From assembly GCF_010119195.1 (NCBI RefSeq), contig NZ_WRXL01000001.1, forward strand, positions 434,001 through 498,000: 64,000 nt of DNA, in the 5' to 3' direction. Below the pieces are notes generated by a model. The model did no database searches and had not been told where the DNA came from. It worked only from the letters and a program-made list of their open reading frames with translations. This document shows positions 1 through 64,000 of the stretch, piece by piece. The position numbers and the translations under genes are program-made. This DNA comes from Haloarcula salina. GTDB taxonomy: Archaea > Halobacteriota > Halobacteria > Halobacteriales > Haloarculaceae. How positions within the stretch are numbered: position 1 is the first letter of the stretch; each line of letters opens with the position of its first letter.

Positions 1-98
1 TCACTCCGCCTGCCTCGGGGCTTGTCCGTGTCCGCGTGGACGGCAGACGTCGGGCCACAGACGAAACCCGTTTCCCCCTCGGTCGCCTCCCACCGGTA

Positions 99-1964
99 GT
101 GACAGCCGAGGAGCCAGCCGACCGAACCGACGACGAAGACGCCGCGGGGGCCCTCGAACTCGACGCCGTCTACGACGCCATCGACGCCGTGGGCCGACCG
201 CACCTGACCGCGACGGAGCTCTCGCGGAAGACCGACCTGACGCCGGACGAGGCCCGCGAAGCCCTGGCGGCGCTGGCCGAGGAGGGCGACATCGAGCGCC
301 AGGACGTGTCCGAGGTGGAGTCGGTGTGGTATCCGGCCGATATCGCCGAGGTGACCGACCGCGAGCGCGTCGTCCTGTTCCCGGACCGCCGCGAGGTGGT
401 CGTCGAACATCCCGAGCAGTTCACGCGGGCCCAGCTCTCGCAGTTCGCCCGCCTGCAGGACACGAACCGCTCGGGCGGCTACGTGTACGAACTCCGCGAG
501 GAAGACGTGTGGGCCGCGCCCCACGAATCGCTGGACGACCTGCTCGCGACGATGCGGGACGTGCTGGGCGAGCGCTCGCCCCACCTCGAAGAGTGGGTCG
601 CGAGCCAGTGGGAGCGCGCCCGGAAGTTCCGCCTGAAGACCCACGAGGACGGCTACGTCGTCCTCGAAGCCGAGAGCGACGACCTGATGGGCAACGTCGC
701 CCGCCAGAAGCTCGACGACCACCACCTCCGCGCGCCCATCTCCGACTCGGAGGCGTGGGTCAACGAGGACGCCACCGCCGAGATCAAGCGCACGCTGTAC
801 GAGGCGGGCTACCCCGTCCGAGACGACCGCGACCTCGAAACCGGCGACGCGCTGGAACTGGATCTCCTGCTTCGCCTACGCGATTACCAGCGCGACTGGG
901 TGGAGCGCTTCACCGAGCAGGGATCGGGCGTGTTCGTCGGCCCGCCCGGGTCGGGCAAGACCGTCGCCGCGATGGGCGCGATGGCGGCCGTCGGCGGGGA
1001 GACGCTGATACTCGTCCCTTCGCGCGAACTCGCGACCCAGTGGCGCGACGAACTGGTCCGACACACCTCGCTCACCGACGACGACATCGGCGAGTACCAC
1101 GGCGGCGAGAAGTCCATCCGGCCGGTCACCATCGCCACCTACCGCACCGCCGGGATGGACCGCCACCGGAAGCTGTTCGACCAGCGCAAGTGGGGCCTCA
1201 TCGTCTACGACGAGGTCCATCACATTCCATCGCCAGTTCACAAACGCAGCGCGGACCTCCAGACCAAACACCGGCTCGGCCTGACCGCGACGCCGACCCG
1301 CGAGAGCGACGACGAGGAGGAGATCTTCACGCTCGTCGGCCCGCCGATCGGGACGGACTGGGGCAAGCTGTTCGACGCGGGCTACGTCGCCGAGCCGGAG
1401 GTCGAGATCCGCCTCGTCCCGTGGGGCGACGAGACCGAGGGGGCCGAGTACAGTTCCACGTCGGGCCACGACCGGCGACAGGCCGCCGCCGGCAACTCGG
1501 GGAAGATCGACGAGATCCGCTACGCGCTGGCGGAGAACCCGGCGGCGAAGGCGCTGGTCTTCGTCGAGTACCTGGACCAGGGCGAGGCCATCAGCGAAGC
1601 CATCGACGTACCCTTCATCAGCGGCGAGATGCCCCACGCCCGCCGGGGGAAGCTGTTCGACGAGTTCCGGCAGGGCGAGCGCGACACGCTCGTCGTCTCC
1701 CGCGTCGGCGACGAGGGCATCGACCTCCCCGACGCCGAACTGGCCATCGTCGCCTCGGGGCTCGGCGGCTCCCGGCGACAGGGCGCACAGCGGGCCGGAC
1801 GGACGATGCGGCCGGCCGGCGACGCGCGCATGGTCATCCTCGCGACGCGCGGGACGACCGAAGAGGACTTCGTCCGCCGGCAGATGCGCCACCTCGCCTC
1901 CAAGGGAATCCGCGTCACGGAGACCGAGGCCGAGGCGGTCGAGCCGCCCGATAATGGGGAGTGA
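99..1964 (+). CDS. XPB/Rad25-type superfamily 2 DNA helicase
   Basis: This is probably an ATP-dependent DNA helicase of the XPB/Rad25 group, acting in DNA repair or transcription-coupled remodelling. Helicase motif I (GPPGSGKT) lies near residue 281, the Walker B box DEVHH near 371, LTATPTR near 395, and the motif VI arginine region QRAGRTMRP near 564. Residues about 24-65 resemble a winged helix. The C-terminus TEEDFVRRQMRHLA is typical of archaeal XPB. I chose the GTG at 99 because the reading frame upstream looks non-coding; an in-frame GTG at 36 is the alternative. The 621-residue length suits an archaeal XPB with an N-terminal extension. Archaeal genomes often carry several XPB paralogues and I cannot tell which one this is. 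Confidence 0.88.
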   Translation: MTAEEPADRTDDEDAAGALELDAVYDAIDAVGRPHLTATELSRKTDLTPDEAREALAALAEEGDIERQDVSEVESVWYPADIAEVTDRERVVLFPDRREVVVEHPEQFTRAQLSQFARLQDTNRSGGYVYELREEDVWAAPHESLDDLLATMRDVLGERSPHLEEWVASQWERARKFRLKTHEDGYVVLEAESDDLMGNVARQKLDDHHLRAPISDSEAWVNEDATAEIKRTLYEAGYPVRDDRDLETGDALELDLLLRLRDYQRDWVERFTEQGSGVFVGPPGSGKTVAAMGAMAAVGGETLILVPSRELATQWRDELVRHTSLTDDDIGEYHGGEKSIRPVTIATYRTAGMDRHRKLFDQRKWGLIVYDEVHHIPSPVHKRSADLQTKHRLGLTATPTRESDDEEEIFTLVGPPIGTDWGKLFDAGYVAEPEVEIRLVPWGDETEGAEYSSTSGHDRRQAAAGNSGKIDEIRYALAENPAAKALVFVEYLDQGEAISEAIDVPFISGEMPHARRGKLFDEFRQGERDTLVVSRVGDEGIDLPDAELAIVASGLGGSRRQGAQRAGRTMRPAGDARMVILATRGTTEEDFVRRQMRHLASKGIRVTETEAEAVEPPDNGE

Positions 1965-1973
1965 AGTGCGGCG

Positions 1974-3464
1974 CTATCCGTCGGTGTCGAGCCGACGGGC
2001 GGACTCGGCCACGTCCCGAATCTTCGCCGTCTGTTCCTCGTTCGTCGCCGCGAGATCGCCGAGCTGTCCGGAGATGTCGTCGATCCCGGCCGACAGTTCG
2101 TCGATCATGCTGGCGACTTCCTCGGTCGAGGCCGCCTGATCGTCGGTCGCGGCCGACACCTCTCGGATCCCCTGGGCCGTCTCGTCGATCGCGTCGACGA
2201 TCTCGTCGAGCCGTTCCGTCGCCGCTTCGACTTCTTCGATGCCGTCTGAGACCTGTTCGGTGACGGTCTCCAGGCTCTCGACCGCGTCGACGGTCTCGTC
2301 TTGAATCTCCGTGACCGTGTCTTCGATGCGGTTGGCGTGGGCCTGGGAATCGCCGGCGAGCGTCTTGATCTCGTCGGCGACGACGGCGAACCCGTCACCG
2401 GCCTCCCCGGCGCGCGCGGCCTCGATGGAGGCGTTCAGCGCCAGCATGTTCGTCTGGTCGGCGATGCCGTTGATGACCTCGACGATCTCGTCGATCTCGT
2501 CGGCGCGGCGCTTGAGCCCCGCGATATCGTCCGAGACCTCGTCGACGGCGCCGTCGACCTCGTCCATCACGTCCGCGGCCCGCTCGGCGGCCTCGCTGCC
2601 GCGTTCGGCCTTCTGCTCGGCCGACGTACTGGTGCTCGCGACCTCCTCGGCGGTGGACGCGATCTCCTCGATGGTCGCGCTCATGTCCGCGACCTCGCCG
2701 GCCACCTCGTCCATCGACTCGGCCTGGCTGTCGGCTGTCGCGCTGAGTCGCTGGTTCGTCTCCGCGACGCGCTCGGCCGACTCGCTCAGTTCGTCGATCG
2801 GCTGCTGGAGTCCTTCCTCGACCTCACGCATCAGTTGCTCTTGCTCCTCGTTCGCGGCCTCCAGGCGCTGATTGTACGAGTCGATGTAGGTGTCCATCGC
2901 CACCTGCTGGTCGAGATTGAGGAGTTTGAAGACGGAGAGGACGCGGTCAGACAGCTCGTCGAGCGCCTCGTCGCGGTCGGCGTCCGTCGACCGGATGTCC
3001 GCCGCGATCATCGACAGGAAGTGCTCGAAGTACGTCGTGTAGGCCCCGAGATAGACCTTGGGGCCGAGGTCGAGCATGTCGTGGATCTTCCCGATTCGGG
3101 CCCGGTTCTCGAAGTACTACCGGCCGTAGTCACCGGCGACGAGGTCCCGGAGGTACTGCTCCTGGGTCCGTTTGAGTTGCTCGACCGACTTCGAAGAGCG
3201 TCCGAAGATCTCGACGGTCTCGTCGAACGACTGGAGGTTGTCGTAGAAGTCCTCGACGACGGCCTCCGCGCTGGCGTCGACCTCGTCTTCCATCGCGACG
3301 AGCGCGTCGATATCGGTCTCGTCGAACCCCGTGAACTCCTTTCGCCACCGGATCTCCGCGTCGTCGAGACCGATACGCTCGGTGAGTGTCGATCCGTCCA
3401 CGCCGTTTCGGTCCGCCGCCGTGACCCGATTTCGCGGGACGGCGGCCGTCTCGTCAGTGGCCAT
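1974..3464 (-). pseudogene. hemAT: HemAT-type heme-globin aerotaxis transducer, broken by an in-frame amber codon
   Basis: The frame encodes a soluble globin-coupled methyl-accepting transducer that would sense O2 and signal to CheA. The N-terminal globin part (start 3464) reads up to DYGR, meets TAG at 3119-3117, and continues in the same frame with [14 protein letters not shown]. The proximal heme-ligand His belongs to KIHD, 12 codons after the stop. The C-terminal half holds the methyl-accepting coiled coil with the conserved tip [18 protein letters not shown]. Apart from the stop the frame is intact and well conserved, so the lesion is recent, a sequencing error, or read through. Restarting at ATG 3077 would lose the heme ligand but keep the signalling domain. 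In Halobacterium HemAT a Glu sits at the matching place, so GAG to TAG is the simplest change. An AT-rich box near 3490 fits the promoter. Confidence 0.85.
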
Positions 3465-3608
3465 ACTCCTCGTCGGAAGATACCGCGTTAATATGTTCGC
3501 CTCCCCTTTTCAAACGAGATAATAGAAACGCGTCCACTACCGAGCGGCGGTTCTGGGCGTTTGACCGGCTCGAAGCGATTCGGTTGGTGACAGCCGATAC
3601 GTTTTCGC

Positions 3609-6050
3609 TCAGTCTTCGAAGTTCTCGGGGTCGCGGGCCGCCTCGGCGACCCGCACCGCGGCGGCGTTCTCGGCCACGTCGTGGACGCGGACGATGTCGG
3701 CACCCTGTCGGGCCGCCAGGGTCGTCCCGGCGATGGTCGCCTCCAGGCAGTCGCCCGCGTCCTCGCCGACGAGGGAGAACAGCGACTTGTGGGAGTGGCC
3801 GACGAGGAGCGGGCAGCCGAGCGCTCGGAACTCCGCCAGTCGGCCGAGCAGGTCGAAGTCCTCGGCCGGGGACTTCCCGAAGCCGAGGCCGGGGTCGACG
3901 ATGATCTGGTCGCGATCCAGCCCGGCCTTCTCCGCGAGCAGGACCCGCTCGGTCAGCTGGTCGATGCAGTCCTCGACCACGTCGTCGTACTGCACGTCGC
4001 TGTCGGGGTCGACGGGCGTCTCGATGGAGTGCATCACGACGACGGGCACGTCGTACTCCGCCGCGACGAGGCGCATCTCGGGGTCTTCCAGCCCGGAGAC
4101 GTCGTTGAGGATGTCCGCGCCGGCATCGAGCGCGGCCCGCGCGACGGCGGCCTTCCGCGTGTCCACGGAGATCGCCACGTCGAGGTCCGCCAGTTCCTCG
4201 ATGACGGGGACGACGCGGTCGATCTCCGCGTCGGCGGAGATCGGTTCCGCGCCGGGGCGCGTCGACTCGCCGCCGATGTCGAGGATGTCGGCCCCGTCGG
4301 CGACCATCTGCTCGGCGCGCTCGACGGCGTCCTCGACGGCGTTGTACTCGCCGCCGTCGTGGAACGAGTCCGGCGTGATGTTGCAGATGCCCATGACGGC
4401 CGTGCCGTCGTCCCACGGGTGATCGCGGTCGCGCTCGTCTGACTGCTGAATGGACAGCGCACTCCGGAGTTCGTCGGCGAACGTCGAGAGCCCGTAGGGC
4501 TGGCCGTCCAGTTTCTCGGCGAGGCGCTTGAACTGGGCCATCGTCGCCATCAGCACCACGTCCAGCGACTCCTCGTCCTGATCGTTCAGGCCCGAGACGG
4601 CGCACTCGCCGCCCAGCGACAGCAGTTCCTCCTTGAGGTACTGGGCCTGCCGGGGCTGGACGCGGGTCCGCAGGACGCGGTGGACGCCCTTGCCGCGCAT
4701 CCGCCACGCGCCGGCGTCGGTGACGTGGGCGGCCTCGATGGCCTCGCGGGCGTCGGCGAGCGAGTCGACGCGCTTCGGGACAAGCGAGCGCGCCCAGCGG
4801 GTGCGGGCCTCCCGGACAGCGTACAGCGACCCGGTCACGAGGACGGCGTCGCCCTCGTCGGCGGCGTCGAGCGCGATGCCGAGCGCGCCGGCCACGTCGT
4901 GGCGCGTCTCGACCTCGGCGTCGGTCGCCGCCGTCAGCGCCGTCGCCAGCACGTGGTGGGACTCCGCCCGGTCGACGTTGGGCTGGCAGGCGACGACGCG
5001 GTCGGGGTCCGGCAGCGCCCCGGCGATGCCCGCGTGGTCCTTGTCGACCATCGCGCCGAGGACGACGTGCAGGTCGTCGTAGTCGAACGAGTCGAGCGTC
5101 TCCGCCGTCCGCTCGACGCTGCCGGGGTTGTGCGCGCCGTCGAGGACGACCAGCGGCGACTCGCCCATGACCTCGAAGCGGCCCGGCCAGTGGGCGTTCC
5201 GCAGGCCGCGTTCGAGCGTCTCCCGCGACACGTCGGCGACCTGCCGGCACAGCGCGGCCGCGATGCCGGCGTTCTGGGCCTGGTGCTCGCCGAGCAACGG
5301 GATGTGCGTGTCGACGGCCCAGTCCGGTCCGTCGATGGCGACCGCGCCCTCAAGTCCGTCGCGGCCGCCGTAGGTGGCGGTCACGTCCGCGTCGTCGCCT
5401 TCTCCGACGGTCACCACGTCGCCGGCGATCTCGCGAACGGCCGCGAGCGCGTCGCCGGTCGTACCGGTCACCAGCGGCTCGCCGTCGGGCGCGACGTGGG
5501 CCTTGTCACGGGCGATCTCGGAGACGGTGTCGCCGAGGATGTGGGTGTGTTCGAGCGTGACCGACGTGACGGCGCTGGCGACCGGATCGACGACGCTCGT
5601 GGCGTCGTGGCGGCCGCCGATGCCGACCTCCAGCACGGCAACGTCCACGTCCTGTCGGTCGAACTCCCAGAGCGCGAGCGCGGTCAGCGTCTCGAAGAAG
5701 GTCGGCGAGTCGCCGGCCGCGCCGCGCTCGGTGACGTATTCCCGGGCCGCCTTGACGTACTCGACGACCGCGGCCTCGGGAATCTTCCGCCCGTTGACGC
5801 GGATCCGTTCGCGAACGTCGTCGAGGTGCGGCGACGTGTACAGTCCAACGTCGAGGCCGGCCTCCCGCAGCGTCCGCTCGACCATCCGCGCGGTCGATCC
5901 CTTCCCGTTGGACCCCGCGATCTGCACGCAGCGCAGTCCCTCGTGTGGGTCGCCGAGCGACGATAGCAACTCCCGCGTGGCGTCGGTGCCGGGTCGCGAG
6001 GCGAACCGGCGCAGCTCGAAGAGGAAGTTCGCGGCCTCGTGGAACTTCAT
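3609..6050 (-). CDS. folCP: FolC-FolP fusion: dihydrofolate/folylpolyglutamate synthase plus dihydropteroate synthase
   Basis: This is a two-enzyme folate protein of 813 residues. The N-terminal half is FolC (Mur-ligase fold), with the P-loop GSNGKGSTA and the TSPHL motif, and joins glutamate to dihydropteroate or folates. The C-terminal 280 residues are dihydropteroate synthase, with GICNITPDSFHDGG, DIGGESTRPGA, SVDTRKAAVA and the pterin motif DPGLGFGKS. A linker of roughly 110 residues lies between them. Fused FolC-FolP proteins are known in haloarchaea and replace two separate genes. The ATG at 6050 is chosen because MKFHEAANFLFEL matches the usual FolC N-terminus and the preceding codons look random. 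The neighbours do not belong to the pathway. The function is secure by homology. Confidence 0.93.
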   Translation of the reverse strand: MKFHEAANFLFELRRFASRPGTDATRELLSSLGDPHEGLRCVQIAGSNGKGSTARMVERTLREAGLDVGLYTSPHLDDVRERIRVNGRKIPEAAVVEYVKAAREYVTERGAAGDSPTFFETLTALALWEFDRQDVDVAVLEVGIGGRHDATSVVDPVASAVTSVTLEHTHILGDTVSEIARDKAHVAPDGEPLVTGTTGDALAAVREIAGDVVTVGEGDDADVTATYGGRDGLEGAVAIDGPDWAVDTHIPLLGEHQAQNAGIAAALCRQVADVSRETLERGLRNAHWPGRFEVMGESPLVVLDGAHNPGSVERTAETLDSFDYDDLHVVLGAMVDKDHAGIAGALPDPDRVVACQPNVDRAESHHVLATALTAATDAEVETRHDVAGALGIALDAADEGDAVLVTGSLYAVREARTRWARSLVPKRVDSLADAREAIEAAHVTDAGAWRMRGKGVHRVLRTRVQPRQAQYLKEELLSLGGECAVSGLNDQDEESLDVVLMATMAQFKRLAEKLDGQPYGLSTFADELRSALSIQQSDERDRDHPWDDGTAVMGICNITPDSFHDGGEYNAVEDAVERAEQMVADGADILDIGGESTRPGAEPISADAEIDRVVPVIEELADLDVAISVDTRKAAVARAALDAGADILNDVSGLEDPEMRLVAAEYDVPVVVMHSIETPVDPDSDVQYDDVVEDCIDQLTERVLLAEKAGLDRDQIIVDPGLGFGKSPAEDFDLLGRLAEFRALGCPLLVGHSHKSLFSLVGEDAGDCLEATIAGTTLAARQGADIVRVHDVAENAAAVRVAEAARDPENFED

Positions 6051-6088
6051 GCTCGCTGTATCGGAGCCGCTCGCTTTAGCCTGTCGAA

Positions 6089-6898
6089 CTACTGCCCGGG
6101 CCCCGTCTCGTGCTCCCGCCTGGCCCACCGACCCAGCGCGCTCGTCGCGATGAGGAACGCGGCCCCCAGCAGCGGTGCCGGGTCGATGGACGCGCCCGGC
6201 AGGTCCTCGCGCTCGTCCTCTGCCGACGCATCCGTCTCCGTTTCGGTCGTCTCATCCGTCCCCGCTCCGGCTTGCGACGATTCCGTCGCGTCGCCGGGAG
6301 TCCGGTCCTCGCGGACGCTCCAGTCCACGTCCTCGCGGTCCTCGCGACGACCGCGAACGGGGATGTCGTCGCCCCGTTCGCTCCGGGCCGCCTCCTCGCC
6401 CAGCGCCGTCTGCTGTGGCTCGGGGGCCGGTCCGTCCTCGGTGTCACCAGCGTCGGTGCCGGCCACTCCGTCCGCCGACCCCGTCGGCGACGGCGTGTCC
6501 ACCGACGGCGGCGGCGAGTCCATCGTCTCGGATGGCGTCCACTCGTCCCACTCCTCGGTGGCTTCCTCGGCCGCCGACCCGTCCGCGCTCCGGCGTCGGT
6601 ACAACCAGAGCCCGACGAGGCCCGCGCCCAGCGCGACCAGCGTGACGCCGGTGCCGAGCAGGCCCCACTGCCGCCAGAGCGCTCCCAGTTTCGCCGTCGC
6701 GCCGCCGTCGGCTTCGTCGGCCGTGTCACCGGGGGCTGCGCCGGGGACCGGCGTCGCCTCCGGCCCGTCGTCGTCTGCGTCGTCGTCACCGACGGAACCC
6801 TCGCCCGCGTCGTCGCCGGCCACGGCGACGCCGGGGACGACGCCCAGCGCCCGCGCGACGGCGTCGCGCTCGACGTCGAGTTCGATGTAGTCGTCCAT
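6089..6898 (-). CDS. Haloarchaeal membrane-anchored protein of unknown function
   Basis: I do not recognise this 269-residue protein. The N-terminal 70 residues are acidic and Gly/Ala/Pro rich, followed by one clear membrane segment at about 80-103 (LLGTGVTLVALGAGLVGLWL) that ends in a positive cluster YRRR. A long, low-complexity acidic region follows, and a second weak hydrophobic stretch near the C-terminus (PLLGAAFLIATSALG) may be another membrane helix. The start MDDYIELDVERDAVARALG is the only good one. It faces the same way as the next membrane gene upstream (6944-7498), with 45 bases between them, so the two may be co-transcribed. No catalytic motif is visible. Confidence 0.7.
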   Translation of the reverse strand: MDDYIELDVERDAVARALGVVPGVAVAGDDAGEGSVGDDDADDDGPEATPVPGAAPGDTADEADGGATAKLGALWRQWGLLGTGVTLVALGAGLVGLWLYRRRSADGSAAEEATEEWDEWTPSETMDSPPPSVDTPSPTGSADGVAGTDAGDTEDGPAPEPQQTALGEEAARSERGDDIPVRGRREDREDVDWSVREDRTPGDATESSQAGAGTDETTETETDASAEDEREDLPGASIDPAPLLGAAFLIATSALGRWARREHETGPGQ

Positions 6899-6943
6899 AC
6901 CTGACCCGTCGTCGCGACGGTACGTAAAACCGGGCAGTGGTCC

Positions 6944-7498
6944 CTACTCGCGGGCCGGTTCGCGCTCGGATTCGGTCTCCGACCGCGGCGCGTCACGCGA
7001 GGCGGCGGCGGACGCTGACCGCCCGGGCTCGACCCTGGCCTCGTCGAGCGGTCCGGTCTCCGCGTCCGAACCGTCGAGGAGGTCCTGGAGCTCTCGCTCG
7101 TAGGTCGCCTCCGTGATCTCGCCTTCGACGTACCGGCGCGTCAGTGCCTCGTGGCGGTCCTCGAAGCTCGGGGCGACGGTGTCCGAGAGGCCGAGCGCGG
7201 CCAGCGGTGGAATCAGCGACTCGGCCCGCGCGAGGACGCCGGCGGCGCGCTGGCTCTTGGGGAGCGACGCCCGCCTGGCCAGTTCGCGGACCAGCGCCAC
7301 CGAGAACACCACGTCGAGCCCGGCCAGCAGCAGCGTTCCCAGGAAGAAGACCGCGAAGGTCTGGACGACGGCGCCGCCGCCCACCAGCGCGCCGAGCGTC
7401 GCGACGACGCCGACGATGGCCGCGCCGACGGCTCCGAGCGTCGTCAGGACGACGGCGGCGAACAGCAACAGGAGGCGGTTGTCTGCGAGCCAGCTCAC
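6944..7498 (-). CDS. Two-helix membrane protein with a SHOCT-like segment
   Basis: The 184-residue protein starts with two or three hydrophobic helices (residues 8-32 and 45-72) and continues into a cytoplasmic, charged tail. Residues about 120-145 (EALTRRYVEGEITEATYEREL) look like a SHOCT motif, a short oligomerisation helix pair often found at the C-terminus of small membrane proteins. The last 40 residues are low complexity. The ATG at 7498 directly precedes the first helix. The gene reads toward 6898 and could form a two-gene unit with the membrane protein at 6089-6898. The biochemical role is unknown. Confidence 0.72.
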   Translation of the reverse strand: MSWLADNRLLLLFAAVVLTTLGAVGAAIVGVVATLGALVGGGAVVQTFAVFFLGTLLLAGLDVVFSVALVRELARRASLPKSQRAAGVLARAESLIPPLAALGLSDTVAPSFEDRHEALTRRYVEGEITEATYERELQDLLDGSDAETGPLDEARVEPGRSASAAASRDAPRSETESEREPARE

Positions 7499-7580
7499 AC
7501 CACCTCTAGCGCCGAGCGTGTCAAATGCGTTTGGCTTGTCCCGTCGGCAGTGTTTAGTTAAGAGAAAGCGATCGCAAACA

Positions 7581-7622
7581 GCCAGAAAGCCCCCCGAGTT
7601 CAGCCAGCCGGGGCTTTCTGGC
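7581..7622. repeat. Long palindrome (hairpin) in the intergenic region
   Basis: The arms GCCAGAAAGCCCC (7581-7593) and GGGGCTTTCTGGC (7610-7622) are perfectly complementary, with a 16-base loop. It lies between two genes that both point leftward, about 80 bases before the start of the membrane gene at 7498 and downstream of the channel gene at 7756-8706. It could be a terminator for the channel gene, a remnant of a small mobile element, or part of a composite repeat with 7677-7735. Confidence 0.6.
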
Positions 7623-7676
7623 TCTCTGCACTGCTGACTGCTACGCTAAACGCCACCTTCCAGTCCGGTCGTGGGC

Positions 7677-7735
7677 TATCGTAGCCAGTGAAAATCAGTG
7701 CGCACCCGATTGCACGGTGGGAGTGCGTGGTGTGT
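7677..7735 (+). repeat. Dispersed ~60-bp repeat, copy 1
   Basis: This stretch begins TATCGTAGCC and aligns with the reverse complement of 35800-35860 at about 49 of 59 positions plus one 2-base gap. It sits just past the stop codon of the channel gene (7756), as copy 2 sits just past the RNase HI operon. The inner palindrome is partly eroded here compared with copy 2. Confidence 0.7.
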
Positions 7736-7755
7736 AACTCGGTTCAGTTGGTACG

Positions 7756-8706
7756 TCAGTGGTCGTCGTTCACCGGGACGTACGACCGGCCGGAGTCGGA
7801 GAACGGGCCGAGCACCCACTCGCGGACGGTGAGCTGGAGGGTCGTGCCGCCCTCGCGGATCGCTTCCAGCCGGCTCTCGGTCGTCTGGAAGTAGTTGACG
7901 ACGGTGACGAGGACCACGCCGCCGATGGAGTTGCCGAGCAGCACCGGGAGGACGAACTGCGTGGTGCCGACCATCAGGCCGAGTTCGCCGTTGTAGACCA
8001 GAAACAGCATCTCGGTCGCCGAGACGACGACGTGGTAGAGGTTCCCGAACGGGATGGCCAGGAAGGAGAGGTAGACGAGCAACAGTCGCGAGACGCTGTC
8101 GCGAAGCGAGTAGTCGACCCAGACGACGCCGGCGACGATGAGCCCGGCGAACACCGCCTTGGCGAACAGCGTCCACCACGGGGTCTCGATGGCCTTCTCG
8201 GCGAACCCCTCTGCCGCCGTCACGGCCTCGGGCGAGAGGACGCCGGTCGATGCGAGCGCGAGCGCGCCGAGCGCGCCGCCGACGAGGTTCCCGAAGAGGA
8301 CGAGCCCCCAGATGCGACACAGCGCGGGCAGCGAGGCGATCCGTTCCAGCGTGAGCGCGACCGGCGGCAGCGTGTTCTCGGTGTACAGCTGGTAGTCCCC
8401 GAGGATGATGAAGACGAAGCCGAGCGGATACAGCAACGCGCTCAGCACCGGGTCCCCGCCGGTCGAGGCGTACAGCGACGCGTAGAGCAGGAACGTGATC
8501 GTGATGGCGAACCCCGCGGCGAGGGCGCTCGCGAGCAGTTCGCGCTTGCTCGACGTTATCTCGTGGTCCGCGGCGACGATGATGCGCTGGAAGATCTCGT
8601 CGGCGGAAAATCGGTCCCGGATGGTTCGCCCGCCCGCCGGCGCACCGCTCTGGGAGCGGTCAACCGCGTCTCTGACCGCCGTCTCGCGGTCGGTGTCCTC
8701 GGACAT
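7756..8706 (-). CDS. Formate/nitrite transporter (FNT) family channel
   Basis: This 316-residue integral membrane protein belongs to the FocA/NirC family of pentameric channels that pass formate, nitrite or other small weak acids. A hydrophilic N-terminus of about 50 residues, with the family-typical start of the core (FSADEIFQRI), is followed by six hydrophobic segments. The family signature half-helices are visible as LFGNLVGGALGAL and GNSIGGVVLVTVVNYF. The C-terminus is a short polar tail. The start at 8706 (MSEDTDRET) is clear. The nearby genes offer no hint of the substrate, so I would not name it focA or nirC. It is followed by the dispersed repeat and the palindrome. Confidence 0.88.
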   Translation of the reverse strand: MSEDTDRETAVRDAVDRSQSGAPAGGRTIRDRFSADEIFQRIIVAADHEITSSKRELLASALAAGFAITITFLLYASLYASTGGDPVLSALLYPLGFVFIILGDYQLYTENTLPPVALTLERIASLPALCRIWGLVLFGNLVGGALGALALASTGVLSPEAVTAAEGFAEKAIETPWWTLFAKAVFAGLIVAGVVWVDYSLRDSVSRLLLVYLSFLAIPFGNLYHVVVSATEMLFLVYNGELGLMVGTTQFVLPVLLGNSIGGVVLVTVVNYFQTTESRLEAIREGGTTLQLTVREWVLGPFSDSGRSYVPVNDDH

Positions 8707-8770
8707 GCCCGCCGCTTCGAAAGCCCGTCTGAAGCGTCTTTCGAGACGGGAAACTGCGTCGCGCGCTCGA

Positions 8771-10351
8771 TCAGTCGTGTCTAAACGACCGCTGGCCGGT
8801 GAACACCATCGCCATGTCGTGTTCGTTGGCGGCCTCGACGACGCTGTCGTCGTTCTTCGAGCCGCCGGGCTGGATGACGGCCTCGATGCCCGCGTCCGCG
8901 GCCTCCTCGATGCCGTCCGGGAACGGGAAGAAGGCGTCGGAGGCCATCACCGCGCCCTCGGCGTCCTTGCCCTCGGCGTGCTCGTCGGCCTTCATCGCGG
9001 CCAGCCGGACGGCGTCGACGCGGGAGACCTGCCCCATGCCGATGCCGACCGTCTCCGTCCCCTTCGCGAAGAGGATGCCGTTCGACTTGACGTGCTTGAG
9101 CGTGTGCCAGGCGAACAGCATCGACTCGACCTGCTCGTCGGTCGGTTCGCGCTCGGTGACGACCTCCAGGTCGTCGGCGGAGAGGTGCTGCGTGTCGCGC
9201 TCCTGGACGAGGCGACCGCCGACCAGCGGTTTCTCGGTGAGCGTGTCCGTGACCTCGAAGTTGTCGTTCACGTCGAGGACGCGGAGGTTCTCCTTCTCGA
9301 AGAGCACGTCGAGCGCGGCGTCGGTGTAGCCGGGCGCGACGACGACCTCCTTGAAGGAGTCGATGATCTGCTCGGCGGTGGCGGCGTCGCACTCGCGGTT
9401 CAGCGCCACGATGCCGCCGAAGGCGCTCATCGGGTCCGTCGAGAGGGCCTTCTCGTAGGCCTCGGCGACGGAGTCGGCGGTCGCACAGCCCGCGGGGTTG
9501 GTGTGCTTGATGACCGCGGCGGCGGGCTCCTCGAACTCCTTGATGAGATTCAGCGCGCCGTCGGCGTCGTTGTAATTGTTGTACGACAGGGCCTTCGCGC
9601 CCTCGTTGAGTTGGTCGGCGTGGACGACGCTGGCCTCGGAGACAGTGGCGTCGGCGTACAGCGCGGCGTCCTGGTGAGGGTTCTCCCCGTAGCGCAGGCT
9701 CGCGGCGATGTCGTCGGAGACGATTCGCCGAGCGGGGAAGTCGCCGCCCGCGTCGCCCTCGACGCTGACCGCGCTCTCGCCCCAGTCGACCTCGACGCGG
9801 TCCTCGGCGAACCACTTCACGACGCGGGGATAGGCGGTGAACTCGCCTTCGTAGAGGACGCGCGCTTTCAGGTCGTCCTCGTCGTCGCCCTCGAAGACGG
9901 GAATCGGCTCCTGCGTGACGATGGGGCCGCCGTCGACGCTCTCGTCGACGACGTGGACGGTACAGCCGGTCACCTTCACGCCGGCGTCGAGCACCTGCTC
10001 GTGGGCGTCCATGCCGGCGAAGTTCGGCAGCAGCGACGGGTGGACGTTCAGCGTCGTCGGGGCCGCGTCGAGGAACGTCTCGCTCAGGACGCGCATGTAG
10101 CCGTCGAGCGTGACGAGGTCGAAGTCGTACTCCGAGAGCGCGTCGAGGACGCGCTCTTCGTGGGCCTCGCGGGCCTCGTCGTCGTCGCGCTCGACGACCT
10201 CCGTCGGGATGCCGCGCTCGGCCGCCGCTTCGAGGACCGGCGCGTCGGCGTCGTTCGTCAGGACGACGGCGAACGACGCGCCGCCCGGGGCGCGGTCGGC
10301 GATGTTCATGAGATTTCGGCCGCGGTTACTGGCCATACCGGCGAGTTTCAT
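8771..10351 (-). CDS. purH: PurN-PurH fusion: GAR transformylase domain plus AICAR transformylase
   Basis: This is a bifunctional purine enzyme of 526 residues. Residues 1 to about 190 are a glycinamide ribonucleotide formyltransferase (PurN) domain with NVHPSLLPNFAGMDAH and the acidic loop DESVDGGP. The rest is the AICAR formyltransferase half of PurH, with LRYGENPHQDAALY, the catalytic KHTNPAG, DPMSAFGGI and the C-terminal FPFPDGI and QPGGS motifs. The IMP cyclohydrolase domain of bacterial PurH is absent; archaea usually close the ring with PurO. The arrangement is known from haloarchaea. The ATG at 10351 (MKLAGMASNRGRN) is chosen because it begins the Rossmann strand. Cytosolic, folate dependent, and thus linked to the folCP product. 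Confidence 0.93.
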   Translation of the reverse strand: MKLAGMASNRGRNLMNIADRAPGGASFAVVLTNDADAPVLEAAAERGIPTEVVERDDDEAREAHEERVLDALSEYDFDLVTLDGYMRVLSETFLDAAPTTLNVHPSLLPNFAGMDAHEQVLDAGVKVTGCTVHVVDESVDGGPIVTQEPIPVFEGDDEDDLKARVLYEGEFTAYPRVVKWFAEDRVEVDWGESAVSVEGDAGGDFPARRIVSDDIAASLRYGENPHQDAALYADATVSEASVVHADQLNEGAKALSYNNYNDADGALNLIKEFEEPAAAVIKHTNPAGCATADSVAEAYEKALSTDPMSAFGGIVALNRECDAATAEQIIDSFKEVVVAPGYTDAALDVLFEKENLRVLDVNDNFEVTDTLTEKPLVGGRLVQERDTQHLSADDLEVVTEREPTDEQVESMLFAWHTLKHVKSNGILFAKGTETVGIGMGQVSRVDAVRLAAMKADEHAEGKDAEGAVMASDAFFPFPDGIEEAADAGIEAVIQPGGSKNDDSVVEAANEHDMAMVFTGQRSFRHD

Positions 10352-10456
10352 GTGCGACCGACGGGTCGGCCGGTGCAAAGTTGTTGCGAAACCCCGCCCC
10401 GGCCGTCCGCGGCGCGCGTTCGACGTGCATATGTGGCCGGCCGTCGACGCGCCGGT

Positions 10457-11011
10457 ATGTCGAAGCTACGGTGTCAGTACGCCGGCGCGGTCGCGGCCGC
10501 CGCGGGCGTCGTCTGGACCGCTTGGGCCGCGGCGCTCGCGGCGACCGGCCTGACGACGACGAGCCCGCCGGTCCTCGTCGCCAGCGCCGTCTCCAGCGTC
10601 GGCGTCGTCGCCGGTCACTACGCAGTCGAGGACTTCTACGGCGCGCGGATGAAGCGCCCGGGGACCATCGGCGCGTGGCTCGGCGCGCTCGGCGGCCTCG
10701 TGTTCGGCGTCGGACAAGTGCTCCGCCTCCTCTCGGGCGGCGGCGAGGCCATCGTCGGCATGGGCGTGCTCGCGCTGGTGGGCGGATCCCTGCTGGTCGC
10801 GGTCGGGCTCGTCCGGACGCGCATCCAGCCGCCGTGGCTGGGCGTGGCGCTCGGCGTGGGGACGCTGGCCTTCCTCGGACTGAGCGTCCAGCCTGGGGCG
10901 GCCGCCCTCTACGGACTGGCGTGGCTCGCGCTCGGCCGGGACCTCTACCGGCACCGCCCACCGGACGGTCGGTTCGGCGACGCCGAGGCCGACTACGGCT
11001 GGCTCGGCTGA
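10457..11011 (+). CDS. Polytopic membrane protein of unknown function
   Basis: The 184-residue protein has about five or six hydrophobic segments: near residues 8-30, 34-56, 70-93, 97-120, 126-145 and 148-160. A hydrophilic tail ends in DAEADYGWLG. I see no recognised motif or charged pore residues. It is divergent from purNH, with about 105 bases between the two start codons, and lies 70 bases before the PrsW-like gene on the same strand. It is not in a family I recognise, but the codon use and start context look real. Confidence 0.72.
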   Translation: MSKLRCQYAGAVAAAAGVVWTAWAAALAATGLTTTSPPVLVASAVSSVGVVAGHYAVEDFYGARMKRPGTIGAWLGALGGLVFGVGQVLRLLSGGGEAIVGMGVLALVGGSLLVAVGLVRTRIQPPWLGVALGVGTLAFLGLSVQPGAAALYGLAWLALGRDLYRHRPPDGRFGDAEADYGWLG

Positions 11012-11081
11012 CCGCGGAGCCCCTCGCAATCTTGCCTGTGCGGGCGAAACCCTGACGTAGCCGCCACGTGACGGACCAGCC

Positions 11082-12026
11082 GTGACAGACGAGGACACGG
11101 ATCCGGTCGCGGCGTCGATGAGCGGGACGACCGACTTATACGACATCGCCGAGTGGGACGCCCGGTCGCGGCTCGACGGGGTCGCCGTCGGGCTCTACGG
11201 GGTGTTGCACGCGTCGCGGCGCTGGCTCCTCATCGCCATCGCGGTGCTCCTGTTCGTGGTACAGCTCGCGGCGACGGTCCTGCTGGCGATTCGCCGGCCC
11301 GAACTGGGTGCGCTGGCGGCGCTGTCGGCGGTCCCGGCGCTCGGCATCGTCGGCTTCCTCTGGTACGGCGACCCGACGATGCGCGAACCGCTCGAGCCGC
11401 TCGCGATCACGTTCGTCCTCTCGATCCTGTTCGCCAGCATCGCCGCGCTGGTCAACACCCTGCTGCAGCCGCTGTTCCAGGTGGTCCCCGTCGTCGGGAT
11501 GGCGCTGTTCTTCTTCGTCGTCGTCGGCCCCATCGAGGAGACGGTGAAGTGGCTCGCGGTCCGCGTCGGGAGCTACGACACCATCGACGCGGTCGTCGAC
11601 GGCGTCGTCTACGGGGCCGTCGCGGGGCTGGGATTCGCGACCATCGAGAACGCGCTGTACATCTCGCAGGGCTACTCGCAGGCAATCGCGGCCCAGAGCG
11701 GCCAGCCGATCGTCTCGGCCATCCAGACGGCGACGAGTCGCGCGTTCGTCGGTCCGGGCCACGTCCTCTACTCGTCGTTCGCCGGCTACTACCTCGGCCT
11801 GGCGAAGTTCAACCCCGAAGACGCCGGCCCCATCGTCGTCAAGGGGCTGCTCATCGCGGCGCTCATCCACGCGACGTACAACACCATCGTGACGTACGCG
11901 CCGCTCAGCACGCTGGCGTTCCTCGGGTTCGTGATCGTCTTCGACGGCGTCGTCGGCTACCTGCTGTACCGGAAGGTCGCCCGCTACCGCTCGCACTATC
12001 AGGACGCGACGGCCAGCGGGCAGTAG
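11082..12026 (+). CDS. PrsW-family intramembrane metalloprotease
   Basis: The 314-residue protein is predicted to span the membrane about eight times and carries the PrsW/CPBP-type signatures: PIEETVKW with the paired glutamates near residue 150, GFATIENALY, GPGHVLYSSFAG, and IHATYNT near the end. In Bacillus, PrsW cleaves an anti-sigma factor; archaeal substrates are not known. The GTG at 11082 is preferred because it sits at the only plausible start before the polar N-terminal 40 residues. It lies on the same strand as the membrane gene upstream, with 70 bases between. Protease activity is inferred from the motifs only. Confidence 0.85.
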   Translation: MTDEDTDPVAASMSGTTDLYDIAEWDARSRLDGVAVGLYGVLHASRRWLLIAIAVLLFVVQLAATVLLAIRRPELGALAALSAVPALGIVGFLWYGDPTMREPLEPLAITFVLSILFASIAALVNTLLQPLFQVVPVVGMALFFFVVVGPIEETVKWLAVRVGSYDTIDAVVDGVVYGAVAGLGFATIENALYISQGYSQAIAAQSGQPIVSAIQTATSRAFVGPGHVLYSSFAGYYLGLAKFNPEDAGPIVVKGLLIAALIHATYNTIVTYAPLSTLAFLGFVIVFDGVVGYLLYRKVARYRSHYQDATASGQ

Positions 12027-12047
12027 CGCGGCCGCTCCCGAGCGGGC

Positions 12048-12467
12048 TCAGCGGGCGGTTCCCCAGTAGACCAGCGATCCGACCGACGCGGCCGCGACGA
12101 CCACGTGCATCACCATGAGAGCGACGACGCCGGCGACCGTCGCCGCCGGGTCGTTCAGCAGGAGTCCGACATCGGGGAGGAACGACAGCACCAGCACGAC
12201 CGCCGCCAGACGGACGAACGACCGGTCTGGGGCGTTCCGGTAGCGCGTCAGGCCCCAGTACACCGCCGTCGCGCCGACGGCCCCCACCGCCGACAGGAAG
12301 GCGACGGGCGGAACGGCGAGCGGTCGGAACCCCGGTGCGATTCCCAGGGCCCCGACGGCGAGGACCAGGACGACGTTGACGAGGACCGAGACGACGACGG
12401 CGACAGCCCCGCGAACCGCGAGGGGGCGGCTGTGCTCGGACGGTCGGGCCTGCGTGACTTCTGCCAT
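12048..12467 (-). CDS. Four-helix membrane protein (DUF6069-like)
   Basis: This is a small 139-residue integral membrane protein with four hydrophobic segments (about 18-42, 52-72, 84-101, 108-134) after a short polar N-terminus. Its layout resembles the DUF6069 family of haloarchaeal and actinobacterial membrane proteins, but I cannot confirm the family from motifs. It converges on the PrsW-like gene and is divergent from purB. An AT-rich stretch at 12470-12500 (ATTATAGG) serves as its promoter. No function can be assigned. Confidence 0.7.
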   Translation of the reverse strand: MAEVTQARPSEHSRPLAVRGAVAVVVSVLVNVVLVLAVGALGIAPGFRPLAVPPVAFLSAVGAVGATAVYWGLTRYRNAPDRSFVRLAAVVLVLSFLPDVGLLLNDPAATVAGVVALMVMHVVVAAASVGSLVYWGTAR

Positions 12468-12609
12468 GACGTATTATAGGTCGGCTGATAGGATATAGCC
12501 ACCTGCTGTGAGCGCACGACACGGAACGGCGGGAGGTGGCCGGACCGAGCGAAGGTCGAGAGAGCGCGGGAACGACACGCTTTTTCGCGCCTCCCGCGGA
12601 CAGTCGGAC

Positions 12610-13992
12610 ATGACCGACAGAGGGCCACTCGACGCCGTTTCGCCGCTCGACGGCCGATACGCCCGCTACACCGAACCGCTCGTCCCGTACGCCAGCGAGC
12701 GGGCGCTGATGCGCGCCCGCGTGGAAGTCGAAGTCGAGTACCTGCTCGCGCTCGCGGACCTCGACGCCACGCCGCTGTCCATCGACGACGACCAGCGCAC
12801 CGCGCTCCGGGCGCTGTACGAGGACTTCGACGACGAGGACGCCGCCGTCGTCAAGCAACTGGAGACGGAGGGCTACGGCGAGTACGCGGCGACGAACCAC
12901 GATGTGAAGGCCGTCGAATACTTCATCCGCCTCGGCATGCCCGCGGACCTCGACGCCGACAACTGGATCCACTTCGGGCTGACCAGCGAGGACGTGAACA
13001 ACCTCGCCCACCGCCTGCTCGTCAAGCCCGCCGCCGAAGAAGTCCTGGTCCCCGAACTCCGCGAGATTCGCGACGCGCTGGTCGAGATGGCCCACACGTA
13101 CGCCGACGTGCCGATGCTCGCCCGCACGCACGGCCAGCCCGCGACGCCGACGACCTTCGGCAAGGAGATGGCCGTCTACGCCTCCCGGCTGGGGCGGGCC
13201 GTCGCGCGCGTCGAGCGCGCCGCGGACGACCTCTCCGGCAAACTGGCCGGCGCGTCGGGGACCTACGCGGCCCACGTCGCCGCCTACCCGGACGTGGACT
13301 GGCCGGCGTTCTCCGAGCGCTTCGTCGCCGACCTCGGCCTCGAACACGAACCGCTGACCACGCAGGTCAATCCCTGCGACGACTTCGAGGCGCTGTTCGA
13401 CGCGCTCCGGGGCGCGAACAACGTCCTGCTCGACCTCGACCTGGACGTGTGGCTGTACGTCTCCGACCGCTACCTCGGCCAGGAGGCCGTCGAGGGCGAG
13501 ACGGGGTCGTCGACGATGCCCCACAAGGTCAACCCCATCGACTTCGAGAACAGCGAGGGGAACCTCTCGAAGGCCAACTCCGACCTCGTCTTCCTCGGGG
13601 ACTACGTCACCACCTCCCGACTCCAGCGCGACCTCTCGGACTCGACGGTCAAGCGCAACGTCGGGGCCGCGTTCGCGCACTGCCTCGTCGGCTACGGCAA
13701 GTGCCAGAACGGCCTCGCGAAGGTCGTCCCGAACGAGCAGGTGATGGCCGACGACCTCGCGGACACGCCCGAAGTCATCGGCGAGGCCGTCCAGACCATC
13801 CTCCGGCGCGAGGGCCACGACGACGCCTACGAGCAGGTCAAGAAGGCCACCCGCGGGCGTTCGGTCACCATCGAGGACTTCCGCGAGATGTACGCCGACC
13901 TCGACGTGAGCGAGGACGTGCGCGCGGAACTGGAAGCGCTGACGCCGGCGGGCTACACCGGCATCGCCGAGCAGTTGGCCGACGACATCTGA
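12610..13992 (+). CDS. purB: Adenylosuccinate lyase
   Basis: PurB cleaves fumarate from SAICAR and from adenylosuccinate, in IMP and AMP synthesis. The 460-residue protein has the fumarase/aspartase superfamily signature GSSTMPHKVNPIDFEN near residue 300, the upstream ARTHGQPATPTTFGKE, the SPLDGRYA N-terminus typical of the longer PurB type, and the TSEDVNN motif. The ATG at 12610 gives MTDRGPLDAVSPLDGRY, which matches the family start; earlier in-frame codons look random. It lies about 2.3 kb from purNH on the opposite strand, a loose purine neighbourhood. It is an active-looking, complete enzyme. Confidence 0.95.
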   Translation: MTDRGPLDAVSPLDGRYARYTEPLVPYASERALMRARVEVEVEYLLALADLDATPLSIDDDQRTALRALYEDFDDEDAAVVKQLETEGYGEYAATNHDVKAVEYFIRLGMPADLDADNWIHFGLTSEDVNNLAHRLLVKPAAEEVLVPELREIRDALVEMAHTYADVPMLARTHGQPATPTTFGKEMAVYASRLGRAVARVERAADDLSGKLAGASGTYAAHVAAYPDVDWPAFSERFVADLGLEHEPLTTQVNPCDDFEALFDALRGANNVLLDLDLDVWLYVSDRYLGQEAVEGETGSSTMPHKVNPIDFENSEGNLSKANSDLVFLGDYVTTSRLQRDLSDSTVKRNVGAAFAHCLVGYGKCQNGLAKVVPNEQVMADDLADTPEVIGEAVQTILRREGHDDAYEQVKKATRGRSVTIEDFREMYADLDVSEDVRAELEALTPAGYTGIAEQLADDI

Positions 13993-14048
13993 GCGGGTCG
14001 CCGCTCGAACGCAACGCTCAGGGAGGTGGGGCCGTTCGCGTACGATAG

Positions 14049-15356
14049 ATGGTCCTCGGAACCGACTCGCGAGTCCTGACGCTCGCGTTCGCGCGGATGG
14101 CAGACGCCCTCGGGAACTCGTTTCTCATCATCGTCCTCCCGCTGTACATCGCGAGCGGGCAGGTGTCGCTCGCCGGCATCGTCGGGACGGAACTGCTCGG
14201 ATTCACGCTCCAGACCGAGACGCTCATCGGCCTGGTGCTGTCGCTGTTCGGCCTGCTGAACAGCTTCGGCCAGCCGTTCACCGGCCGCCTGTCGGACCGC
14301 ACCGGCCGGCGGCGAGCGTTCGTCCTCACCGGCCTCGTCCTGTTCGCCGTCGGGAGCGCGGCCTATCCGTTCCTCTCCAGTTACTGGACCGTCCTCGCCG
14401 CGCGGGCGTTCCAGGGCCTCGGCGCGGCCTTTACCATCCCCGCGACCATCGCGCTGGTCAACGACTACGCGGGGAGCGACGCCGAGCGGGGCGGGAACTT
14501 CGGTGTGTTCAACACCTTCCGGCTGATCGGCTTCGGCTTCGGCCCGATCATCGCCGGCGTCGTCGTCACGGGCGGCCTCTCGGCGAGCGAGGTGGTGACC
14601 TACCGCGTCGCCGGGACGGCCGTCTCGGGCTTCACCGCTGCGTTCGCCGTCGCCGTGCTGGGCGCGGTCGTGAGCTTCCTGCTCGTCTGGTTTCTCATCC
14701 AGGACCCGCCGGTCGACGCCGAGGCCGGCAAGGACCTCTCCATCGCGATCATGGACCCCGACGGCCGGGGCCTCGACTCGGTGTTCGTCCTCGGCGTCGG
14801 CACGTTCATGATGGCGACGACCATCGCCCTGTTCGCCACGCTCGAAGGTCCCATCCGGATGCGACTGGACGAGTCGACGCTGTTCTTCAGCGTCCAGTTC
14901 GCCGCCGTGGTCATCGCGAACGTCGTGTTCCAGGTCCCCATCGGCCGGGCGAGCGACCGCTTCGGCCGGCGGCCGTTCGTCGTCGCCGGCTTCGCCGTCC
15001 TCGTCCCGTCGGTGTTCGCACAGGGGCTCGTCACGGACCCCTGGCTCATGCTGCTGGCCCGCTTCGTCCAGGGAATCGCCGTCGCGCTCGTGTTCGCGCC
15101 GTCGCTCGCGCTCGCGGGCGACCTCGCCGGCGCGCGCGGCTCCGGGACGACGCTGTCGGTCCTGACGATGGCGTTCGGGCTGGGCGTCGCCGTCGGCCCG
15201 CTCGCCTCAGGCGTCCTCTACAACCTCGGCTCGTTCAGCACGCCCTTTACCGCCGGCGCGGTCCTCGCGCTGCTCGCGCTCGTCCTGACGTACTCGCAGG
15301 TCGAGGAGACGCTGGACACGGGAAGCGAGTCGTCCCGACCGTCGCCACAGGACTGA
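14049..15356 (+). CDS. MFS transporter
   Basis: This 435-residue protein has about twelve hydrophobic helices. The loop between helices 2 and 3 carries the MFS motif A (GRLSDRTGRRRAF) near residue 78, repeated in the second half as GRASDRFGRRPF. It therefore belongs to the drug:H+ antiporter-like branch of the major facilitator superfamily. The substrate cannot be read from the sequence. It starts 56 bases after purB on the same strand but shows no functional link to it. The C-terminal tail is short and acidic. Confidence 0.86.
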   Translation: MVLGTDSRVLTLAFARMADALGNSFLIIVLPLYIASGQVSLAGIVGTELLGFTLQTETLIGLVLSLFGLLNSFGQPFTGRLSDRTGRRRAFVLTGLVLFAVGSAAYPFLSSYWTVLAARAFQGLGAAFTIPATIALVNDYAGSDAERGGNFGVFNTFRLIGFGFGPIIAGVVVTGGLSASEVVTYRVAGTAVSGFTAAFAVAVLGAVVSFLLVWFLIQDPPVDAEAGKDLSIAIMDPDGRGLDSVFVLGVGTFMMATTIALFATLEGPIRMRLDESTLFFSVQFAAVVIANVVFQVPIGRASDRFGRRPFVVAGFAVLVPSVFAQGLVTDPWLMLLARFVQGIAVALVFAPSLALAGDLAGARGSGTTLSVLTMAFGLGVAVGPLASGVLYNLGSFSTPFTAGAVLALLALVLTYSQVEETLDTGSESSRPSPQD

Positions 15357-15448
15357 GCTAGACACGGACCCGAAGCGACGCGCCGCCCCAGATATTTCAG
15401 GCAACATCGACCGGAATCGTTACCACTGCCGACGGCCTACAGTGCAGT

Positions 15449-16090
15449 ATGTTCACAGACCGCTCGGACGCGGCGCGACATCTCGTGGCCGCGCTCCGCC
15501 GGCGGGAGGTCGAGAGCGACGCCGTCGTCGCCATCGCGCCCGCGGGCATCCCGGTCGGAACCGTGATCGCCGAGGAGCTGGGGGATCCGATGGACGTGCT
15601 CGTCGTCCAGCGAATCCGCGCACCGGACCATCCGGACCTGACCATCGGCGCGGTCGCGCCGGGCGGCTTCTCGTGGATCAACAGCCCGATGATGCGCTTT
15701 CTCGACGTGAACTGGGAGTACGTCCAGGAGGCGAAGACCCACGCCGCCGACGCCGTCGAGACGCGGGCGGTCGAGTACGGCGAGCAGTGGGGCCCGCTCG
15801 ACGTGGACGGAAAGCGGGTCCTGCTGGTCGACGACGGGATACCCACCGGCGCGGCGATGCGCGTTGCGGTCCAGCGACTGCGAAAGGCCGGCGCGGAATC
15901 CGTCGTCGCCGCCGCCCCCGTCGCGCCGCCCGACGTACTGGCGGAGGTCCGCCGGTGGACCGACGAGGTGGTCGTCCCCCTCCAGCCGTCGGCGTTCCAG
16001 GCCACGGCGGACTACTACGAGGAGTTCGGCCGCGTGACCGACGAGGAGGCGACGACGCTGTCGTCGCTCGCCGGCGAGCGGCCCGCCTAG
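15449..16090 (+). CDS. Phosphoribosyltransferase-domain protein
   Basis: The 213-residue protein has the type I phosphoribosyltransferase fold. VLLVDDGIPTGAAM (about residues 127-140) is the PRPP-binding loop with two acidic residues. IAPAGIPVGTVIAEEL and the flexible-loop region around RIRAPDHPDLTIGA precede it. The family often acts on uncertain substrates, and proteins like this appear as orphan phosphoribosyltransferases or hydrolase-linked domains. The ATG at 15449 lies about 25 bases after an AT-poor region, so the promoter is unclear. Its last 4 bases overlap the end of the convergent peptidase gene. The base specificity is unknown. Confidence 0.85.
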   Translation: MFTDRSDAARHLVAALRRREVESDAVVAIAPAGIPVGTVIAEELGDPMDVLVVQRIRAPDHPDLTIGAVAPGGFSWINSPMMRFLDVNWEYVQEAKTHAADAVETRAVEYGEQWGPLDVDGKRVLLVDDGIPTGAAMRVAVQRLRKAGAESVVAAAPVAPPDVLAEVRRWTDEVVVPLQPSAFQATADYYEEFGRVTDEEATTLSSLAGERPA

Positions 16091-17265
16091 ACAAGTCGCT
16101 CGACCGTCTCGCGGACCGCACGGGCGGCCGTCCGTACGTCCGAGAGGCGGACGTACTCGCGCTTCGAGTGGGCGACCGCGCCCACCTCGTCGCTCAGGTC
16201 ACCGGGCCCGAACACGACGGTCGGCCCGTGCTCGGCGAAGTAGGAGGCCTCCGTCGCCGCGCCGAAGGGGCGGACCGCGCCGCCGCTGGCGTCCTGCAGC
16301 GTGCGGACGAGGTCGGTCTCGGGGTCGGTCGCGAAGGCCTCGGGAAACGGCGTGTCCGGGCGGATGAGTTCGACCGCCAGTCCCATCTCCGCCGGGAGCC
16401 ACTGGTCGAGGTGCGCGCGCAGGTCGTCGCAGAACGACTCGCTCGTCTCCGGCGGGACGCTCCGGCGGTCGAAGGTGATGGTGCACTCGGCCGGGACCTG
16501 GTTCGTCGCCTCGCCGCCCTCGATCATCGACGCCGTGAGGATGGGGCGGCCGAGCGTCTCGTGGTCGTCGGGGCCGCTGGCTCGCGGCTCCCCGTCGTCA
16601 CCGCTCGCGGGTCCCGAGGCGCTCCGCGCCTCGCTGTCGTCGTAGGACTCCATCGCTTGCAGGATTGGCGCGGCAGCCCGAATCGCGTTCAGGCCGCTCC
16701 CCGGGTCGGCGGCGTGGGCGCTCTCGCCGCGGATGGTGACCGTCCCCTCGAACTGCCCCTTCGCGGCGGTACACACGTCGAGGCCGGTCGGTTCGCCGAC
16801 GATATAGCCGTCCGCATCGACGGTCTCGGCGAGGTGCGCGCCGCCGGTCTGCGTGGTCTCCTCGTCGATGGAGACGGCCAGCGTCACCCGCCCGTCGTCG
16901 GGTTCGACCGTCAGGAAGGCGTCGAGCAGCGCCGCGAGCGGGCCCTTGGCGTCGCAGGCCCCGCGACCGCAGACCACGTCGCCGTCGCCCTCGTCGCCGC
17001 TGCCGTCGACGCGCTCGTCGCCGGGTCGCTCCGCGCGGCGCTCGTAGGGCAGGTGCGGCGGGACGGTGTCGATGTGCGTGTTGAGGAGGAGGTGCGCGCC
17101 GTCGCCCTCGCCCCGCGTCGCGACGACGTTCCCGAGGTCGTCGACCTCGGGCGACTCGCCGTTGTCCTCGAGCGTGTCGACCAGCAGCGCGCGCATCTCA
17201 GACACGCTCTCGTGGGAGGGCGTCTCGACGGCTTTCCGGTGAAAGGAGGGGATGTCGAACGCCAT
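16087..17265 (-). CDS. dapE: M20-family metallopeptidase, probable succinyl-diaminopimelate desuccinylase
   Basis: This dinuclear-zinc hydrolase has the M20 metal ligands: His64 in LLNTHIDTVP, Asp105 in GACDAKG, Glu135/Glu136 in IDEETTQTGG, Glu158 in VGEPTGLD, and a histidine in AHSKREYV near the C-terminus. The position directly after lysA supports a role in removing succinate from N-succinyl-LL-diaminopimelate, because dapD nearby makes the succinylated precursor. Residues 208-235 contain a low-complexity insert. I chose ATG 17265; a GTG at 17271 overlaps the lysA stop by 4 bases and is possible. An ArgE/LysK-type acyl hydrolase cannot be excluded by motif alone. It converges with the phosphoribosyltransferase gene. 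Confidence 0.85.
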   Translation of the reverse strand: MAFDIPSFHRKAVETPSHESVSEMRALLVDTLEDNGESPEVDDLGNVVATRGEGDGAHLLLNTHIDTVPPHLPYERRAERPGDERVDGSGDEGDGDVVCGRGACDAKGPLAALLDAFLTVEPDDGRVTLAVSIDEETTQTGGAHLAETVDADGYIVGEPTGLDVCTAAKGQFEGTVTIRGESAHAADPGSGLNAIRAAAPILQAMESYDDSEARSASGPASGDDGEPRASGPDDHETLGRPILTASMIEGGEATNQVPAECTITFDRRSVPPETSESFCDDLRAHLDQWLPAEMGLAVELIRPDTPFPEAFATDPETDLVRTLQDASGGAVRPFGAATEASYFAEHGPTVVFGPGDLSDEVGAVAHSKREYVRLSDVRTAARAVRETVERLV

Positions 17266-17267
17266 CG

Positions 17268-18506
17268 TCACGTCCGTTCGAGCCGGGTCACGTCGTCGAG
17301 CGTCTCGCGCTCGCGGACGACGCGCGTCTCGCCATTCTCGAAGGCGACCTCGGCGGGCCGGGGCTGAGAGTGGAACTGATTGGCGAGTTCGTATCCGTAC
17401 GCGCCGGCGTTGCCGATGGCCAGCAGGTCCTCGCGCTCGGGGCGAGCGATGGGCCGGTCGGTGCAGAACACGTCGGCGCTCGTACAGCAGGGGCCGCCGA
17501 CCGACACGGGCTCGCTGTCGCGGTCCGGCGCCGTGACGTTGCGGATGGGGTGATACGAGCCGAACATGGCGGGGCGGATGAGCGTCGCCAGCGAGGCGTC
17601 GACGCCGACGACCGTCGCCACGGGCGTCTCCTTGATCGTGTTGACCTCGGTCAGGATCAGCTCGGCGTCGGCGACGACGTAGCGGCCGGGTTCGAGCTTG
17701 ATCCGCGCGTCCAGGTCGCCGACGGCCTCGCGGACCTTCTCGCCGACCACGTCCATGTCGAGCGGTTCGACGGTCTCGCGGTAGGGGACGCCGAAGCCGC
17801 CGCCGAAGTCCACGAACTCCAGGTCGGCGCCGTCGGCGATGACCGTCCGGCCCATGTCCGCGACCTTCCCGATGGCCCGGCAGTGGTCGTCCAGGTCGTC
17901 GTGGAGGACGCCGCTGCCTGCGTGTGCATGCAGGCCGACGAGGTCGAAGCGTTCGCGCACGTCCGCGGCGACCTCGGGGACCGCGTCGTAGGGGATGCCG
18001 AACTTCGCGTCCTTGCCGGTGGCGACCTTCTCGTGGTGGCCCGTGCCGATGCCGGGGTTGATTCGGATGGCGACGCGGCCGTCGTAGCCCCGTTCTTCGA
18101 GGCGGTCGAAGGTGTGGCGCGCGCCGGCGGTGATCGTGAGGCCGGGGTGTTCGGCGGCCAGGTCGACGGCGTAGTCGAGGTCGCGGTCCGGCGGATTGAC
18201 GGCGGTGTACTGGAGCGTCTCCGGGTCCGCGCCGGCGTCGATGGCGCGCTGGAGTTCCCCCCACGCGGCGCACTCGATGTCGGCCCCGGTCTCCACCAGC
18301 GTCGAGAGGACGGCCCGGCCGGTGTGGGCCTTCGCGGCGTACATGACGTGGGCGTCGGGGAACGCCGCGGCGAAGCGCTCGTAGTTCTCGGCGACGCGGT
18401 CGAGGTCGACGGCGTACAGCGGCGTGCCGTGCTCGGCGGCGACCGCCTCCAGGCGCTCGTGGTTCCAGTCCGCGAGACGGCGGACCGGCGGCGAGTCGTG
18501 ACTCAT
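17268..18506 (-). CDS. lysA: Diaminopimelate decarboxylase
   Basis: LysA is a PLP enzyme that decarboxylates meso-diaminopimelate to lysine. Lys59 in YAAKAHTG is the cofactor lysine. Other family motifs follow: HAHAGSG, the phosphate-binding GGGFGVPY, EPGRYVVADA, and the active-site CTSADVF with its catalytic cysteine. The protein is complete at 412 residues. The ATG at 18506 (MSHDSPPVRRLADW) is clearly preferred. The stop overlaps or abuts the start of dapE, which suggests translational coupling. In several haloarchaea dapF lies next to lysA, but there is no room for it here. Confidence 0.95.
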   Translation of the reverse strand: MSHDSPPVRRLADWNHERLEAVAAEHGTPLYAVDLDRVAENYERFAAAFPDAHVMYAAKAHTGRAVLSTLVETGADIECAAWGELQRAIDAGADPETLQYTAVNPPDRDLDYAVDLAAEHPGLTITAGARHTFDRLEERGYDGRVAIRINPGIGTGHHEKVATGKDAKFGIPYDAVPEVAADVRERFDLVGLHAHAGSGVLHDDLDDHCRAIGKVADMGRTVIADGADLEFVDFGGGFGVPYRETVEPLDMDVVGEKVREAVGDLDARIKLEPGRYVVADAELILTEVNTIKETPVATVVGVDASLATLIRPAMFGSYHPIRNVTAPDRDSEPVSVGGPCCTSADVFCTDRPIARPEREDLLAIGNAGAYGYELANQFHSQPRPAEVAFENGETRVVRERETLDDVTRLERT

Positions 18507-18851
18507 TGGGGAAACAACGGCGAGCGGGGCTAACAAGGGTTCCGTTTCGGGACTCGGCGACGCTCGCAAGCGGCGACGAGAACCGACTGTCCAACCGCGG
18601 AGTACCGTGGGAGACACGATCCCGGCGACGGGCCACGAGGACGGAGTGCCGTGGGACGAGGATCCGTCGCGGTGCTGGTCGAGAGGCCCCGCACGGAACG
18701 CGGCAAGATATGTCTATTCGCTTCAATGAACACGATCCGACGGTGGCATCGATCCATTCGATTCCGGTCCTCTGGCGGTATTCGCCAAATACGGCCGACT
18801 GCTACGATATATCAGCGTAGATTTATTGTATTCCCAATACGACGTTCACGT
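18507..18851. other. Divergent intergenic region between lysA and the bactofilin-like gene
   Basis: The left part holds the lysA promoter, with a weak AT-rich box near 18530. The right part is AT-rich for about 130 bases and ends with ATTTATTGTA (18821-18830), which stands 22-31 bases ahead of the next ATG and is a good TATA element for a nearly leaderless transcript. I see no open frame with coding character and no RNA gene. Confidence 0.6.
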
Positions 18852-19973
18852 ATGCCTTCCAGGCTCTCCAGCGGCGGCCGCCGAGTCGCCGTACTCGCAC
18901 TCGTATCGCTCCTCGTGCTATCGACCGCGACCGGCGTCGCCGCGGCACAGTCGTATCAGGGTGCCGGCGGCACGATCGTCGTCGGCGTGGACGAGACGTA
19001 CGACAGCATCGAGGGCGTCGCCGGGACGATCATCGTCCGCGGGACGGTGACCGGAGACGTCGCCGCCGCGGCGGGGACCGTCCACGTCACCGAGACCGGA
19101 GAGGTCGGCGGAAACGTCGAGGCGGCGGCTGGGACCGTCCGCATCGACGGCACCGTCGGCGGCGACGTGAGCGCAGCCGGCGGCACGGTCGAGATCGGCG
19201 AGACGGCCCAGATCGGCGGGGACCTCGACGCGGGCGCGGGCTTCCTCGCGATTCACGGGACCATCGACGGGACCGTCCGCGCCGGCGCGGAGGAGGTCGT
19301 CGTCGGCCCGACCGCATCGGTCGGCGGCGACCTCCGCTACGACGCCGCCACGTTCACCCGCGACCCCGAGGCCGCCGTCGGCGGGAGCGTCGTCCAGGAC
19401 GAGAGCATCGGGGACAGCGCCGGACCGGACTTCGGGGCGTTCACGCTCCCGTCCTGGCTCGGCGTCGTCTACGGCCTGTTCGTGAATCTCCTGCTCGGCG
19501 CGGTCCTGTTGGCCGCCTTCCCGGCGTTCTCGACGCGCGTCGCCGACCGCGTCGCGGAGAGTCCAGCCAGGTCCGGCGGCGTGGGGCTACTGACGCTCGT
19601 CCTCGTGCCGATCGTGCTCGTCGTCCTCCTGCTCACGATCATCGGTATCCCGCTCTCGCTGGTCGGTGCGGTCGCGTTCGGCGTCGCGGCGTGGGTCGCC
19701 GCCGTCTACGGCCAGTTCGCCGTCGGGTCGTGGGCGCTCTCGCTCGCCGATCGCGACAACCGCTGGCTCGCGCTCGTCGTCGGCCTGGTCGGATTCGCGA
19801 TCCTCGGCGCGATTCCGATCCTCGGCGGACTGCTCGAACTGGTCGCGTTCCTGCTCGGCCTCGGCGCGCTGGCGCTCACGCTCCGGGAGTCCTACCGGGG
19901 CCGCGGGGAGCAGTCCGCTGGCGGCCGGCAGACGACGCTCGACGAGAGCGGCAGCGACACCACCGCGGCGTGA
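18852..19973 (+). CDS. Bactofilin-like (polymer-forming) membrane protein
   Basis: The 373-residue protein begins with a signal peptide (VLALVSLLVLSTATGVAAAQ, about residues 13-33). Residues 38-190 form a right-handed beta repeat of the bactofilin/polymer-forming type, with phased GTV/GDV units such as GTVTGDVAAAAGTVHV and GGDVSAAGGTVEIG. Four membrane helices follow (about 205-345) and a polar tail. Secreted repeat plus C-terminal helices suggest an outward-facing beta scaffold anchored in the membrane. This layout is common in haloarchaea but uncharacterised. The gene interrupts the lysine gene cluster on the opposite strand. A cell-envelope role is inferred, not shown. Confidence 0.82.
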   Translation: MPSRLSSGGRRVAVLALVSLLVLSTATGVAAAQSYQGAGGTIVVGVDETYDSIEGVAGTIIVRGTVTGDVAAAAGTVHVTETGEVGGNVEAAAGTVRIDGTVGGDVSAAGGTVEIGETAQIGGDLDAGAGFLAIHGTIDGTVRAGAEEVVVGPTASVGGDLRYDAATFTRDPEAAVGGSVVQDESIGDSAGPDFGAFTLPSWLGVVYGLFVNLLLGAVLLAAFPAFSTRVADRVAESPARSGGVGLLTLVLVPIVLVVLLLTIIGIPLSLVGAVAFGVAAWVAAVYGQFAVGSWALSLADRDNRWLALVVGLVGFAILGAIPILGGLLELVAFLLGLGALALTLRESYRGRGEQSAGGRQTTLDESGSDTTAA

Positions 19974-20001
19974 GTTCCCGGTGGCGGCGCGGCGACGACC
20001 G

Positions 20002-20529
20002 TCACGCCTCGCTCGCGATTCCGTCCGAAGCCCCGCGAACCCTGACCGCGGCGTAGGTCCAGCCGAGGAGCAGCCCGTACACGAGGTGGGCGACGCCGAC
20101 CGACGCCACGACGATGAGACTCCCGAGCATGCCCGGCAGCGGGACCAGCGGCTCGGGGAACGACTGTACGCCCAGCGCGCTCATCGAGACCGGGAGCAGG
20201 AGTCCCGTCGAGAGCAGGCCGATCGCGGCCGCGAAGACCACGCCGGCCGCGACGCTCTCGCCGACGGACTCGACCTGGCTGTGAAACACCGGCCGGGTGA
20301 CGACGAACGCGAACAGCAGGCCCGCGAGGACGCTGTTCACCAGGTGGACGACCCACCCGCCGACGACGGTCGGCCAGCCGTACAGCGCCCCGACGAACGG
20401 CATGAGGTTCGCTCCGGCGTGGAACACGACGCCCATGCCGACGCCGGCGACCAGCCCGCTCGCACCGCCAGCGACCCATCTGTACTGCGTCACCGCCGAG
20501 ACGCGAGAGACTGAGTGTCCCTGGCTCAT
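20002..20529 (-). CDS. Polytopic membrane protein of unknown function
   Basis: This 175-residue protein has four or five hydrophobic segments, including WVAGGASGLVAGVGMGVV at about residues 18-35 and a C-terminal GVAHLVYGLLLGWTYAAV. It resembles small haloarchaeal membrane proteins sometimes mislabelled as histidine kinases, but it has no kinase motif. The ATG at 20529 is chosen because the codons upstream look non-coding and an AT-rich box, TATATTTGTTACC on the minus strand (20548-20560), lies 20-30 bases upstream. The gene converges with the bactofilin-like gene. Confidence 0.72.
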   Translation of the reverse strand: MSQGHSVSRVSAVTQYRWVAGGASGLVAGVGMGVVFHAGANLMPFVGALYGWPTVVGGWVVHLVNSVLAGLLFAFVVTRPVFHSQVESVGESVAAGVVFAAAIGLLSTGLLLPVSMSALGVQSFPEPLVPLPGMLGSLIVVASVGVAHLVYGLLLGWTYAAVRVRGASDGIASEA

Positions 20530-20896
20530 GCGCGCTATATTGTCACACGGTAACAAATATACAGCAGACCGTCCACGGGCCGCGGTGAGGCGTAACGTCG
20601 GCCTACGGCACGTTGGAGGCGGGGGTGCAGGGACAGTCAGGGGCGCCGTGCTCAACGGCCCCTTCGGTCGCCGTTCCATCGAGGGCCGCGCCTCGCGCGC
20701 CCCTCGTTACTCCCGGGTCACTCCGCTACCCGCTCGTTATTCGAGAAAGCTCCCTTCGGTTAGAGCCTCGCTGCTCGCGGGTCACTTCGTTCCCCGCTCG
20801 CCCATCGAGGTTCTTCGCTTCGCTCAGAACCTCGCTACTCCACGGCTCCCGCTGGTCGCCGTTCCGTCGAGGGTGCTCCCGATAGTCGCACCCTCG
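20530..20896. other. Non-coding region between dapD and the membrane-protein promoter
   Basis: No credible gene lies here. The left 50 bases hold the promoter of the gene ending at 20002. From 20600 to 20896 the sequence is GC-rich and made of repeated short units, described in the separate hairpin-array entry. The apparent long frames in this stretch are by-products of the repeats. Confidence 0.65.
20666..20895. repeat. Array of hairpin units downstream of dapD
   Basis: Several hairpins follow one another: 20681-20705 (10-bp arms, one mismatch, 5-base loop), 20742-20770 (CGAG/CTCG outside, GCTC/GAGC inside), 20807-20833 (GAGGTTCT/AGAACCTC, 11-base loop) and 20869-20895 (GAGGGTGC/GCACCCTC, 11-base loop). 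Flanks are shared: TC before the stem, and GCTACTCC or GTTACTCC after it. A 20-base leader recurs at 20666-20685 and 20854-20873 with one mismatch. Arms differ between units but stay complementary. The last unit lies immediately beyond the dapD stop. Confidence 0.75.
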
Positions 20897-21727
20897 CTAC
20901 TCCCGAAGCGCGTCCTCTCGCTCCGTCGCTTCCAGCGTCTCTTCTTCCACATCAGTCGCCACGACGGCGGGCTTGTACGCGCCGCCGGGGATGAGGTCGT
21001 GGTCGCCGACGGAGGAGTCGACGAAGCGCTGGAAGGCGCGTCGCTCCGGCGGCAGTTCGCCGTAGATGACTTCCTCCTCGACGAGGTCGTAGACCGGAAT
21101 CCGGGGGGTCAACAGCGTGTTCTCGCCGACGACGGAGCCCTCGCCGACGACGAAGCCGCTGGTGACGCGACAGCCAGCGCCCAGCGACACCTCGTCCTCG
21201 ACGATGACCGGGGCGTTCTCGACGGGTTCGAGGACGCCGCCGATGAGCGTGTTCGCGCCGAGCTTGACGTTCTCGCCGATCTGGGCGCAGGAGCCGACGG
21301 TGTCACAGGAGTCGACGAGCGTCCCGTCGCCGACGTGGGCCCCGATGTTGACGAAGGAGGGCGACATCATGATGCAGTCCTCGCCGAGGTACGCGCCGCG
21401 GCGGATGGTGGTCCCGTCCGGCGTGTTGCGCGTCCCGCGCTCGCCGAGGTCGTCCGTCTCGCGCAGCGGGAGTACGTCGTGGTAGTCGACGCCGCCGTAC
21501 TCGCGAGCCACCGTCTCGCGAAGGCCGAAGTTGAGGAGAATACCCTGCTTGACCCACGCGTTGGCCTCCCACTCGCCGCCCGATTTCTCGGCGGCGCGGA
21601 CCTCGCCGGCCTCCAGCGCGGCGAGGAACTCGTCGAGGGTGTCCAGGTGGTCGTCGGTCGCGTCAGCGGCCGTCAGCCCGTCCTGTTTGCGTTGCCAGAG
21701 GTCGTCGATGTCGGCTTCCAGACTCAT
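20897..21727 (-). CDS. dapD: Tetrahydrodipicolinate N-succinyltransferase
   Basis: DapD transfers succinyl from succinyl-CoA to tetrahydrodipicolinate in lysine synthesis. The 276-residue protein has a helical N-terminus followed by a left-handed beta-helix built from hexapeptide turns (IGAHVGDGTLVDSC, VGSCAQIGENVKLG, VSLGAGCRVTSG), with FVNIGAHVG and NTLIGGVLEP typical of DapD. It sits upstream of lysA and dapE in the same direction and downstream of dapB and dapA. The stop TAG lies in the flank of the hairpin array, so the hairpin at 20869-20895 could end or stabilise its mRNA. The start MSLEADIDDLW is clear. Confidence 0.93.
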   Translation of the reverse strand: MSLEADIDDLWQRKQDGLTAADATDDHLDTLDEFLAALEAGEVRAAEKSGGEWEANAWVKQGILLNFGLRETVAREYGGVDYHDVLPLRETDDLGERGTRNTPDGTTIRRGAYLGEDCIMMSPSFVNIGAHVGDGTLVDSCDTVGSCAQIGENVKLGANTLIGGVLEPVENAPVIVEDEVSLGAGCRVTSGFVVGEGSVVGENTLLTPRIPVYDLVEEEVIYGELPPERRAFQRFVDSSVGDHDLIPGGAYKPAVVATDVEEETLEATEREDALRE

Positions 21728-21841
21728 ATCTCCCGGTTGCGACTCCGGGGGCTTACCTCTCCGGGTTTCGGGGTGACCGTGCTACCGGGGCACATCCAGG
21801 TCGCTCGCCCGTCCGCGGTCGGTCTCTGTCCGCCGTCCGGC

Positions 21842-21973
21842 TCAGTCTGCGCCCTGACCGGGGATGTAACCGCAGTCGTCGCAGATGCTGATGCTGGGGG
21901 CCGACGCTTTGAACTCGCCGGAGCAGTGCGGGCAGTCGGTCGCTGGCAGTTGTACGCGCTGGTTCGTAGCCAT
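21842..21973 (-). CDS. Small zinc-ribbon protein (43 residues)
   Basis: A short gene starts MATNQRVQLPATDCPHC and ends with GYIPGQGAD. It has two knuckles, CPHC at residues 14-17 and CDDC at 31-34, spaced as in a zinc ribbon. Such zinc-finger micro-proteins are widespread in haloarchaea, mostly of unknown function, and often affect regulation or protein contacts. It lies between dapB and dapD on the same strand, so it is probably co-transcribed with the lysine genes. AT-rich sequence upstream (21975-22050) gives a possible promoter of its own. Confidence 0.75.
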   Translation of the reverse strand: MATNQRVQLPATDCPHCSGEFKASAPSISICDDCGYIPGQGAD

Positions 21974-22070
21974 ACGCGACAATCATCCAGACCGATATAT
22001 AAGGCTACCCGTAATATGGAGAAAACTATCAGAATGTGTATTATCGCATATTAATGCCCCGAGGCTGGCC

Positions 22071-22820
22071 TCAGGCGTCCACGACTTCGCCGAAGGAGTA
22101 CCATCCGGCGTCGCGACCGACGAGCCACGCGGCGGCGTCGAGCGCGCCGGCGGCGAACACGCCGCGGTCCTCGGCGCGGTGGGACAGCGAGAGCACCTCG
22201 TCGTCGCCCGCGAGGAGGAGTTCGTGCTCCCCGCGAACGTCGCCGGCCCGGCGGGCGAACACGCCGATCTCGTCCTCGTCGCGGGGCGCGTGGCCCTCGC
22301 GGCCGTACACCGGTTCCACGTCCCGTTCGGACTGAATCACGTCGAGGATGGTGTTCGCGGTGCCCGACGGCGCGTCGACCTTGCGGTTGTGGTGGGTCTC
22401 CACGAGTTCCAGGTCGTACTCGTCGAGCGTCCCGACCGCCTCCCGGACGAGGCGCTGGAGCACCTGAATGCCCCGGGAGAAGTTGGTCGCCTTCAACAGC
22501 GGAACCGACTCGCTCACGTCTTTCAGGCGGGCCATCCCGTCCTCGTCGAAGCCCGTCGTCCCGACGACGATGGGCACGCCCGCCTCCGCGCAGGCCTCGG
22601 CGACGGTCAGTGCACCTTCGGGGACGGCGAAGTCGACGACCGCGTCCACGTCGTACTCCGCGAGCGCGTCGGCCGCGTCGGCCGGGTGGACGACCGGTAC
22701 GCCGTCGACGGCGTCGGCGTCGCTCGTGGCGAACCCGACCACCACGTCGGCGTCGCCTGCGGCCGCGAGGACCGCGTGTCCCATCTGTCCGGTGACGCCG
22801 TTGACCGCGACCCGCGTCAT
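22071..22820 (-). CDS. dapB: 4-hydroxy-tetrahydrodipicolinate reductase
   Basis: DapB reduces the DapA product with NAD(P)H. The N-terminal nucleotide-binding motif is GVTGQMGHAV at residues 8-17. The substrate-binding and catalytic signature ETHHNRKVDAPSGTA lies near residue 142. The 249-residue length is normal. Its start overlaps the dapA stop by 4 bases (ATGA), a clear sign of translational coupling. It is followed by the zinc-ribbon gene and dapD. The function is secure. Confidence 0.95.
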   Translation of the reverse strand: MTRVAVNGVTGQMGHAVLAAAGDADVVVGFATSDADAVDGVPVVHPADAADALAEYDVDAVVDFAVPEGALTVAEACAEAGVPIVVGTTGFDEDGMARLKDVSESVPLLKATNFSRGIQVLQRLVREAVGTLDEYDLELVETHHNRKVDAPSGTANTILDVIQSERDVEPVYGREGHAPRDEDEIGVFARRAGDVRGEHELLLAGDDEVLSLSHRAEDRGVFAAGALDAAAWLVGRDAGWYSFGEVVDA

Positions 22821-23737
22821 CGCTCGGCCTCGGCGTACTCGTCTTCGAGGTCCTCCGTCTCCAGCGTGGCGAGCACGTCGCGGAGGTGGTCGAGGTGCTC
22901 GTCCGAGAGGCGGGTCAGCGGCGACCGGAGGTGCGCCGGGCCGTAGCCGCGGATGCGCATGGCCTCCTTGACCGGGATGGGATTGGTCTCGACGAACAGC
23001 GCGCGGAACAGCGGCCCGAGTTCGTGGTGGATGTCGCGAGCGCGCTCGAAGTCGCCGGACAGCGCCGCGCCGACCATCGCGCAGGTGCGCTCGGGTTCGA
23101 CGTTCGCGGCGACGGAGATGCAGCCGTCGGCACCCACCGACAGCATCGGGAGGGTCATGCCGTCGTCGCCCGAGAGCACCGCGAACTCCTCGTCGCGGGT
23201 TCGCTCGATGATCTCAGAGATCTGGTTCATGTCGCCGCTCGCCGCCTTGTAGGCCGCGACGTTGGGGTGCGAGGAGAGTTCGACCGCAGTGTCGGGCTCG
23301 ATGTTCTGACCCGTTCGCGACGGGACGTTGTAGACGATCTGGGGCAGATCCACGGCGTCGGCGATGGCCGTGTAGTGGTCGACGAGGCCCTGCTGTTCGG
23401 GCTTGTTGTAGTACGGGGAGATGAGCAACAGGGCGTCCGCGCCCGCGTCGGCCGAGCGCTGGGAGAGCTCCAGCGCCTCCGCCGTGTTGTTCGAGCCGGA
23501 GCCGGCGATGACCGGCACGTCGTCGACGGCGTCGATGACCGCCTCGACCACCTCGATGTGCTCGTCGTGCGAGAGGGTCGCGGACTCGCCGGTCGAACCG
23601 ACCGGGACGAGGCCGTCGACGCCGGCGGATTCGAGCCGCTGGGCGTCTCGTCGGAGGGTTTCGAAGTCGATGCTGCCGTCCTGTTCGAAGGGCGTGCACA
23701 TGGCCGGGAACACGCCGCGGAAGTCGATGTCTGTCAT
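22817..23737 (-). CDS. dapA: 4-hydroxy-tetrahydrodipicolinate synthase
   Basis: DapA condenses pyruvate with aspartate semialdehyde, the first committed step to lysine. The Schiff-base lysine is Lys164 in AAYKAASGD, and Tyr136 in IVYNVPSRTG completes the catalytic set; the N-terminal GSTGESATL binds pyruvate. The 306-residue TIM barrel is complete. The ATG at 23737 has an AT-rich box (ACATATCC on the minus strand, near 23765) about 28 bases upstream, so it probably leads a leaderless transcript dapA-dapB-zinc ribbon-dapD. Confidence 0.95.
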   Translation of the reverse strand: MTDIDFRGVFPAMCTPFEQDGSIDFETLRRDAQRLESAGVDGLVPVGSTGESATLSHDEHIEVVEAVIDAVDDVPVIAGSGSNNTAEALELSQRSADAGADALLLISPYYNKPEQQGLVDHYTAIADAVDLPQIVYNVPSRTGQNIEPDTAVELSSHPNVAAYKAASGDMNQISEIIERTRDEEFAVLSGDDGMTLPMLSVGADGCISVAANVEPERTCAMVGAALSGDFERARDIHHELGPLFRALFVETNPIPVKEAMRIRGYGPAHLRSPLTRLSDEHLDHLRDVLATLETEDLEDEYAEAER

Positions 23738-24046
23738 TGCTGGGGGTGTCGTGTCGCTGTGGGATATGTCGTCCGGTTGGAGACGGTGCGGTCGACAGTC
23801 GGACGCGGACCGATGGCTGTCGACGGTCGAAGAATCCGACCCGAAACGGAGTCGCCACGTCCGCTACGAGCCGCTAAAACGGCGGTTTACGTTTCGCACG
23901 GACGACGCGCTCGCCGATCGGCGGCGAACCGAAACGGGACGGGCGTCGTCGCATAGTGAGACGACGGCGTGTCAGCGACTTAGCTCTTGTGCTCTCCGCC
24001 TGACCGAGCCCGAAAGCATATCCCCGCAGGAGCGACAAGACCTGAT
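23738..24046. other. Divergent intergenic region between dapA and the NYN-domain gene
   Basis: It holds the dapA promoter at the left and, at the right, GAAAGCATATCC at 24011-24022, about 27-35 bases before the next ATG. A small hairpin, CGTCGTC (23944-23950) with GACGACG (23960-23966), lies between. I see no gene. Confidence 0.55.
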
Positions 24047-24544
24047 ATGACAGTCTCGCATCCGGGACAACGCGTGGCCGTCCTGGCCGACGCGCAGAAC
24101 CTCTATCACACCGCCCGGAGCCTCTATACGCGAAATATCGACTACGCCGCACTGCTGGAAGAAGCCGTCGACGGCCGAGAATTGACGCGGGCGATCGCCT
24201 ACGTGATCCGGGCCGACTCGCCCGAGGAGGAGTCGTTCTTCGAGGCGCTCGTCGACATCGGGTTCGAGACGCGCATCAAGGACATCAAGACGTTCCAGGA
24301 CGGGTCGAAGAAGGCCGACTGGGACGTGGGGATGAGCCTCGACGCCGTCACGCTGGCGAAACACAACGACGCCGTCGTCCTCTGTACCGGCGACGGCGAC
24401 TTCGCCCGCCTCTGTCGGTATCTCCGCCACGAGGGGTGTCGCGCCGAGGCGATGGGCTTCGAGGAGTCCTCCTCGGAGGACCTGAAAGCGGCCGTCGACG
24501 GCTTCATCGACATGAGCGACGACTCCGAGCGATTCCTGCTGTAG
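24047..24544 (+). CDS. NYN-domain (LabA/DUF88-type) PIN-like protein, putative RNase
   Basis: The 165-residue protein is a single NYN domain, a PIN-like fold found in RNases. Conserved acidic residues appear in order: VLADAQNLY (Asp near 15), KKADWDVGMSLDA (Asp near 90) and CTGDGDFARL (two Asp near 110). Together they can bind a metal. The C-terminus is acidic. LabA-like proteins in bacteria and archaea are linked to RNA processing or regulation, but the target here is unknown. The ATG at 24047 has a good promoter box upstream. Confidence 0.85.
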   Translation: MTVSHPGQRVAVLADAQNLYHTARSLYTRNIDYAALLEEAVDGRELTRAIAYVIRADSPEEESFFEALVDIGFETRIKDIKTFQDGSKKADWDVGMSLDAVTLAKHNDAVVLCTGDGDFARLCRYLRHEGCRAEAMGFEESSSEDLKAAVDGFIDMSDDSERFLL

Positions 24545-24587
24545 CTGGCGGCGTCGCGTTCTGAGAGGTGTCGGAGAAGTGGCGCGA

Positions 24588-24770
24588 TTAGACCGGGCGA
24601 CCTTCTTCGGACGTCCCGACGAGCAGTGCGCCGGCGGCGAGCCCCAGCGCGGCCAGCCCCGCGGCGACGGTCGGGATGCCGATATCGATCGTTCCTGTGC
24701 CGAGGATGAGCGCGCTGCTGACGACCAGCAGCAGGACGCCGAGCGCCACTTTCCGCGTGTCCGTTGCCAT
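24588..24770 (-). CDS. Small two-helix membrane protein
   Basis: A 60-residue protein with two hydrophobic helices (about 8-27 and 31-51), a short positive N-terminus (MATDTRKVA) and a short acidic tail. It converges with the NYN gene. The ATG at 24770 is preferred over an upstream one because it leads straight into the first helix, and an AT-rich box (TATAAATTT on the plus strand reading, near 24795) lies about 25 bases upstream. No family can be assigned. Confidence 0.6.
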   Translation of the reverse strand: MATDTRKVALGVLLLVVSSALILGTGTIDIGIPTVAAGLAALGLAAGALLVGTSEEGRPV

Positions 24771-25253
24771 ATTCCTCCCTTGGAGGTCATCCGGTATAAA
24801 TTTCCCCAAAACCGCCCGACGGGAGTGCGTTATGGGTTATCACACACCGTATCGTCCGGCCGCGGTCGTCGAGCGCCCGCCTGTCCCACTGAAGCAGTAC
24901 ACTCATTCGCACGGACACCCCGGTTTCGGCCGGGTCACAGCGACTGTGGGTGTCGGTGACTGTCCGTCGAGAACGGTGTTGGTATCGTGACCCACCGATC
25001 GTCGCGCCCTCGCGGTCGCGACACTCGCCGCGAGGGCGCGTCCCTGACGAAACCGAAGGCATTCCGGTTCGATCGGCGCGCGATCATGCGGGAGACGCTC
25101 TCGGGTAGACCCGACGGTTCGGGCAAGCCGCTCGGTGTCCACCCGCACTCGGCCCACCATTTCCTCTCTCTTTCCACCTCGAACCGGCGAGTGGCAGCAT
25201 CTCTGTCGCGACAGACCGAAAGGGGGTTTATCGCCCGGCGACGAACTCGGGCC
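24771..25253. other. Long intergenic region with one strong palindrome
   Basis: The left edge holds the promoter of the small membrane gene. The middle has no frame with convincing coding character on either strand. The palindrome at 25004-25039 is listed separately. The right edge (AGGGGGTTTATCGC, 25220-25233) holds a TATA-like box about 25 bases ahead of the PUA gene. A small RNA is possible but unproven. Confidence 0.5.
25004..25039. repeat. Perfect 12-bp inverted repeat
   Basis: GCGCCCTCGCGG at 25004-25015 pairs perfectly with CCGCGAGGGCGC at 25028-25039, leaving a 12-base loop. No run of T follows on either strand, so it is not a classic terminator. It stands alone in a gene-free stretch. 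Confidence 0.6.
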
Positions 25254-25721
25254 ATGACAGACAGCGAGTTCCGGGGACTCCGCCGCGCGGCCGACTACCA
25301 GTTCGGCGACGAGGGCGGCGCGGCGCTGTTCGCGGACGCCGACGCGCTCGACGTGACCCACACCAGTTCCGGCCGGCCGCGACAGGTCCACGCCGGCGAC
25401 GGCCGCGTGGCGACCTACGGGAGCGACGGCCGCTTCAGACTCGGACTGGCGGGCGGACGCCGCCTGCTCGCCGCCTTCGACGCGCCCCGCCACCGCGTGG
25501 TCGTCGGCGACGAGAGCGAACCCTTCGTCCGCGAGGGACGCAACGCCTTCGCGAAGTTCGTCCAGTCGGCCGACGACGGCCTCCGGCCGGGCGACGAGAC
25601 CCTCGTCGTCCACGAGGACGGCGACCTGCTCGCCGTCGGCCGCGCGGAGCTTCCAGGCAGCGGGATGGGCGACTTCGAGACGGGGATGGCCGTGAAGGTC
25701 CGCCAGGGTGCGGACGACTGA
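25254..25721 (+). CDS. PUA-domain RNA-binding protein
   Basis: The 155-residue protein ends in a PUA domain (about residues 75-150): GRNAFAKFVQSADDGLRPGDE, LAVGRAELPGSGM and GMAVKVRQ are the usual PUA landmarks, as seen at the C-terminus of archaeosine tRNA-guanine transglycosylase. The first 75 residues form the small domain that often precedes such PUA domains (LRRAADYQFGDEGGAALF). It probably binds tRNA or rRNA, perhaps helping modification. The ATG at 25254 follows a TATA box. No modification enzyme is adjacent. Confidence 0.84.
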   Translation: MTDSEFRGLRRAADYQFGDEGGAALFADADALDVTHTSSGRPRQVHAGDGRVATYGSDGRFRLGLAGGRRLLAAFDAPRHRVVVGDESEPFVREGRNAFAKFVQSADDGLRPGDETLVVHEDGDLLAVGRAELPGSGMGDFETGMAVKVRQGADD

Positions 25722-25773
25722 GACGGAAGCCCGCCGACAGAAAGCACTTCACGCCGTCCCCGGAACGACCAGT

Positions 25774-26265
25774 ATGCGCCGCCGTCAGGTCCTCGCCGCG
25801 CTCGCCGCCCTCCCGGCCGCCGGCTGTGTCGCTCCCGGTTCCGACCGGTCGACGCCGAGCGACTCGTCCTCGACAGCCGCGGACCGTGGTTCTCCGACGC
25901 CTCACGACCAGTCGTCGCCACCGCCCGCCGACCAGCCCGCAACGACACCGCCGCTGACGGCCAACCCGGACGATCCGATACTGTTCGTCATCCACAACAC
26001 GACGGACAGCGAACGAACGGTCCATCTCCGCGTTGCTCGTGGCGAGACGGCGGTGCTCGACGAGACGGCGACGCTGGCCCCTGACGCGTCCCGAGAGTAC
26101 GATTCGGGCATCGCCACGACCGGCGAGTACTCGATCAGCGTCGATGTGGAGAACGGACCGAGCCAGAGGCTCGACGTACACATCGGCGAATTCGCCGTCC
26201 GAAGCGGGTCGAACCACTACGTCGAAGTCACCCCCGACGGAGTCGACGTCTCCTGGGAGGAGTAG
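25774..26265 (+). CDS. Secreted lipoprotein, DUF-type, unknown function
   Basis: The 163-residue protein starts MRRRQVLAALAALPAAGC, a lipobox with Cys18, possibly a Tat-type signal given the arginines. A Ser/Thr/Pro-rich linker to about residue 62 is followed by a beta-rich domain (ILFVIHNTTDSERTVHLRV to the end), similar in look to small extracellular beta sandwiches. It converges on the AEC transporter gene with no gap. I do not recognise a function; an anchored surface protein is the safe reading. Confidence 0.75.
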   Translation: MRRRQVLAALAALPAAGCVAPGSDRSTPSDSSSTAADRGSPTPHDQSSPPPADQPATTPPLTANPDDPILFVIHNTTDSERTVHLRVARGETAVLDETATLAPDASREYDSGIATTGEYSISVDVENGPSQRLDVHIGEFAVRSGSNHYVEVTPDGVDVSWEE

Positions 26266-27216
26266 TCACAGCACCAGACCCGTCTGGAGCGCCCAGACCA
26301 GCACCGTCACCGTCAGCGCCGACGCCACCGTGGTCAGGAACACGGTCGCGCTGACCAGTTCGCTGGCCGAGCCGCCGTCTCGCTGGCCGCTGAACGCGCC
26401 GACGAGGATGATCGTCGTCACGCCCGTCGGCGTCCCCAGCAGGAGGACGACCACGCGCGCGACCGTCGGGTCCCGAAACCCGACCGCGAACACCGCGGCG
26501 AGCGCGAGGAACGGCGCGAGCAGGAGCCGCATCGCGCTCGCGAGCCCGACCGACCGGAAGTCGCTGTCGCCGTCGACGTTCGACAGCTGGACGCCGAGGA
26601 TGAGCAGCATCACCGGAATCGAGGCGTTGCCGAGCAGTTCAAGCGTCTGCATCAGCGTCGAGTCCGCGGGCGGGACCGCACCGAGCCAGCGGGCGGCGAG
26701 GGCGACCACGACGGCGTAGACGAGCGGGACGCCGAACACGCGGCGCATGTCGGCGAGCGCGCTGCCACCGCTGCCGCGGGCGGCGACGTAGATTCCCAGG
26801 GTGTACAGCAACACGCCCTGGAGCGCAGTCACGAGGACGGCGACGCTGCGGCCAGTCGCGCCGAACGCGAAGTCCGCGAGCGGGATGCCGTAGTTCCCGG
26901 TGTTGGGGAACACCGACACGAGCACGAACGCGCCGAGGAGCGGTTCGGCGTGACCCGTGAGGCGGCCGACGCCCTCAGCGACGGCGAGTATCGCGGCCGT
27001 GAACAGCGCGACGGCCAAGACCACGCTGAGAATCGTCCCGCCGCCCAGCATCGACGTGGTGAGGCTGTGAAAGACCAGCGCGGGCGCGAGGACGTACACC
27101 GTGACGGTGTTGAGCGCGTCGGGGTCGACCCCCTTCGCCCGCCCGAGCGCGAAGCCGGCGGCGGCGACCACCACGACCGGGAGGATGGCCGTCGCGAAAA
27201 TCGAGAGCAGCGACAC
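26266..27216 (-). CDS. AEC-family (auxin efflux carrier-like) transporter
   Basis: The 316-residue protein has about ten hydrophobic helices, in two sets of five, as in the AEC family of secondary carriers. Family features include the early PVVVVAAAGFALGR, the mid-protein FPNTGNYGIPLA, and GTPTGVTTIIL near residue 270. Family members move organic acids such as malate or malonate; the substrate here is unknown. The start MSLLSIFATAIL leads directly into helix 1. The stop is adjacent to the stop of the lipoprotein gene. Confidence 0.85.
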   Translation of the reverse strand: MSLLSIFATAILPVVVVAAAGFALGRAKGVDPDALNTVTVYVLAPALVFHSLTTSMLGGGTILSVVLAVALFTAAILAVAEGVGRLTGHAEPLLGAFVLVSVFPNTGNYGIPLADFAFGATGRSVAVLVTALQGVLLYTLGIYVAARGSGGSALADMRRVFGVPLVYAVVVALAARWLGAVPPADSTLMQTLELLGNASIPVMLLILGVQLSNVDGDSDFRSVGLASAMRLLLAPFLALAAVFAVGFRDPTVARVVVLLLGTPTGVTTIILVGAFSGQRDGGSASELVSATVFLTTVASALTVTVLVWALQTGLVL

Positions 27217-27338
27217 GGCGAGGATGGTCGACCGAGCCTTAGAACCGTTACGAAACCCCGGAGCGCGACCGCGCCGGCGAGCGCTCGCCTGCGGTGTGGG
27301 TCGCTACGCTTTTCTGCCCGGCCACGCGACTCACACGT

Positions 27339-27728
27339 ATGTTTGGCGGAGGCGGCGGGATGAACCCGCGCAAGATGAAGCAGATGATGGAACAGATGGG
27401 CATCGACATGCAGGACATCGATGCGCAGGAAGTGATCATCCGCACACCCGACGAGGAGCTCGTCTTCAGCGACGCGGAGGTCCAGCTGATGGAGGCCCAG
27501 GGCCAGAAGACCTACCAGATCGTCGGTGACCCCGAGAGCCGCGACGTCGACGCGAGCGAGAGCGACGACGCGGCAGAGGACGCCGAGGAGAGCGAGAGCG
27601 ACTCGGGCGTCGACGAGGACGACGTTGAACTCGTCGCGATGCGGGCCGGCGTCGACGAGGACACCGCCCGCGAGGCGCTGGAAGCCAACGACGGCGACCT
27701 CGCGGACGCCGTCGACGAACTGGAGTAA
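27339..27728 (+). CDS. nac: Archaeal nascent polypeptide-associated complex protein
   Basis: NAC binds nascent chains at the ribosome. The 129-residue protein begins with the typical [21 protein letters not shown], has the NAC beta domain ([15 protein letters not shown] to TYQIVG), an acidic linker (about residues 66-90) and a C-terminal UBA domain ([20 protein letters not shown]). The ATG at 27339 is the family start. The next gene, trmI, begins 1 base after the stop, a conserved archaeal pair that suggests one transcript and coupled translation. Confidence 0.94.
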
Positions 27729-27729
27729 C

Positions 27730-28452
27730 GTGGCCTACCTCTTCGTCCACGAGGACCGCGAGTACCTGCTGGACCCCGGCGAGCGCTTCGAGTCCGACCT
27801 CGGAATCCTGGAGGTCCCCGAAGACGTGACGCCGGGCGAGGTCGTCGAGACGCACCTGGGTACCGGCTTCACCGTCCGGCGGCTCCGCGGCCCGGACCTG
27901 TTCAATCACCTCGAACGGACCGGCGCGCCGATGATGCCCCGCGACGTGGGCCTCGTGGTCGGCAAGACCGGGGTCGCTGCCGGCGACCGCGTCCTCGACG
28001 CCGGGACCGGGACCGGCATCCTCAGCGCGTACATGGGCCGGCTCGGCGCGGACGTGGTGACCTACGAGCGCGACCCGGAGTTCGCCGAGGTCGCGCGACA
28101 GAACATGGCGATCGCCGGCGTCGAGGACGCCGTCGAGGTCCGGACGGGGGACGTGACCGACGACCTCGACGAACTGTCGGGCTTCGACGTGCTGACGCTC
28201 GACACCGAGGACGCGCCGACCGTTGTCGAGCGGACGCCGACGCTCCTCGAACGGGGCGGCTCGCTCGCGGTGTACTCGCCGTTCGTCGAGAACACGCGGG
28301 CCGCCGCCGAGGCTGCCACGGAGGTCGGCCTCGAACAGGTCGAGACGCTCGACACCATCCAGCGGGAGATGGACTTCGACGACCGCGGCTCGCGCCCCGC
28401 CACGGCCGGCGTCGGTCACACCGGCTACCTGACGTTCGCTCGGCGGCCCTGA
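27730..28452 (+). CDS. trmI: tRNA (adenine-N1)-methyltransferase
   Basis: TrmI-type enzymes methylate A57/A58 of tRNA. The 240-residue protein has a small N-terminal beta domain, then the class I fold with the SAM-binding motif LDAGTGTGILSAYM near residue 88, the acidic residue at the end of the next strand (VVTYERDPEF), and LTLDTEDAPTVVE as the post-IV strand. GTG at 27730 is used as the start, just after nac. Coupling to nac is a recurrent archaeal arrangement. PIMT-like protein methyltransferase is the alternative, but the N-terminal domain favours TrmI. Confidence 0.88.
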   Translation: MAYLFVHEDREYLLDPGERFESDLGILEVPEDVTPGEVVETHLGTGFTVRRLRGPDLFNHLERTGAPMMPRDVGLVVGKTGVAAGDRVLDAGTGTGILSAYMGRLGADVVTYERDPEFAEVARQNMAIAGVEDAVEVRTGDVTDDLDELSGFDVLTLDTEDAPTVVERTPTLLERGGSLAVYSPFVENTRAAAEAATEVGLEQVETLDTIQREMDFDDRGSRPATAGVGHTGYLTFARRP

Positions 28453-28525
28453 CAGCCGCGCCGGCGTCGGGCCCGATTCCTTGGGGTGTGTTTTTCATCC
28501 GGGACTACGCCCTAGTGTCAGCTGC

Positions 28526-28735
28526 ATGAGCGAATCAGAACCGCCGTCCGAGACGACGACGTGGCCCGAACTCGCGATCGGGCTGTACGACAGACTGACC
28601 GGGCGCAACGCCGAGATCACGTACGAGTTCGAGGACATGGAGGTCGACGTTCCGAGCAAGGCCGGCGCGGACGCCGACCACGCCCACTGGCGGGTGGACG
28701 GGACGCTGACAATCACGACCCGCGAACGCGACTGA
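28526..28735 (+). CDS. Conserved haloarchaeal small acidic protein
   Basis: A 69-residue acidic protein. It has no membrane helix and no Cys motif; residues 14-60 (WPELAIGLYDRLTGRN, EITYEFEDMEVDVPS, DHAHWRVDGTLTI) suggest a compact alpha/beta fold. It is followed after 2 bases by another small gene, so they probably form one unit. I do not recognise the family. The ATG at 28526 is favoured over one upstream because the extra residues look random. Confidence 0.68.
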   Translation: MSESEPPSETTTWPELAIGLYDRLTGRNAEITYEFEDMEVDVPSKAGADADHAHWRVDGTLTITTRERD

Positions 28736-28737
28736 CA

Positions 28738-29121
28738 GTGACGTCCGGGGCACGGACGGTCGGCGACCTGCTCGACGCCGTCGAGCGCCGCCCGAACCTC
28801 GCCGTGGACGCCGATCTGACCCTGGCGGTCGACGGACGCGACATCGACGTTCGCGCGTACGACGACCTGGTCGCAGTAGAGTTGCCGTCGCTCGGGGCGG
28901 CAGTCGCGCTCTGGCGCGGGCGGCCGTTCGACCAGACGGACGCCGCGGTGGCGCTCGCGGCCGCGGGCTTGACGGTCGAACTCCGGGTCCGCGGCGCGCC
29001 CGTCGCTCGGCTGGGCGCGAAGGCGGTTCCGGGCGACCTGACTCGGCGACTCGGGTTCGGCCCGGTGGAACTGTACCCGGAGGGAGCGCTGCTGGCGCTC
29101 GTCAGTGCACGGCGCGGATGA
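28738..29121 (+). CDS. Hypothetical protein, second gene of a pair
   Basis: The 127-residue protein uses GTG at 28738, just after the stop of the preceding gene. It starts MTSGARTVGDLLDAVERRP, and the middle (VDGRDIDVRAYDDLVAVELPSLGAA) looks like a beta-rich fold. The last 20 bases overlap the end of the convergent gene at 29102-29710. No motif is recognised. Coding character is supported by the paired arrangement and an acidic composition. Confidence 0.62.
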   Translation: MTSGARTVGDLLDAVERRPNLAVDADLTLAVDGRDIDVRAYDDLVAVELPSLGAAVALWRGRPFDQTDAAVALAAAGLTVELRVRGAPVARLGAKAVPGDLTRRLGFGPVELYPEGALLALVSARRG

Positions 29122-29710
29122 GCGTCAATAGCTCCGACTGGTAGTCCGACGGCGCTCGCTGGAGGGCGTCGTCCGGATCCGAAACGCCCAGCAGCGCCGC
29201 CAGCGAGCGGTCGGGATACGCGCCCGCGGCAATGCGGAAGCCGTCGCCGTGCCAGACGCCCACCCAGCCGGTGATCGACAGCGTCGCGTCGGCGTCGTCG
29301 AGCGCCAGCGACGCGCTGTAGGTCCGAAGGCGAGCGCGGTCCCCGCTGTCGACGCGGACCCGCTCGGTCCGACCGCGCTCGACGTCCTCGAACCCCCTGT
29401 CGCGCAGCTGGTCGGCGAACGCCGACTGGGCCTCCGAGCGGACCGTCGGGAGGATCATCGCCGGTCCGATACCCGGCGAGAGCGGCGGCGTGAACGACAG
29501 CGCCGTCGCGAAGAAGAACCGCCACTGCCGGTCGATGCCCGTCGCCGCCTCGACGGCCGCCCGCGTCTCCGCGTCGTCGTACACCCTCGTCGCCCCCTCG
29601 ACGCGCGCGGTCGGCAATCGGAACACGGTCTCGACGCGCTCGTCGACGAGCGTCCAGCCGCCGTCGCGAAGGCGATCCGCGGGAACGTCCGGGAACGAGG
29701 CGTCGGGCAC
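29102..29710 (-). CDS. Conserved hypothetical protein
   Basis: The 202-residue soluble protein contains an alpha/beta pattern with a central segment of aromatic and proline residues (WRFFFATALSFTPPLSPGIGP). It lacks a signal peptide or membrane span. Its family is not clear to me. It overlaps the convergent gene by 20 bases at the 3' end. It is followed upstream (29718) by transcription factor S on the same strand with 7 bases between, so it may be the second gene in that unit. Confidence 0.68.
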   Translation of the reverse strand: MPDASFPDVPADRLRDGGWTLVDERVETVFRLPTARVEGATRVYDDAETRAAVEAATGIDRQWRFFFATALSFTPPLSPGIGPAMILPTVRSEAQSAFADQLRDRGFEDVERGRTERVRVDSGDRARLRTYSASLALDDADATLSITGWVGVWHGDGFRIAAGAYPDRSLAALLGVSDPDDALQRAPSDYQSELLTLIRAVH

Positions 29711-29717
29711 GCTCAGC

Positions 29718-30044
29718 TCAGTGGTCGTCCTCGCGCCACTTGTGCTCGCACTCGGTACAGGTGAAAAAGCGCGTCTCGGACTCGTCGGCCGCTCGGATCT
29801 GCTTCATCTCGTAGAACGCCCGGTCGTTGCCGCACTCGGGACAGCGCGCGCCGGTCGTCGGGCCCATGTCCGCGGCGTCGACCTCGGAGGTGTCGACGAT
29901 CTCGGACTCCTCCTGGCCCTCGGTCGTGACCGCCATCTCGCGCTCGGCCTCGGCGTTCCGGGACTTCTCGTAGCCACAGCTCCCGCAGACCCAGGTGTCG
30001 TCTTCCGTTTTCATCATCGAACCGCATTCGTCGCAGAACTCCAT
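29718..30044 (-). CDS. tfs: Transcription factor S (TFIIS/RPB9-like cleavage factor)
   Basis: TFS stimulates RNA cleavage by backtracked archaeal RNA polymerase. The 108-residue protein has an N-terminal zinc ribbon (CDEC at residues 4-7, CGSC at 20-23) and a C-terminal TFIIS-type ribbon (CPECGND and CTECEHKW). The acidic hairpin essential for cleavage is present as AADESETRFF. The length and layout match archaeal TFS. An AT-poor leader upstream (30045-30117) gives a weak promoter box. The gene precedes the hypothetical protein at 29102. Confidence 0.94.
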   Translation of the reverse strand: MEFCDECGSMMKTEDDTWVCGSCGYEKSRNAEAEREMAVTTEGQEESEIVDTSEVDAADMGPTTGARCPECGNDRAFYEMKQIRAADESETRFFTCTECEHKWREDDH

Positions 30045-30117
30045 TGTTGGTCCAGCCTTGGCCGGCCACGCGTGTTAAACGCCCGGTTTCGTGGACGGGC
30101 ACTGACTGCCGGCCGTC

Positions 30118-31143
30118 TCAGTCGTTGCGGATCCAGGCCGAACAGGGGTCCATGTCGTCCATCACTTCGCCCTTGAACGAGCAGTACGGCTCGATGTCGC
30201 CGTCTTCCATCACGTACTGGAAGTGTCGGCAGTTGCCGCAGTACGTGTCGGGCTCGCCCTGGTGAACGGCGGTCTCGGTTATCGCGTCGCGGCTCTTCGC
30301 CGCGGTCCCGCCGTCGGTCGAGTGCGCGGCTTCCGGGCCGGCCTGCGCGATAGACGGGTCGAGCGTGTCTTCCGACGGGCCGCGCGGGGCCCCGGACTGC
30401 GATGTGGACCGAGACGATGCGTTCGAGCGGGCGGTGTCAGCGGCCCCCGTTCGGCCGGACTGTCGCTGAGCCGACTGGCGACGCTGGCGGTCCGTTCGGG
30501 TCGTGGTCGCGCCGTCGTTGCCGCCGTCGCTGACGGCCCCGCCCTTCGGAGTCCGGTTCGTCTGGGTCTCGACGCCGCCGTCGGGGTCCTCGCCGAAGAA
30601 GCCGATACCGCCGAGTCCGGGGATCGACCGGGCCTCCTCGACGAGGCGGATCGTCCCTTCCTCGGTCACCTCCATGCGAGCGGTCCCGCCCGGGTCGTTC
30701 CGGGTCTTGAACGTCGCCAGCGCGGCGAACAGCGCCCAGAACGCCGTGATGACGCCGGCGAAGTAGACCACGCCGGTGAGCAGCGCCAGTAGCGGGTCGC
30801 TGCTGGTCCAGCTGTACGGGTAGAGCTGCCGGAACAGGCCGACGCCGACGACGGCGACGACGGCTCCCGCGACGGCGGTCGCCCGGACTCGCAGGCTGGT
30901 CGGCAGGACGGCGAACAGCCCGAGGATGACGCACGGCAGTCCGAGGCCGGCGACGGTCCCGGCGAGTCGCCGGGCGGCGTACGCGTCCAGTCCGTACCGG
31001 CCCCCGATACCGGTCGTCGCGAGCGCGATCGCTCCCACGAGCCCGGCGGCACCCGCGAGAAACAGCGCCGTCCCGACGAGCTGCTGACGGCGCGACGCGA
31101 CTCGCCCGACATCCCCCTCGTACACGTCGGAGAGACTAGTCAT
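30118..31143 (-). CDS. Membrane protein with C-terminal zinc-type cysteine cluster (DUF7139-like)
   Basis: The 341-residue haloarchaeal protein has four membrane helices in its first 150 residues (about 23-45, 58-82, 88-110, 121-144), a cytoplasmic region with a Ser/Thr/Arg-rich disordered stretch (210-290), and a C-terminal cluster TYCGNCRHFQY...PYCSFKGE...DPCSAW that can bind a metal. ATG 31143 is chosen over 31158 because of the run MTSLSDVYEGDVGRVASRR, which is typical. It resembles the DUF7139 family. The role is unknown. Confidence 0.75.
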   Translation of the reverse strand: MTSLSDVYEGDVGRVASRRQQLVGTALFLAGAAGLVGAIALATTGIGGRYGLDAYAARRLAGTVAGLGLPCVILGLFAVLPTSLRVRATAVAGAVVAVVGVGLFRQLYPYSWTSSDPLLALLTGVVYFAGVITAFWALFAALATFKTRNDPGGTARMEVTEEGTIRLVEEARSIPGLGGIGFFGEDPDGGVETQTNRTPKGGAVSDGGNDGATTTRTDRQRRQSAQRQSGRTGAADTARSNASSRSTSQSGAPRGPSEDTLDPSIAQAGPEAAHSTDGGTAAKSRDAITETAVHQGEPDTYCGNCRHFQYVMEDGDIEPYCSFKGEVMDDMDPCSAWIRND

Positions 31144-31290
31144 GGGCAATACTACCACGACATCGGATAAAACTACCCGTCAGACACGCGCATGACGCGG
31201 GCACGCGCGATGTTGGAGGGTGAGCGACGAGTCGCACCCGGAGCGCGGCGTTCCGAAAGCACTAATCGGGCCCGCGGGAACACTCGAAGT

Positions 31291-31578
31291 ATGAGCGACG
31301 ACGATAGCGAGGAGGAAGCGGCCCCGGCCGTCGAACTCGGAGAGGGACCGGACGTCGAGGGTGCGCCGCTGTCCCGCGTCTCCGCGCGACTGACGTGGGG
31401 GATCGAACACAGCACCATCGTCGAGCGCGAGGGCGAGACGACCATCCGGACGCCGGACGGCCCGCAGGAGCTCGCGTCGGTCCTCGAAGACGTCGACGTG
31501 CCGTACTTCGCCGACCGTCAGGAGTTCGAGAGCGAAGTGCGCGATGTCGTCGGGGCCGGCCCGGTTCCGACCGAGTGA
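31291..31578 (+). CDS. DUF5789-family haloarchaeal protein
   Basis: The 95-residue acidic protein has an N-terminal Asp/Glu run followed by a compact domain (TWGIEHSTIVEREGET, IRTPDGPQELASVLEDVDVPYFADRQEF, ending VPTE) that matches the DUF5789 family found only in haloarchaea. The role is unknown. The ATG at 31291 lies 27 bases after an ACTAATCGG box (31260-31268), a possible TATA element for a leaderless transcript. It is divergent from the gene at 30118-31143. Confidence 0.8.
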   Translation: MSDDDSEEEAAPAVELGEGPDVEGAPLSRVSARLTWGIEHSTIVEREGETTIRTPDGPQELASVLEDVDVPYFADRQEFESEVRDVVGAGPVPTE

Positions 31579-31663
31579 GCGCGACACGCCGTCTTCTGTC
31601 GCCGCAGACCGGCGGAACGTTGAAGCGGGCGCGACCGGACGGTGGAGTCGAGGTACCCTCCAG

Positions 31664-32296
31664 ATGGTCACGGTCTCCCGCTATCACCTGCCCGCCGTCG
31701 CGCTAGTCCTGTTAGGTGCGTGTCTCGCCGTTCCGGCGGGGGTACAGGTCGCCGACGCGGCGGTCGTGGAGTACAGCCATTCGATCGAACGCGTGAGCGA
31801 GGCGTCCGTCGGCGACGCGACGGTCCACGAGTACGAATCGCTCGCGGAGAAGCCGCGCTGGGCGTTCGACGCGGCGCTGTCGGCCCCGTCCGGCGAGGCG
31901 ACCGTGCGCTCGGTGACCCGCCGACCGGACGCCGCCTACGCGGGCGACGCCGCGGCCGTCACCTACGTGAGCTACGACGGGAACGTCTACCGACTCGTCT
32001 CCACGGTCGACAGCGGGCCGCTCCTCGGCTGGGTGTTCGGCCCGCTCTTCCTGCTGGGAGCGGGGCTGCTCGCCGTCGGTGCGAACGGCTTCCGATACGA
32101 CCGACCGCGGCTTCCCGCGGCCGTTCTCAGCGGCGCGGTGACGGCCGGCGCGCTACTTGCGGGCGGTGCTTTCGGGGTCGTCCTCAGGTATCAGTCGCCG
32201 TGGGTCGTCCTCGCGATGCTCGCGCTCGTCGTCGGCGTGACCGCGGGCACCTGGCGCCTCCTCTCGCCGACGCTGGCGGTCACAGGCCCGAGGTGA
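31664..32296 (+). CDS. Membrane protein of unknown function
   Basis: The 210-residue protein has a signal-like first helix (residues 8-30), an extracellular domain of about 85 residues (YSHSIERVSEASV...YVSYDGNVYRLVSTVD), and three further helices (about 122-140, 150-172, 178-198). The arrangement suggests an outward domain held by a helical bundle. I do not recognise a family. ATG 31664 follows a weak SD-like CAG. It is followed by the convergent small gene at 32329. Confidence 0.7.
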   Translation: MVTVSRYHLPAVALVLLGACLAVPAGVQVADAAVVEYSHSIERVSEASVGDATVHEYESLAEKPRWAFDAALSAPSGEATVRSVTRRPDAAYAGDAAAVTYVSYDGNVYRLVSTVDSGPLLGWVFGPLFLLGAGLLAVGANGFRYDRPRLPAAVLSGAVTAGALLAGGAFGVVLRYQSPWVVLAMLALVVGVTAGTWRLLSPTLAVTGPR

Positions 32297-32328
32297 CGGC
32301 TGAAAAGGGGTCGCTCGGCGACGCCGCG

Positions 32329-32493
32329 TCAGCGCATGTTGTCGAGCGCGTACACCGTATCGGACATTATCCACTCCGTCTCGCAGTCGGCGTGCTCGAT
32401 ACTGAGGGCCCGAAAGGTCTCTCGGCCGCCGTCGACCGTGATCTCGAACGCACGGCTTCGAAGCGGCTCCGAGTGGGGACGCTGTGGGGACAC
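32329..32493 (-). CDS. Small protein resembling haloarchaeal DUF7511
   Basis: A 54-residue protein with GTG start (MSPQRPHSEPLRSRAFEITV) preceded by an SD-like GAGGGG. Its C-terminus ETEWIMSDTVYALDNMR matches the pattern Thr-x-Trp-Ile...Asp...Leu...Arg seen at the end of DUF7511 proteins. An open frame extends far upstream, so the true start is uncertain. It is convergent with the membrane gene at 31664. Confidence 0.5.
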   Translation of the reverse strand: MSPQRPHSEPLRSRAFEITVDGGRETFRALSIEHADCETEWIMSDTVYALDNMR

Positions 32494-32582
32494 AGATACC
32501 CCTCGGAGAGTCTGACCGATAAACGAGTCGATTCGGCCCGAGAGCCCGAGAGACGGCGACTGGGCGCCGTCTGGCGATTCCG

Positions 32583-32768
32583 TCAGGAATCGGGCGGTTC
32601 GGCGTCTTCGCCCGCCGCAGTCGCTTCCGCCCGCCCGCGGCGCTTGCCGAAGAGGTACGCCGCGACGACGAGCGCGAGCGGAACCACCAGAACCATCGCC
32701 ATCATCACGAGAATGACGATGAGTTCGGTTATACCGGGCACACCGGGAAACAGTGGGAAGGGGACCAT
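32583..32768 (-). CDS. Small single-helix membrane protein
   Basis: A 61-residue protein with one long hydrophobic helix, GITELIVILVMMAMVLVVPLA to about residue 40, flanked by a positive cluster FGKRRGR and an acidic tail. It resembles TatA in size and layout but lacks the amphipathic helix of TatA, so I do not call it that. It lies 26 bases past the start of nreA on the same strand. Its role is unknown. Confidence 0.6.
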   Translation of the reverse strand: MVPFPLFPGVPGITELIVILVMMAMVLVVPLALVVAAYLFGKRRGRAEATAAGEDAEPPDS

Positions 32769-32794
32769 ACGCCGACGTGATGCGGCCACGTCTG

Positions 32795-34069
32795 TTAAAA
32801 GTCACTGAGCTGGGACTGCAGGCCGGCGACCAGTTCGGACTTCCGGCGCAGTTGCCCGAGTCCGACGGGAAGCTGGTCAGAGATGGCCGAGAGCACCTCG
32901 CGGAAAGACTGGCCCGTCCCGGGCTCGCCGTCGAAGGCGTTTCTGACGCCCTCGCGCACCTGCCAGACGCCCACCGGGGCCCAGTAGTCGTCGGTGATCT
33001 CGCGGAGGACGAGACACTTCGCTTGCCGGTCGCGCTCCCGGAGGTGTTCGAGGACGCCCAGGCGGGCCGCGTAGTAGGCCCCCGCGGTCTCCTCGACGTA
33101 GGACGTTCGGCCCTCGTAGCCCTCGTGGGCGCTGGCGAGGAAGTAGCCCGCGTCGGGACGCGGGTTCCAGACGCTCTGGGGCCCCTTCATCTCGACGAGT
33201 TCGAACTCCCAGCGGCCGGGCGCGAGCACGACCCAGTAGCGGTTGCCCATGTACTCGTTGTACCACAGCTCGGGCTTGTCGATGGTGTCCGCGTTCCGCA
33301 GGGTCCCGCGGACGTACTGGCCGACGGTGTCGTCGACGGCCGTGATCGACCAGCGCGTGGGCACGAGCGAGCGCTCGCTCGCCTGCCCCAGCGCGCCCGC
33401 CGAGAGGATCGTGTTGATGTCGTACACGTCGAAGCCGCGGCGATAGAGGTAGGTCATCGCGCCCTCGGCGCGCCAGTCGTCGTCCGAGAGCGTCTTCTCG
33501 ACGGCGCGCGGAACGTGGGGATTCTCCGCGAGGTCCGCACCGGTCGCCCGCGCCCGGGGTCCGGTCGGCGTCCGCACGTCGTCGAAGCCCACGTCCATCT
33601 GGGGCGTCCCGTCGAGGCCGATTTCAACGTCGACCGGGCGGTCTGCGATGGCGACCTCGCGCTGGACGCCCACGAACCCGTTCCAGACGTCGTGGACGCC
33701 GCCACCGGTACTGACCGAATCGACCGCTGTCGACTGCGTGGAGTTCACCATCCCGGTCCGGCGCTGGAGCACGTCCTCGATGCCCAGTCCCTGCTGATAC
33801 CAGTCGCCGCTCGTGGCGAACCCCTCGGCGGCGGCGTCGGTGTCGACGGGCGAGAGCAGTCCCGTCGAGACGTTCGGGTAGCCGGAGCGACCGACGAAGA
33901 TCTCGGGGGCGGTCGAGCCGAACAAGGAGTCTCCCTGCACGACTTCTTCGAACTGTCGCTCGACGTCTTCGAGGTGGTCGGTGATCGCGTAGGACTTCTC
34001 CGCCGCGAGGCGGCGTCGCTCCGCGGCCTCGTCGCGCTCGAATCCCTCGATGAACTCGTCGAGCTGCAT
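32795..34069 (-). CDS. nreA: DNA repair protein NreA
   Basis: NreA is an archaeal repair protein that contacts the sliding clamp PCNA. The 424-residue protein begins MQLDEFIEGFERDEAAERRR and contains the family stretches SYAITDHLEDVERQFEE, APEIFVGRSGYPNVS and YWVVLAPGRWEFELVEMKG. The C-terminal residues QSQLSDF form a PCNA-interaction (PIP) box of type QxxLxxF at the very end, as in known NreA. The ATG at 34069 is clear. It is followed on the same strand by a small membrane gene. The assignment is firm; biochemical activity in the family is not fully defined. Confidence 0.9.
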   Translation of the reverse strand: MQLDEFIEGFERDEAAERRRLAAEKSYAITDHLEDVERQFEEVVQGDSLFGSTAPEIFVGRSGYPNVSTGLLSPVDTDAAAEGFATSGDWYQQGLGIEDVLQRRTGMVNSTQSTAVDSVSTGGGVHDVWNGFVGVQREVAIADRPVDVEIGLDGTPQMDVGFDDVRTPTGPRARATGADLAENPHVPRAVEKTLSDDDWRAEGAMTYLYRRGFDVYDINTILSAGALGQASERSLVPTRWSITAVDDTVGQYVRGTLRNADTIDKPELWYNEYMGNRYWVVLAPGRWEFELVEMKGPQSVWNPRPDAGYFLASAHEGYEGRTSYVEETAGAYYAARLGVLEHLRERDRQAKCLVLREITDDYWAPVGVWQVREGVRNAFDGEPGTGQSFREVLSAISDQLPVGLGQLRRKSELVAGLQSQLSDF

Positions 34070-34170
34070 CGGTTGCGACTTGGCCCCTGGCTCCCAAGAA
34101 CCTTTCTGGGATGGCCGTGGGAGAGCAACTCTTACAAGGGCCGATTGAGTAACAACGGGTGGTATTAATC

Positions 34171-34581
34171 ATGGCCAACATCTCGAAGTGGATCCTGCTC
34201 GCCGCCACGCTGGTCAGCGCCGCCGTCATCTTCGTCTCCGCGGTGCTTCCGGTCGCCTACGAACAGGCGCTCGTGAACCTACTCGTGGGCGAGCTGGCAG
34301 CGCTCGCGCTCGGCCACGCCACGTACCGTGTATCCTCCGGGAAACCGGTCGCGCCGATGTCGATGGTGCTCGCCATCGTCAGCGGCGTCGCCATGTTCCT
34401 CTCGCCGCTGTTCATCGAACCTGTCGATCCGATCCTGACGATCATGTTCGCCTCGGGCGTCGTCGTCACGGTTGGCGGTGTCGTCGGCGTCGTGGGGCGG
34501 GTCCTCGGCGGCGAAGAACAGCGACGGTCCGGCGGAGAGCGGATCGCAGAGCGGGCCAGGACCGAACAGAGCGGGAACTGA
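34171..34581 (+). CDS. Membrane protein of unknown function
   Basis: The 136-residue protein has four hydrophobic helices (about 6-26, 33-52, 64-82, 90-113) and a polar, Arg/Glu-rich tail. It is divergent from nreA; the AT-rich box GTATTAATC at 34162-34170 abuts the start, and another AT-rich element TTACAAGGG lies about 40 bases upstream. No family is recognised. It is followed after 54 bases by rnhA. Confidence 0.7.
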   Translation: MANISKWILLAATLVSAAVIFVSAVLPVAYEQALVNLLVGELAALALGHATYRVSSGKPVAPMSMVLAIVSGVAMFLSPLFIEPVDPILTIMFASGVVVTVGGVVGVVGRVLGGEEQRRSGGERIAERARTEQSGN

Positions 34582-34635
34582 CCGGTACCGGGCGGACCAC
34601 AACGGCTATACGACCGCGTCGGTCACCCACGGACG

Positions 34636-35232
34636 ATGCCGGTCATCGAATGCGACGAGGCGGCGGCCCGCGAGCGCCTGGAAGCCGAGGGGGTCTCGGT
34701 CCAGTCGGGGAACACCGACCACGAGCAGTGGCGCGCGGACCACGGCAGGGCGACGGCGGTCGCGTACGACGGGAAGGTCGTCGTGCAGGGCCAGGACACC
34801 GCGCGGCTCGAAGCGCTGTTGCGGGGCGAGTCAGGGGGACGCGTCCACGCGTATTTCGACGGCGCGTCGCGAGGGAACCCCGGCCCCGCCGCCGTCGGCT
34901 ACGTCCTCGTCGACGACAGCGGAATCGTCGCCGAGGGCGGCGAGACCATCGGGACGGCGACGAACAACCAGGCCGAGTACGACGCCCTCATCCGCGCGGT
35001 CGAAGTCGCCCGCGACTACGGCTTCGACGAGCTCCGCATCCGCGGCGACTCGGAGCTGATCGTCAAGCAGGTCCGCGGCGAGTGGAACACGAACGACCCC
35101 GAGCTGCGGGAAAAGCGGGTCCGCGTGCGAGAGCTGCTCACGGGCTTCGACGACTGGCACATCGAGCACGTTCCGCGGGAGATAAACGACCGCGCCGACG
35201 AACTGGCGAACGACGCACTCGACGATGACTGA
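34636..35232 (+). CDS. rnhA: Ribonuclease HI, archaeal type
   Basis: This RNase HI cuts RNA in RNA-DNA hybrids. The 198-residue protein has a haloarchaeal N-terminal extension of about 68 residues, then the catalytic domain. The four metal ligands are visible: Asp75 in AYFDGASRGNPG, Glu114 in NNQAEYDAL, Asp138 in RGDSELIVKQ, and Asp188 in DRADELAN. The gene overlaps the next one by 8 bases, which indicates co-translation. The start at 34636 (MPVIECDEAA) is the family start. Confidence 0.95.
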   Translation: MPVIECDEAAARERLEAEGVSVQSGNTDHEQWRADHGRATAVAYDGKVVVQGQDTARLEALLRGESGGRVHAYFDGASRGNPGPAAVGYVLVDDSGIVAEGGETIGTATNNQAEYDALIRAVEVARDYGFDELRIRGDSELIVKQVRGEWNTNDPELREKRVRVRELLTGFDDWHIEHVPREINDRADELANDALDDD

Positions 35233-35791
35233 CCTGCCAGCCGACGTGATAGACAGAGCCGAACGGCTCACGAGACTCGCTCGCGAGGCCGTCGACGAGG
35301 CGGAGGCGGACGCGTACCGGGCCGAGCGCGAAGACTGCTTGGCGGAACACGGCTACACCGCGCGCGTCAGATCGGAGGACACGGGCGACGTGCTCGTGTG
35401 CCACCCGCGAGAGTGGGTCGACGACGGCGTCATCCGCCCGGGCCGAATCGAGGACGTCGACCGGGGCGTCGAAGTGCAGCTGTCGGGCCCCGGCGACCCG
35501 GACGAGTGGGAGACGGTCGACGAGCGGAACCGAGCCGCAGTCGACGCGGTCGCCGAGGAACACGGCGAGCCCCACGGCGCGACCGCGGCGGCGCTCGCCG
35601 ATTTCATGGGGAACCACTACGCGAAGCCCATCGCTGACGCGACGCCCGACGAACTCAGAGAGTTCCGCGAGGAGTACTTCCCCCGGAACGCGTGGCCGAC
35701 CGACGAACAGCGCTCGGTCCTCGAGCGGTCCGTCGAACTGACCGTCGACGCGGCCGACAGTCAGCTCTCGGACAGCTATAGTAACAATTGA
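35225..35791 (+). CDS. RnhA operon protein
   Basis: This 188-residue acidic protein follows rnhA in many haloarchaea and overlaps it here by 8 bases. Its N-terminal helix (DVIDRAERLTRLAREAVDE), the beta segment TARVRSEDTGDVLVCHP and the C-terminal helix PDELREFREEYFPRNAWP are characteristic of this set of proteins. The role is unknown; the tight coupling suggests a job with RNase HI. A palindromic repeat begins 9 bases after the stop. Confidence 0.84.
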   Translation: MTDLPADVIDRAERLTRLAREAVDEAEADAYRAEREDCLAEHGYTARVRSEDTGDVLVCHPREWVDDGVIRPGRIEDVDRGVEVQLSGPGDPDEWETVDERNRAAVDAVAEEHGEPHGATAAALADFMGNHYAKPIADATPDELREFREEYFPRNAWPTDEQRSVLERSVELTVDAADSQLSDSYSNN

Positions 35792-35799
35792 AACGATAA

Positions 35800-35860
35800 A
35801 CACACCGATCGCACTGCTGTCGTGCGATCGGGTGTGTACTGACTTTCAATGGCTACGATA
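35800..35860 (-). repeat. Dispersed ~60-bp repeat, copy 2, with strong hairpin
   Basis: This is the reverse-orientation copy of the element at 7677-7735. Here the palindrome is intact: ACACACCGATCGCAC (35800-35814) pairs with GTGCGATCGGGTGTGT (35822-35837), one bulged base and a 7-base loop. It follows the rnhA operon by 9 bases and may end that transcript. Confidence 0.72.
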
Positions 35861-35918
35861 ATTCGCGCCGACCAGCGCGCCGCGCACAGCTAGTAAGCAG
35901 TTGTTACCGGCAAAAATG

Positions 35919-35938
35919 GCGCAATTGCCCAATTGCGC
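35919..35938 (-). terminator. Intrinsic terminator after the PadR gene
   Basis: On the minus strand, 3 bases past the PadR stop codon, a perfect stem GCGCAATTG/CAATTGCGC with a 2-base loop is followed at once by CCATTTTTG, a T run. The stem is at 35919-35927 and 35930-35938. Confidence 0.75.
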
Positions 35939-35941
35939 GAG

Positions 35942-36301
35942 TTACTGCTGTGCGGCGATCAGGTCTCGGAGTTCGTCGGCGCGGCCGTCATCGGCCACGA
36001 ACTTCCCGAACACCCACCCGAGCTGGTCGAGAACGGCTTCCTTACCCTCCTCGGTCAGCGAGTACTGATTCGTCCGCTTGTCGAGTTCGCTCTTCTCGAC
36101 GAGTCCCATCTCGACGAGGTCGTCGAGGTTCGGGTACAGACGGCCGTGATTGACTTCGTCGTCGTAGTACGATTCGAGTTCACGTTTGATAGCCAGTCCA
36201 TACCGCGGCTCTTCGGCGAGGATAACCAGGATGTTCTGCTGAAAAGCCGTGAGTTCTTTCGCGATGCCCGGAGTGCTCGTTACTGTTTGTGCCTCTGACA
36301 T
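35942..36301 (-). CDS. PadR-family transcriptional regulator
   Basis: A 119-residue winged-helix regulator. The PadR pattern is clear: FQQNILVILAEEPRYGLAIKREL, then YYDDEVNHGRLYPNLDDLVEMGLVEK with the HGRLYPNL recognition core, then RTNQYSLTEEGKEAV for the wing. A helical tail provides the dimer interface. The promoter carries a perfect palindrome at 36327-36340 and the TATA box overlaps it, so autoregulation is likely. Its regulon is not evident. The ATG at 36301 is clear and the gene ends with a good terminator. Confidence 0.9.
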   Translation of the reverse strand: MSEAQTVTSTPGIAKELTAFQQNILVILAEEPRYGLAIKRELESYYDDEVNHGRLYPNLDDLVEMGLVEKSELDKRTNQYSLTEEGKEAVLDQLGWVFGKFVADDGRADELRDLIAAQQ

Positions 36302-36607
36302 GGTTGGGTAAATGTCAGCAAGCTATTTAACACTTGTTAACTCTGGCGCACATTACACGATATACCGGAGGAACCACCCGACAGACGGACCTTCAATTCA
36401 AAACAGATTTCTAATAGGTCCGCCAGACTATAATATGAATCCGCCGCCACGAATCCGTCTGACAGGTCGAAAACAGCGGTTAAGTATGTCCTAAATTTAT
36501 TTCTATCTTCAGATATGATTTGATTAGTGAACAGATAATCCCTGCCAGTGAGGGGTTTCACGGCGATTACGAAAGGACTTTTTGACGCCGTTGCGCAGAC
36601 GCCGGTG
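36302..36607. other. AT-rich divergent region between padR and ppa
   Basis: The left half carries the padR promoter and palindrome. The middle (36360-36540) is AT-rich with no credible gene. The right end has AAGGACTTTTTGACG at 36573-36587, about 22-35 bases before the ppa start, which serves as its TATA box. Confidence 0.6.
36327..36340. promoter_or_regulatory. Palindromic operator overlapping the padR TATA box
   Basis: TTAACACTTGTTAA is a perfect palindrome with a 2-base centre, located 26-39 bases upstream of the padR start codon. On the minus strand it runs directly into TTAAATAGC, the likely TATA box. PadR proteins often bind such palindromes and repress themselves. Confidence 0.6.
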
Positions 36608-37141
36608 ATGACGAACCTCTGGGAAGACCTCGAAACCGGCCCCAACCCGCCCGAAGAGATCTACGCCGTCGTCGAGTGCCTGAAAGGCGAACGGAACAAG
36701 TACGAGTACGAAAAGGACATCCCCGGCGTCGTCCTCGACCGGGTGCTCCATTCGAACGTCCACTACCCGTCGGACTACGGGTTCATCCCGCAGTCGTACT
36801 ACGACGACGAGGACCCCTTCGACGTGCTCGTGCTCGTCGAAGACCAGACCTTCCCCGGCTGTGTCATCGAGGCCCGCCCCGTCGCCCTGATGAAGATGGA
36901 CGACGACGGCGAGCAGGACGATAAGGTCATCGCAGTCCCGACGGAGGACCCGCGGTACGATCACGTCGAGGACCTCGACGACATCCCCCAGCAGACCCTC
37001 GACGAAATCGACGAGTTCTTCTCGACCTACAAGAACCTGGAGGAGGGCAAAGAAGTCGAGACCCTCGGCTGGGAGGACAAGGAATCGGCAAAGGACGCCA
37101 TCGTCCACGCGCAGGAACTCTACGACGAAGAGTTCAACTGA
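36608..37141 (+). CDS. ppa: Inorganic pyrophosphatase (family I)
   Basis: Ppa hydrolyses pyrophosphate to phosphate with magnesium and drives biosynthesis. The 177-residue protein carries the signature DDEDPFDVLVLVEDQ, with the three conserved aspartates, and the earlier KYEYEKD and VHYPSDYGFIPQ, all typical of family I. The KVIAVPTEDPRYDHV and acidic C-terminus are normal. The ATG at 36608 (MTNLWEDLETGPNPP) is the family start. A short hairpin overlapping the stop is followed by a T run. Confidence 0.96.
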   Translation: MTNLWEDLETGPNPPEEIYAVVECLKGERNKYEYEKDIPGVVLDRVLHSNVHYPSDYGFIPQSYYDDEDPFDVLVLVEDQTFPGCVIEARPVALMKMDDDGEQDDKVIAVPTEDPRYDHVEDLDDIPQQTLDEIDEFFSTYKNLEEGKEVETLGWEDKESAKDAIVHAQELYDEEFN

Positions 37142-37163
37142 GCGAACCGCTCGTTTCATTTTT
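37140..37163 (+). terminator. Intrinsic terminator after ppa
   Basis: GAGCG at 37140-37144 pairs with CGCTC at 37148-37152, and GTTTCATTTTT follows. The stem begins inside the stop codon of ppa. Confidence 0.55.
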
Positions 37164-37273
37164 CCGCGTCACTCGCCGGGTCGGCCTATGTCTCGAAGTA
37201 ATACCGGCAGACGTTTCCGATTATGTATGAGCATGGGTAATCTTTTGGGGCTTTAGCGGGTAGAGAATCCTGT

Positions 37274-37399
37274 ATGGCTACCGACGAGACCGACGCGGCG
37301 CTAGACCACCCGACCGTCGTACCGGACGCCGAACGCCGGCCGACGCCCGGGATCGCACACCTGACGGTCGTCCCGGAGAACGCGGATCGCTCGGCCTGA
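37274..37399 (+). CDS. Possible small ORF of 41 residues
   Basis: The frame begins MATDETDAALDHPTVV and ends HLTVVPENADRSA. It is acidic at the start, uses typical codons, and follows an AT-rich box around 37220-37255. It may be the front part of a DUF7511-like micro-protein cut short by a stop; the LTVVP run matches the middle of that family in appearance only. The evidence is thin. Confidence 0.35.
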   Translation: MATDETDAALDHPTVVPDAERRPTPGIAHLTVVPENADRSA

Positions 37400-37484
37400 C
37401 TCCGGCGTCGGCGAACACCTTGCCGCTTTCCACGACGGCAGTTCGAAAAGAAGCTTCTTGTTCCCGACCTGACTAACAGCCCTC

Positions 37485-38831
37485 ATGGGATTGTTCGACC
37501 GTTTGAAGGGAGACGACGCACCGCGTGTCGCCTTCTTCGGCATCGACGGCGTACCGTTTAGCCTCATCGACGAGCACCCGGACGTGTTCCCGAACCTCTC
37601 GGAGCTGGCCGCCGAGGGCAGCGCAGGCCCGATCAACAGCATCGTCCCGCCGGAGTCGAGCGCCTGCTGGCCCGCGCTGACGACCGGCGTCAACCCCGGC
37701 CAGACCGGCGTCTACGGCTTCCAGGACCGCGAGGTCGGCTCCTACGACACGTACGTCCCGATGGGACGTGACGTGCAGGCGACGCGCCTCTGGGACCGCG
37801 TTACCGACGAGGGTCGCAACGCGACGGTCCTCAACGTCCCCGTGACGTTCCCGCCCCAGCGGAACGTCCAGCGGATGGTCTCGGGCTTCCTCTCTCCCGG
37901 CGTCGACAAGGCCGCCTACCCGGACGACCTGCGCGACTATCTCCAGGACAACGACTACCGTATCGACGTCAACGCCAAACTCGGCCACGACGACGACAAG
38001 TCCGAGTTCGTCGACGACGCTCACGAGACGCTCGAAAAGCGCTACGAGGCGTTCAAACACTACGTCGAGCAGGACGACTGGGACCTGTTTTTCGGCGTGT
38101 TCATGACCACCGACCGGGTGAACCACTTCCTGTTCAAGGACTACGAGCGCAACGGCGAGAACGAGGAGGCGTTCCTCGAGTTCTACCGCAAGGTCGACGA
38201 GTATCTCGGCGACCTGCGCGACCGACTCCCCGACGACGTGACGATGGTCGTCGCCTCCGACCACGGGTTCACCTCGCTCGACTACGAGGTCCACTTCAAC
38301 GAGTGGCTCGAACAGGAGGGATGGCTCGAGTACGAGGACGACGACCACTCCGAACTCGGCGACATCAGCGAGGACACGAAGGCGTACTCGCTCATCCCCG
38401 GCCGCTTCTACGTCAACCTCGAAGGCCGCGAACCGAACGGCGGCGTCCCGAAGGACATGTACGAGTCCGTTCGCGCCGACCTCAAACAGCGCCTCGAGGA
38501 ACTCGAAGGCCCCGACGGCAAGAAGGTCGCCGACCGCGTCGTCACCAAGGAGGACGCCTTCCGCGGCGACCACGACGACATCGCGCCGGACCTCGTCGTC
38601 GTCCCCAACCACGGGTTCGACCTGAAGGCCGGATTCAAGGGCTCCGACGACGTCTTCGGCGTCGGCCCGCGAAACGGCATGCACAGCTTCGACAACGCGA
38701 CGTTGCTCGTCGACGATCCGGACGCCCGCATCGACGACGCCGACCTCTACGACATCGCGCCGACGGTCCTCGACCTGCTGGACCACGACTACGACCGCGG
38801 CGACTTCGACGGCGCCAGCCTGCTGAAGTAG
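37485..38831 (+). CDS. Alkaline phosphatase superfamily phosphodiesterase
   Basis: The 448-residue protein belongs to the alkaline phosphatase superfamily in the nucleotide pyrophosphatase/phosphodiesterase branch. Metal-binding landmarks are in order: Asp21 in FFGIDGVP, the nucleophile region PPESSACWPALTTG (Ser58 or Ser59), DRVNHF, SDHGFTSLD, and HSFDNAT near the C-terminus. There is no signal peptide, so it acts in the cytoplasm. Paralogues of this type are common in haloarchaea, with unknown natural substrates. ATG at 37485 gives MGLFDRLKGDDAPR; the promoter may be near 37455. It is followed by the convergent cetZ. Confidence 0.88.
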   Translation: MGLFDRLKGDDAPRVAFFGIDGVPFSLIDEHPDVFPNLSELAAEGSAGPINSIVPPESSACWPALTTGVNPGQTGVYGFQDREVGSYDTYVPMGRDVQATRLWDRVTDEGRNATVLNVPVTFPPQRNVQRMVSGFLSPGVDKAAYPDDLRDYLQDNDYRIDVNAKLGHDDDKSEFVDDAHETLEKRYEAFKHYVEQDDWDLFFGVFMTTDRVNHFLFKDYERNGENEEAFLEFYRKVDEYLGDLRDRLPDDVTMVVASDHGFTSLDYEVHFNEWLEQEGWLEYEDDDHSELGDISEDTKAYSLIPGRFYVNLEGREPNGGVPKDMYESVRADLKQRLEELEGPDGKKVADRVVTKEDAFRGDHDDIAPDLVVVPNHGFDLKAGFKGSDDVFGVGPRNGMHSFDNATLLVDDPDARIDDADLYDIAPTVLDLLDHDYDRGDFDGASLLK

Positions 38832-38885
38832 GCACCGGCTACGCCGTCGGTTTTCTCTGGTCGACTGAACGGTGCGACGCTAGCG

Positions 38886-39959
38886 CTAGAACAGCCCGTC
38901 CAGTTCCTCGTTCGTGAACTCGTCCGGGTCGGTCGTCCCGCCCTGGGCGTCCGCCGCCTCGCGGGCGCGCTCCATGAATTCGTCGACCCGCGCGGAGCGT
39001 TCCACGCCCGAGAGCACGACGAGCGAGGCGATCTTCTCGGAGGCGAGCGGGAAGTCCCCGCCGCGGACCTCCATGCTCCCGGTCTCGTCTTCGACCCAGC
39101 GGCGCGCGCGTTCGACGCCTTTCCGAGAGAGGCGCTGCGGATCGCCGGCGACGACGAGGAGCGCGGAGTCGGCCTCGACGGCGTTGGGCAGGCTCATGCT
39201 GGTGAGGAGGGCCTTCCGGGTCACGCTGGTGATGGTGTTGACGTTCTCTCCGGGGTCTTCGCTGGCCTGCGCGCTGGCGTAACCGATGGAGGCGATGCCG
39301 CCGCCGCGGAGGGTGTTGATGATCTCGGAGGAGTCGACGACGCTCTCGCCGACGCCCTCGACCGCCTCGCCGGAGGCCAGCAGGAGGCCGACCCGCTGAG
39401 AGATGGCGTCGTTGACTCGGTCGAAGCCCTCGCCCACGCTGTCGCCGCTCCCGCGCCAGGCGTCGTTGTCCACGAGGAGGAGGGAGTCGGCCTCGCGGAC
39501 GGCGGTCTTGAGCGAGCGGCCGGCGTTGGCCTGATACAGGCCGCCCTCGTCTCGGCCGGGGAGGACGCCGAGGACGTACACCGGCTTCTCGTAGATGCGC
39601 TTGAGTTCGCGGGTGAGCATCGGCGCGCCACCGGAGCCGGTACCGCCCCCGAGGCCGGCGACCACGACGATGGCTTCGGCCTCCGTCGTGATGCGGCCGT
39701 CGAGTTCGTCGAGCACCTCGGTGGCGTTCTCCTGCATGATCTGGGCGCCGAGTTCGTTGTCACCGCCGACACCGTGCCCTTTCACCCGGTCCTGGCCGAT
39801 AAGAGCAGTGTCGATGTCGAGGTTCTGGAGGTCGGCTCGCGCCGTGTTGACCGCGAGCGCGCCGCGGACGGCGTCGAACCCCATATCGTAGTCGAATTCG
39901 ACCAGGGACTGCGTTACCTTCCCACCGGCCTGGCCGACACCAATCAGGACGACTTTCAT
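38886..39959 (-). CDS. cetZ: CetZ, tubulin/FtsZ-superfamily protein
   Basis: CetZ proteins are haloarchaeal cytoskeletal GTPases involved in cell shape. The 357-residue protein starts MKVVLIGVGQAGGK and carries the tubulin signature GLGGGTGSGG near residue 104, the T5-type NAWRGSGDSV, ISQRVGLLLASG, and VVDSSEIINTLRGGGIAS. The end SMEVRGGDFPLAS and ELDGLF are typical of the family. It is shorter than CetZ1 by roughly 35 residues because the loop between helices H7 and H8 is brief, so it is one of the non-CetZ1 paralogues. ATG 39959 is chosen by the motif. Confidence 0.93.
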   Translation of the reverse strand: MKVVLIGVGQAGGKVTQSLVEFDYDMGFDAVRGALAVNTARADLQNLDIDTALIGQDRVKGHGVGGDNELGAQIMQENATEVLDELDGRITTEAEAIVVVAGLGGGTGSGGAPMLTRELKRIYEKPVYVLGVLPGRDEGGLYQANAGRSLKTAVREADSLLLVDNDAWRGSGDSVGEGFDRVNDAISQRVGLLLASGEAVEGVGESVVDSSEIINTLRGGGIASIGYASAQASEDPGENVNTITSVTRKALLTSMSLPNAVEADSALLVVAGDPQRLSRKGVERARRWVEDETGSMEVRGGDFPLASEKIASLVVLSGVERSARVDEFMERAREAADAQGGTTDPDEFTNEELDGLF

Positions 39960-40051
39960 ACTGGAAGTCTTGGGAGGCCGACTAATCAACGTTGCCCCCT
40001 GAGAACGGCGATCGCGGCGCGAACGGCGACAGCAGAACGAATCCGGGGAGG

Positions 40052-40327
40052 TTACTCGATTCGGAGCGTGTAGATACGCTTGCGGGCGTCGGCGAAGGAG
40101 AACCGCGAGTCGACGACGCCGACCTCTTCGAGGCGGTTCAGAGCGTATCGGACCGTCCGCGGCGGTAGCAGCGTCTCATCGGCCAGTTGGCTCTGGGTCA
40201 GCGTGTCGTTGTACTCGAGGACTTTCGCGACCAGCTTCGCGCTCGGCGGGAGCTCGCGGACCGCGTCCCACCCGGTCGAGTCGCTGTCACCGTCGGCGTC
40301 TGCGTGCTGGATATCGGAAGCGCTCAT
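40052..40327 (-). CDS. Winged-helix (MarR-like) DNA-binding protein
   Basis: The 91-residue protein has an acidic N-terminal 25 residues and then a single winged helix: AKLVAKVLEYNDTLTQSQLADETLLPPRTVRYALNRLEEVGVV, with recognition helix PPRTVRYALNRLEE. It lacks the extra helices of full MarR proteins, as is usual for short haloarchaeal regulators. Upstream is an AT-rich run (ATATTTTCTGTTC, 40358-40373). It lies next to the divergent SRPBCC gene and the cetZ gene, so either could be its target. The target is not shown. Confidence 0.82.
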   Translation of the reverse strand: MSASDIQHADADGDSDSTGWDAVRELPPSAKLVAKVLEYNDTLTQSQLADETLLPPRTVRYALNRLEEVGVVDSRFSFADARKRIYTLRIE

Positions 40328-40470
40328 CGTATCTCATCGTATCCGATACAGCGTGATAATATTTTCTGTTCTCGATTATGCGCTATGGGAATGTTGCGGC
40401 AACCGATGCGTCGTTCGGCGCCGCCGATGCCCCCCGAAAGCTTACGTCCAGCACCTCCGGTGTTGGGGAC

Positions 40471-41001
40471 GTGGACGAAGTCGAGGTCAGCACGGTCGTG
40501 TACGTCCCGCCCGAGGAGATCTACGAGTTCCTGCTGGATTTCCCCGGGTACGCGCGCTACTCGGAGTACCTCGACCACGTCGACCAGGACGGCGACGGGA
40601 CGCCGAGGACGACCTACGACCTCGTCTTCTCGTGGTGGAAGCTCTCCTACACCGCCCGGTCGGAGGTGACCGCCGTGTCGCCGCCGACGGAGATCGACTG
40701 GCACCTCGTCAAAGACATCGACGCCCAGGGCCACTGGCGGGTCGAACCCGATCCGGACGACGCGCCGGCCGACGTAGACACCGCCTCGCGGGTCAGGCTG
40801 CGAATCACCTTCGACCCGGATTCGGCGTCGAGCAACGCGGTCGACCTGCCGCGACTCGTCTCGATGGACTGGGTCATCGAGAAGGTGAAGCCGCTCATCC
40901 GCAAGGAAGCCACGAGAATCGTCAAGCGGGTCGTGAAGGACCTCGAAGGGAGAGAACGGGACGTCGACCTGCGAATACACACCGGGCCGGACTCGGTGTA
41001 G
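40471..41001 (+). CDS. SRPBCC (START/polyketide-cyclase fold) protein
   Basis: The 176-residue protein fits the helix-grip fold of small-molecule- or lipid-binding proteins: VEVSTVVYVPPEEIYEFLLDFPGYARYSEYL, then strands with RTTYDLVFSWWKLSYTARSEV and EIDWHLVKDIDAQGHWR. Many haloarchaeal homologues are named polyketide cyclase; I would not claim an enzyme function. GTG 40471 is preferred over the ATG at 40378 because the 31 extra residues look random and GAAAGCTTACG (40436-40446), a good TATA element, lies about 27 bases upstream of the GTG. Confidence 0.84.
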   Translation: MDEVEVSTVVYVPPEEIYEFLLDFPGYARYSEYLDHVDQDGDGTPRTTYDLVFSWWKLSYTARSEVTAVSPPTEIDWHLVKDIDAQGHWRVEPDPDDAPADVDTASRVRLRITFDPDSASSNAVDLPRLVSMDWVIEKVKPLIRKEATRIVKRVVKDLEGRERDVDLRIHTGPDSV

Positions 41002-41025
41002 CGTGCGTGAAAACGCGGACCGCGG

Positions 41026-41820
41026 TTACTCGGGCGTCTCGTAGTCGCCGCCGTAGCGGATGAAGAAGTACGCCAGCCCGAGCGTCGCGACCATCACGAA
41101 GGAGGTGGCGACGCCGAGAGATTTCGCGCTCCCCGGGACCTCTGGCGGACCGGAACTGCCGCCGCCACCGCCGCCGGATGAGACCGTCGGGTAGTCGGAG
41201 CCGACGACGACGGCCCCTTTCATGCCCAGACTCTCGTGAGGGACACAGACGTACGTGTAGATGCCGTCCTCTTCGAACGTGTGCTCGTAGTTGACGCCGG
41301 CATTGGAGACGGCGCTACCGGAGTCAAGCGGGCCGTCGGGTTTGGAGACGACGTTGTGGCCGCCACCCTCGCCGGTCCACTCGAACTGGACGGTCGCGCC
41401 GTTGTCGACGTGGATGGCGGGCGGGCCGAACCCGAACGCGCCGCCGTTGGCCTGGGTACCGACCTGAACCGTCGCCGTGTCCTGTCCCGTCGCGTCGACG
41501 ACCGTGCCGTCGAAGTTACCGACCGGGTCGAGGAAGCCGCCGAAGTCCGGCGTGCCGCCGCTGCTACCGCCGTCCCCACCGCCACTGCTTCCACCGCCAG
41601 TCCCAGTCTCTCCGCCGCTGGCCGTCCCGGTGCTTCCGCCGGCAGTGCCGGTCGCGGTCGGGGTCCCGGTCCCGGCCGGAGTCCCCGTGGCGTTCTCCGT
41701 GCCGGCTTCGGTCGTCCCTTCCTGTGCAGCTGCAGTGCCCGCAGCGGCCGAGGCAGCCGTGGCTCCCGCGGCCGTCCGCAGGAAGGCCCGACGGGACACG
41801 TCCGCTCTACCGTCTGTCAT
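41026..41820 (-). CDS. hcp: Halocyanin-type blue copper protein with C-terminal anchor
   Basis: Halocyanins carry electrons at the outer side of the membrane. The 264-residue protein begins with a Tat signal (SRRAFLRTAAGATAA), a Gly/Thr/Ser-rich linker to about residue 90, then a cupredoxin domain. The copper ligands His155 (GGGHNVV), Cys192 (YVCVPH), His195 and Met200 (LGMKG) are all present. A Gly/Ser linker and a C-terminal membrane helix at about 236-255 follow. It has no terminal-oxidase gene beside it. The ATG at 41820 is chosen for the twin-arginine start. Confidence 0.93.
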   Translation of the reverse strand: MTDGRADVSRRAFLRTAAGATAASAAAGTAAAQEGTTEAGTENATGTPAGTGTPTATGTAGGSTGTASGGETGTGGGSSGGGDGGSSGGTPDFGGFLDPVGNFDGTVVDATGQDTATVQVGTQANGGAFGFGPPAIHVDNGATVQFEWTGEGGGHNVVSKPDGPLDSGSAVSNAGVNYEHTFEEDGIYTYVCVPHESLGMKGAVVVGSDYPTVSSGGGGGGSSGPPEVPGSAKSLGVATSFVMVATLGLAYFFIRYGGDYETPE

Positions 41821-41951
41821 ACCCGACAGTTTGAGAGTCCCCGTCGTGAATATGTCGGTTTCGAGTCGGCATCGCCCCCCGAATGACAGCGATATCAAAG
41901 GTGAGTGCTCGGCCTGAAAGCTTTAACCCGGGTACTCCCAAACCCCTCGGT

Positions 41952-42701
41952 ATGTCCGTCGGGAGCGAGGGGGTCGTCAGCGGGATCCGCTTCGACCTCA
42001 ATCGATTACACGAAACCTGGATGGAGATCGTCTACCCACGCCAGCGAGACGCGAGCGACACCGTCCTCGGGACCTGGACGCCGGATTCGGCGCTCGGGAT
42101 GGCGCTCTATCGACTCTGGTCGGCGCTGGGCGTGCCGGTCATCGCCGTCGTCTACCCGCTGGTCCTGTGTGGGGTGTTCCTGCGCTATCAGACGCGCCGC
42201 ATCGACGGCACGGCGACGCGGCTCGGTGCCGTCGGCGTCGTCCTCCTCTCGGTGCTGGTCTGGGGGAGCCTCGCCGCGCTCGCTCGCTACGAGCCCGGGA
42301 GCATCGACCTGGTGTCGGGCGGCTTCACCGCCGTCGCGGTCGCGGGCGGCGTCGCCACCGTCTCGGCCGCGCTCGCAGTCACGTTCAGGCGCGTCGGCGG
42401 CCGCGGGACGACCGTCGCGCTCGCGTATCCCTTCGCGATGACGGCCATCTTCCTCCCGCCGGTCGTCGCCGCGCTGTACTCGACGGCGGTCGCCTCGGTC
42501 GTCATCCCCGCGAGCGACTCGCTCTCGCGGTGGTTCCTCTACGAGGTGCTGACCGTCGTGGGAGTCGCGGACTTCTTCATCGAGAACTTCGAGCGCCAGG
42601 GCTTCGCCTACGTCGTCATCTGGCTCGCGATCTCGTTCCCGGTGGGCTGGCTGCTCGGCCTGCTCGTGACGCTCGCGGACCTCGTTCGCCCCACCGAGTG
42701 A
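41952..42701 (+). CDS. Polytopic membrane protein of unknown function
   Basis: The 249-residue protein has five or six helices in the second half (about 60-80, 90-112, 120-145, 158-190, 210-238) after a polar N-terminal 50 residues with the run WMEIVYPRQRDASDTVLGTW. It is divergent from the halocyanin gene. A TATA-like GAAAGCTTTAACC lies at 41917-41929, about 23 bases before ATG 41952. I do not recognise the family. Confidence 0.72.
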   Translation: MSVGSEGVVSGIRFDLNRLHETWMEIVYPRQRDASDTVLGTWTPDSALGMALYRLWSALGVPVIAVVYPLVLCGVFLRYQTRRIDGTATRLGAVGVVLLSVLVWGSLAALARYEPGSIDLVSGGFTAVAVAGGVATVSAALAVTFRRVGGRGTTVALAYPFAMTAIFLPPVVAALYSTAVASVVIPASDSLSRWFLYEVLTVVGVADFFIENFERQGFAYVVIWLAISFPVGWLLGLLVTLADLVRPTE

Positions 42702-42859
42702 GCGCGAGGCGACGCGGAGACGACCCCATTTCCGGTGTTTTGCTGCCCTCAGTTCTCCCCTACGCGGCGAATCCGTTCGTAGCGGCGTGGTACCGAGTTC
42801 CCGTTACAGCGGCCGTCCTACCGGGGGAGCCATGCCCACGCGTTCCGTATGGGCGTCCG

Positions 42860-43009
42860 ATGCCGGGTTCGGATACGACCTCTATCTACGAGTGGCTGTG
42901 TTGTCCGGATTGTGACTCCCGAGAGAGTATCCGCGGCCCGCGAAACGAGCACGGGGCCGTCAAAATCGAGTGTGAAGCATGTGGTACGACCGGATGGGTC
43001 GGGCTGTGA
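42860..43009 (+). CDS. Small zinc-ribbon protein (49 residues)
   Basis: The frame starts MPGSDTTSIYEWLCCPDC and ends TTGWVGL. Two knuckles, CPDC at residues 15-18 and CEAC at 38-41, are spaced to form a zinc ribbon, with aromatic residues behind each. It resembles the CPxCG-type micro-proteins of haloarchaea in layout. The window upstream is short and GC-rich, so its promoter is unclear. Confidence 0.55.
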   Translation: MPGSDTTSIYEWLCCPDCDSRESIRGPRNEHGAVKIECEACGTTGWVGL

Positions 43010-43163
43010 ATTCGGTGTCGAGCACGACAGTCGCGGGTGCGTGTGGACGGTATCGACGCCAGTCTCGCACGAGAGTCCCCAGATTGTTGAGTAGCTAGCG
43101 CGCGCCGGACCCGTGGGTGCTCGAACCGGTACGGTTCGGCGTCGGAATCGACCTCGCGGACCG

Positions 43164-43349
43164 CTACGGACTGGCTCGGAACTCGCCGTGTTTCATGCCG
43201 AGGAAGAACGCGACGACGGAGAACACTATCATCGAGGGCAACACCATCATGAAAACCGTCGACGGTTGCATCACGGACGTGAGCGCGACCGTCGCTACGG
43301 CGACGATGACGACCAGCGGAGCCACCGCGGGCACGAAGTCGAAATCCAT
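43164..43349 (-). CDS. Small two-helix membrane protein (DUF7333-like)
   Basis: A 61-residue protein with helices at about 8-27 and 31-50, ending in the conserved-looking FLGMKHGEFRASP. Its pattern, with a start MDFDF, fits the haloarchaeal DUF7333 family. AT-rich AAAGAATTTATTTG lies at about 43370-43383, 21-34 bases ahead of the start, and is a good promoter. The function is unknown. Confidence 0.75.
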   Translation of the reverse strand: MDFDFVPAVAPLVVIVAVATVALTSVMQPSTVFMMVLPSMIVFSVVAFFLGMKHGEFRASP

Positions 43350-43477
43350 GTTTCCGATTGCGGCCGGACAAATAAATTCTTTAAGAAAGCGAACCCGCCG
43401 AACGACTGACGGAGACCCGTGTGAAACCGACCGCGACCGAGTGTTGACCCCTCTACGCTCTCCGCCACCACCGGCCG

Positions 43478-44227
43478 CTACGACGGCGTCGCCTCGTCCG
43501 GCCGAACGACCACTTCTTCCGGCGCGTCACCGTCCGCGACGGCCACGTCGGCGGCGGCCGCGTCGCCGTACACCACCGTCGCTCCGGCCCGCATCGGCGC
43601 GAGCAGACCGGCGACCAGCGCGCCGGCGCTCGTCATCGGCGCGCGCACCGCGACAGTCGTCTCCGCGTCGAACTCGTAGTCGGCCGCGACGCGGCGGCCC
43701 TCGGCCAGCAGTTCCCCGTGCGTGTAGATCCGATCGGCCGCAAGCAGGGCGTCGTCGGGCGCGAGCTCGCCCGGCGGCTGGAGGGGGTTCTCGCTCCACA
43801 GTTCCCGCTCGAACTGGGCGATCGTCGGATCCTCGACCGGCCCGCCGTAGGCCAGTCCCTTCGTCCCCGGTCCGAGCGCGTAGCGGTCGAGCCACGCCGC
43901 CGGAGCGACCAGCGCCGTCGCGTCCACCGCGGCCGGCGGGTCCAGGTCAACGACCGCGCCGTCGAGACCCGCCGCCAGGAACGCGAGCAGCCCGTCGGGG
44001 GCGTCTCGCAGCGTTCCCGGCTCGTCGTCCTCGGTGGGTTCCTTGGGCCCGACGACGACAGCGACCCGAGTGCCGTGTCGGACGCCGTAGTGCCGCAGGA
44101 GGTTGCCCCCCTTCCAGGCGTTCGTGGCGAAGTCCCGGTAGCTGTACGGCGTCGAGCGCTCGGGCGAGCGAAACAGCACGCCGTCGCGCTCGCGCGCGTC
44201 CGCGACGAGGTCGGCGAGTACCTGCAT
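43478..44227 (-). CDS. Stand-alone fragment of an adenylate-forming (acyl/acetyl-CoA synthetase-like) enzyme
   Basis: The 249-residue protein resembles the first half of the ANL adenylating domain: TPYSYRDFATNAWKGGNLLRHYGV, TRVAVVVGPKEP, LLAFLAAGLDGAVVDLDPP and RIYTHGELLAEGR followed by APMTSAGALVAGLLAPMRAGATVVYG. It lacks the P-loop-like YTSGTTG motif and the C-terminal domain, so it cannot make an acyl adenylate by itself. It is complete by start and stop, and homologues of the same size appear to exist in haloarchaea, so a reused non-catalytic form is plausible. The ATG at 44227 is clear. A role is not known. Confidence 0.72.
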   Translation of the reverse strand: MQVLADLVADARERDGVLFRSPERSTPYSYRDFATNAWKGGNLLRHYGVRHGTRVAVVVGPKEPTEDDEPGTLRDAPDGLLAFLAAGLDGAVVDLDPPAAVDATALVAPAAWLDRYALGPGTKGLAYGGPVEDPTIAQFERELWSENPLQPPGELAPDDALLAADRIYTHGELLAEGRRVAADYEFDAETTVAVRAPMTSAGALVAGLLAPMRAGATVVYGDAAAADVAVADGDAPEEVVVRPDEATPS

Positions 44228-44306
44228 AGCCGACCGTTCGGCCCCGCCAGTGAAAAAGCGCGCGGGCCACAAAGCCGATATAGTCGGGCCGCGGCAGTGC
44301 CTAGAA

Positions 44307-44612
44307 ATGAAATATCAACAACAGGTCGCCGCGTTCGTCGACCGCAACGACATCGAGACGCCGCCGGCGTACCGGCTCCTCGACGTGGTCTCGGAACTGG
44401 GAGAAATCGCCGCGGAGGTCAACGAGAGCACGGGCTACGGCGCGGACCCGTCCGCGCGATCGGTGCCGGAAAACGAGGTCGGCGACGCGCTGTTCGCGCT
44501 GCTGGCGTTGTGTGAGCAATGTAACATCGACGCCGATCGGGCGCTGTCGCGGGCGTTAGCGAAGTACGAGGGGCGGCTGGATTCGAGCGGGACGCCGGCG
44601 AGCGAGCGCTGA
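44307..44612 (+). CDS. MazG-like NTP pyrophosphohydrolase
   Basis: The 101-residue all-alpha protein has MazG landmarks: VSELGEIAAEVNES, with the ExxxE pair that binds magnesium, and VPENEVGDALFALLALCEQ, with the second ExxxD pair. Such enzymes clear non-canonical nucleotides or act on nucleotide pools. The ATG at 44307 (MKYQQQVAAFV) is the family start. It is divergent from the adenylating fragment, with 79 bases between. It ends 1 base before the dnaJ stop on the other strand. Confidence 0.88.
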   Translation: MKYQQQVAAFVDRNDIETPPAYRLLDVVSELGEIAAEVNESTGYGADPSARSVPENEVGDALFALLALCEQCNIDADRALSRALAKYEGRLDSSGTPASER

Positions 44613-45761
44613 CTACAGCGAGTTCTTGAGCTTCTCGAAGAAGCCCTCCTCCACGTCGACCTCCTCGCCGCCGGCCTCCGCGAACTGCTCTAGGGCCTCC
44701 TTCTGCTCGGCGTTCAGGTCGTCGGGCGTGACGACCTGGACCTGGACGTAGAGGTCGCCGTTGCCGCGGCGGCGCAGGCGGGGCATACCCTTGCCCTCCA
44801 GGCGGAACACCTCGCCGCTCTGGGTTCCGGTGGGCACGTCGAACTCGGCCTCGCCGTCGAGCGTCGGAACAGTCACTGTGTCGCCGAAGACGGCCTGTGG
44901 GAACGAGATAGGATGCTGGTGAGTGAGGTCGTCGCCGTCGCGCTCGAAGTCGGGGTGGTCGCGGACGCTCACCTGGATGAGGAGGTCGCCGTTGGGGCCA
45001 CCGCGCTCGCCCGGCGCGCCCTCCCGTTCCATCCGGAGCGTCTGGCCGTCGGCGATGCCGGCCGGGACCTCGACTTCCAGGGTCGCATCGTTCTGGACGA
45101 CGCCGTTCCCCCGACAGGTCGAACAGGTCTCGTCGTACAGCGTCCCGTCGCCCTCACAGCGCCGGCAAGTGGCGGTCTGCTGGACCCGCCCCATCGGCGT
45201 CTGCTGGACGCGCGTCGTCTGGCCCTGTCCGTTGCACTCGGGGCAGGTCTGCGAGTCGGCGTCGGGCGGGTGACCGGCCCCGTCGCAGTCCGCACAGGCC
45301 TCCGGGCGCGTGACCGTCAGTTGCTTCGTCGCGCCCTCGTAGGCCTCTTCGAGGTCGATGTCCAGCCGCGTCTGGAGGTCCTGGCCCTGGCGCGGGCGGT
45401 TCCCGCCGCCGCCGCGGCCGCCGCCACCGAAGAACTGGTCGAAGATGTCCTGCATGTCGAAGCCGCCGCCCCCGCCGAACGGGTCGCCGCCCATCCCGCC
45501 GCGGCCGCCGGCCCCACCGGCACCGCCGCGCTTCTCCGCCTGCTCGAAGCGCTCGTGTCCCATCTGGTCGTACATCTGGCGCTTCTCGTCGTCGGTCAGC
45601 ACTTCCTTGGCCTTCTTTGCCTGCTTGAACTTCTCCTCGGCGTCCGGCTCGTCGCTCACGTCCGGGTGATACTCCCGGGCTTTCTCCCGGTAGGCCTCCT
45701 TGATCTCGTCTTCGGAGGCGTCCCGCGAGACACCCAGTATCTCGTAGAAATCCTGACTCAT
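44613..45761 (-). CDS. dnaJ: Chaperone protein DnaJ
   Basis: DnaJ delivers clients to DnaK and stimulates its ATPase. The 382-residue protein has the J domain with YHPDVSD, a Gly/Phe-rich linker (about residues 75-118), four zinc-binding CxxCxGxG repeats (CADCDGAG, CPECNGQG, CRRCEGDG, CSTCRGNG), and the C-terminal substrate-binding domain. It is complete. The promoter, CTTTTCAAGTGG on the minus strand, lies around 45790-45800. In this genome dnaJ is separated from dnaK by three genes. Confidence 0.96.
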   Translation of the reverse strand: MSQDFYEILGVSRDASEDEIKEAYREKAREYHPDVSDEPDAEEKFKQAKKAKEVLTDDEKRQMYDQMGHERFEQAEKRGGAGGAGGRGGMGGDPFGGGGGFDMQDIFDQFFGGGGRGGGGNRPRQGQDLQTRLDIDLEEAYEGATKQLTVTRPEACADCDGAGHPPDADSQTCPECNGQGQTTRVQQTPMGRVQQTATCRRCEGDGTLYDETCSTCRGNGVVQNDATLEVEVPAGIADGQTLRMEREGAPGERGGPNGDLLIQVSVRDHPDFERDGDDLTHQHPISFPQAVFGDTVTVPTLDGEAEFDVPTGTQSGEVFRLEGKGMPRLRRRGNGDLYVQVQVVTPDDLNAEQKEALEQFAEAGGEEVDVEEGFFEKLKNSL

Positions 45762-45878
45762 TCGTTGTAGGAGGCATAGACGATTGAGCCACTTGAAAAG
45801 AACGGGTTCCAGGTCCGACCGACGCGGCCGAGCGCGGTACCGGGGGGCTTATTTCCGTCCCGGCAGAGGTCTCCGGCA

Positions 45879-46391
45879 ATGAGCCCTGCGTCGCCCCGGA
45901 GCCGAGGTGCCGTCACCGTCGAGCGAATCGTCGTCTGGGGACTCGCTGCGCTCGCGCTCGCCGGACTGGCCGCCCTCGTCGTCGGACCGGGGGCCGACCT
46001 CCGAACGGCCGCGCCGTCGGCGACGGTCGAGGGCCAGTTCGACGCCGAGACGGGAACGGTCACTCTGACCTACGCGGGCGATACGCTCACCGACACCGCG
46101 ACGCGAGAGCTCGCGCTCGTCGTCACCGACGCGGACCGGAACGCCAGCACCCGACTGACGTGGGCCGACGAGAGCCGACTGCCCGTGGAGGCCGGCGACA
46201 CCCTCATCGTCGACGACCCGCGCGTGGACGCGGACGGCGACGGGAGCTACCTCGACGGGGACGCCTCTGTCGGCTTTCATCTCGAAGCCGGCGACACCGT
46301 CGCACTCCGCTGGATCGGCCGGCCGCTCGGTGCGCCGAGCGAGCGGACCACCACGCTCGATACGGTCACGCTCTCCAACGAGACCGAGTGA
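45879..46391 (+). CDS. Pilin-like secreted protein
   Basis: The 170-residue protein has a short positive leader (SPASPRSRGAVTVERIVVWG) and one hydrophobic helix (residues 14-37), as in type IV pilin-like proteins, then an all-beta domain. Its layout (VTLTYAGDTLTD, ELALVVTDADRN, VEAGDTLIVDD, LEAGDTVALRWIG) matches the archaeal pilin/archaellin globular domain. The usual SPVIG cleavage motif is not visible, so processing is uncertain. It is divergent from dnaJ and converges on the HalOD1 gene. Confidence 0.68.
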   Translation: MSPASPRSRGAVTVERIVVWGLAALALAGLAALVVGPGADLRTAAPSATVEGQFDAETGTVTLTYAGDTLTDTATRELALVVTDADRNASTRLTWADESRLPVEAGDTLIVDDPRVDADGDGSYLDGDASVGFHLEAGDTVALRWIGRPLGAPSERTTTLDTVTLSNETE

Positions 46392-46407
46392 CCGTCGAAC
46401 AGTGAGC

Positions 46408-46719
46408 TTACGACCGCAGTCGATTCGACTCCACGAACACGTCTCCGTCCACGGTGACGGTCACGTGGAACTCGTCGACGTGGAAGGCGAGTGTGAGATC
46501 CGACTCGGCGGCGTCGACGGTGCCGAGCAGCGTATCGAGGGCGTCGGGGTCGAAGGTCTCGATGAGCGGTCGCAGATCTGTCGGCTTCCGGTCTGCGGCG
46601 ATAGCGACGGTCTCGATGACGGCCATCGACGGCGAGACCGAGCCCCAGTCGAAGTTCGCGTGGATAACGTCGGGGCCGTCGTCGGCGCTCGACGCCGATG
46701 ACCCGTTCGGACCGTTCAT
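46408..46719 (-). CDS. HalOD1 output-domain protein
   Basis: A 103-residue protein made almost entirely of a HalOD1 domain: PSMAVIETVAIAADRKPTDLRPLIETFDPDALDTLLGT, followed by LTLAFHVDEFHVTVTVDGDVFV. The domain occurs only in haloarchaea, often at the end of response regulators or alone, and is thought to relay signals. The ATG at 46719 is the usual start; the open frame continues upstream without convincing content. It is divergent from the TrmB-like gene across a region with repeats. Confidence 0.8.
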   Translation of the reverse strand: MNGPNGSSASSADDGPDVIHANFDWGSVSPSMAVIETVAIAADRKPTDLRPLIETFDPDALDTLLGTVDAAESDLTLAFHVDEFHVTVTVDGDVFVESNRLRS

Positions 46720-47160
46720 TGTCACCGTACCGACAGCCAACCAACTTAGTACTGTTGTTATCATCGTAAAAAATACCTTGGCCAGAAAGAACCCGATGAT
46801 GGTCATCGCCAGCGGCCGAGAACCGTCAGAAGAGGGGGCCGATAAGCACTGAAAGGGGCTTGTGGGGGTAAGTGGCACGCAGTCGATGTGGTTGGGACAC
46901 ATGTGGTGCTGCGTGCCATTCGCAGTTACGTACTTCTCCGGCATAACCGTTTTGTGATTAATTGGGTAAATCAAATCTGTCACTCGAAGCTAAGTTCCAA
47001 AATAGTATCATGAGGGCCGTTCTGCTGGACTCGAGTGTGGGCTCGGGGCGACCGGCACCGCGAGAGCGAACCGTCGGAGAAGGTAGTAATAACGTCTTTC
47101 TACCTGAAGGGACAAAAATCGACAACACCCCAGAACAGACGGGGTACAAGGTTGGGACAC
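46720..47160. other. Divergent regulatory region between the HalOD1 and TrmB-like genes
   Basis: AT-rich and gene-free by my reading. TGGCACGCAG (46873-46882) and CTGCGTGCCA (46909-46918) form a perfect 10-bp inverted repeat around a 26-base core. The core holds GGTTGGGACACATG (46890-46903), repeated exactly at 47150-47163 where its ATG is the start of the TrmB-like gene. These may be operators for one of the two products. Frames through here are not convincing as genes. Confidence 0.6.
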
Positions 47161-47967
47161 ATGACATCAGAGTTAACACACGAAGATGCAGTCGAGATAC
47201 TCCAGGAGTTGGGGTTGAAAGAGTACGAGGCGAAGTGTTTCGTTGGCCTCTCCCGGATGCCACACGGCACTGCCAAGTCACTCAGCGAAGTGACGGACGT
47301 TCCGCGCACGCGCGTCTACGACGCGGTTCGCGTCCTCGAAGCGAAGGGACTGGTGGAAGTCCAGCACTCGAGTCCACAGCGATTCAAGGCCGTCCCGCTG
47401 GCCGAAGCGACCGAGACGCTCCGAGATCAGTACGAGACCAAGATCCAGCGGTTTCAGACCGCGCTCGAAGACATCCAGACCGTCGACGGAGACGACGATG
47501 CCGACCGCCCGGAGATCTGGTCGCTCACGGGGACAGACGCCGTCGAGAACCGTGTGAATCGAGTCATCGAGGACGCGACCGACGAGGTCGTGCTGGTCAT
47601 CGGGAGCGAAAGCGTGCTGACGGATGCGCTTATCGAGTCCCTCACCGCGGTCGACGACAGCGTCACCCTGTCGGTCGGAACGTCATCGACTGATATCAGA
47701 GAGTGTATCGAACGGGAGATTCCGAACGCCACGGCCATTCTGTCTGATCTGAACTGGCTGGAGTGCGAAACCGAACTCGACGCCGACGCCGCCGTCGGCC
47801 GGCTCCTGCTCGTCGACCGCTCGGAAATCCTCGTCAGTTCGATCGACCACGACACCGGCGAGGAACGGGCGATCTTCGGGACTGGCCTCACCAACGGACT
47901 CATCGTTATCGCTCGGCGACTGCTGTCTCAAAACGCCGTCGAGACGGCGCCTCCTGACCACGACTAG
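47161..47967 (+). CDS. TrmB-family transcriptional regulator
   Basis: The 268-residue protein has an N-terminal winged helix typical of TrmB: AVEILQELGLKEYEAKCFVGLSRMPHGTAKSLSEVTDVPRTRVYDAVRVLEAKGLVEV. A coiled region follows (residues 88-112), then a C-terminal effector domain (VLVIGSESVLTDALIESL). TrmB relatives sense sugars or other signals and control carbon metabolism, but many haloarchaeal paralogues are uncharacterised. The ATG at 47161 lies in the 14-base repeat described for the upstream region. It converges on dnaK. Confidence 0.86.
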   Translation: MTSELTHEDAVEILQELGLKEYEAKCFVGLSRMPHGTAKSLSEVTDVPRTRVYDAVRVLEAKGLVEVQHSSPQRFKAVPLAEATETLRDQYETKIQRFQTALEDIQTVDGDDDADRPEIWSLTGTDAVENRVNRVIEDATDEVVLVIGSESVLTDALIESLTAVDDSVTLSVGTSSTDIRECIEREIPNATAILSDLNWLECETELDADAAVGRLLLVDRSEILVSSIDHDTGEERAIFGTGLTNGLIVIARRLLSQNAVETAPPDHD

Positions 47968-48106
47968 TCACTGGGGGAAGACAGTCGCCCCTTCGAACCG
48001 TTCGTGTCGCTCGGTTTTTCAGACGCCGGAAACCATCGCTGTGCTCGACTTCAGCGCCGTCGAAAGCGATTCGACTCCCTCATCTCTTCGTCGCTGTCGT
48101 CTCCGT

Positions 48107-48125
48107 CGTCAGACGTAGTCTGACG
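48107..48125 (-). terminator. Hairpin downstream of dnaK
   Basis: CGTCAGAC (48107-48114) and GTCTGACG (48118-48125) form a perfect 8-bp stem with a 3-base loop, 16 bases past the dnaK stop. No T run follows on the dnaK strand, so termination is only possible. Confidence 0.45.
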
Positions 48126-48141
48126 GACTGGTGAAAACGAC

Positions 48142-50049
48142 TTACTCTTCGTCGTTTTCGTCTACGTCTTCGAAGTCGGCGTCGACGTACTCCTCGCCCT
48201 GTTCGGCTCCGCCAGCCGCTCCACCGGGGCCTGCGGCACCTCCGGGACCGGCACCCGCAGCGCCGCCCGGTCCAGCGCCCGCCGCGCCGCCGGCGGCCTG
48301 TTGGGCCTGCTCCTGGTACATCTGCTTGCCGATCTCCTGCAGCTCCTCGCTCAGGGTCTCGGTCACTTCCTCGTAGTCGTCCTTCTCGGCGTCTTCGTCT
48401 TCGAGGACGTCCTCCACGTCTTCGATCTTCGCCTCGATGTCGGCCTTGAGGTCGTCGTCGATCTCCTCCTCGTTCTCGTCGAGCAGGGTCTCGGCGCGGC
48501 GGACGGACGCCTCGGCCTCGTTGCGGGCCTCGATGCGCTCGCGGCGCTCCTCGTCTTCCTCGGCGTGCTGTTCGGCCTCCTGTTGCATCTCTTCGATCTG
48601 GTCGTCGGAGAGGCCGGCACCGCCCTCGATGGTGATGTCCTCCTTGTTACCCGAGCCCTTGTCCTCGGCCTCGACGTTGACGATGCCGTTCTCGTCGATG
48701 TTGAACGAGACCTCGATCTGCGGGGTTCCGGCCGGAGCCGGCGGGATGCCCGAGAGCGCGAACGCGCCGAGCAGTTCGTTCTCCTCGGCGATCTCGCGCT
48801 CGCCCTGGAAGACGCGGATCTGGACCTGCGTCTGGTTGTCCTGGGCGGTCGTGAAGATCTTCGACTCCTCGGTCGGGATGGTCGTGTTCTTCTCGATGAG
48901 ACGCTCGAACAGACCGCCCTTGACCTCGACGCCGAGCGAGAGCGGCGTCACGTCGAGCAGCACGATGTCGTCCACGTCGCCGGAGAGGACGCCGGCCTGG
49001 ATGGCCGCGCCGAGCGCGACGGCCTCGTCGGGGTTGACGTTCTTCTTCGGCTCCTGGCCGGTCATCTCCTCGACCTGCGCCTGGACCTGGGGCATCCGCG
49101 TCGAACCGCCGACGAGGATGACCTCGTCGATGTCGCCCTTGTCGTAGTCGGCGTCGGCCAGCGCCTGCTCCGTCGGGCCGACGGTGCGCTCGATGAGGTC
49201 CTCGGTCAGGCTCTCGAACTTCGCGCGGGTGAGTTTCTCTTCTAAATCCAGCGGGCCGTCGTCGGTCGTCGCGATGAACGGGAGGTTGATGCGGGTCTCC
49301 TTGCGCGAGGAGAGTTCGATCTTAGCCTCCTCCGCGGCCTCGGTCAGGCGCTGGAGCGCCTGGCGGTCGTCGCGCAGGTCGATGCCGTGTTCGGCCTCGA
49401 ACTCGTCCGCGAGGTAGTCGATGATGGCGTGGTCCCAGTCGTCGCCGCCGAGGTCGTTGTCCCCGTTGGTCGCGACGACCTCGTAGACGCCGCCGCCGAG
49501 GTCGAGGATGGACACGTCGAAGGTCCCGCCGCCGAGGTCGTAGACGAGGACGGTCTGGTCGGACTCGTCGTCCAGCCCGTAGGCCATCGCGGCCGCCGTC
49601 GGCTCGTTGACGATGCGCTCGACCTCGAAGCCGGCGATCTCGCCGGCGTCCTTGGTCGCCTGGCGCTGTCGGTCGTTGAAGTACGCCGGGACGGTGATGA
49701 CGGCCTTCTCGATCTCGTCGCCGAGGTACTCCTCGGCGTCGCGCTTGATCTTCTGGAGGACCATCGCCGAGACCTGCTCGGGCGTGTACTCCTCGCCGTC
49801 GAGAGTGACCGAGTAGTCGTCCTCGCCCATGTGGCGCTTGATCGACTGAATGGTCTGATCGGGGTTCTTTACGGCCTGATTCTTCGCGGGCTTCCCGACG
49901 AGTCGCTCGCCGTCGTCGAACGCCACGACGGAGGGCGTCGTGCGCTCGCCTTCGGCGTTGACGATGATTTCGGGGTCGCCGCCTTCCATGACCGCGAACG
50001 CGCTGTTCGTGGTCCCGAGGTCGATACCCAGAATCTTGTTGCTCGCCAT
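48142..50049 (-). CDS. dnaK: Chaperone protein DnaK (Hsp70)
   Basis: DnaK is the ATP-dependent Hsp70. The 635-residue protein has the actin-like ATPase with [27 protein letters not shown] and the adenosine motif [11 protein letters not shown], then the substrate-binding domain with [11 protein letters not shown]. The C-terminal tail is Gly/Ala/Pro rich with repeated [10 protein letters not shown] units and ends in an acidic run. The promoter on the minus strand, CTTTTAACC near 50078-50086, fits. GrpE lies next upstream. DnaK systems are present only in some archaea and reached them from bacteria. Confidence 0.97.
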
Positions 50050-50215
50050 GTTATCGGCTCATAGCGGACTCGGCCGGTTAAAAGTTGCTAGATGTACTGA
50101 TGCGGAAACCGTCACGAGGGCGCGCCTCCCGGCGGTTTTATACTTCTCGGAATTGGTCGACCGGTGGTTATTTACTGTACCGCAATGCGACCGCTCGCTG
50201 GCCGTCGACGGACCG

Positions 50216-50908
50216 TTACTCGTCCTCGGAGACAGTGACCTGCGCCTCGCGCAGCACCTTCTCGGCCATCTCGTAGCCGGGGCGGTGGACGTCCGCGATG
50301 GTCCCGCCGTCCTGGTCGCTCTCGACGCGGGCCAGCACCTGGTGCTGGGTCGGGTCCACGTCCTCGCCGGGGTCCGGGTCGATCACCTCGACGTTCTCGG
50401 CGTCGAGCACGTCGTCGAGCTGGCGCAGGGTGGACTCGACGCCGCCGCGGATGTCGGCGTCCTCGTCCTGGTCGAGCGCGCGGTCGAGGTTGTCGCGCAC
50501 GTCGAGCAGCCGCGACACGAGGTCCTCCGTGGCGCGCTGTTGCTCCTGCTCGCGGCGCTTTTTCATCCGCTTCTTGTAGTTCTGGAAGTCCGCCTGCTTG
50601 CGCTTGAGCTTCGACTCCAGCTCCTCGACGTCGTCGTCCCGGCGCTCGATCTGCGATTCGAGGCTCTCGACGCGCGTCCGCAGCGCGGCCAGTTCGCGGG
50701 CGACGTCCTCCGGGTCGGACTCCGCGACGCGGTCGACCAGCGCCTCGTCGGCCTCGGCGTCGAGGTCCACGTCCTCGACGGAGACGCCATCGGGCGCGTC
50801 GTCCAGGTCCACGTCGGCGGCGTCCGCCGTCTCGGCGGCTCGCTGGCCCGCCTCGCCGGTCGACTCCTCGGTCGCGGCCGCGTCGTCGGCTGCGTCCTGC
50901 TCGGTCAT
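50216..50908 (-). CDS. grpE: Nucleotide exchange factor GrpE
   Basis: GrpE releases ADP from DnaK. The 230-residue protein has an acidic low-complexity N-terminus, a long coiled coil (ELAALRTRVESLESQIERRDDDVEELESKLKRKQADF), and the GrpE core (NYKKRMKKRREQEQQRATEDLVSRLLDVRDNLDRAL and the C-terminal VDPTQHQVLARVESDQDGGTIADVHRPGYEMAEKVLREAQVTVS). The start MTEQDAADDAAATEE follows a good TATA box, CCTTTTATCCGCG on the minus strand around 50930-50940. It is 166 bases upstream of dnaK. Confidence 0.95.
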   Translation of the reverse strand: MTEQDAADDAAATEESTGEAGQRAAETADAADVDLDDAPDGVSVEDVDLDAEADEALVDRVAESDPEDVARELAALRTRVESLESQIERRDDDVEELESKLKRKQADFQNYKKRMKKRREQEQQRATEDLVSRLLDVRDNLDRALDQDEDADIRGGVESTLRQLDDVLDAENVEVIDPDPGEDVDPTQHQVLARVESDQDGGTIADVHRPGYEMAEKVLREAQVTVSEDE

Positions 50909-50996
50909 ACCCGATAGCAGTCGTTTCGCGGATAAAAGGATTTCAGAAACGGTTCGCGCTCGGCGGCGCGTGAAACGGCCTCGGCCACAGGTGGCG

Positions 50997-51617
50997 TTAC
51001 GGACCGACGGCGAAGGCGTCCGTGTCGTAACGGAACCGGGTCCGATACGTCTCCCACTCGCCGCGTTCGATCAGTCGATACCGCGCGAACTCCGGGTTGC
51101 GTATCAGCTCCAGCTCGGCGAGGCGCTCCTTGACCGGATCGAACAGCTCGTCCCAGTCGAGCGTGCGCATCGTCTCCTCCGGCTCCGACACGTCCTCGAC
51201 GAAGGTCACGCCGTCGTCAGTCCGTTCGATCGTCCCGTTGTGGTAGCGGCTCCAGACGGTGTACTCGTCGAACGGAGCGTCCTCGGTGGGTGGCGGCGAC
51301 CGCCGGTACTGGGCCTGGAAGCGCTGGTGCGTCTCGGAGCCGCCCCAGAACACGCCGCGAGTCAGCAGTTTGATCCGGCGCATCTCGTCGATGCCGCAGT
51401 TGTAGATGACGCGTGCGTTGTCGTAGTCGTGCGAGCGGAACTGCTCGGCCACGTCGGCCGTGTGATGGATGTCGACCTCGTACTGGTAGGGGACCGGCGT
51501 TCGGTTCGCCCGGTCGAGCACCGACACGGTCTCCTCGCCGCACCGCAGGTCGTCGAACGGGCCCTTCCCGCGCCACTGCGCCGGATCGGCCTCGTCGGGG
51601 TCGACCCAGTGAACCAT
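50997..51617 (-). CDS. Conserved haloarchaeal protein of unknown function
   Basis: The 206-residue soluble protein has no signal or membrane span. It is rich in aromatic and charged residues (MVHWVDPDEADPAQWRGKGP, RVIYNCGIDEMRRIKLLTRG, DEYTVWSRYHNGTIER) and looks globular. I do not recognise a family. It faces the same way as grpE, 88 bases upstream, and as cbf5 further upstream, but functional ties are not evident. The start at 51617 is clear. Confidence 0.68.
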   Translation of the reverse strand: MVHWVDPDEADPAQWRGKGPFDDLRCGEETVSVLDRANRTPVPYQYEVDIHHTADVAEQFRSHDYDNARVIYNCGIDEMRRIKLLTRGVFWGGSETHQRFQAQYRRSPPPTEDAPFDEYTVWSRYHNGTIERTDDGVTFVEDVSEPEETMRTLDWDELFDPVKERLAELELIRNPEFARYRLIERGEWETYRTRFRYDTDAFAVGP

Positions 51618-51692
51618 ACCGAATCTTCGTGACGAACGAAGTTAGGTCTTCCCGCAGTGGCGGCCGAATCGCTTCCACTCGCAGAGGCGAGA

Positions 51693-52583
51693 TCACACCA
51701 GTACGCGGCCGAGTTCGACCACGAGGCCGTCGGCGGCGTCCGGGTCGCCGACGAGCGTCCCCAGACAGACCGCCGAGCCCTCTGGCGTCACGCAGACGAC
51801 CGGCGCGTCGCGGGCGGGCACGGCGTCGCCAACCTCGGCCGGTTCGGCGTCGACGACGCCCGGCGCGTACACGGGCGCGCCCTCCGCGACCTCGCGGGCG
51901 GCGCTCGGCGCGACGACGACCCGCGGGAGGTGGACCAGCGCGCGCTCGGCCGGCAGGACCACGTCTCGAAGCGGGCTCTCGTCGCCCTCCTCGGCGAACG
52001 CCAGCGCGTCGACGAGGTCGTGCATCGAGCACAGCGACCCGTCGTCGAACGTCCCCGTCGCGGTCCGGCGGAGGTCGCCCATGTGCGCGCCGGTCCCCGC
52101 CGCCAGGCCGATGTCGTGACACAGCTTCCGGATGTACGTCCCCGACTCACAGCGAACCCGCAGGAGGAGCCGACGCTCCTCGCGTTCGAGGACATCGAGC
52201 GCGTGAATCCGCCGGGACCGGAGCTGTCGCTTCACCGCGCTCTTGCGCGGCGGCTTCTGGTAGATCTCGGTCTCGAACTCGGCGACCACGTCCGCTATGT
52301 CTGCCGGCGCTCGGTCGTGGAGTTCCAGCACCGCGACGTACTCCTTGACGGCGTCGTCGAAGACGCGCGCCATGCGGGCGGCGTCGCCGAGCAGGATCGG
52401 TAGACAGCCCGTCACCTTCGGGTCGAGCGTGCCGCCGTGAGCGACCCGGTCCTGCCCGGCGGCGTCGCGCACCCAGGCGGCGACCTGGTGGGCCGACGGC
52501 CCCGGCGGCTTGTCGAGGTTGACGACGCCGAACGACAGGAGCGACTCGACATCGCGGTCGCCGGGCGGGGCGCGGAGCGTCAT
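51693..52583 (-). CDS. truB: tRNA/rRNA pseudouridine synthase Cbf5
   Basis: Cbf5 is the catalytic subunit of archaeal H/ACA RNPs and also makes Psi55 in tRNA. Asp54 in HGGTLDPKVTG is the catalytic residue. KPPRKSAVKRQLRSRRIHALDV and VRCESGTYIRKLCHDIGLAAGTGAHM are family motifs, and the C-terminal 80 residues form a PUA domain. The 296-residue length is normal. It is followed by cmk, an EMC3-like gene and adk in the same direction. The start MTLRAPPGDRDVESLL is good. Confidence 0.95.
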   Translation of the reverse strand: MTLRAPPGDRDVESLLSFGVVNLDKPPGPSAHQVAAWVRDAAGQDRVAHGGTLDPKVTGCLPILLGDAARMARVFDDAVKEYVAVLELHDRAPADIADVVAEFETEIYQKPPRKSAVKRQLRSRRIHALDVLEREERRLLLRVRCESGTYIRKLCHDIGLAAGTGAHMGDLRRTATGTFDDGSLCSMHDLVDALAFAEEGDESPLRDVVLPAERALVHLPRVVVAPSAAREVAEGAPVYAPGVVDAEPAEVGDAVPARDAPVVCVTPEGSAVCLGTLVGDPDAADGLVVELGRVLV

Positions 52584-52587
52584 CGGT

Positions 52588-53166
52588 TCAGAACTCGTAC
52601 CGGATGTTCTCGACCGGCGCTTTCCCTTCGTCGCCGTCGGGGCTGTAGGACTCGACGGCGTGTAACGTCACGCTCAGAACCCCCTGCGGGTCCCAGCGGG
52701 CGGTGTTGACCGACAGGTCGTAGATGGAGAGGTCGTCGAAGTCGATGTCGTAGTAGTCGCTGTAGCGCTGGGCCTCGCTCTCGCCGCGCTCTCGCGTCTC
52801 GGTCTTGGCCTGTTCGAGGGGCTTGTTCTCGCGCGTCGCGATGCGGTCGGCGCGTACGTCCAGCGGCGCGGTCAGCCACAGTTTGATGTCGGCGTACTCG
52901 CCGGCCATCCAGCCGGCGAGACGGGATTCGAGCACGAGGTCGTCGCGCTCGGCGGCGATGTCCCGGAGCCGCCGGTCGAGGTCGCGGTCGATCTGGTCGT
53001 CCTCCTCGGCGGCCTTGTTCAGTTCGAGCGGCGTCATCCCCCGCTCCTCGGCGAGCGAGCGGAAGATGTCACCGCCGCTGACGTGTTCGTAGTCCAGCGC
53101 GTCGGCCAGGCTCTTGGCGAGCGTGCTCTTGCCGCTGCCGGCCGGGCCGGAGACGGTGATCAACAT
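52588..53166 (-). CDS. cmk: Cytidylate kinase
   Basis: Cmk phosphorylates CMP and dCMP. The 192-residue archaeal-type protein begins [15 protein letters not shown], a P-loop at residues 6-15, and has the [26 protein letters not shown] stretch and the [28 protein letters not shown] lid segment. It is shorter than bacterial Cmk, as normal for this type. It starts 45 bases past the DUF106 gene stop and ends 4 bases before the cbf5 start, so these are translated as a unit. The function is secure. Confidence 0.94.
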
Positions 53167-53211
53167 ACAGGAATTCGGGGGGTCCCGGTAGAAAGGGCTG
53201 TCTCTTCGCGC

Positions 53212-54111
53212 CTACCCGGTCGGCGTCGTCTCGACGTTGAGCGCCTTCCGGATGATCTGGGTGAAGGAGAGCGAGCACAGGAAGTACCAGAGGATCCAGG
53301 CCTGGATCGGGCCGGCGATCGCGTTCCGCCAGGCCTCGACCTCGCCGAAGATCGGGAGCGTGATGACCGGCGGCGTCGGGTCGTGAATCTGGCCGCCGCC
53401 GAAGACGATCCAGTAGATCCAGAGGAACAGCGGGATGTTGACCAGCATGATCCACACCATCGGGCGGAACTGCTGTTTGAACATGCCCATCTGGTCGGTC
53501 ATGAGCTCCATCTGCTCCTGTTCGAGGCGGTCGAGGGCCTCCTGGTCGTCGCGCTCCTTGGCGGCCTGCCGGCGCTCTTTCAGGTCCTCCATCTTCTCCT
53601 GGTGGTCGCCCATCCCGGACATGTCCATGAGGTTGTCCTGCAGGATGGTCGAGGTCGTCCCGGTGATGACTGCGAGCACCAGGATCACGACGTAGAAGGG
53701 GAGCAGGTCGTTGAGCGGACCGAGGAAGAGGTCGACGAATCCGCCCGCGATGGCGTCTCTGACTGAGGTCAGGGAGTAGCCGGCGAACAGGCCGAGCGTC
53801 CCGAGCCCGGCGAGCTTGTCCCACGTCGACCAGCCGCCGTCCTCGTCGTCCTCGCTCGGGGCGGCGTCGGCGTCTTCGAGCGCCTCGCGGACGCCCTCGG
53901 GGTCGTCGACGACGAAGCCCTCGCCGTCGGCGTCGATGAGCAGGCCGGACTCGATGAGCCGGCCCCACTCGCCGCTCGTGATGTCGTCACTGACATCGCT
54001 CCACGTGACGGTCCCCTGCTCTTCGGCCACCGAGAGGACCGCCGCGAGCGCGTCGGTCAGTTCCTCGCCGTCCTCGGCGAGTCGTTCTACCTTCGGCGCG
54101 GTACGTGCCAT
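53212..54111 (-). CDS. DUF106 membrane protein (EMC3/TMCO1/YidC-like insertase)
   Basis: The 299-residue protein belongs to the archaeal DUF106 group of Oxa1/EMC3 relatives that help insert membrane proteins. An acidic N-terminal region with a winged-helix-like segment (residues 12-80) precedes helices at about 100-120, 138-160, 215-236 and 262-285. The cytoplasmic coiled coil between helices (EKMEDLKERRQAAKERDDQEALDRLEQEQMELM) is the family signature. It sits between adk and cmk, an arrangement common near secY in archaea. The N-terminal extension is a haloarchaeal addition. Confidence 0.9.
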   Translation of the reverse strand: MARTAPKVERLAEDGEELTDALAAVLSVAEEQGTVTWSDVSDDITSGEWGRLIESGLLIDADGEGFVVDDPEGVREALEDADAAPSEDDEDGGWSTWDKLAGLGTLGLFAGYSLTSVRDAIAGGFVDLFLGPLNDLLPFYVVILVLAVITGTTSTILQDNLMDMSGMGDHQEKMEDLKERRQAAKERDDQEALDRLEQEQMELMTDQMGMFKQQFRPMVWIMLVNIPLFLWIYWIVFGGGQIHDPTPPVITLPIFGEVEAWRNAIAGPIQAWILWYFLCSLSFTQIIRKALNVETTPTG

Positions 54112-54198
54112 TGTGTGTGCTTGTGGTACGACGGCATATCAACGTTTTACTCTGTCCGTCACGGTAGCGTCGGCCTCGAACGGCGGTTCAGGCCGCTT

Positions 54199-54849
54199 TC
54201 AGGCCGTTCGCTCGTCGACGGCGGCTTCGATGTCTTCCCACACCTCGTCGGGCGTCTGTTCGCCGTTGATCGCGACGAACCCGTCGTGGTCCTCGTAGTG
54301 GGCGATGACGGGCGCGGTGTTGTCGTCGAACACGTCCAGTCGGTTGCGGACGGACTCCTCGTTGTCGTCGTCGCGCTGGATGAGGTCGCCGCCACACTCG
54401 TCGCAGACGCCCTCCTCCTCGGGCTGATTGAACTCGACGTGGTAGTTCGTGCCGCAGTCGTCACAGACGCGGCGACCGGTGAGTCGGTCGACCAGTTCCT
54501 CGCGCGAGACGTCGAGCGAGAGGATCACGTCGAGGTCGGTCATGCCTTCCAGTTCTTCCGCCTGGTCGAGGTTACGCGGATAGCCGTCGAGCACGAAGCC
54601 GTCGGCCTGCGAGAGCGCCTCGTCGACGATGGCGTTGACCACCGCGTCCGGGACCAGGTCGCCCGCCTCCATGTACTCCCGAGGCGTGTCGTACTCGGTG
54701 TCCATGTCGCTGATGTCCATGTCCTTGTTCGCGCGGAGCGCGTCGCCCGTGGTGACGTGTTCGACGCCGTACTCGTCGGCGAGCTTCGCGCTCTGCGTTC
54801 CTTTGCCGGCTCCCGGCGGACCGAGGATCAGGATTCGCGGGTTCGACAT
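54199..54849 (-). CDS. adk: Adenylate kinase
   Basis: Adk interconverts ATP, ADP and AMP. The 216-residue long-form enzyme has the P-loop GPPGAGKGT at residues 10-18, the AMP site TTGDALRAN, the [13 protein letters not shown] stretch, and a zinc-binding lid with CDDC and CDEC. The ATG at 54849 ([12 protein letters not shown]) is the family start. It heads the minus-strand unit adk, DUF106, cmk, cbf5. Its promoter shares the intergenic region with the S-layer-type gene and the four palindromes. Confidence 0.96.
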
Positions 54850-54969
54850 AACCGCGGATTCTCCGGGGTCCGTTAAATGGTTGTCCAAACACGTCCGTCG
54901 GAGCGAGACGCGTCTCCCGTCATTTGGTGGGTGCAGGCGCGCTCGCATTGTCGTCGCAGCCCGCCTATT

Positions 54970-54983
54970 TTTGGCTCGCCTAA
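54970..54983. promoter_or_regulatory. DtxR-like palindrome 1
   Basis: TTTGGC-TC-GCCTAA departs from the core TTAGGC-nn-GCCTAA at one position. It is centred about 127 bases before adk's start and about 165 before the S-layer-type start. It is an imperfect, distal copy. Confidence 0.5.
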
Positions 54984-55004
54984 AGACCAGAACGCCTTTA
55001 TGCA

Positions 55005-55018
55005 GTAGGCATGCCTAA
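55005..55018. promoter_or_regulatory. DtxR-like palindrome 2
   Basis: GTAGGC-AT-GCCTAA departs from the core at one position and is centred 35 bases from palindrome 1, which is 3.3 helical turns. Confidence 0.5.
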
Positions 55019-55084
55019 ACACGTGACGGGCTTTTCAGACCGTCGAATCGGTCGGTACGGCGCGGTTCGATAAGCATCATATTT

Positions 55085-55098
55085 TTTGGCTAGCCTAA
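55085..55098. promoter_or_regulatory. DtxR-like palindrome 3
   Basis: TTTGGC-TA-GCCTAA departs from the core at one position. It sits just upstream of the likely TATA region of the S-layer-type gene, 38 bases from palindrome 4. Confidence 0.6.
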
Positions 55099-55120
55099 AA
55101 TCCGCAACTTATTTGTATTG

Positions 55121-55138
55121 TTTTAGGCTTGCCTAAAA
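55121..55138. promoter_or_regulatory. DtxR-like palindrome 4 over the transcription start
   Basis: TTTTAGGC-TT-GCCTAAAA is a perfect 18-base palindrome ending 3 bases before the ATG at 55142. With a TATA-like TTATTTGTA at 55109-55117, transcription would begin inside it, so a bound repressor would block it. Confidence 0.75.
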
Positions 55139-55141
55139 CGC

Positions 55142-57697
55142 ATGGTGAACAATGCCGACGGTTCGACTCGGCGGGACTCTCCGAACGACGCGCGAAGCGC
55201 GCAATGGAGTCCGCCGACGTGGACAGATCGCACGACGACGGAATCGAGAACAGGGGCGACCGACAAACTCCGCGGTGTGTTGCTCTCGGCGATGGTGGTG
55301 ATGTCGGTGGTCGCCGGGACCGTCGCCGTCTCCGGGACGGCGGCCGCCGCCAGTAACGTGAGCGTCGAGCAGGCGGTCGAGTACTCCGCCGCCAGCGGGG
55401 GGAGCACGGTCGAACTGGCGCTGAACAGGTCCGTCACGAACGGGCTCGACGGGACCGGTGAACTCGAAGTCTATCTCGACGGTGACGAAGTCTCCGGGAC
55501 GCTGGTCGACAGCATCGACGCGGACGGGACCAGCGGCCGCGTCGAAATCGACCTCACGGAAGACGTGACGCCGAACCGGAATCTGACGGTGAGGCTCACC
55601 GACTTCGGGAGCGGTTCCGCCACCGCGACAGACATCGAGGTGACCTCCCAGACGATCACACCGGCTTCCGGCGGGGCTTCCGACGTGAACGTCTATCACG
55701 GCGAGGTCATCGCCATCGAGGACACGGACGCCGATTCGGACACGGACCTGCTCGTCGAGGCTGACGGCGGAAGCGTCGTCCTCGACGGGAGCTACGCGGA
55801 CAACAGCCAGGTCTACGTCTTCGACACGGACGACCTCGACGCGGGACAGCGCTACGATATCACCGCTGGCTCCGACACGGCCGGGTTCCGTATCAGCGAC
55901 CTCGACCTCGCCGTCGAGGCGGACACAGACGTCACTGACGAAGACAGCATCACCGCCGACGTGACGTCTGTCCGCGGCGGCACGGCGGCGACCGCGACAC
56001 TGACCGACGGGGACGGCGACGAGGTCGCGACAGCCGTCGAGACCCTCGACGGAACCGAGGCTGTCGAGTTCGACTTCGGCAGCCACACGGCCGGCGACGG
56101 ACCGTACACAGTCAGCGTCACGGACAACCAGACCGGCGTCACTGTCTCCTCGGATGACATCACCGTCTCCGAATCACAGGAGGGCGAGGTGCGCTTCGAG
56201 AACAGCGTCGTCTCCGACGAGCGCGGTGACGTGGTCAGCGTCACGTACCGGTTCGAGAACACCGACGACGCCTACGTCGTCATCGGGGACGAGAGCGAGG
56301 ACAACTACGCCGTCGCCGGCCAGATTACCGACGACGACGGGGACGGCGAGGTCACCGTCCTGTTCAACAGCTACCTCGCCGGCGTTCCGAACAGCGGAAA
56401 CGCGAGCATCGCGGCGAGCGACGTCCTCAGCGTCTCGGGCGACGACGAGATCAGCGGCGTCAGCGAGAGCGGGACCTTCGCGCGAGCTGACCTCACGGAC
56501 GAGGCGCTGGACGCGGCGAGCTACGAGATGAACGCGACCGCCGGCACGAGTCGGAGCGACGACCCCGACGCAGTCGGGACGCTCCGCCTCGAAGCGCGCT
56601 CGACCGAACGCGTCCAGAGCTGGGTCGCGCCGAAGGGAGCCGACCTCACGGACGAGGACATCGGAATCTACGACCGCGTCGGCGCGAACCTCACGCAGTC
56701 GAGCGAGGTCGCGGACGGTGACGTCGTCGTCCACCGGATCTCCGCCTCCGGGATCGAGGGGGCGCTCGACTACCGGACGGACGTCGAGGGCGCGAGCGAC
56801 ACCACGGCCGCGTTCCTCCAAGCGACCGGGGACGGGGACGCATTCAATATCTGGGTCAACCGGACGAACGTCGGCGCGAACGCCGACGAGGACCCGCTGC
56901 GACTCAACGACAGCAACGTTGTCGTCGTCGACGACCCCGACAACGACACGTACTTCGTCGCCGTCGAACTCGCGAACGCGAACTACCAGAGCGGAGCGCC
57001 GATCCGCGGGGACGGCGACGACGAGATCACGGCGACCTTCGTCGTCTCGGACGCCACCGGACTGACCGACGAGGACGATGGCGGGACGGCCAACTACACG
57101 ATCACGGAGCGCGACGCGGGCCTCGACACGACCGGCGGGTTCGTGACCGTCGAGGCCGCCACGAACCAGTCCGTCTCGGGCGCGACGACCGTCGCGCCCG
57201 GTTCGGAGGTCGAAGTCAGCCTCGACTCCGAGAGCGAAGCGAATCCGTTCATCCACCGTCCTGCGGCGACCGTCACGTCGAGCGGGACGTTCACCGCCAC
57301 GGCCGACATGAGCGAGTACGCCGCCGGCGCGAACTTCACCGCGGACGTCCTCGACGTCGACGGTGACAGCTTCGCCGTCGACGAGGACGGCCGTATCGTC
57401 ACGACAGCCGCTGCGAACGGCGGCGGTGAGCCCGCGAGCGCGAACGTCAGCGATGGCGGGGCAACGACCGAGGAACCGACGGACGCTCCGACCGAGCGGC
57501 CGACGGAAGACCCGACCGCGACGGAGGGCAGTGACGGCGCGACTGCGGCGCCGACCGAGGAACAGACCGCAGCGGCCAGTACCGACGCCGCCACGGAAGC
57601 CGGTACCACGCCCGCGTCCGGTCCGGGCTTCACCGCGGCCGTCGCGCTCGTGGCGCTCGTCGCCGCGGCGCTCCTCGCCGTCCGACGCGACACCTGA
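55142..57697 (+). CDS. S-layer-type surface glycoprotein with archaeosortase signal (BGTF-domain type)
   Basis: The 851-residue protein is secreted and anchored. After about 40 polar residues it has a haloarchaeal surface-protein signal (KLRGVLLSAMVVMSVVAG to SGTAAAAS, about residues 44-74). The ectodomain is long, acidic and beta-rich with many Asn-x-Ser/Thr sites. Its second half carries the BGTF-type stretch YEMNATAGTSRSDD and RLEARSTERVQSWVAPKGADL. A Thr/Pro/Glu stalk (about 775-825) leads to ASGPGF, a hydrophobic helix and RR, a PGF-CTERM-like tail for archaeosortase A. The 40-residue extension ahead of the signal is unusual. Four DtxR-like palindromes precede the gene, so metal control is likely. 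Confidence 0.88.
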   Translation: MVNNADGSTRRDSPNDARSAQWSPPTWTDRTTTESRTGATDKLRGVLLSAMVVMSVVAGTVAVSGTAAAASNVSVEQAVEYSAASGGSTVELALNRSVTNGLDGTGELEVYLDGDEVSGTLVDSIDADGTSGRVEIDLTEDVTPNRNLTVRLTDFGSGSATATDIEVTSQTITPASGGASDVNVYHGEVIAIEDTDADSDTDLLVEADGGSVVLDGSYADNSQVYVFDTDDLDAGQRYDITAGSDTAGFRISDLDLAVEADTDVTDEDSITADVTSVRGGTAATATLTDGDGDEVATAVETLDGTEAVEFDFGSHTAGDGPYTVSVTDNQTGVTVSSDDITVSESQEGEVRFENSVVSDERGDVVSVTYRFENTDDAYVVIGDESEDNYAVAGQITDDDGDGEVTVLFNSYLAGVPNSGNASIAASDVLSVSGDDEISGVSESGTFARADLTDEALDAASYEMNATAGTSRSDDPDAVGTLRLEARSTERVQSWVAPKGADLTDEDIGIYDRVGANLTQSSEVADGDVVVHRISASGIEGALDYRTDVEGASDTTAAFLQATGDGDAFNIWVNRTNVGANADEDPLRLNDSNVVVVDDPDNDTYFVAVELANANYQSGAPIRGDGDDEITATFVVSDATGLTDEDDGGTANYTITERDAGLDTTGGFVTVEAATNQSVSGATTVAPGSEVEVSLDSESEANPFIHRPAATVTSSGTFTATADMSEYAAGANFTADVLDVDGDSFAVDEDGRIVTTAAANGGGEPASANVSDGGATTEEPTDAPTERPTEDPTATEGSDGATAAPTEEQTAAASTDAATEAGTTPASGPGFTAAVALVALVAAALLAVRRDT

Positions 57698-57881
57698 CCG
57701 AGTCGGCTCCGGTCCCTGGCAATCCGCTTTTTTCGTGATCCGTCGGTCGCGCCAGCGACTGCAACAGCCGACGGACAGTCGAATCGGGGTGACGAAACGC
57801 GCGGCGACTCCGCGTCGCCGCCGGCCGTGTCGGTCGCGGTCGTCGAAAGTGTTTTTCGACCGGTGAACGCAGAGATCCGTG

Positions 57882-58178
57882 ATGCCCTCCATCATCAGCG
57901 ACGCGATCTTTAGCGAGCCGTCCGGCCGCCGTCACGCGGCGGTCATGTTCGGCGGCGCGCTCGCGCTAGCCCTGTTGTACGCGTACTCGGCGCTCGTCGG
58001 CCAGTCCGCCTCGATCGCCGTGCTCTTTCTGCTTGCCGGGGCGGCCCTCTCCGGCGTCGCCGAGCTACTCCCCAGCGACCGGCGGCTGGCGGCCGGTGGC
58101 CTCCGCCTGACGGGGATTCTAGTGCTGGTGTGTCTGCTCGCGCTCGTCGTCGTCGCGCCCGAACTCGTCGCCGGATAG
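57882..58178 (+). CDS. Three-helix membrane protein
   Basis: The 98-residue protein has helices at about 19-38, 42-62 and 72-95 with short polar turns and no recognised motif. GTG at 57879 directly precedes the chosen ATG at 57882, so the start differs by one codon at most. AT-rich GTTTTTCGACC lies about 30 bases upstream. It ends 32 bases before the convergent thrB. Confidence 0.68.
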   Translation: MPSIISDAIFSEPSGRRHAAVMFGGALALALLYAYSALVGQSASIAVLFLLAGAALSGVAELLPSDRRLAAGGLRLTGILVLVCLLALVVVAPELVAG

Positions 58179-58210
58179 CGATCGTAGTGAGGCAGGAACC
58201 GGCCCGGCGC

Positions 58211-59086
58211 TCAGAAGATCTCCGCGCCGCGGCCGATGCGCGTCTGGTAGACGCGGGCGTCGACGCCGCGGTCGCCGAACGCGTCGAGCATCGCGCTCGC
58301 GATCCGCCGTCGGTCGTCCTCCGCGCAGGCCGCGATGACCGTCGGCCCGGCCCCTGAGATGGTGACGCCGGTCGCGCCGGCCTCGAGCGCGGCCTCCCGG
58401 ACGGTCTCGTAGCCGTCGATGAGTTCCGCTCGGGCGGGCGTCACGATGGTGTCGTGCATCCCCCGCCCGACGAGTTCGGGGTCGTCGCGGTGCATCCCGG
58501 TGGTGAGCGACGCGGCGTTGCCGACCGTTTCGACGACCTGTTCGACCCGTGCGGTCTCGGGGACGACCCGGCGCGCGTCGCGCGTCGAGACGACGATGTC
58601 GGGCAGACAGGCGACCAGCGGGATGTCGGCGTCGACCTGCGTGACGCCCTGGTCGGTCGCGATGGTGAACCCGCCCAGAATCGAGGGGGCGACGTTGTCG
58701 TCGTGGGCGTCGCCCGAGACGACGGCCTCGCCCTTCGCGGCGATGGGGACCAGCTCCTCGCGCGTGTGACCGCGGTCGTACAGTTCGTTCAGCCCCACGG
58801 CCGCGGCGGCTGCGCTGGCGGCCGAGGAACCGAGCCCGGAGGCCGGGCGGACGCCTTTGTCGATCTGGATTCGCGCCGGCGCGTCGAGCGCTTCGGCGAC
58901 CGCACCGACGGTGTTCTTGTCGGGGTCTTCCGGGATGTACTGGCTGCCGGCCCCGGTCACTTCGATGGTGATCCGGTCTGCCCTCTCCAGGCGCACGACG
59001 TCGGCCGGACGCTCCAGCGCGACACCGAACACGTCGAAACCGCTCCCGAGGTTCGCACTGGTAGCCGGCGCCCGGACTGTCAGCAT
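58211..59086 (-). CDS. thrB: Homoserine kinase
   Basis: ThrB phosphorylates homoserine in threonine synthesis. The 291-residue GHMP kinase begins MLTVRAPATSANLGSGFDVFG, has the phosphate-binding loop PASGLGSSAASA at residues 81-92, and the third motif GVTISGAGPTVIA near residue 255. All are typical. The ATG at 59086 is chosen by the family start. No other threonine gene is beside it. It is divergent from the sensor-kinase gene. Confidence 0.94.
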   Translation of the reverse strand: MLTVRAPATSANLGSGFDVFGVALERPADVVRLERADRITIEVTGAGSQYIPEDPDKNTVGAVAEALDAPARIQIDKGVRPASGLGSSAASAAAAAVGLNELYDRGHTREELVPIAAKGEAVVSGDAHDDNVAPSILGGFTIATDQGVTQVDADIPLVACLPDIVVSTRDARRVVPETARVEQVVETVGNAASLTTGMHRDDPELVGRGMHDTIVTPARAELIDGYETVREAALEAGATGVTISGAGPTVIAACAEDDRRRIASAMLDAFGDRGVDARVYQTRIGRGAEIF

Positions 59087-59208
59087 GCCCGGGAATTTCA
59101 GCAGTGTAGGCAAAAAGGTAGCGAACCGACACAGTGGCTCGCTCTCACGAGTGAGAACAGGCCCAAAGCAATAAGAGTCGAACCGATGTCTGTCCGGTAG
59201 ACTCAGCC

Positions 59209-61425
59209 ATGGATGTCGACCTCGTCGCCGTCGCCATCCTCGGAAACGCGGGCGGAGTGGTCACTACGCTCACCGTCGCGTACATGGCGTCGCAGAATCG
59301 GGACCGGCCCGGCGCGCTCTCGTTCGGCGTCCTTGCCCTCGTGGGAAGCGTCTGGTGTGTAGTCTCGATCGCACAGCTCCTGGCCGCCACGCCGGACGCG
59401 GCCGCAGCGGCCCACGTCGTCGACCGGATCGTCGCGGCACAGGTGGTCGCGCTGTGGCTCGTGTTCGCGCTCATCTACACGGGTCGACGCGAGTGGATCC
59501 GTCCTGGCCGTCTCGCCGCCGTGTTCCTCGCGTCGAACGGCTACGTGCTGTTGCTCCTGACGGCGCCGATTCACGGACTGGTCGAGCCGACGGTACTCCC
59601 CGTCGCACAGCGCGGCGTGACCCTGTTCACCGTGCAGCGAGGAGCGATCTACGCGGTCCAGTCGGCCGTCAGTTACGCCCTGCTCGTCTTCGGATACGTG
59701 CTTCTCGTCGAGTTCCTGTTCGAAGCACGGAACGTCTATCGGAAACAGACCGCGGCCATCGTCGCGGGCGCGGGGCTCCCTCTGGCCGTTTCGATCGCAC
59801 ACAGCACCGGCTTGACGCTCCACCCGGGGCTCGATTTCACGCCGATCGCGTTCTCGCTCAACACGGCACTCGTGGGCTGGGCGCTGTTCGAGGACGACTC
59901 GCTGTCGGTGACGCAACTGTCAGGGGACGGCCTCGTCGACGACCTCCCCGACCCGGTCATCGCGCTGAACGACGAGCGCGTCGTGGTCGATTTCAACGCA
60001 GCGGCCGCGAGCGTGCTCGACCACCCGAACGCGGTGGGAAACACCATCGACGACGTCGCCCCGGGGTTGGTCGAGCAGATCGACCGGGGCGAGGTGTTCA
60101 CCTTCGGCGAGCCGTTCACCTACTACAACCCTCGGACGACGGAGATCACCGACCAGTTCGGCGAGGAGCGCGGCTGCCTGATCGTCCTCCGCGACGTGAC
60201 CGGGCAGCAGCGCCGCCAGGAGCGACTGGAGGCCCTCCAGTCTGCCACCCAGCAGTTCATCGGCGCGGAGACAGCGGAGTCCATCGCGGAGATGTCGGTG
60301 GAGTTCGCGACGGCCGTCCTCGACCAGAACGCGGCCGGCGTGTTCCTCGAACACGACAACCGCCTGGAGCCGACGGTCGTCAGCGAGGCGGTCGACGAAC
60401 AGGTCGACGACGACCTGCTCACCGCGTCGCCTGACGACCAGCCCGACAGCGCGCTCTGGGTGACGTACGAACGCGGCGAGGCACGGACGGTCAGTCTAGA
60501 AGGCGACGGCGTCGGGGCGCTCAGGGCCGCGCTCATGCTCCCGCTCGGCTCACACGGCGTGCTGGCGATCGGGACGACCGACGACGGCGAACTCGCCACG
60601 GAGGACCGGCGTTACGCCGAGGTCCTGGCACAGACCACGCAGGTCGCACTCGACCAGGTAGAGCGCGAGCGCGAGCTCCGGCAGAGCCGCGGGTCGGTCA
60701 AGCGTCGCCGCGAACAGATCGAGTTCTTCAACGGCGTGCTCAGGCACTCGCTGCACAACGCGATGGTGGTCATTCGGGGGCGAGCGGAACACGTCCGCGA
60801 CGACGTGCCCCCGTCGAAGCGCCGCCACCTCGACAGCATCGTCACCTGGTGCGGGCGCCTCACGGACATGAGTGAGACGATCCGCGACATCAACAACACG
60901 GTGACGGCCAGCGAGGCGGAGCGCCTGGAGGTAGTCGACCTCGACGCCACCATCCGGCGGTCGGTCCGGACGCTCAGATCGGAGTACGAGCACCCGTCGA
61001 TCGAGTGTGAGCTGAGCGGCGACCACTACGTCCAGGCGAACAAACTGCTCGAGGAGGTTCTCCTGAGCATCCTCCGCAACGCCGTCGAGCACAACGACGC
61101 CGACACCCCGTCGGTGACGGTGTCGGTGCAGGAAGCCAGCGACTGGCTCCAGGTGCGAATCGCCGACGACGGACCGGGGATCAGCGACGAACTGAAAGCC
61201 ACCGTGTTCGAGCGGGGACTCACGCCCGACCAGACCGCCGGCGGCTTCGGCATCTACTTCGTCTCGGTGATGATGGAACTGTACAACGGCACGCTCTGGT
61301 TCGAGGACAACGAGCCGACCGGGACCGTCGCCGTCCTCGAGTTCCAGCAGGCGTCGACAGCCCAATTCGAGGCGGTGAACCGAGCGCAGAACGCTAGCGA
61401 CGACGGGATCGAGACGGGGCGCTGA
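59209..61425 (+). CDS. Seven-helix membrane sensor histidine kinase with PAS and GAF domains
   Basis: The 738-residue kinase has about seven N-terminal helices (residues 1-215), a PAS domain (240-335, with ALNDERVVVDFNAAAASVLDHP), a GAF domain (345-500), a dimerisation helix with the phospho-accepting His513 in FNGVLRHSLHNAM, and a HATPase (600-730) with the N box LRNAVEHND and G box DDGPGIS. The sensor helices resemble the 7TM class of histidine kinases. A response-regulator gene is not adjacent, so its partner is unknown. The N-terminal ATG at 59209 starts the first helix. The phospho-relay is complete by sequence. Confidence 0.9.
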   Translation: MDVDLVAVAILGNAGGVVTTLTVAYMASQNRDRPGALSFGVLALVGSVWCVVSIAQLLAATPDAAAAAHVVDRIVAAQVVALWLVFALIYTGRREWIRPGRLAAVFLASNGYVLLLLTAPIHGLVEPTVLPVAQRGVTLFTVQRGAIYAVQSAVSYALLVFGYVLLVEFLFEARNVYRKQTAAIVAGAGLPLAVSIAHSTGLTLHPGLDFTPIAFSLNTALVGWALFEDDSLSVTQLSGDGLVDDLPDPVIALNDERVVVDFNAAAASVLDHPNAVGNTIDDVAPGLVEQIDRGEVFTFGEPFTYYNPRTTEITDQFGEERGCLIVLRDVTGQQRRQERLEALQSATQQFIGAETAESIAEMSVEFATAVLDQNAAGVFLEHDNRLEPTVVSEAVDEQVDDDLLTASPDDQPDSALWVTYERGEARTVSLEGDGVGALRAALMLPLGSHGVLAIGTTDDGELATEDRRYAEVLAQTTQVALDQVERERELRQSRGSVKRRREQIEFFNGVLRHSLHNAMVVIRGRAEHVRDDVPPSKRRHLDSIVTWCGRLTDMSETIRDINNTVTASEAERLEVVDLDATIRRSVRTLRSEYEHPSIECELSGDHYVQANKLLEEVLLSILRNAVEHNDADTPSVTVSVQEASDWLQVRIADDGPGISDELKATVFERGLTPDQTAGGFGIYFVSVMMELYNGTLWFEDNEPTGTVAVLEFQQASTAQFEAVNRAQNASDDGIETGR

Positions 61426-61492
61426 CACAGGGAGTTCCCGGACGGCCGGCCAAAGCGCAAACTAAATCCCACGACCGCTGATACGTCGGGGT

Positions 61493-62851
61493 ATGATCGG
61501 CGTCGTCGGCGGCGGTATCGCCGGCCTCTCGGCAGCGTATCGGCTGAAACAGCGCGGCCACGACGTGCGCGTCTTCGAGGCGAGCGAAGACCTCGGCGGA
61601 CTGGCCGCCACCTACGAGACGGCCGGCGACCCAATCGAGAAGTTCTACCATCACCTCTCGAAGTCGGAGGAGACCATCGTCGACCTCGCGGAGGACCTCG
61701 GCCTGGGCGACGCCGTCGAGTGGCGCGTCGGGAAGAACGCCTACTACGTCGACGGCGTCGTCCACCCGATGGACAAGCCCTGGGAGATCCTCTCCTTTCC
61801 CCACTGGAGCCTCTACGACAAGTTCCGGCTGGGGATGCTCACGCTCGATATCGACGTTCGGGGCGGCGTCCCGTCGTTCGACACCTACGAGCGACTGGAG
61901 GACTTCGAGGACGTGCCCGTCGAGCAGTTCGCCCGCGAACACACCACGCAGAACGTCTACGAGACGTTCTTCGAACCGCTGCTCGACGCGAAGTTCGGGA
62001 GCCGAAAAGGCGACGTGAGCGCCGCGTGGCTCCTGGGCCGCATCAAGTTCCGCGGGGAGCGAGACATCCTCAACGGCGAGATCCTCGGCTACTTCGACGG
62101 CGGTTTCGGCCGACTGCTCGACGCGCTCGTCGACGCCGTCGGACGCGAAAACATCGAGACCGGCACGCGCGTGACCGACATCGAGACGAGCGGCGGGCGC
62201 GTCTCGTCGCTGACGGCGACCGACGGCGCGGACTCGACCACCCACGACGTGGACAGCGTCGTCGTGGCGACCATGCCCGACGTTCTGGAGGGGCTGACCG
62301 GCTACGCCTGCGACATCGACTTCCAGGGGACGGTGTGTTCGGTCATCAGCATGGACGAGTCGCTGCTCGACACGTACTGGCTGAACATCGCCGACGACGC
62401 GCCGTTCGGTGCGCTCATCGAGCACACGAACTTCGTCTCGACGGAGCGCTACGGCGGCGAGCACCTGCTGTACGTGGCCCGATACATCCAGGACGAGTCC
62501 GAAGACGTCTGGCAGCAGACCGACGATGAAGTGGCCGAGACGTGGTTCAGCGGCATCGAAGCCCTGTTCCCGCAGTTCGACCGCGGGGCCGTCAACTGGA
62601 TTCGGACGGCCCGAAACCCACGGACTGCGCCGGTGTACGAGCGTGGCTATCTAGACATGGTCGTCCCCTACGACCTCGGCGACGCCGTCGCCGACGGCCT
62701 GTACTACGCCGGCATGGCCTCGCGCGCCCAGTACCCCGAGCGCTCGCTCAACGGCGGCGTCGTCGCCGGCTTCGAGTGCGCCGACCGCATCGACGGCCGC
62801 GACATTGAGGTCGACCGTCCGAACGCCCCGGCGTCGGAATCGGCCGACTGA
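61493..62851 (+). CDS. FAD-dependent oxidoreductase (protoporphyrinogen-oxidase/UDP-galactopyranose mutase-like)
   Basis: The 452-residue flavoprotein opens with the Rossmann signature IGVVGGGIAGLSAAYRL and the FAD-ribose Glu in VFEASEDLGGLA. Motifs FYHHLSKSEETI, FFEPLLDAKFGSR and the C-terminal FAD loop GLYYAGMASRAQYPERSLNGGVVAG are typical of a group of haloarchaeal and bacterial flavoproteins near protoporphyrinogen oxidase and amine oxidases. They often sit in polysaccharide or surface-glycan clusters, but none is visible here. The substrate is unknown. ATG 61493 is the only good start. Confidence 0.86.
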   Translation: MIGVVGGGIAGLSAAYRLKQRGHDVRVFEASEDLGGLAATYETAGDPIEKFYHHLSKSEETIVDLAEDLGLGDAVEWRVGKNAYYVDGVVHPMDKPWEILSFPHWSLYDKFRLGMLTLDIDVRGGVPSFDTYERLEDFEDVPVEQFAREHTTQNVYETFFEPLLDAKFGSRKGDVSAAWLLGRIKFRGERDILNGEILGYFDGGFGRLLDALVDAVGRENIETGTRVTDIETSGGRVSSLTATDGADSTTHDVDSVVVATMPDVLEGLTGYACDIDFQGTVCSVISMDESLLDTYWLNIADDAPFGALIEHTNFVSTERYGGEHLLYVARYIQDESEDVWQQTDDEVAETWFSGIEALFPQFDRGAVNWIRTARNPRTAPVYERGYLDMVVPYDLGDAVADGLYYAGMASRAQYPERSLNGGVVAGFECADRIDGRDIEVDRPNAPASESAD

Positions 62852-63252
62852 CCGCTCCATAGTATTGCACTCGTCTACGTGTGGCCTCCGAATACGTACC
62901 ACTATATATCAATACGCTAATTATCGTCAGACATATGTTAATGCATAAGTAAGTTTTATGATCCAACCACTCCTTGAGCCTACTGTATCGTATCGCGCGT
63001 ACGGTACAGCAAGAACTGGAGTCCTCGGCAGTGGACTCCGATCGGCCGGCCACACCTACCGGGTCACGAGGCCGTGTCGGCCGCGGACCGTGTGAGAGGG
63101 ACTCGCTGGGGGGCGAGGACCGCTCAGAACGCGACGTGGGTCCACACCGCGCGCCGACGTTTCAGGGGTGGGGTTCGTCCGCTCTTCGTTTCAGACTGGG
63201 TACAGCCGCGTGTGGTGATCTGTCGGGCGGCCGCGCGACGCGCAGTCCGGAG
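62852..63252. other. Convergent intergenic region with an AT-rich patch
   Basis: Both neighbouring genes end here. Bases 62890-62975 are much more AT-rich than the surroundings (runs such as ATATATCAATACGCTAATTA and AAGTAAGTTTTATG). The rest returns to normal composition. A frame from 62974 runs rightward but reads like random sequence and overlaps the conserved gene at 63253. I see no tRNA or repeat. Confidence 0.5.
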
Positions 63253-63858
63253 TCAGTCGCCCGCCGCGTTCTCCACGTCGTCGTCGTCGATCACCGGCGC
63301 GTCCGCCGGACTCACGTCGTCGGGTTCTTCCCCGCCGCCGACGACGAGGTCGCCGTCCTCGGTTTCGACGTAGACATCATCCGCGAAGCCGCCGACCGCG
63401 TGGGGGTGTTCCGGGTCGTCCAGTTTCTCCGGCGTCGACGGGGCTTCGGCGACGCCGTCGGCGGGCCGGAACGAACCGAGCGGGTCGTCGATGGTGATAC
63501 CGTGGATCTCGAAGAAGTCCGCGTAGCGCTCGTAGTGCGCTTCGAGTTCCCCGGCCGGGAACTCCATCATCTCCGTCCAGCCGTGGTTGTAGAAGTCGAA
63601 GTTCGCCTGGATGTGCGTGATCTCGCGGGCCTCGGCCTCGGAGTAGTCCGCCCGGAGTGCGGCCACGTAGGTGTCCATCGTCGCGTCGAAGAAGTCGTCG
63701 AGGTGGTCGCGGCGCTCCTCCCGACGGTCCTCGTCGGCCTTCCCGAGGAAGATCTTGGTGTGGAGTTTCACCAGCCCGTAGTTGGCCACCGACCGAACGC
63801 CCGGCGTCGTCAGCGCCTTCTTGCTCGCCCAGTGTCGCGGGTTCTGGTATAGCTTCAT
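63253..63858 (-). CDS. DUF6149-family haloarchaeal protein
   Basis: The 201-residue soluble protein starts MKLYQNPRHWASKKALTTPG and contains GLVKLHTKIFLG and the helical stretch ITHIQANFDFYNHGWTEMMEF, matching a conserved haloarchaeal family known as DUF6149. The C-terminal 50 residues are acidic and disordered. A TTG codon at 63891 opens the same frame 33 bases upstream, but the ATG at 63858 matches the family start. The role is unknown. Confidence 0.8.
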   Translation of the reverse strand: MKLYQNPRHWASKKALTTPGVRSVANYGLVKLHTKIFLGKADEDRREERRDHLDDFFDATMDTYVAALRADYSEAEAREITHIQANFDFYNHGWTEMMEFPAGELEAHYERYADFFEIHGITIDDPLGSFRPADGVAEAPSTPEKLDDPEHPHAVGGFADDVYVETEDGDLVVGGGEEPDDVSPADAPVIDDDDVENAAGD

Positions 63859-63990
63859 CTCGTCGGCGAATACGGGCTGCAGCGCCTTCAAAGACCCGAC
63901 TACCGGTCGATTTCGGCCCGTTTACCGGAGATCTCGCAAACGATACGCAGATAGCAATCCACTTTAAGGCCGATTTCGTACCGTCCGTAC

Positions 63991-64000
63991 ATGAGCACGT
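63991..64000 (+). CDS. Start of a gene running off the window
   Basis: ATGAGCACG (Met-Ser-Thr) at the very end follows ACTTTAAGG at 63961-63969, a TATA-like box 22-30 bases upstream. This is the standard layout for a leaderless haloarchaeal gene, here cut by the window edge. The product cannot be told. Confidence 0.35.

Follow-up and report, generated by a model that had tools for sequence, protein, structure and literature searches.

A gene for a heme aerotaxis transducer of the HemAT type, which lies in the first few kilobases of a 64,000-nucleotide stretch of the Haloarcula salina genome (the window, meaning the whole stretch that was analysed), contains an in-frame amber codon a short distance ahead of the histidine expected to bind the heme. 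This raises the question of whether the receptor has been lost, whether the base is wrong in the assembly, or whether the cell still makes a product from the frame past the stop, either by reading the codon as sense or by starting translation again behind it. The explanation favoured here, to which we give a probability of about 0.7, is a true and very recent nonsense mutation from CAG to TAG that knocks out the only hemAT gene of this haloarchaeon. The features on which the argument draws are listed in Table 1.

Table 1. Features of the interrupted hemAT gene (positions in the window).
Feature	Position	Strand	Remark
Interrupted gene for a HemAT-type heme aerotaxis transducer (protoglobin + MCP signalling domain)	1974..3464	-	ATG 3464 to TAG 1976-1974
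Premature TAG, codon 116	3117..3119	-	CAG (Gln) in 15/15 closest orthologues
Stub of 115 codons that covers the first half of the protoglobin domain and ends before the proximal His	3120..3464	-	Protoglobin profile positions 2-80 of 158
Proximal heme-ligand His codon CAC, residue 128	3081..3083	-	Aligned with residue 123 of HemAT-Bs (1or4)
Open frame 3' of the stop, 367 codons from ATG 3077: remaining globin and whole MCP signalling domain	1974..3077	-	Still under recent constraint
Promoter (BRE/TATA-like) box GCGAACATATTA of hemAT	3489..3500	-	Its GCGAACATAT identical in the 14 orthologues compared

The stop is codon 116 of 496, so that the protoglobin and MCP domains are not joined by one uninterrupted frame; the gene appears instead as two open reading frames, 3464-3117 (115 aa) and, from the ATG at 3077, 3077-1974 (367 aa). 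With the TAG read through, the 496-residue frame holds an N-terminal protoglobin domain at residues 35-197 (PF11563, 131.9 bits, cut-off 25) and a C-terminal MCPsignal domain at residues 286-457 (PF00015, 170.4 bits, above its cut-off). The proximal His codon follows exactly 12 codons past the TAG, and His128 aligns, with no gaps nearby, to residue 123 in the structure of the Bacillus subtilis HemAT globin domain (1or4), which we take to be the proximal heme ligand. His128 therefore belongs to the read-through frame, but it lies behind the stop. The first-pass annotation had described a HemAT with its domains kept on both sides of a TAG that breaks an otherwise well-kept frame, the proximal His coming 12 codons later, and all of this was confirmed. 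Globin-coupled sensors share a conserved proximal His (PMC12805357), and the HemAT of Halobacterium salinarum is a taxis transducer for which oxygen is listed as a repellent signal (PMC3579733). The domain content supports the identification of the gene as HemAT, a globin-coupled aerotaxis transducer, for which heme binding and O2-dependent taxis are predicted. Its protoglobin and MCP signalling domains come in the same order as in the HemAT proteins of Halobacterium salinarum and Bacillus subtilis, and the proximal His occupies the conserved position; the premature stop ahead of this residue is present only in the Haloarcula salina gene.

Fifteen other genomes of the genus carry stop-free hemAT orthologues, 14 at 78-80% identity and one (G017) at 66%. 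These proteins, which include those of Haloarcula mannanilytica, H. vallismortis and H. amylolytica, are alike over their full length and share the same promoter box, but each has CAG where the window gene has TAG. The more distant G028 also has CAG at this position, and GAG was seen only in two homologues that are more distant still. Since CAG is found in all 15 close orthologues, the change was from CAG to TAG, which takes one transition (C to T) in the coding strand. This rules out GAG as the parent codon, and with it the first-pass proposal that the TAG was derived from a Glu codon by one base. The lesion is missing from all orthologues, which fits a recent pseudogene, and across 146 genomes of the family no protoglobin match other than the window hemAT has an internal stop.

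The gene bears little trace of decay. Across hemAT, pN/pS against the G012 orthologue is about 0.12/0.46 (Nei-Gojobori), and relative-rate tests with G017 as the outgroup revealed no excess of amino-acid change on the window branch (28 changes in the window versus 28 in G012, and 29 versus 28 in G004). At 293 columns that are invariant in the 15 relatives, the window differs at 17, one of which is the stop itself, and the exchanges are mostly conservative. The globin stretch just past the stop shows a slight excess of change (6 versus 1) that is not significant (p about 0.06, uncorrected). No second disabling lesion was found in hemAT, and an alignment with the orthologues shows the GCGAACATAT of the promoter box unchanged in the window. 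The low pN/pS, taken together with the absence of a branch excess, indicates that the lesion is recent and rules out a long-standing pseudogene. Constraint and a kept promoter box together mean that the stop is either very recent or absent from the organism. The gene resembles the recent single-lesion pseudogenes of prokaryotes in having one nonsense change, no further decay and constraint up to the present, and it differs from them solely in which gene was hit.

We infer that the organism itself carries the TAG. Codon 116 would have gone from CAG to TAG by one transition, C to T in the coding strand, and translation would then stop after 115 codons, yielding half a globin that has neither the proximal His nor the signalling domain. 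Such a stub would be non-functional, and since it lacks both of these parts, the cell would lose heme-based oxygen sensing while the remaining taxis machinery stays intact. Most likely, no working HemAT sensor is made.

The rival that survives best is that the assembly is wrong at the T and that the organism has an intact hemAT. Such an error would produce a lone lesion, one base away from the codon that all close orthologues have, in a gene that is otherwise fully constrained and keeps its promoter box; the lack of a second disabling lesion is its expected look too. The quality of the assembly speaks against it (3.79 Mb in 14 contigs, 99.96% complete), as does the state of the surrounding sequence: when the window was compared with syntenic regions from two relatives, neither another stop with well-kept flanks nor a clear frameshift was detected in the orthologous genes over ~35 kb. 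Some pairs of frames that came out of this comparison as frame changes look less like frameshifts than like frames extended upstream so that they overlap the genes next to them. A base error is thus considered unlikely, although it keeps appreciable weight. The first-pass annotation had left three options for the TAG, namely recent decay, base error and read-through; the constrained frame, the kept promoter box and the CAG of the orthologues leave the first two standing, and the third is not supported for the reasons given below.

Every other explanation requires that the frame past the stop is still translated, and even when all read-through and restart readings are pooled, their combined chance is small. 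That some product is still made from this frame, be it a heme-free constitutive transducer or HemAT read through at a low level, is very improbable. If it were true, a nonsense change would have made an oxygen receptor independent of its ligand.

Read-through proper, in which a suppressor tRNA, pyrrolysine or a context-dependent mechanism lets the cell make full-length HemAT, could account for the constraint that persists in the frame 3' of the stop. It is nevertheless highly unlikely. Both a suppressor tRNA(CUA) and pyrrolysine genes were looked for in the genome, and neither was found: no CUA anticodon occurs in the 42 tRNA genes identified, a set that may have passed over tRNAs with long introns, such as an intron-bearing suppressor, and from which a few expected members are absent (e.g., no Gln-CTG and no Trp were called), probably owing to introns and search thresholds. 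A search by pattern for a TCTA loop with a T-arm after it yielded nothing that was evidently a tRNA (the matches were not each folded). Matches to the pyrrolysine synthetase and PylB models (TIGR02367 and TIGR03910) were all below the curated cut-off, which one control genome passes. TAG is the terminal stop of six of the 24 well-conserved genes in the window, HemAT included, and in several of these the orthologue of a relative ends at the same codon, which indicates that TAG works as a stop in this genome. Were it read as sense, HemAT would acquire a long extension out of its gene, as an antisense frame lies open on its 3' side (1973-876). The TAG at codon 116 is conserved in no relative, and a structured read-through context was rejected because the RNA near the stop has no unusual degree of structure (z -1.17). 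The archaeal recoding demonstrated so far comprises selenocysteine, pyrrolysine and one cellular frameshift only (PMC8211752). An unusual genetic code is not supported, and genome-wide reassignment of TAG is ruled out by the lack of PylS/PylB above the cut-off and of a CUA tRNA and by the use of TAG as an ordinary terminal stop.

Equally hard to credit is a restart of translation at the ATG at 3077, which would give a transducer of 367 residues that has no heme ligand and signals constitutively. This ATG is the next in-frame start, 39 nt past the stop codon and two codons beyond the proximal His; the frame that it opens contains a complete MCPsignal domain, and the taxis machinery of the genome is intact. 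However, in Haloferax volcanii, reinitiation is abolished at a distance of 22-23 nt (PMC10666635), which the 39-nt gap well exceeds, and there is no sign of de novo initiation at this codon; on both counts a restart is unlikely. The Met in question is an ordinary internal residue of the conserved KIHDML motif of the protein, so that finding it there does not argue for a start site, and what is left of the globin would be without its first half and its heme ligand. The restarted product is possible but not favoured, and the ligand-free signalling protein proposed in the first-pass annotation was not borne out.

If the nonsense mutation is true, it strikes one receptor and not taxis as a whole: cheA, cheB, cheR, cheW and the archaellins are intact, and MCP signalling domains are encoded by 14 genes of the genome, the interrupted hemAT included. 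Wider decay of taxis is thereby ruled out; a TGA flagged within the CheW domain of cheA proved to be the stop codon at which that gene normally ends. In the che cluster (contig C13, about 79020-83490; L160 3025-7487), cheR, cheA and cheB are on one strand with cheW divergent, and archaellin genes adjoin it. A second full protoglobin was not found in the genome. The other PF11563 match is a 120-residue truncated bacterial-type globin (PF01152; contig C7, about 614375-614740) that cross-matches the protoglobin profile, which rules out compensation by a second HemAT.

The strain would then be a natural, or apparent, knock-out of the sole heme receptor for aerotaxis, in a haloarchaeon that keeps its other taxis genes intact. 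Its general weight is small, as the cause is either a mutation of an ordinary type or a wrong base in the assembly; at most, the strain is handy for asking what oxygen taxis remains without HemAT. There is also a caution, in that a lone in-frame TAG in one genome record is not evidence of amber recoding.

Several further features were observed in the window. A short inverted repeat, TCTCA-N4-TGAGA (in some cases TTTCA-N4-TGAAA), stands ~10 nt upstream of the GCGAACATAT box in most hemAT orthologues and may be a regulator site; in the window (3500-3525, minus strand) its left half is altered (TCTCGTTTGAAAA). From about 33000 to 64000, the window does not align colinearly with the syntenic regions of the two Haloarcula relatives. 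The genes there (Nre, DnaJ, DnaK and TruB) are ordinary core genome in another order, so that a genomic island was rejected, and the sequence comparison places an apparent rearrangement breakpoint near 33 kb. Finally, at 3609-6128 on the minus strand, a single frame of 839 codons appears to join a FolC-like and a FolP-like (dihydropteroate synthase) folate enzyme, and it is one frame in relatives too (about 85% identity).
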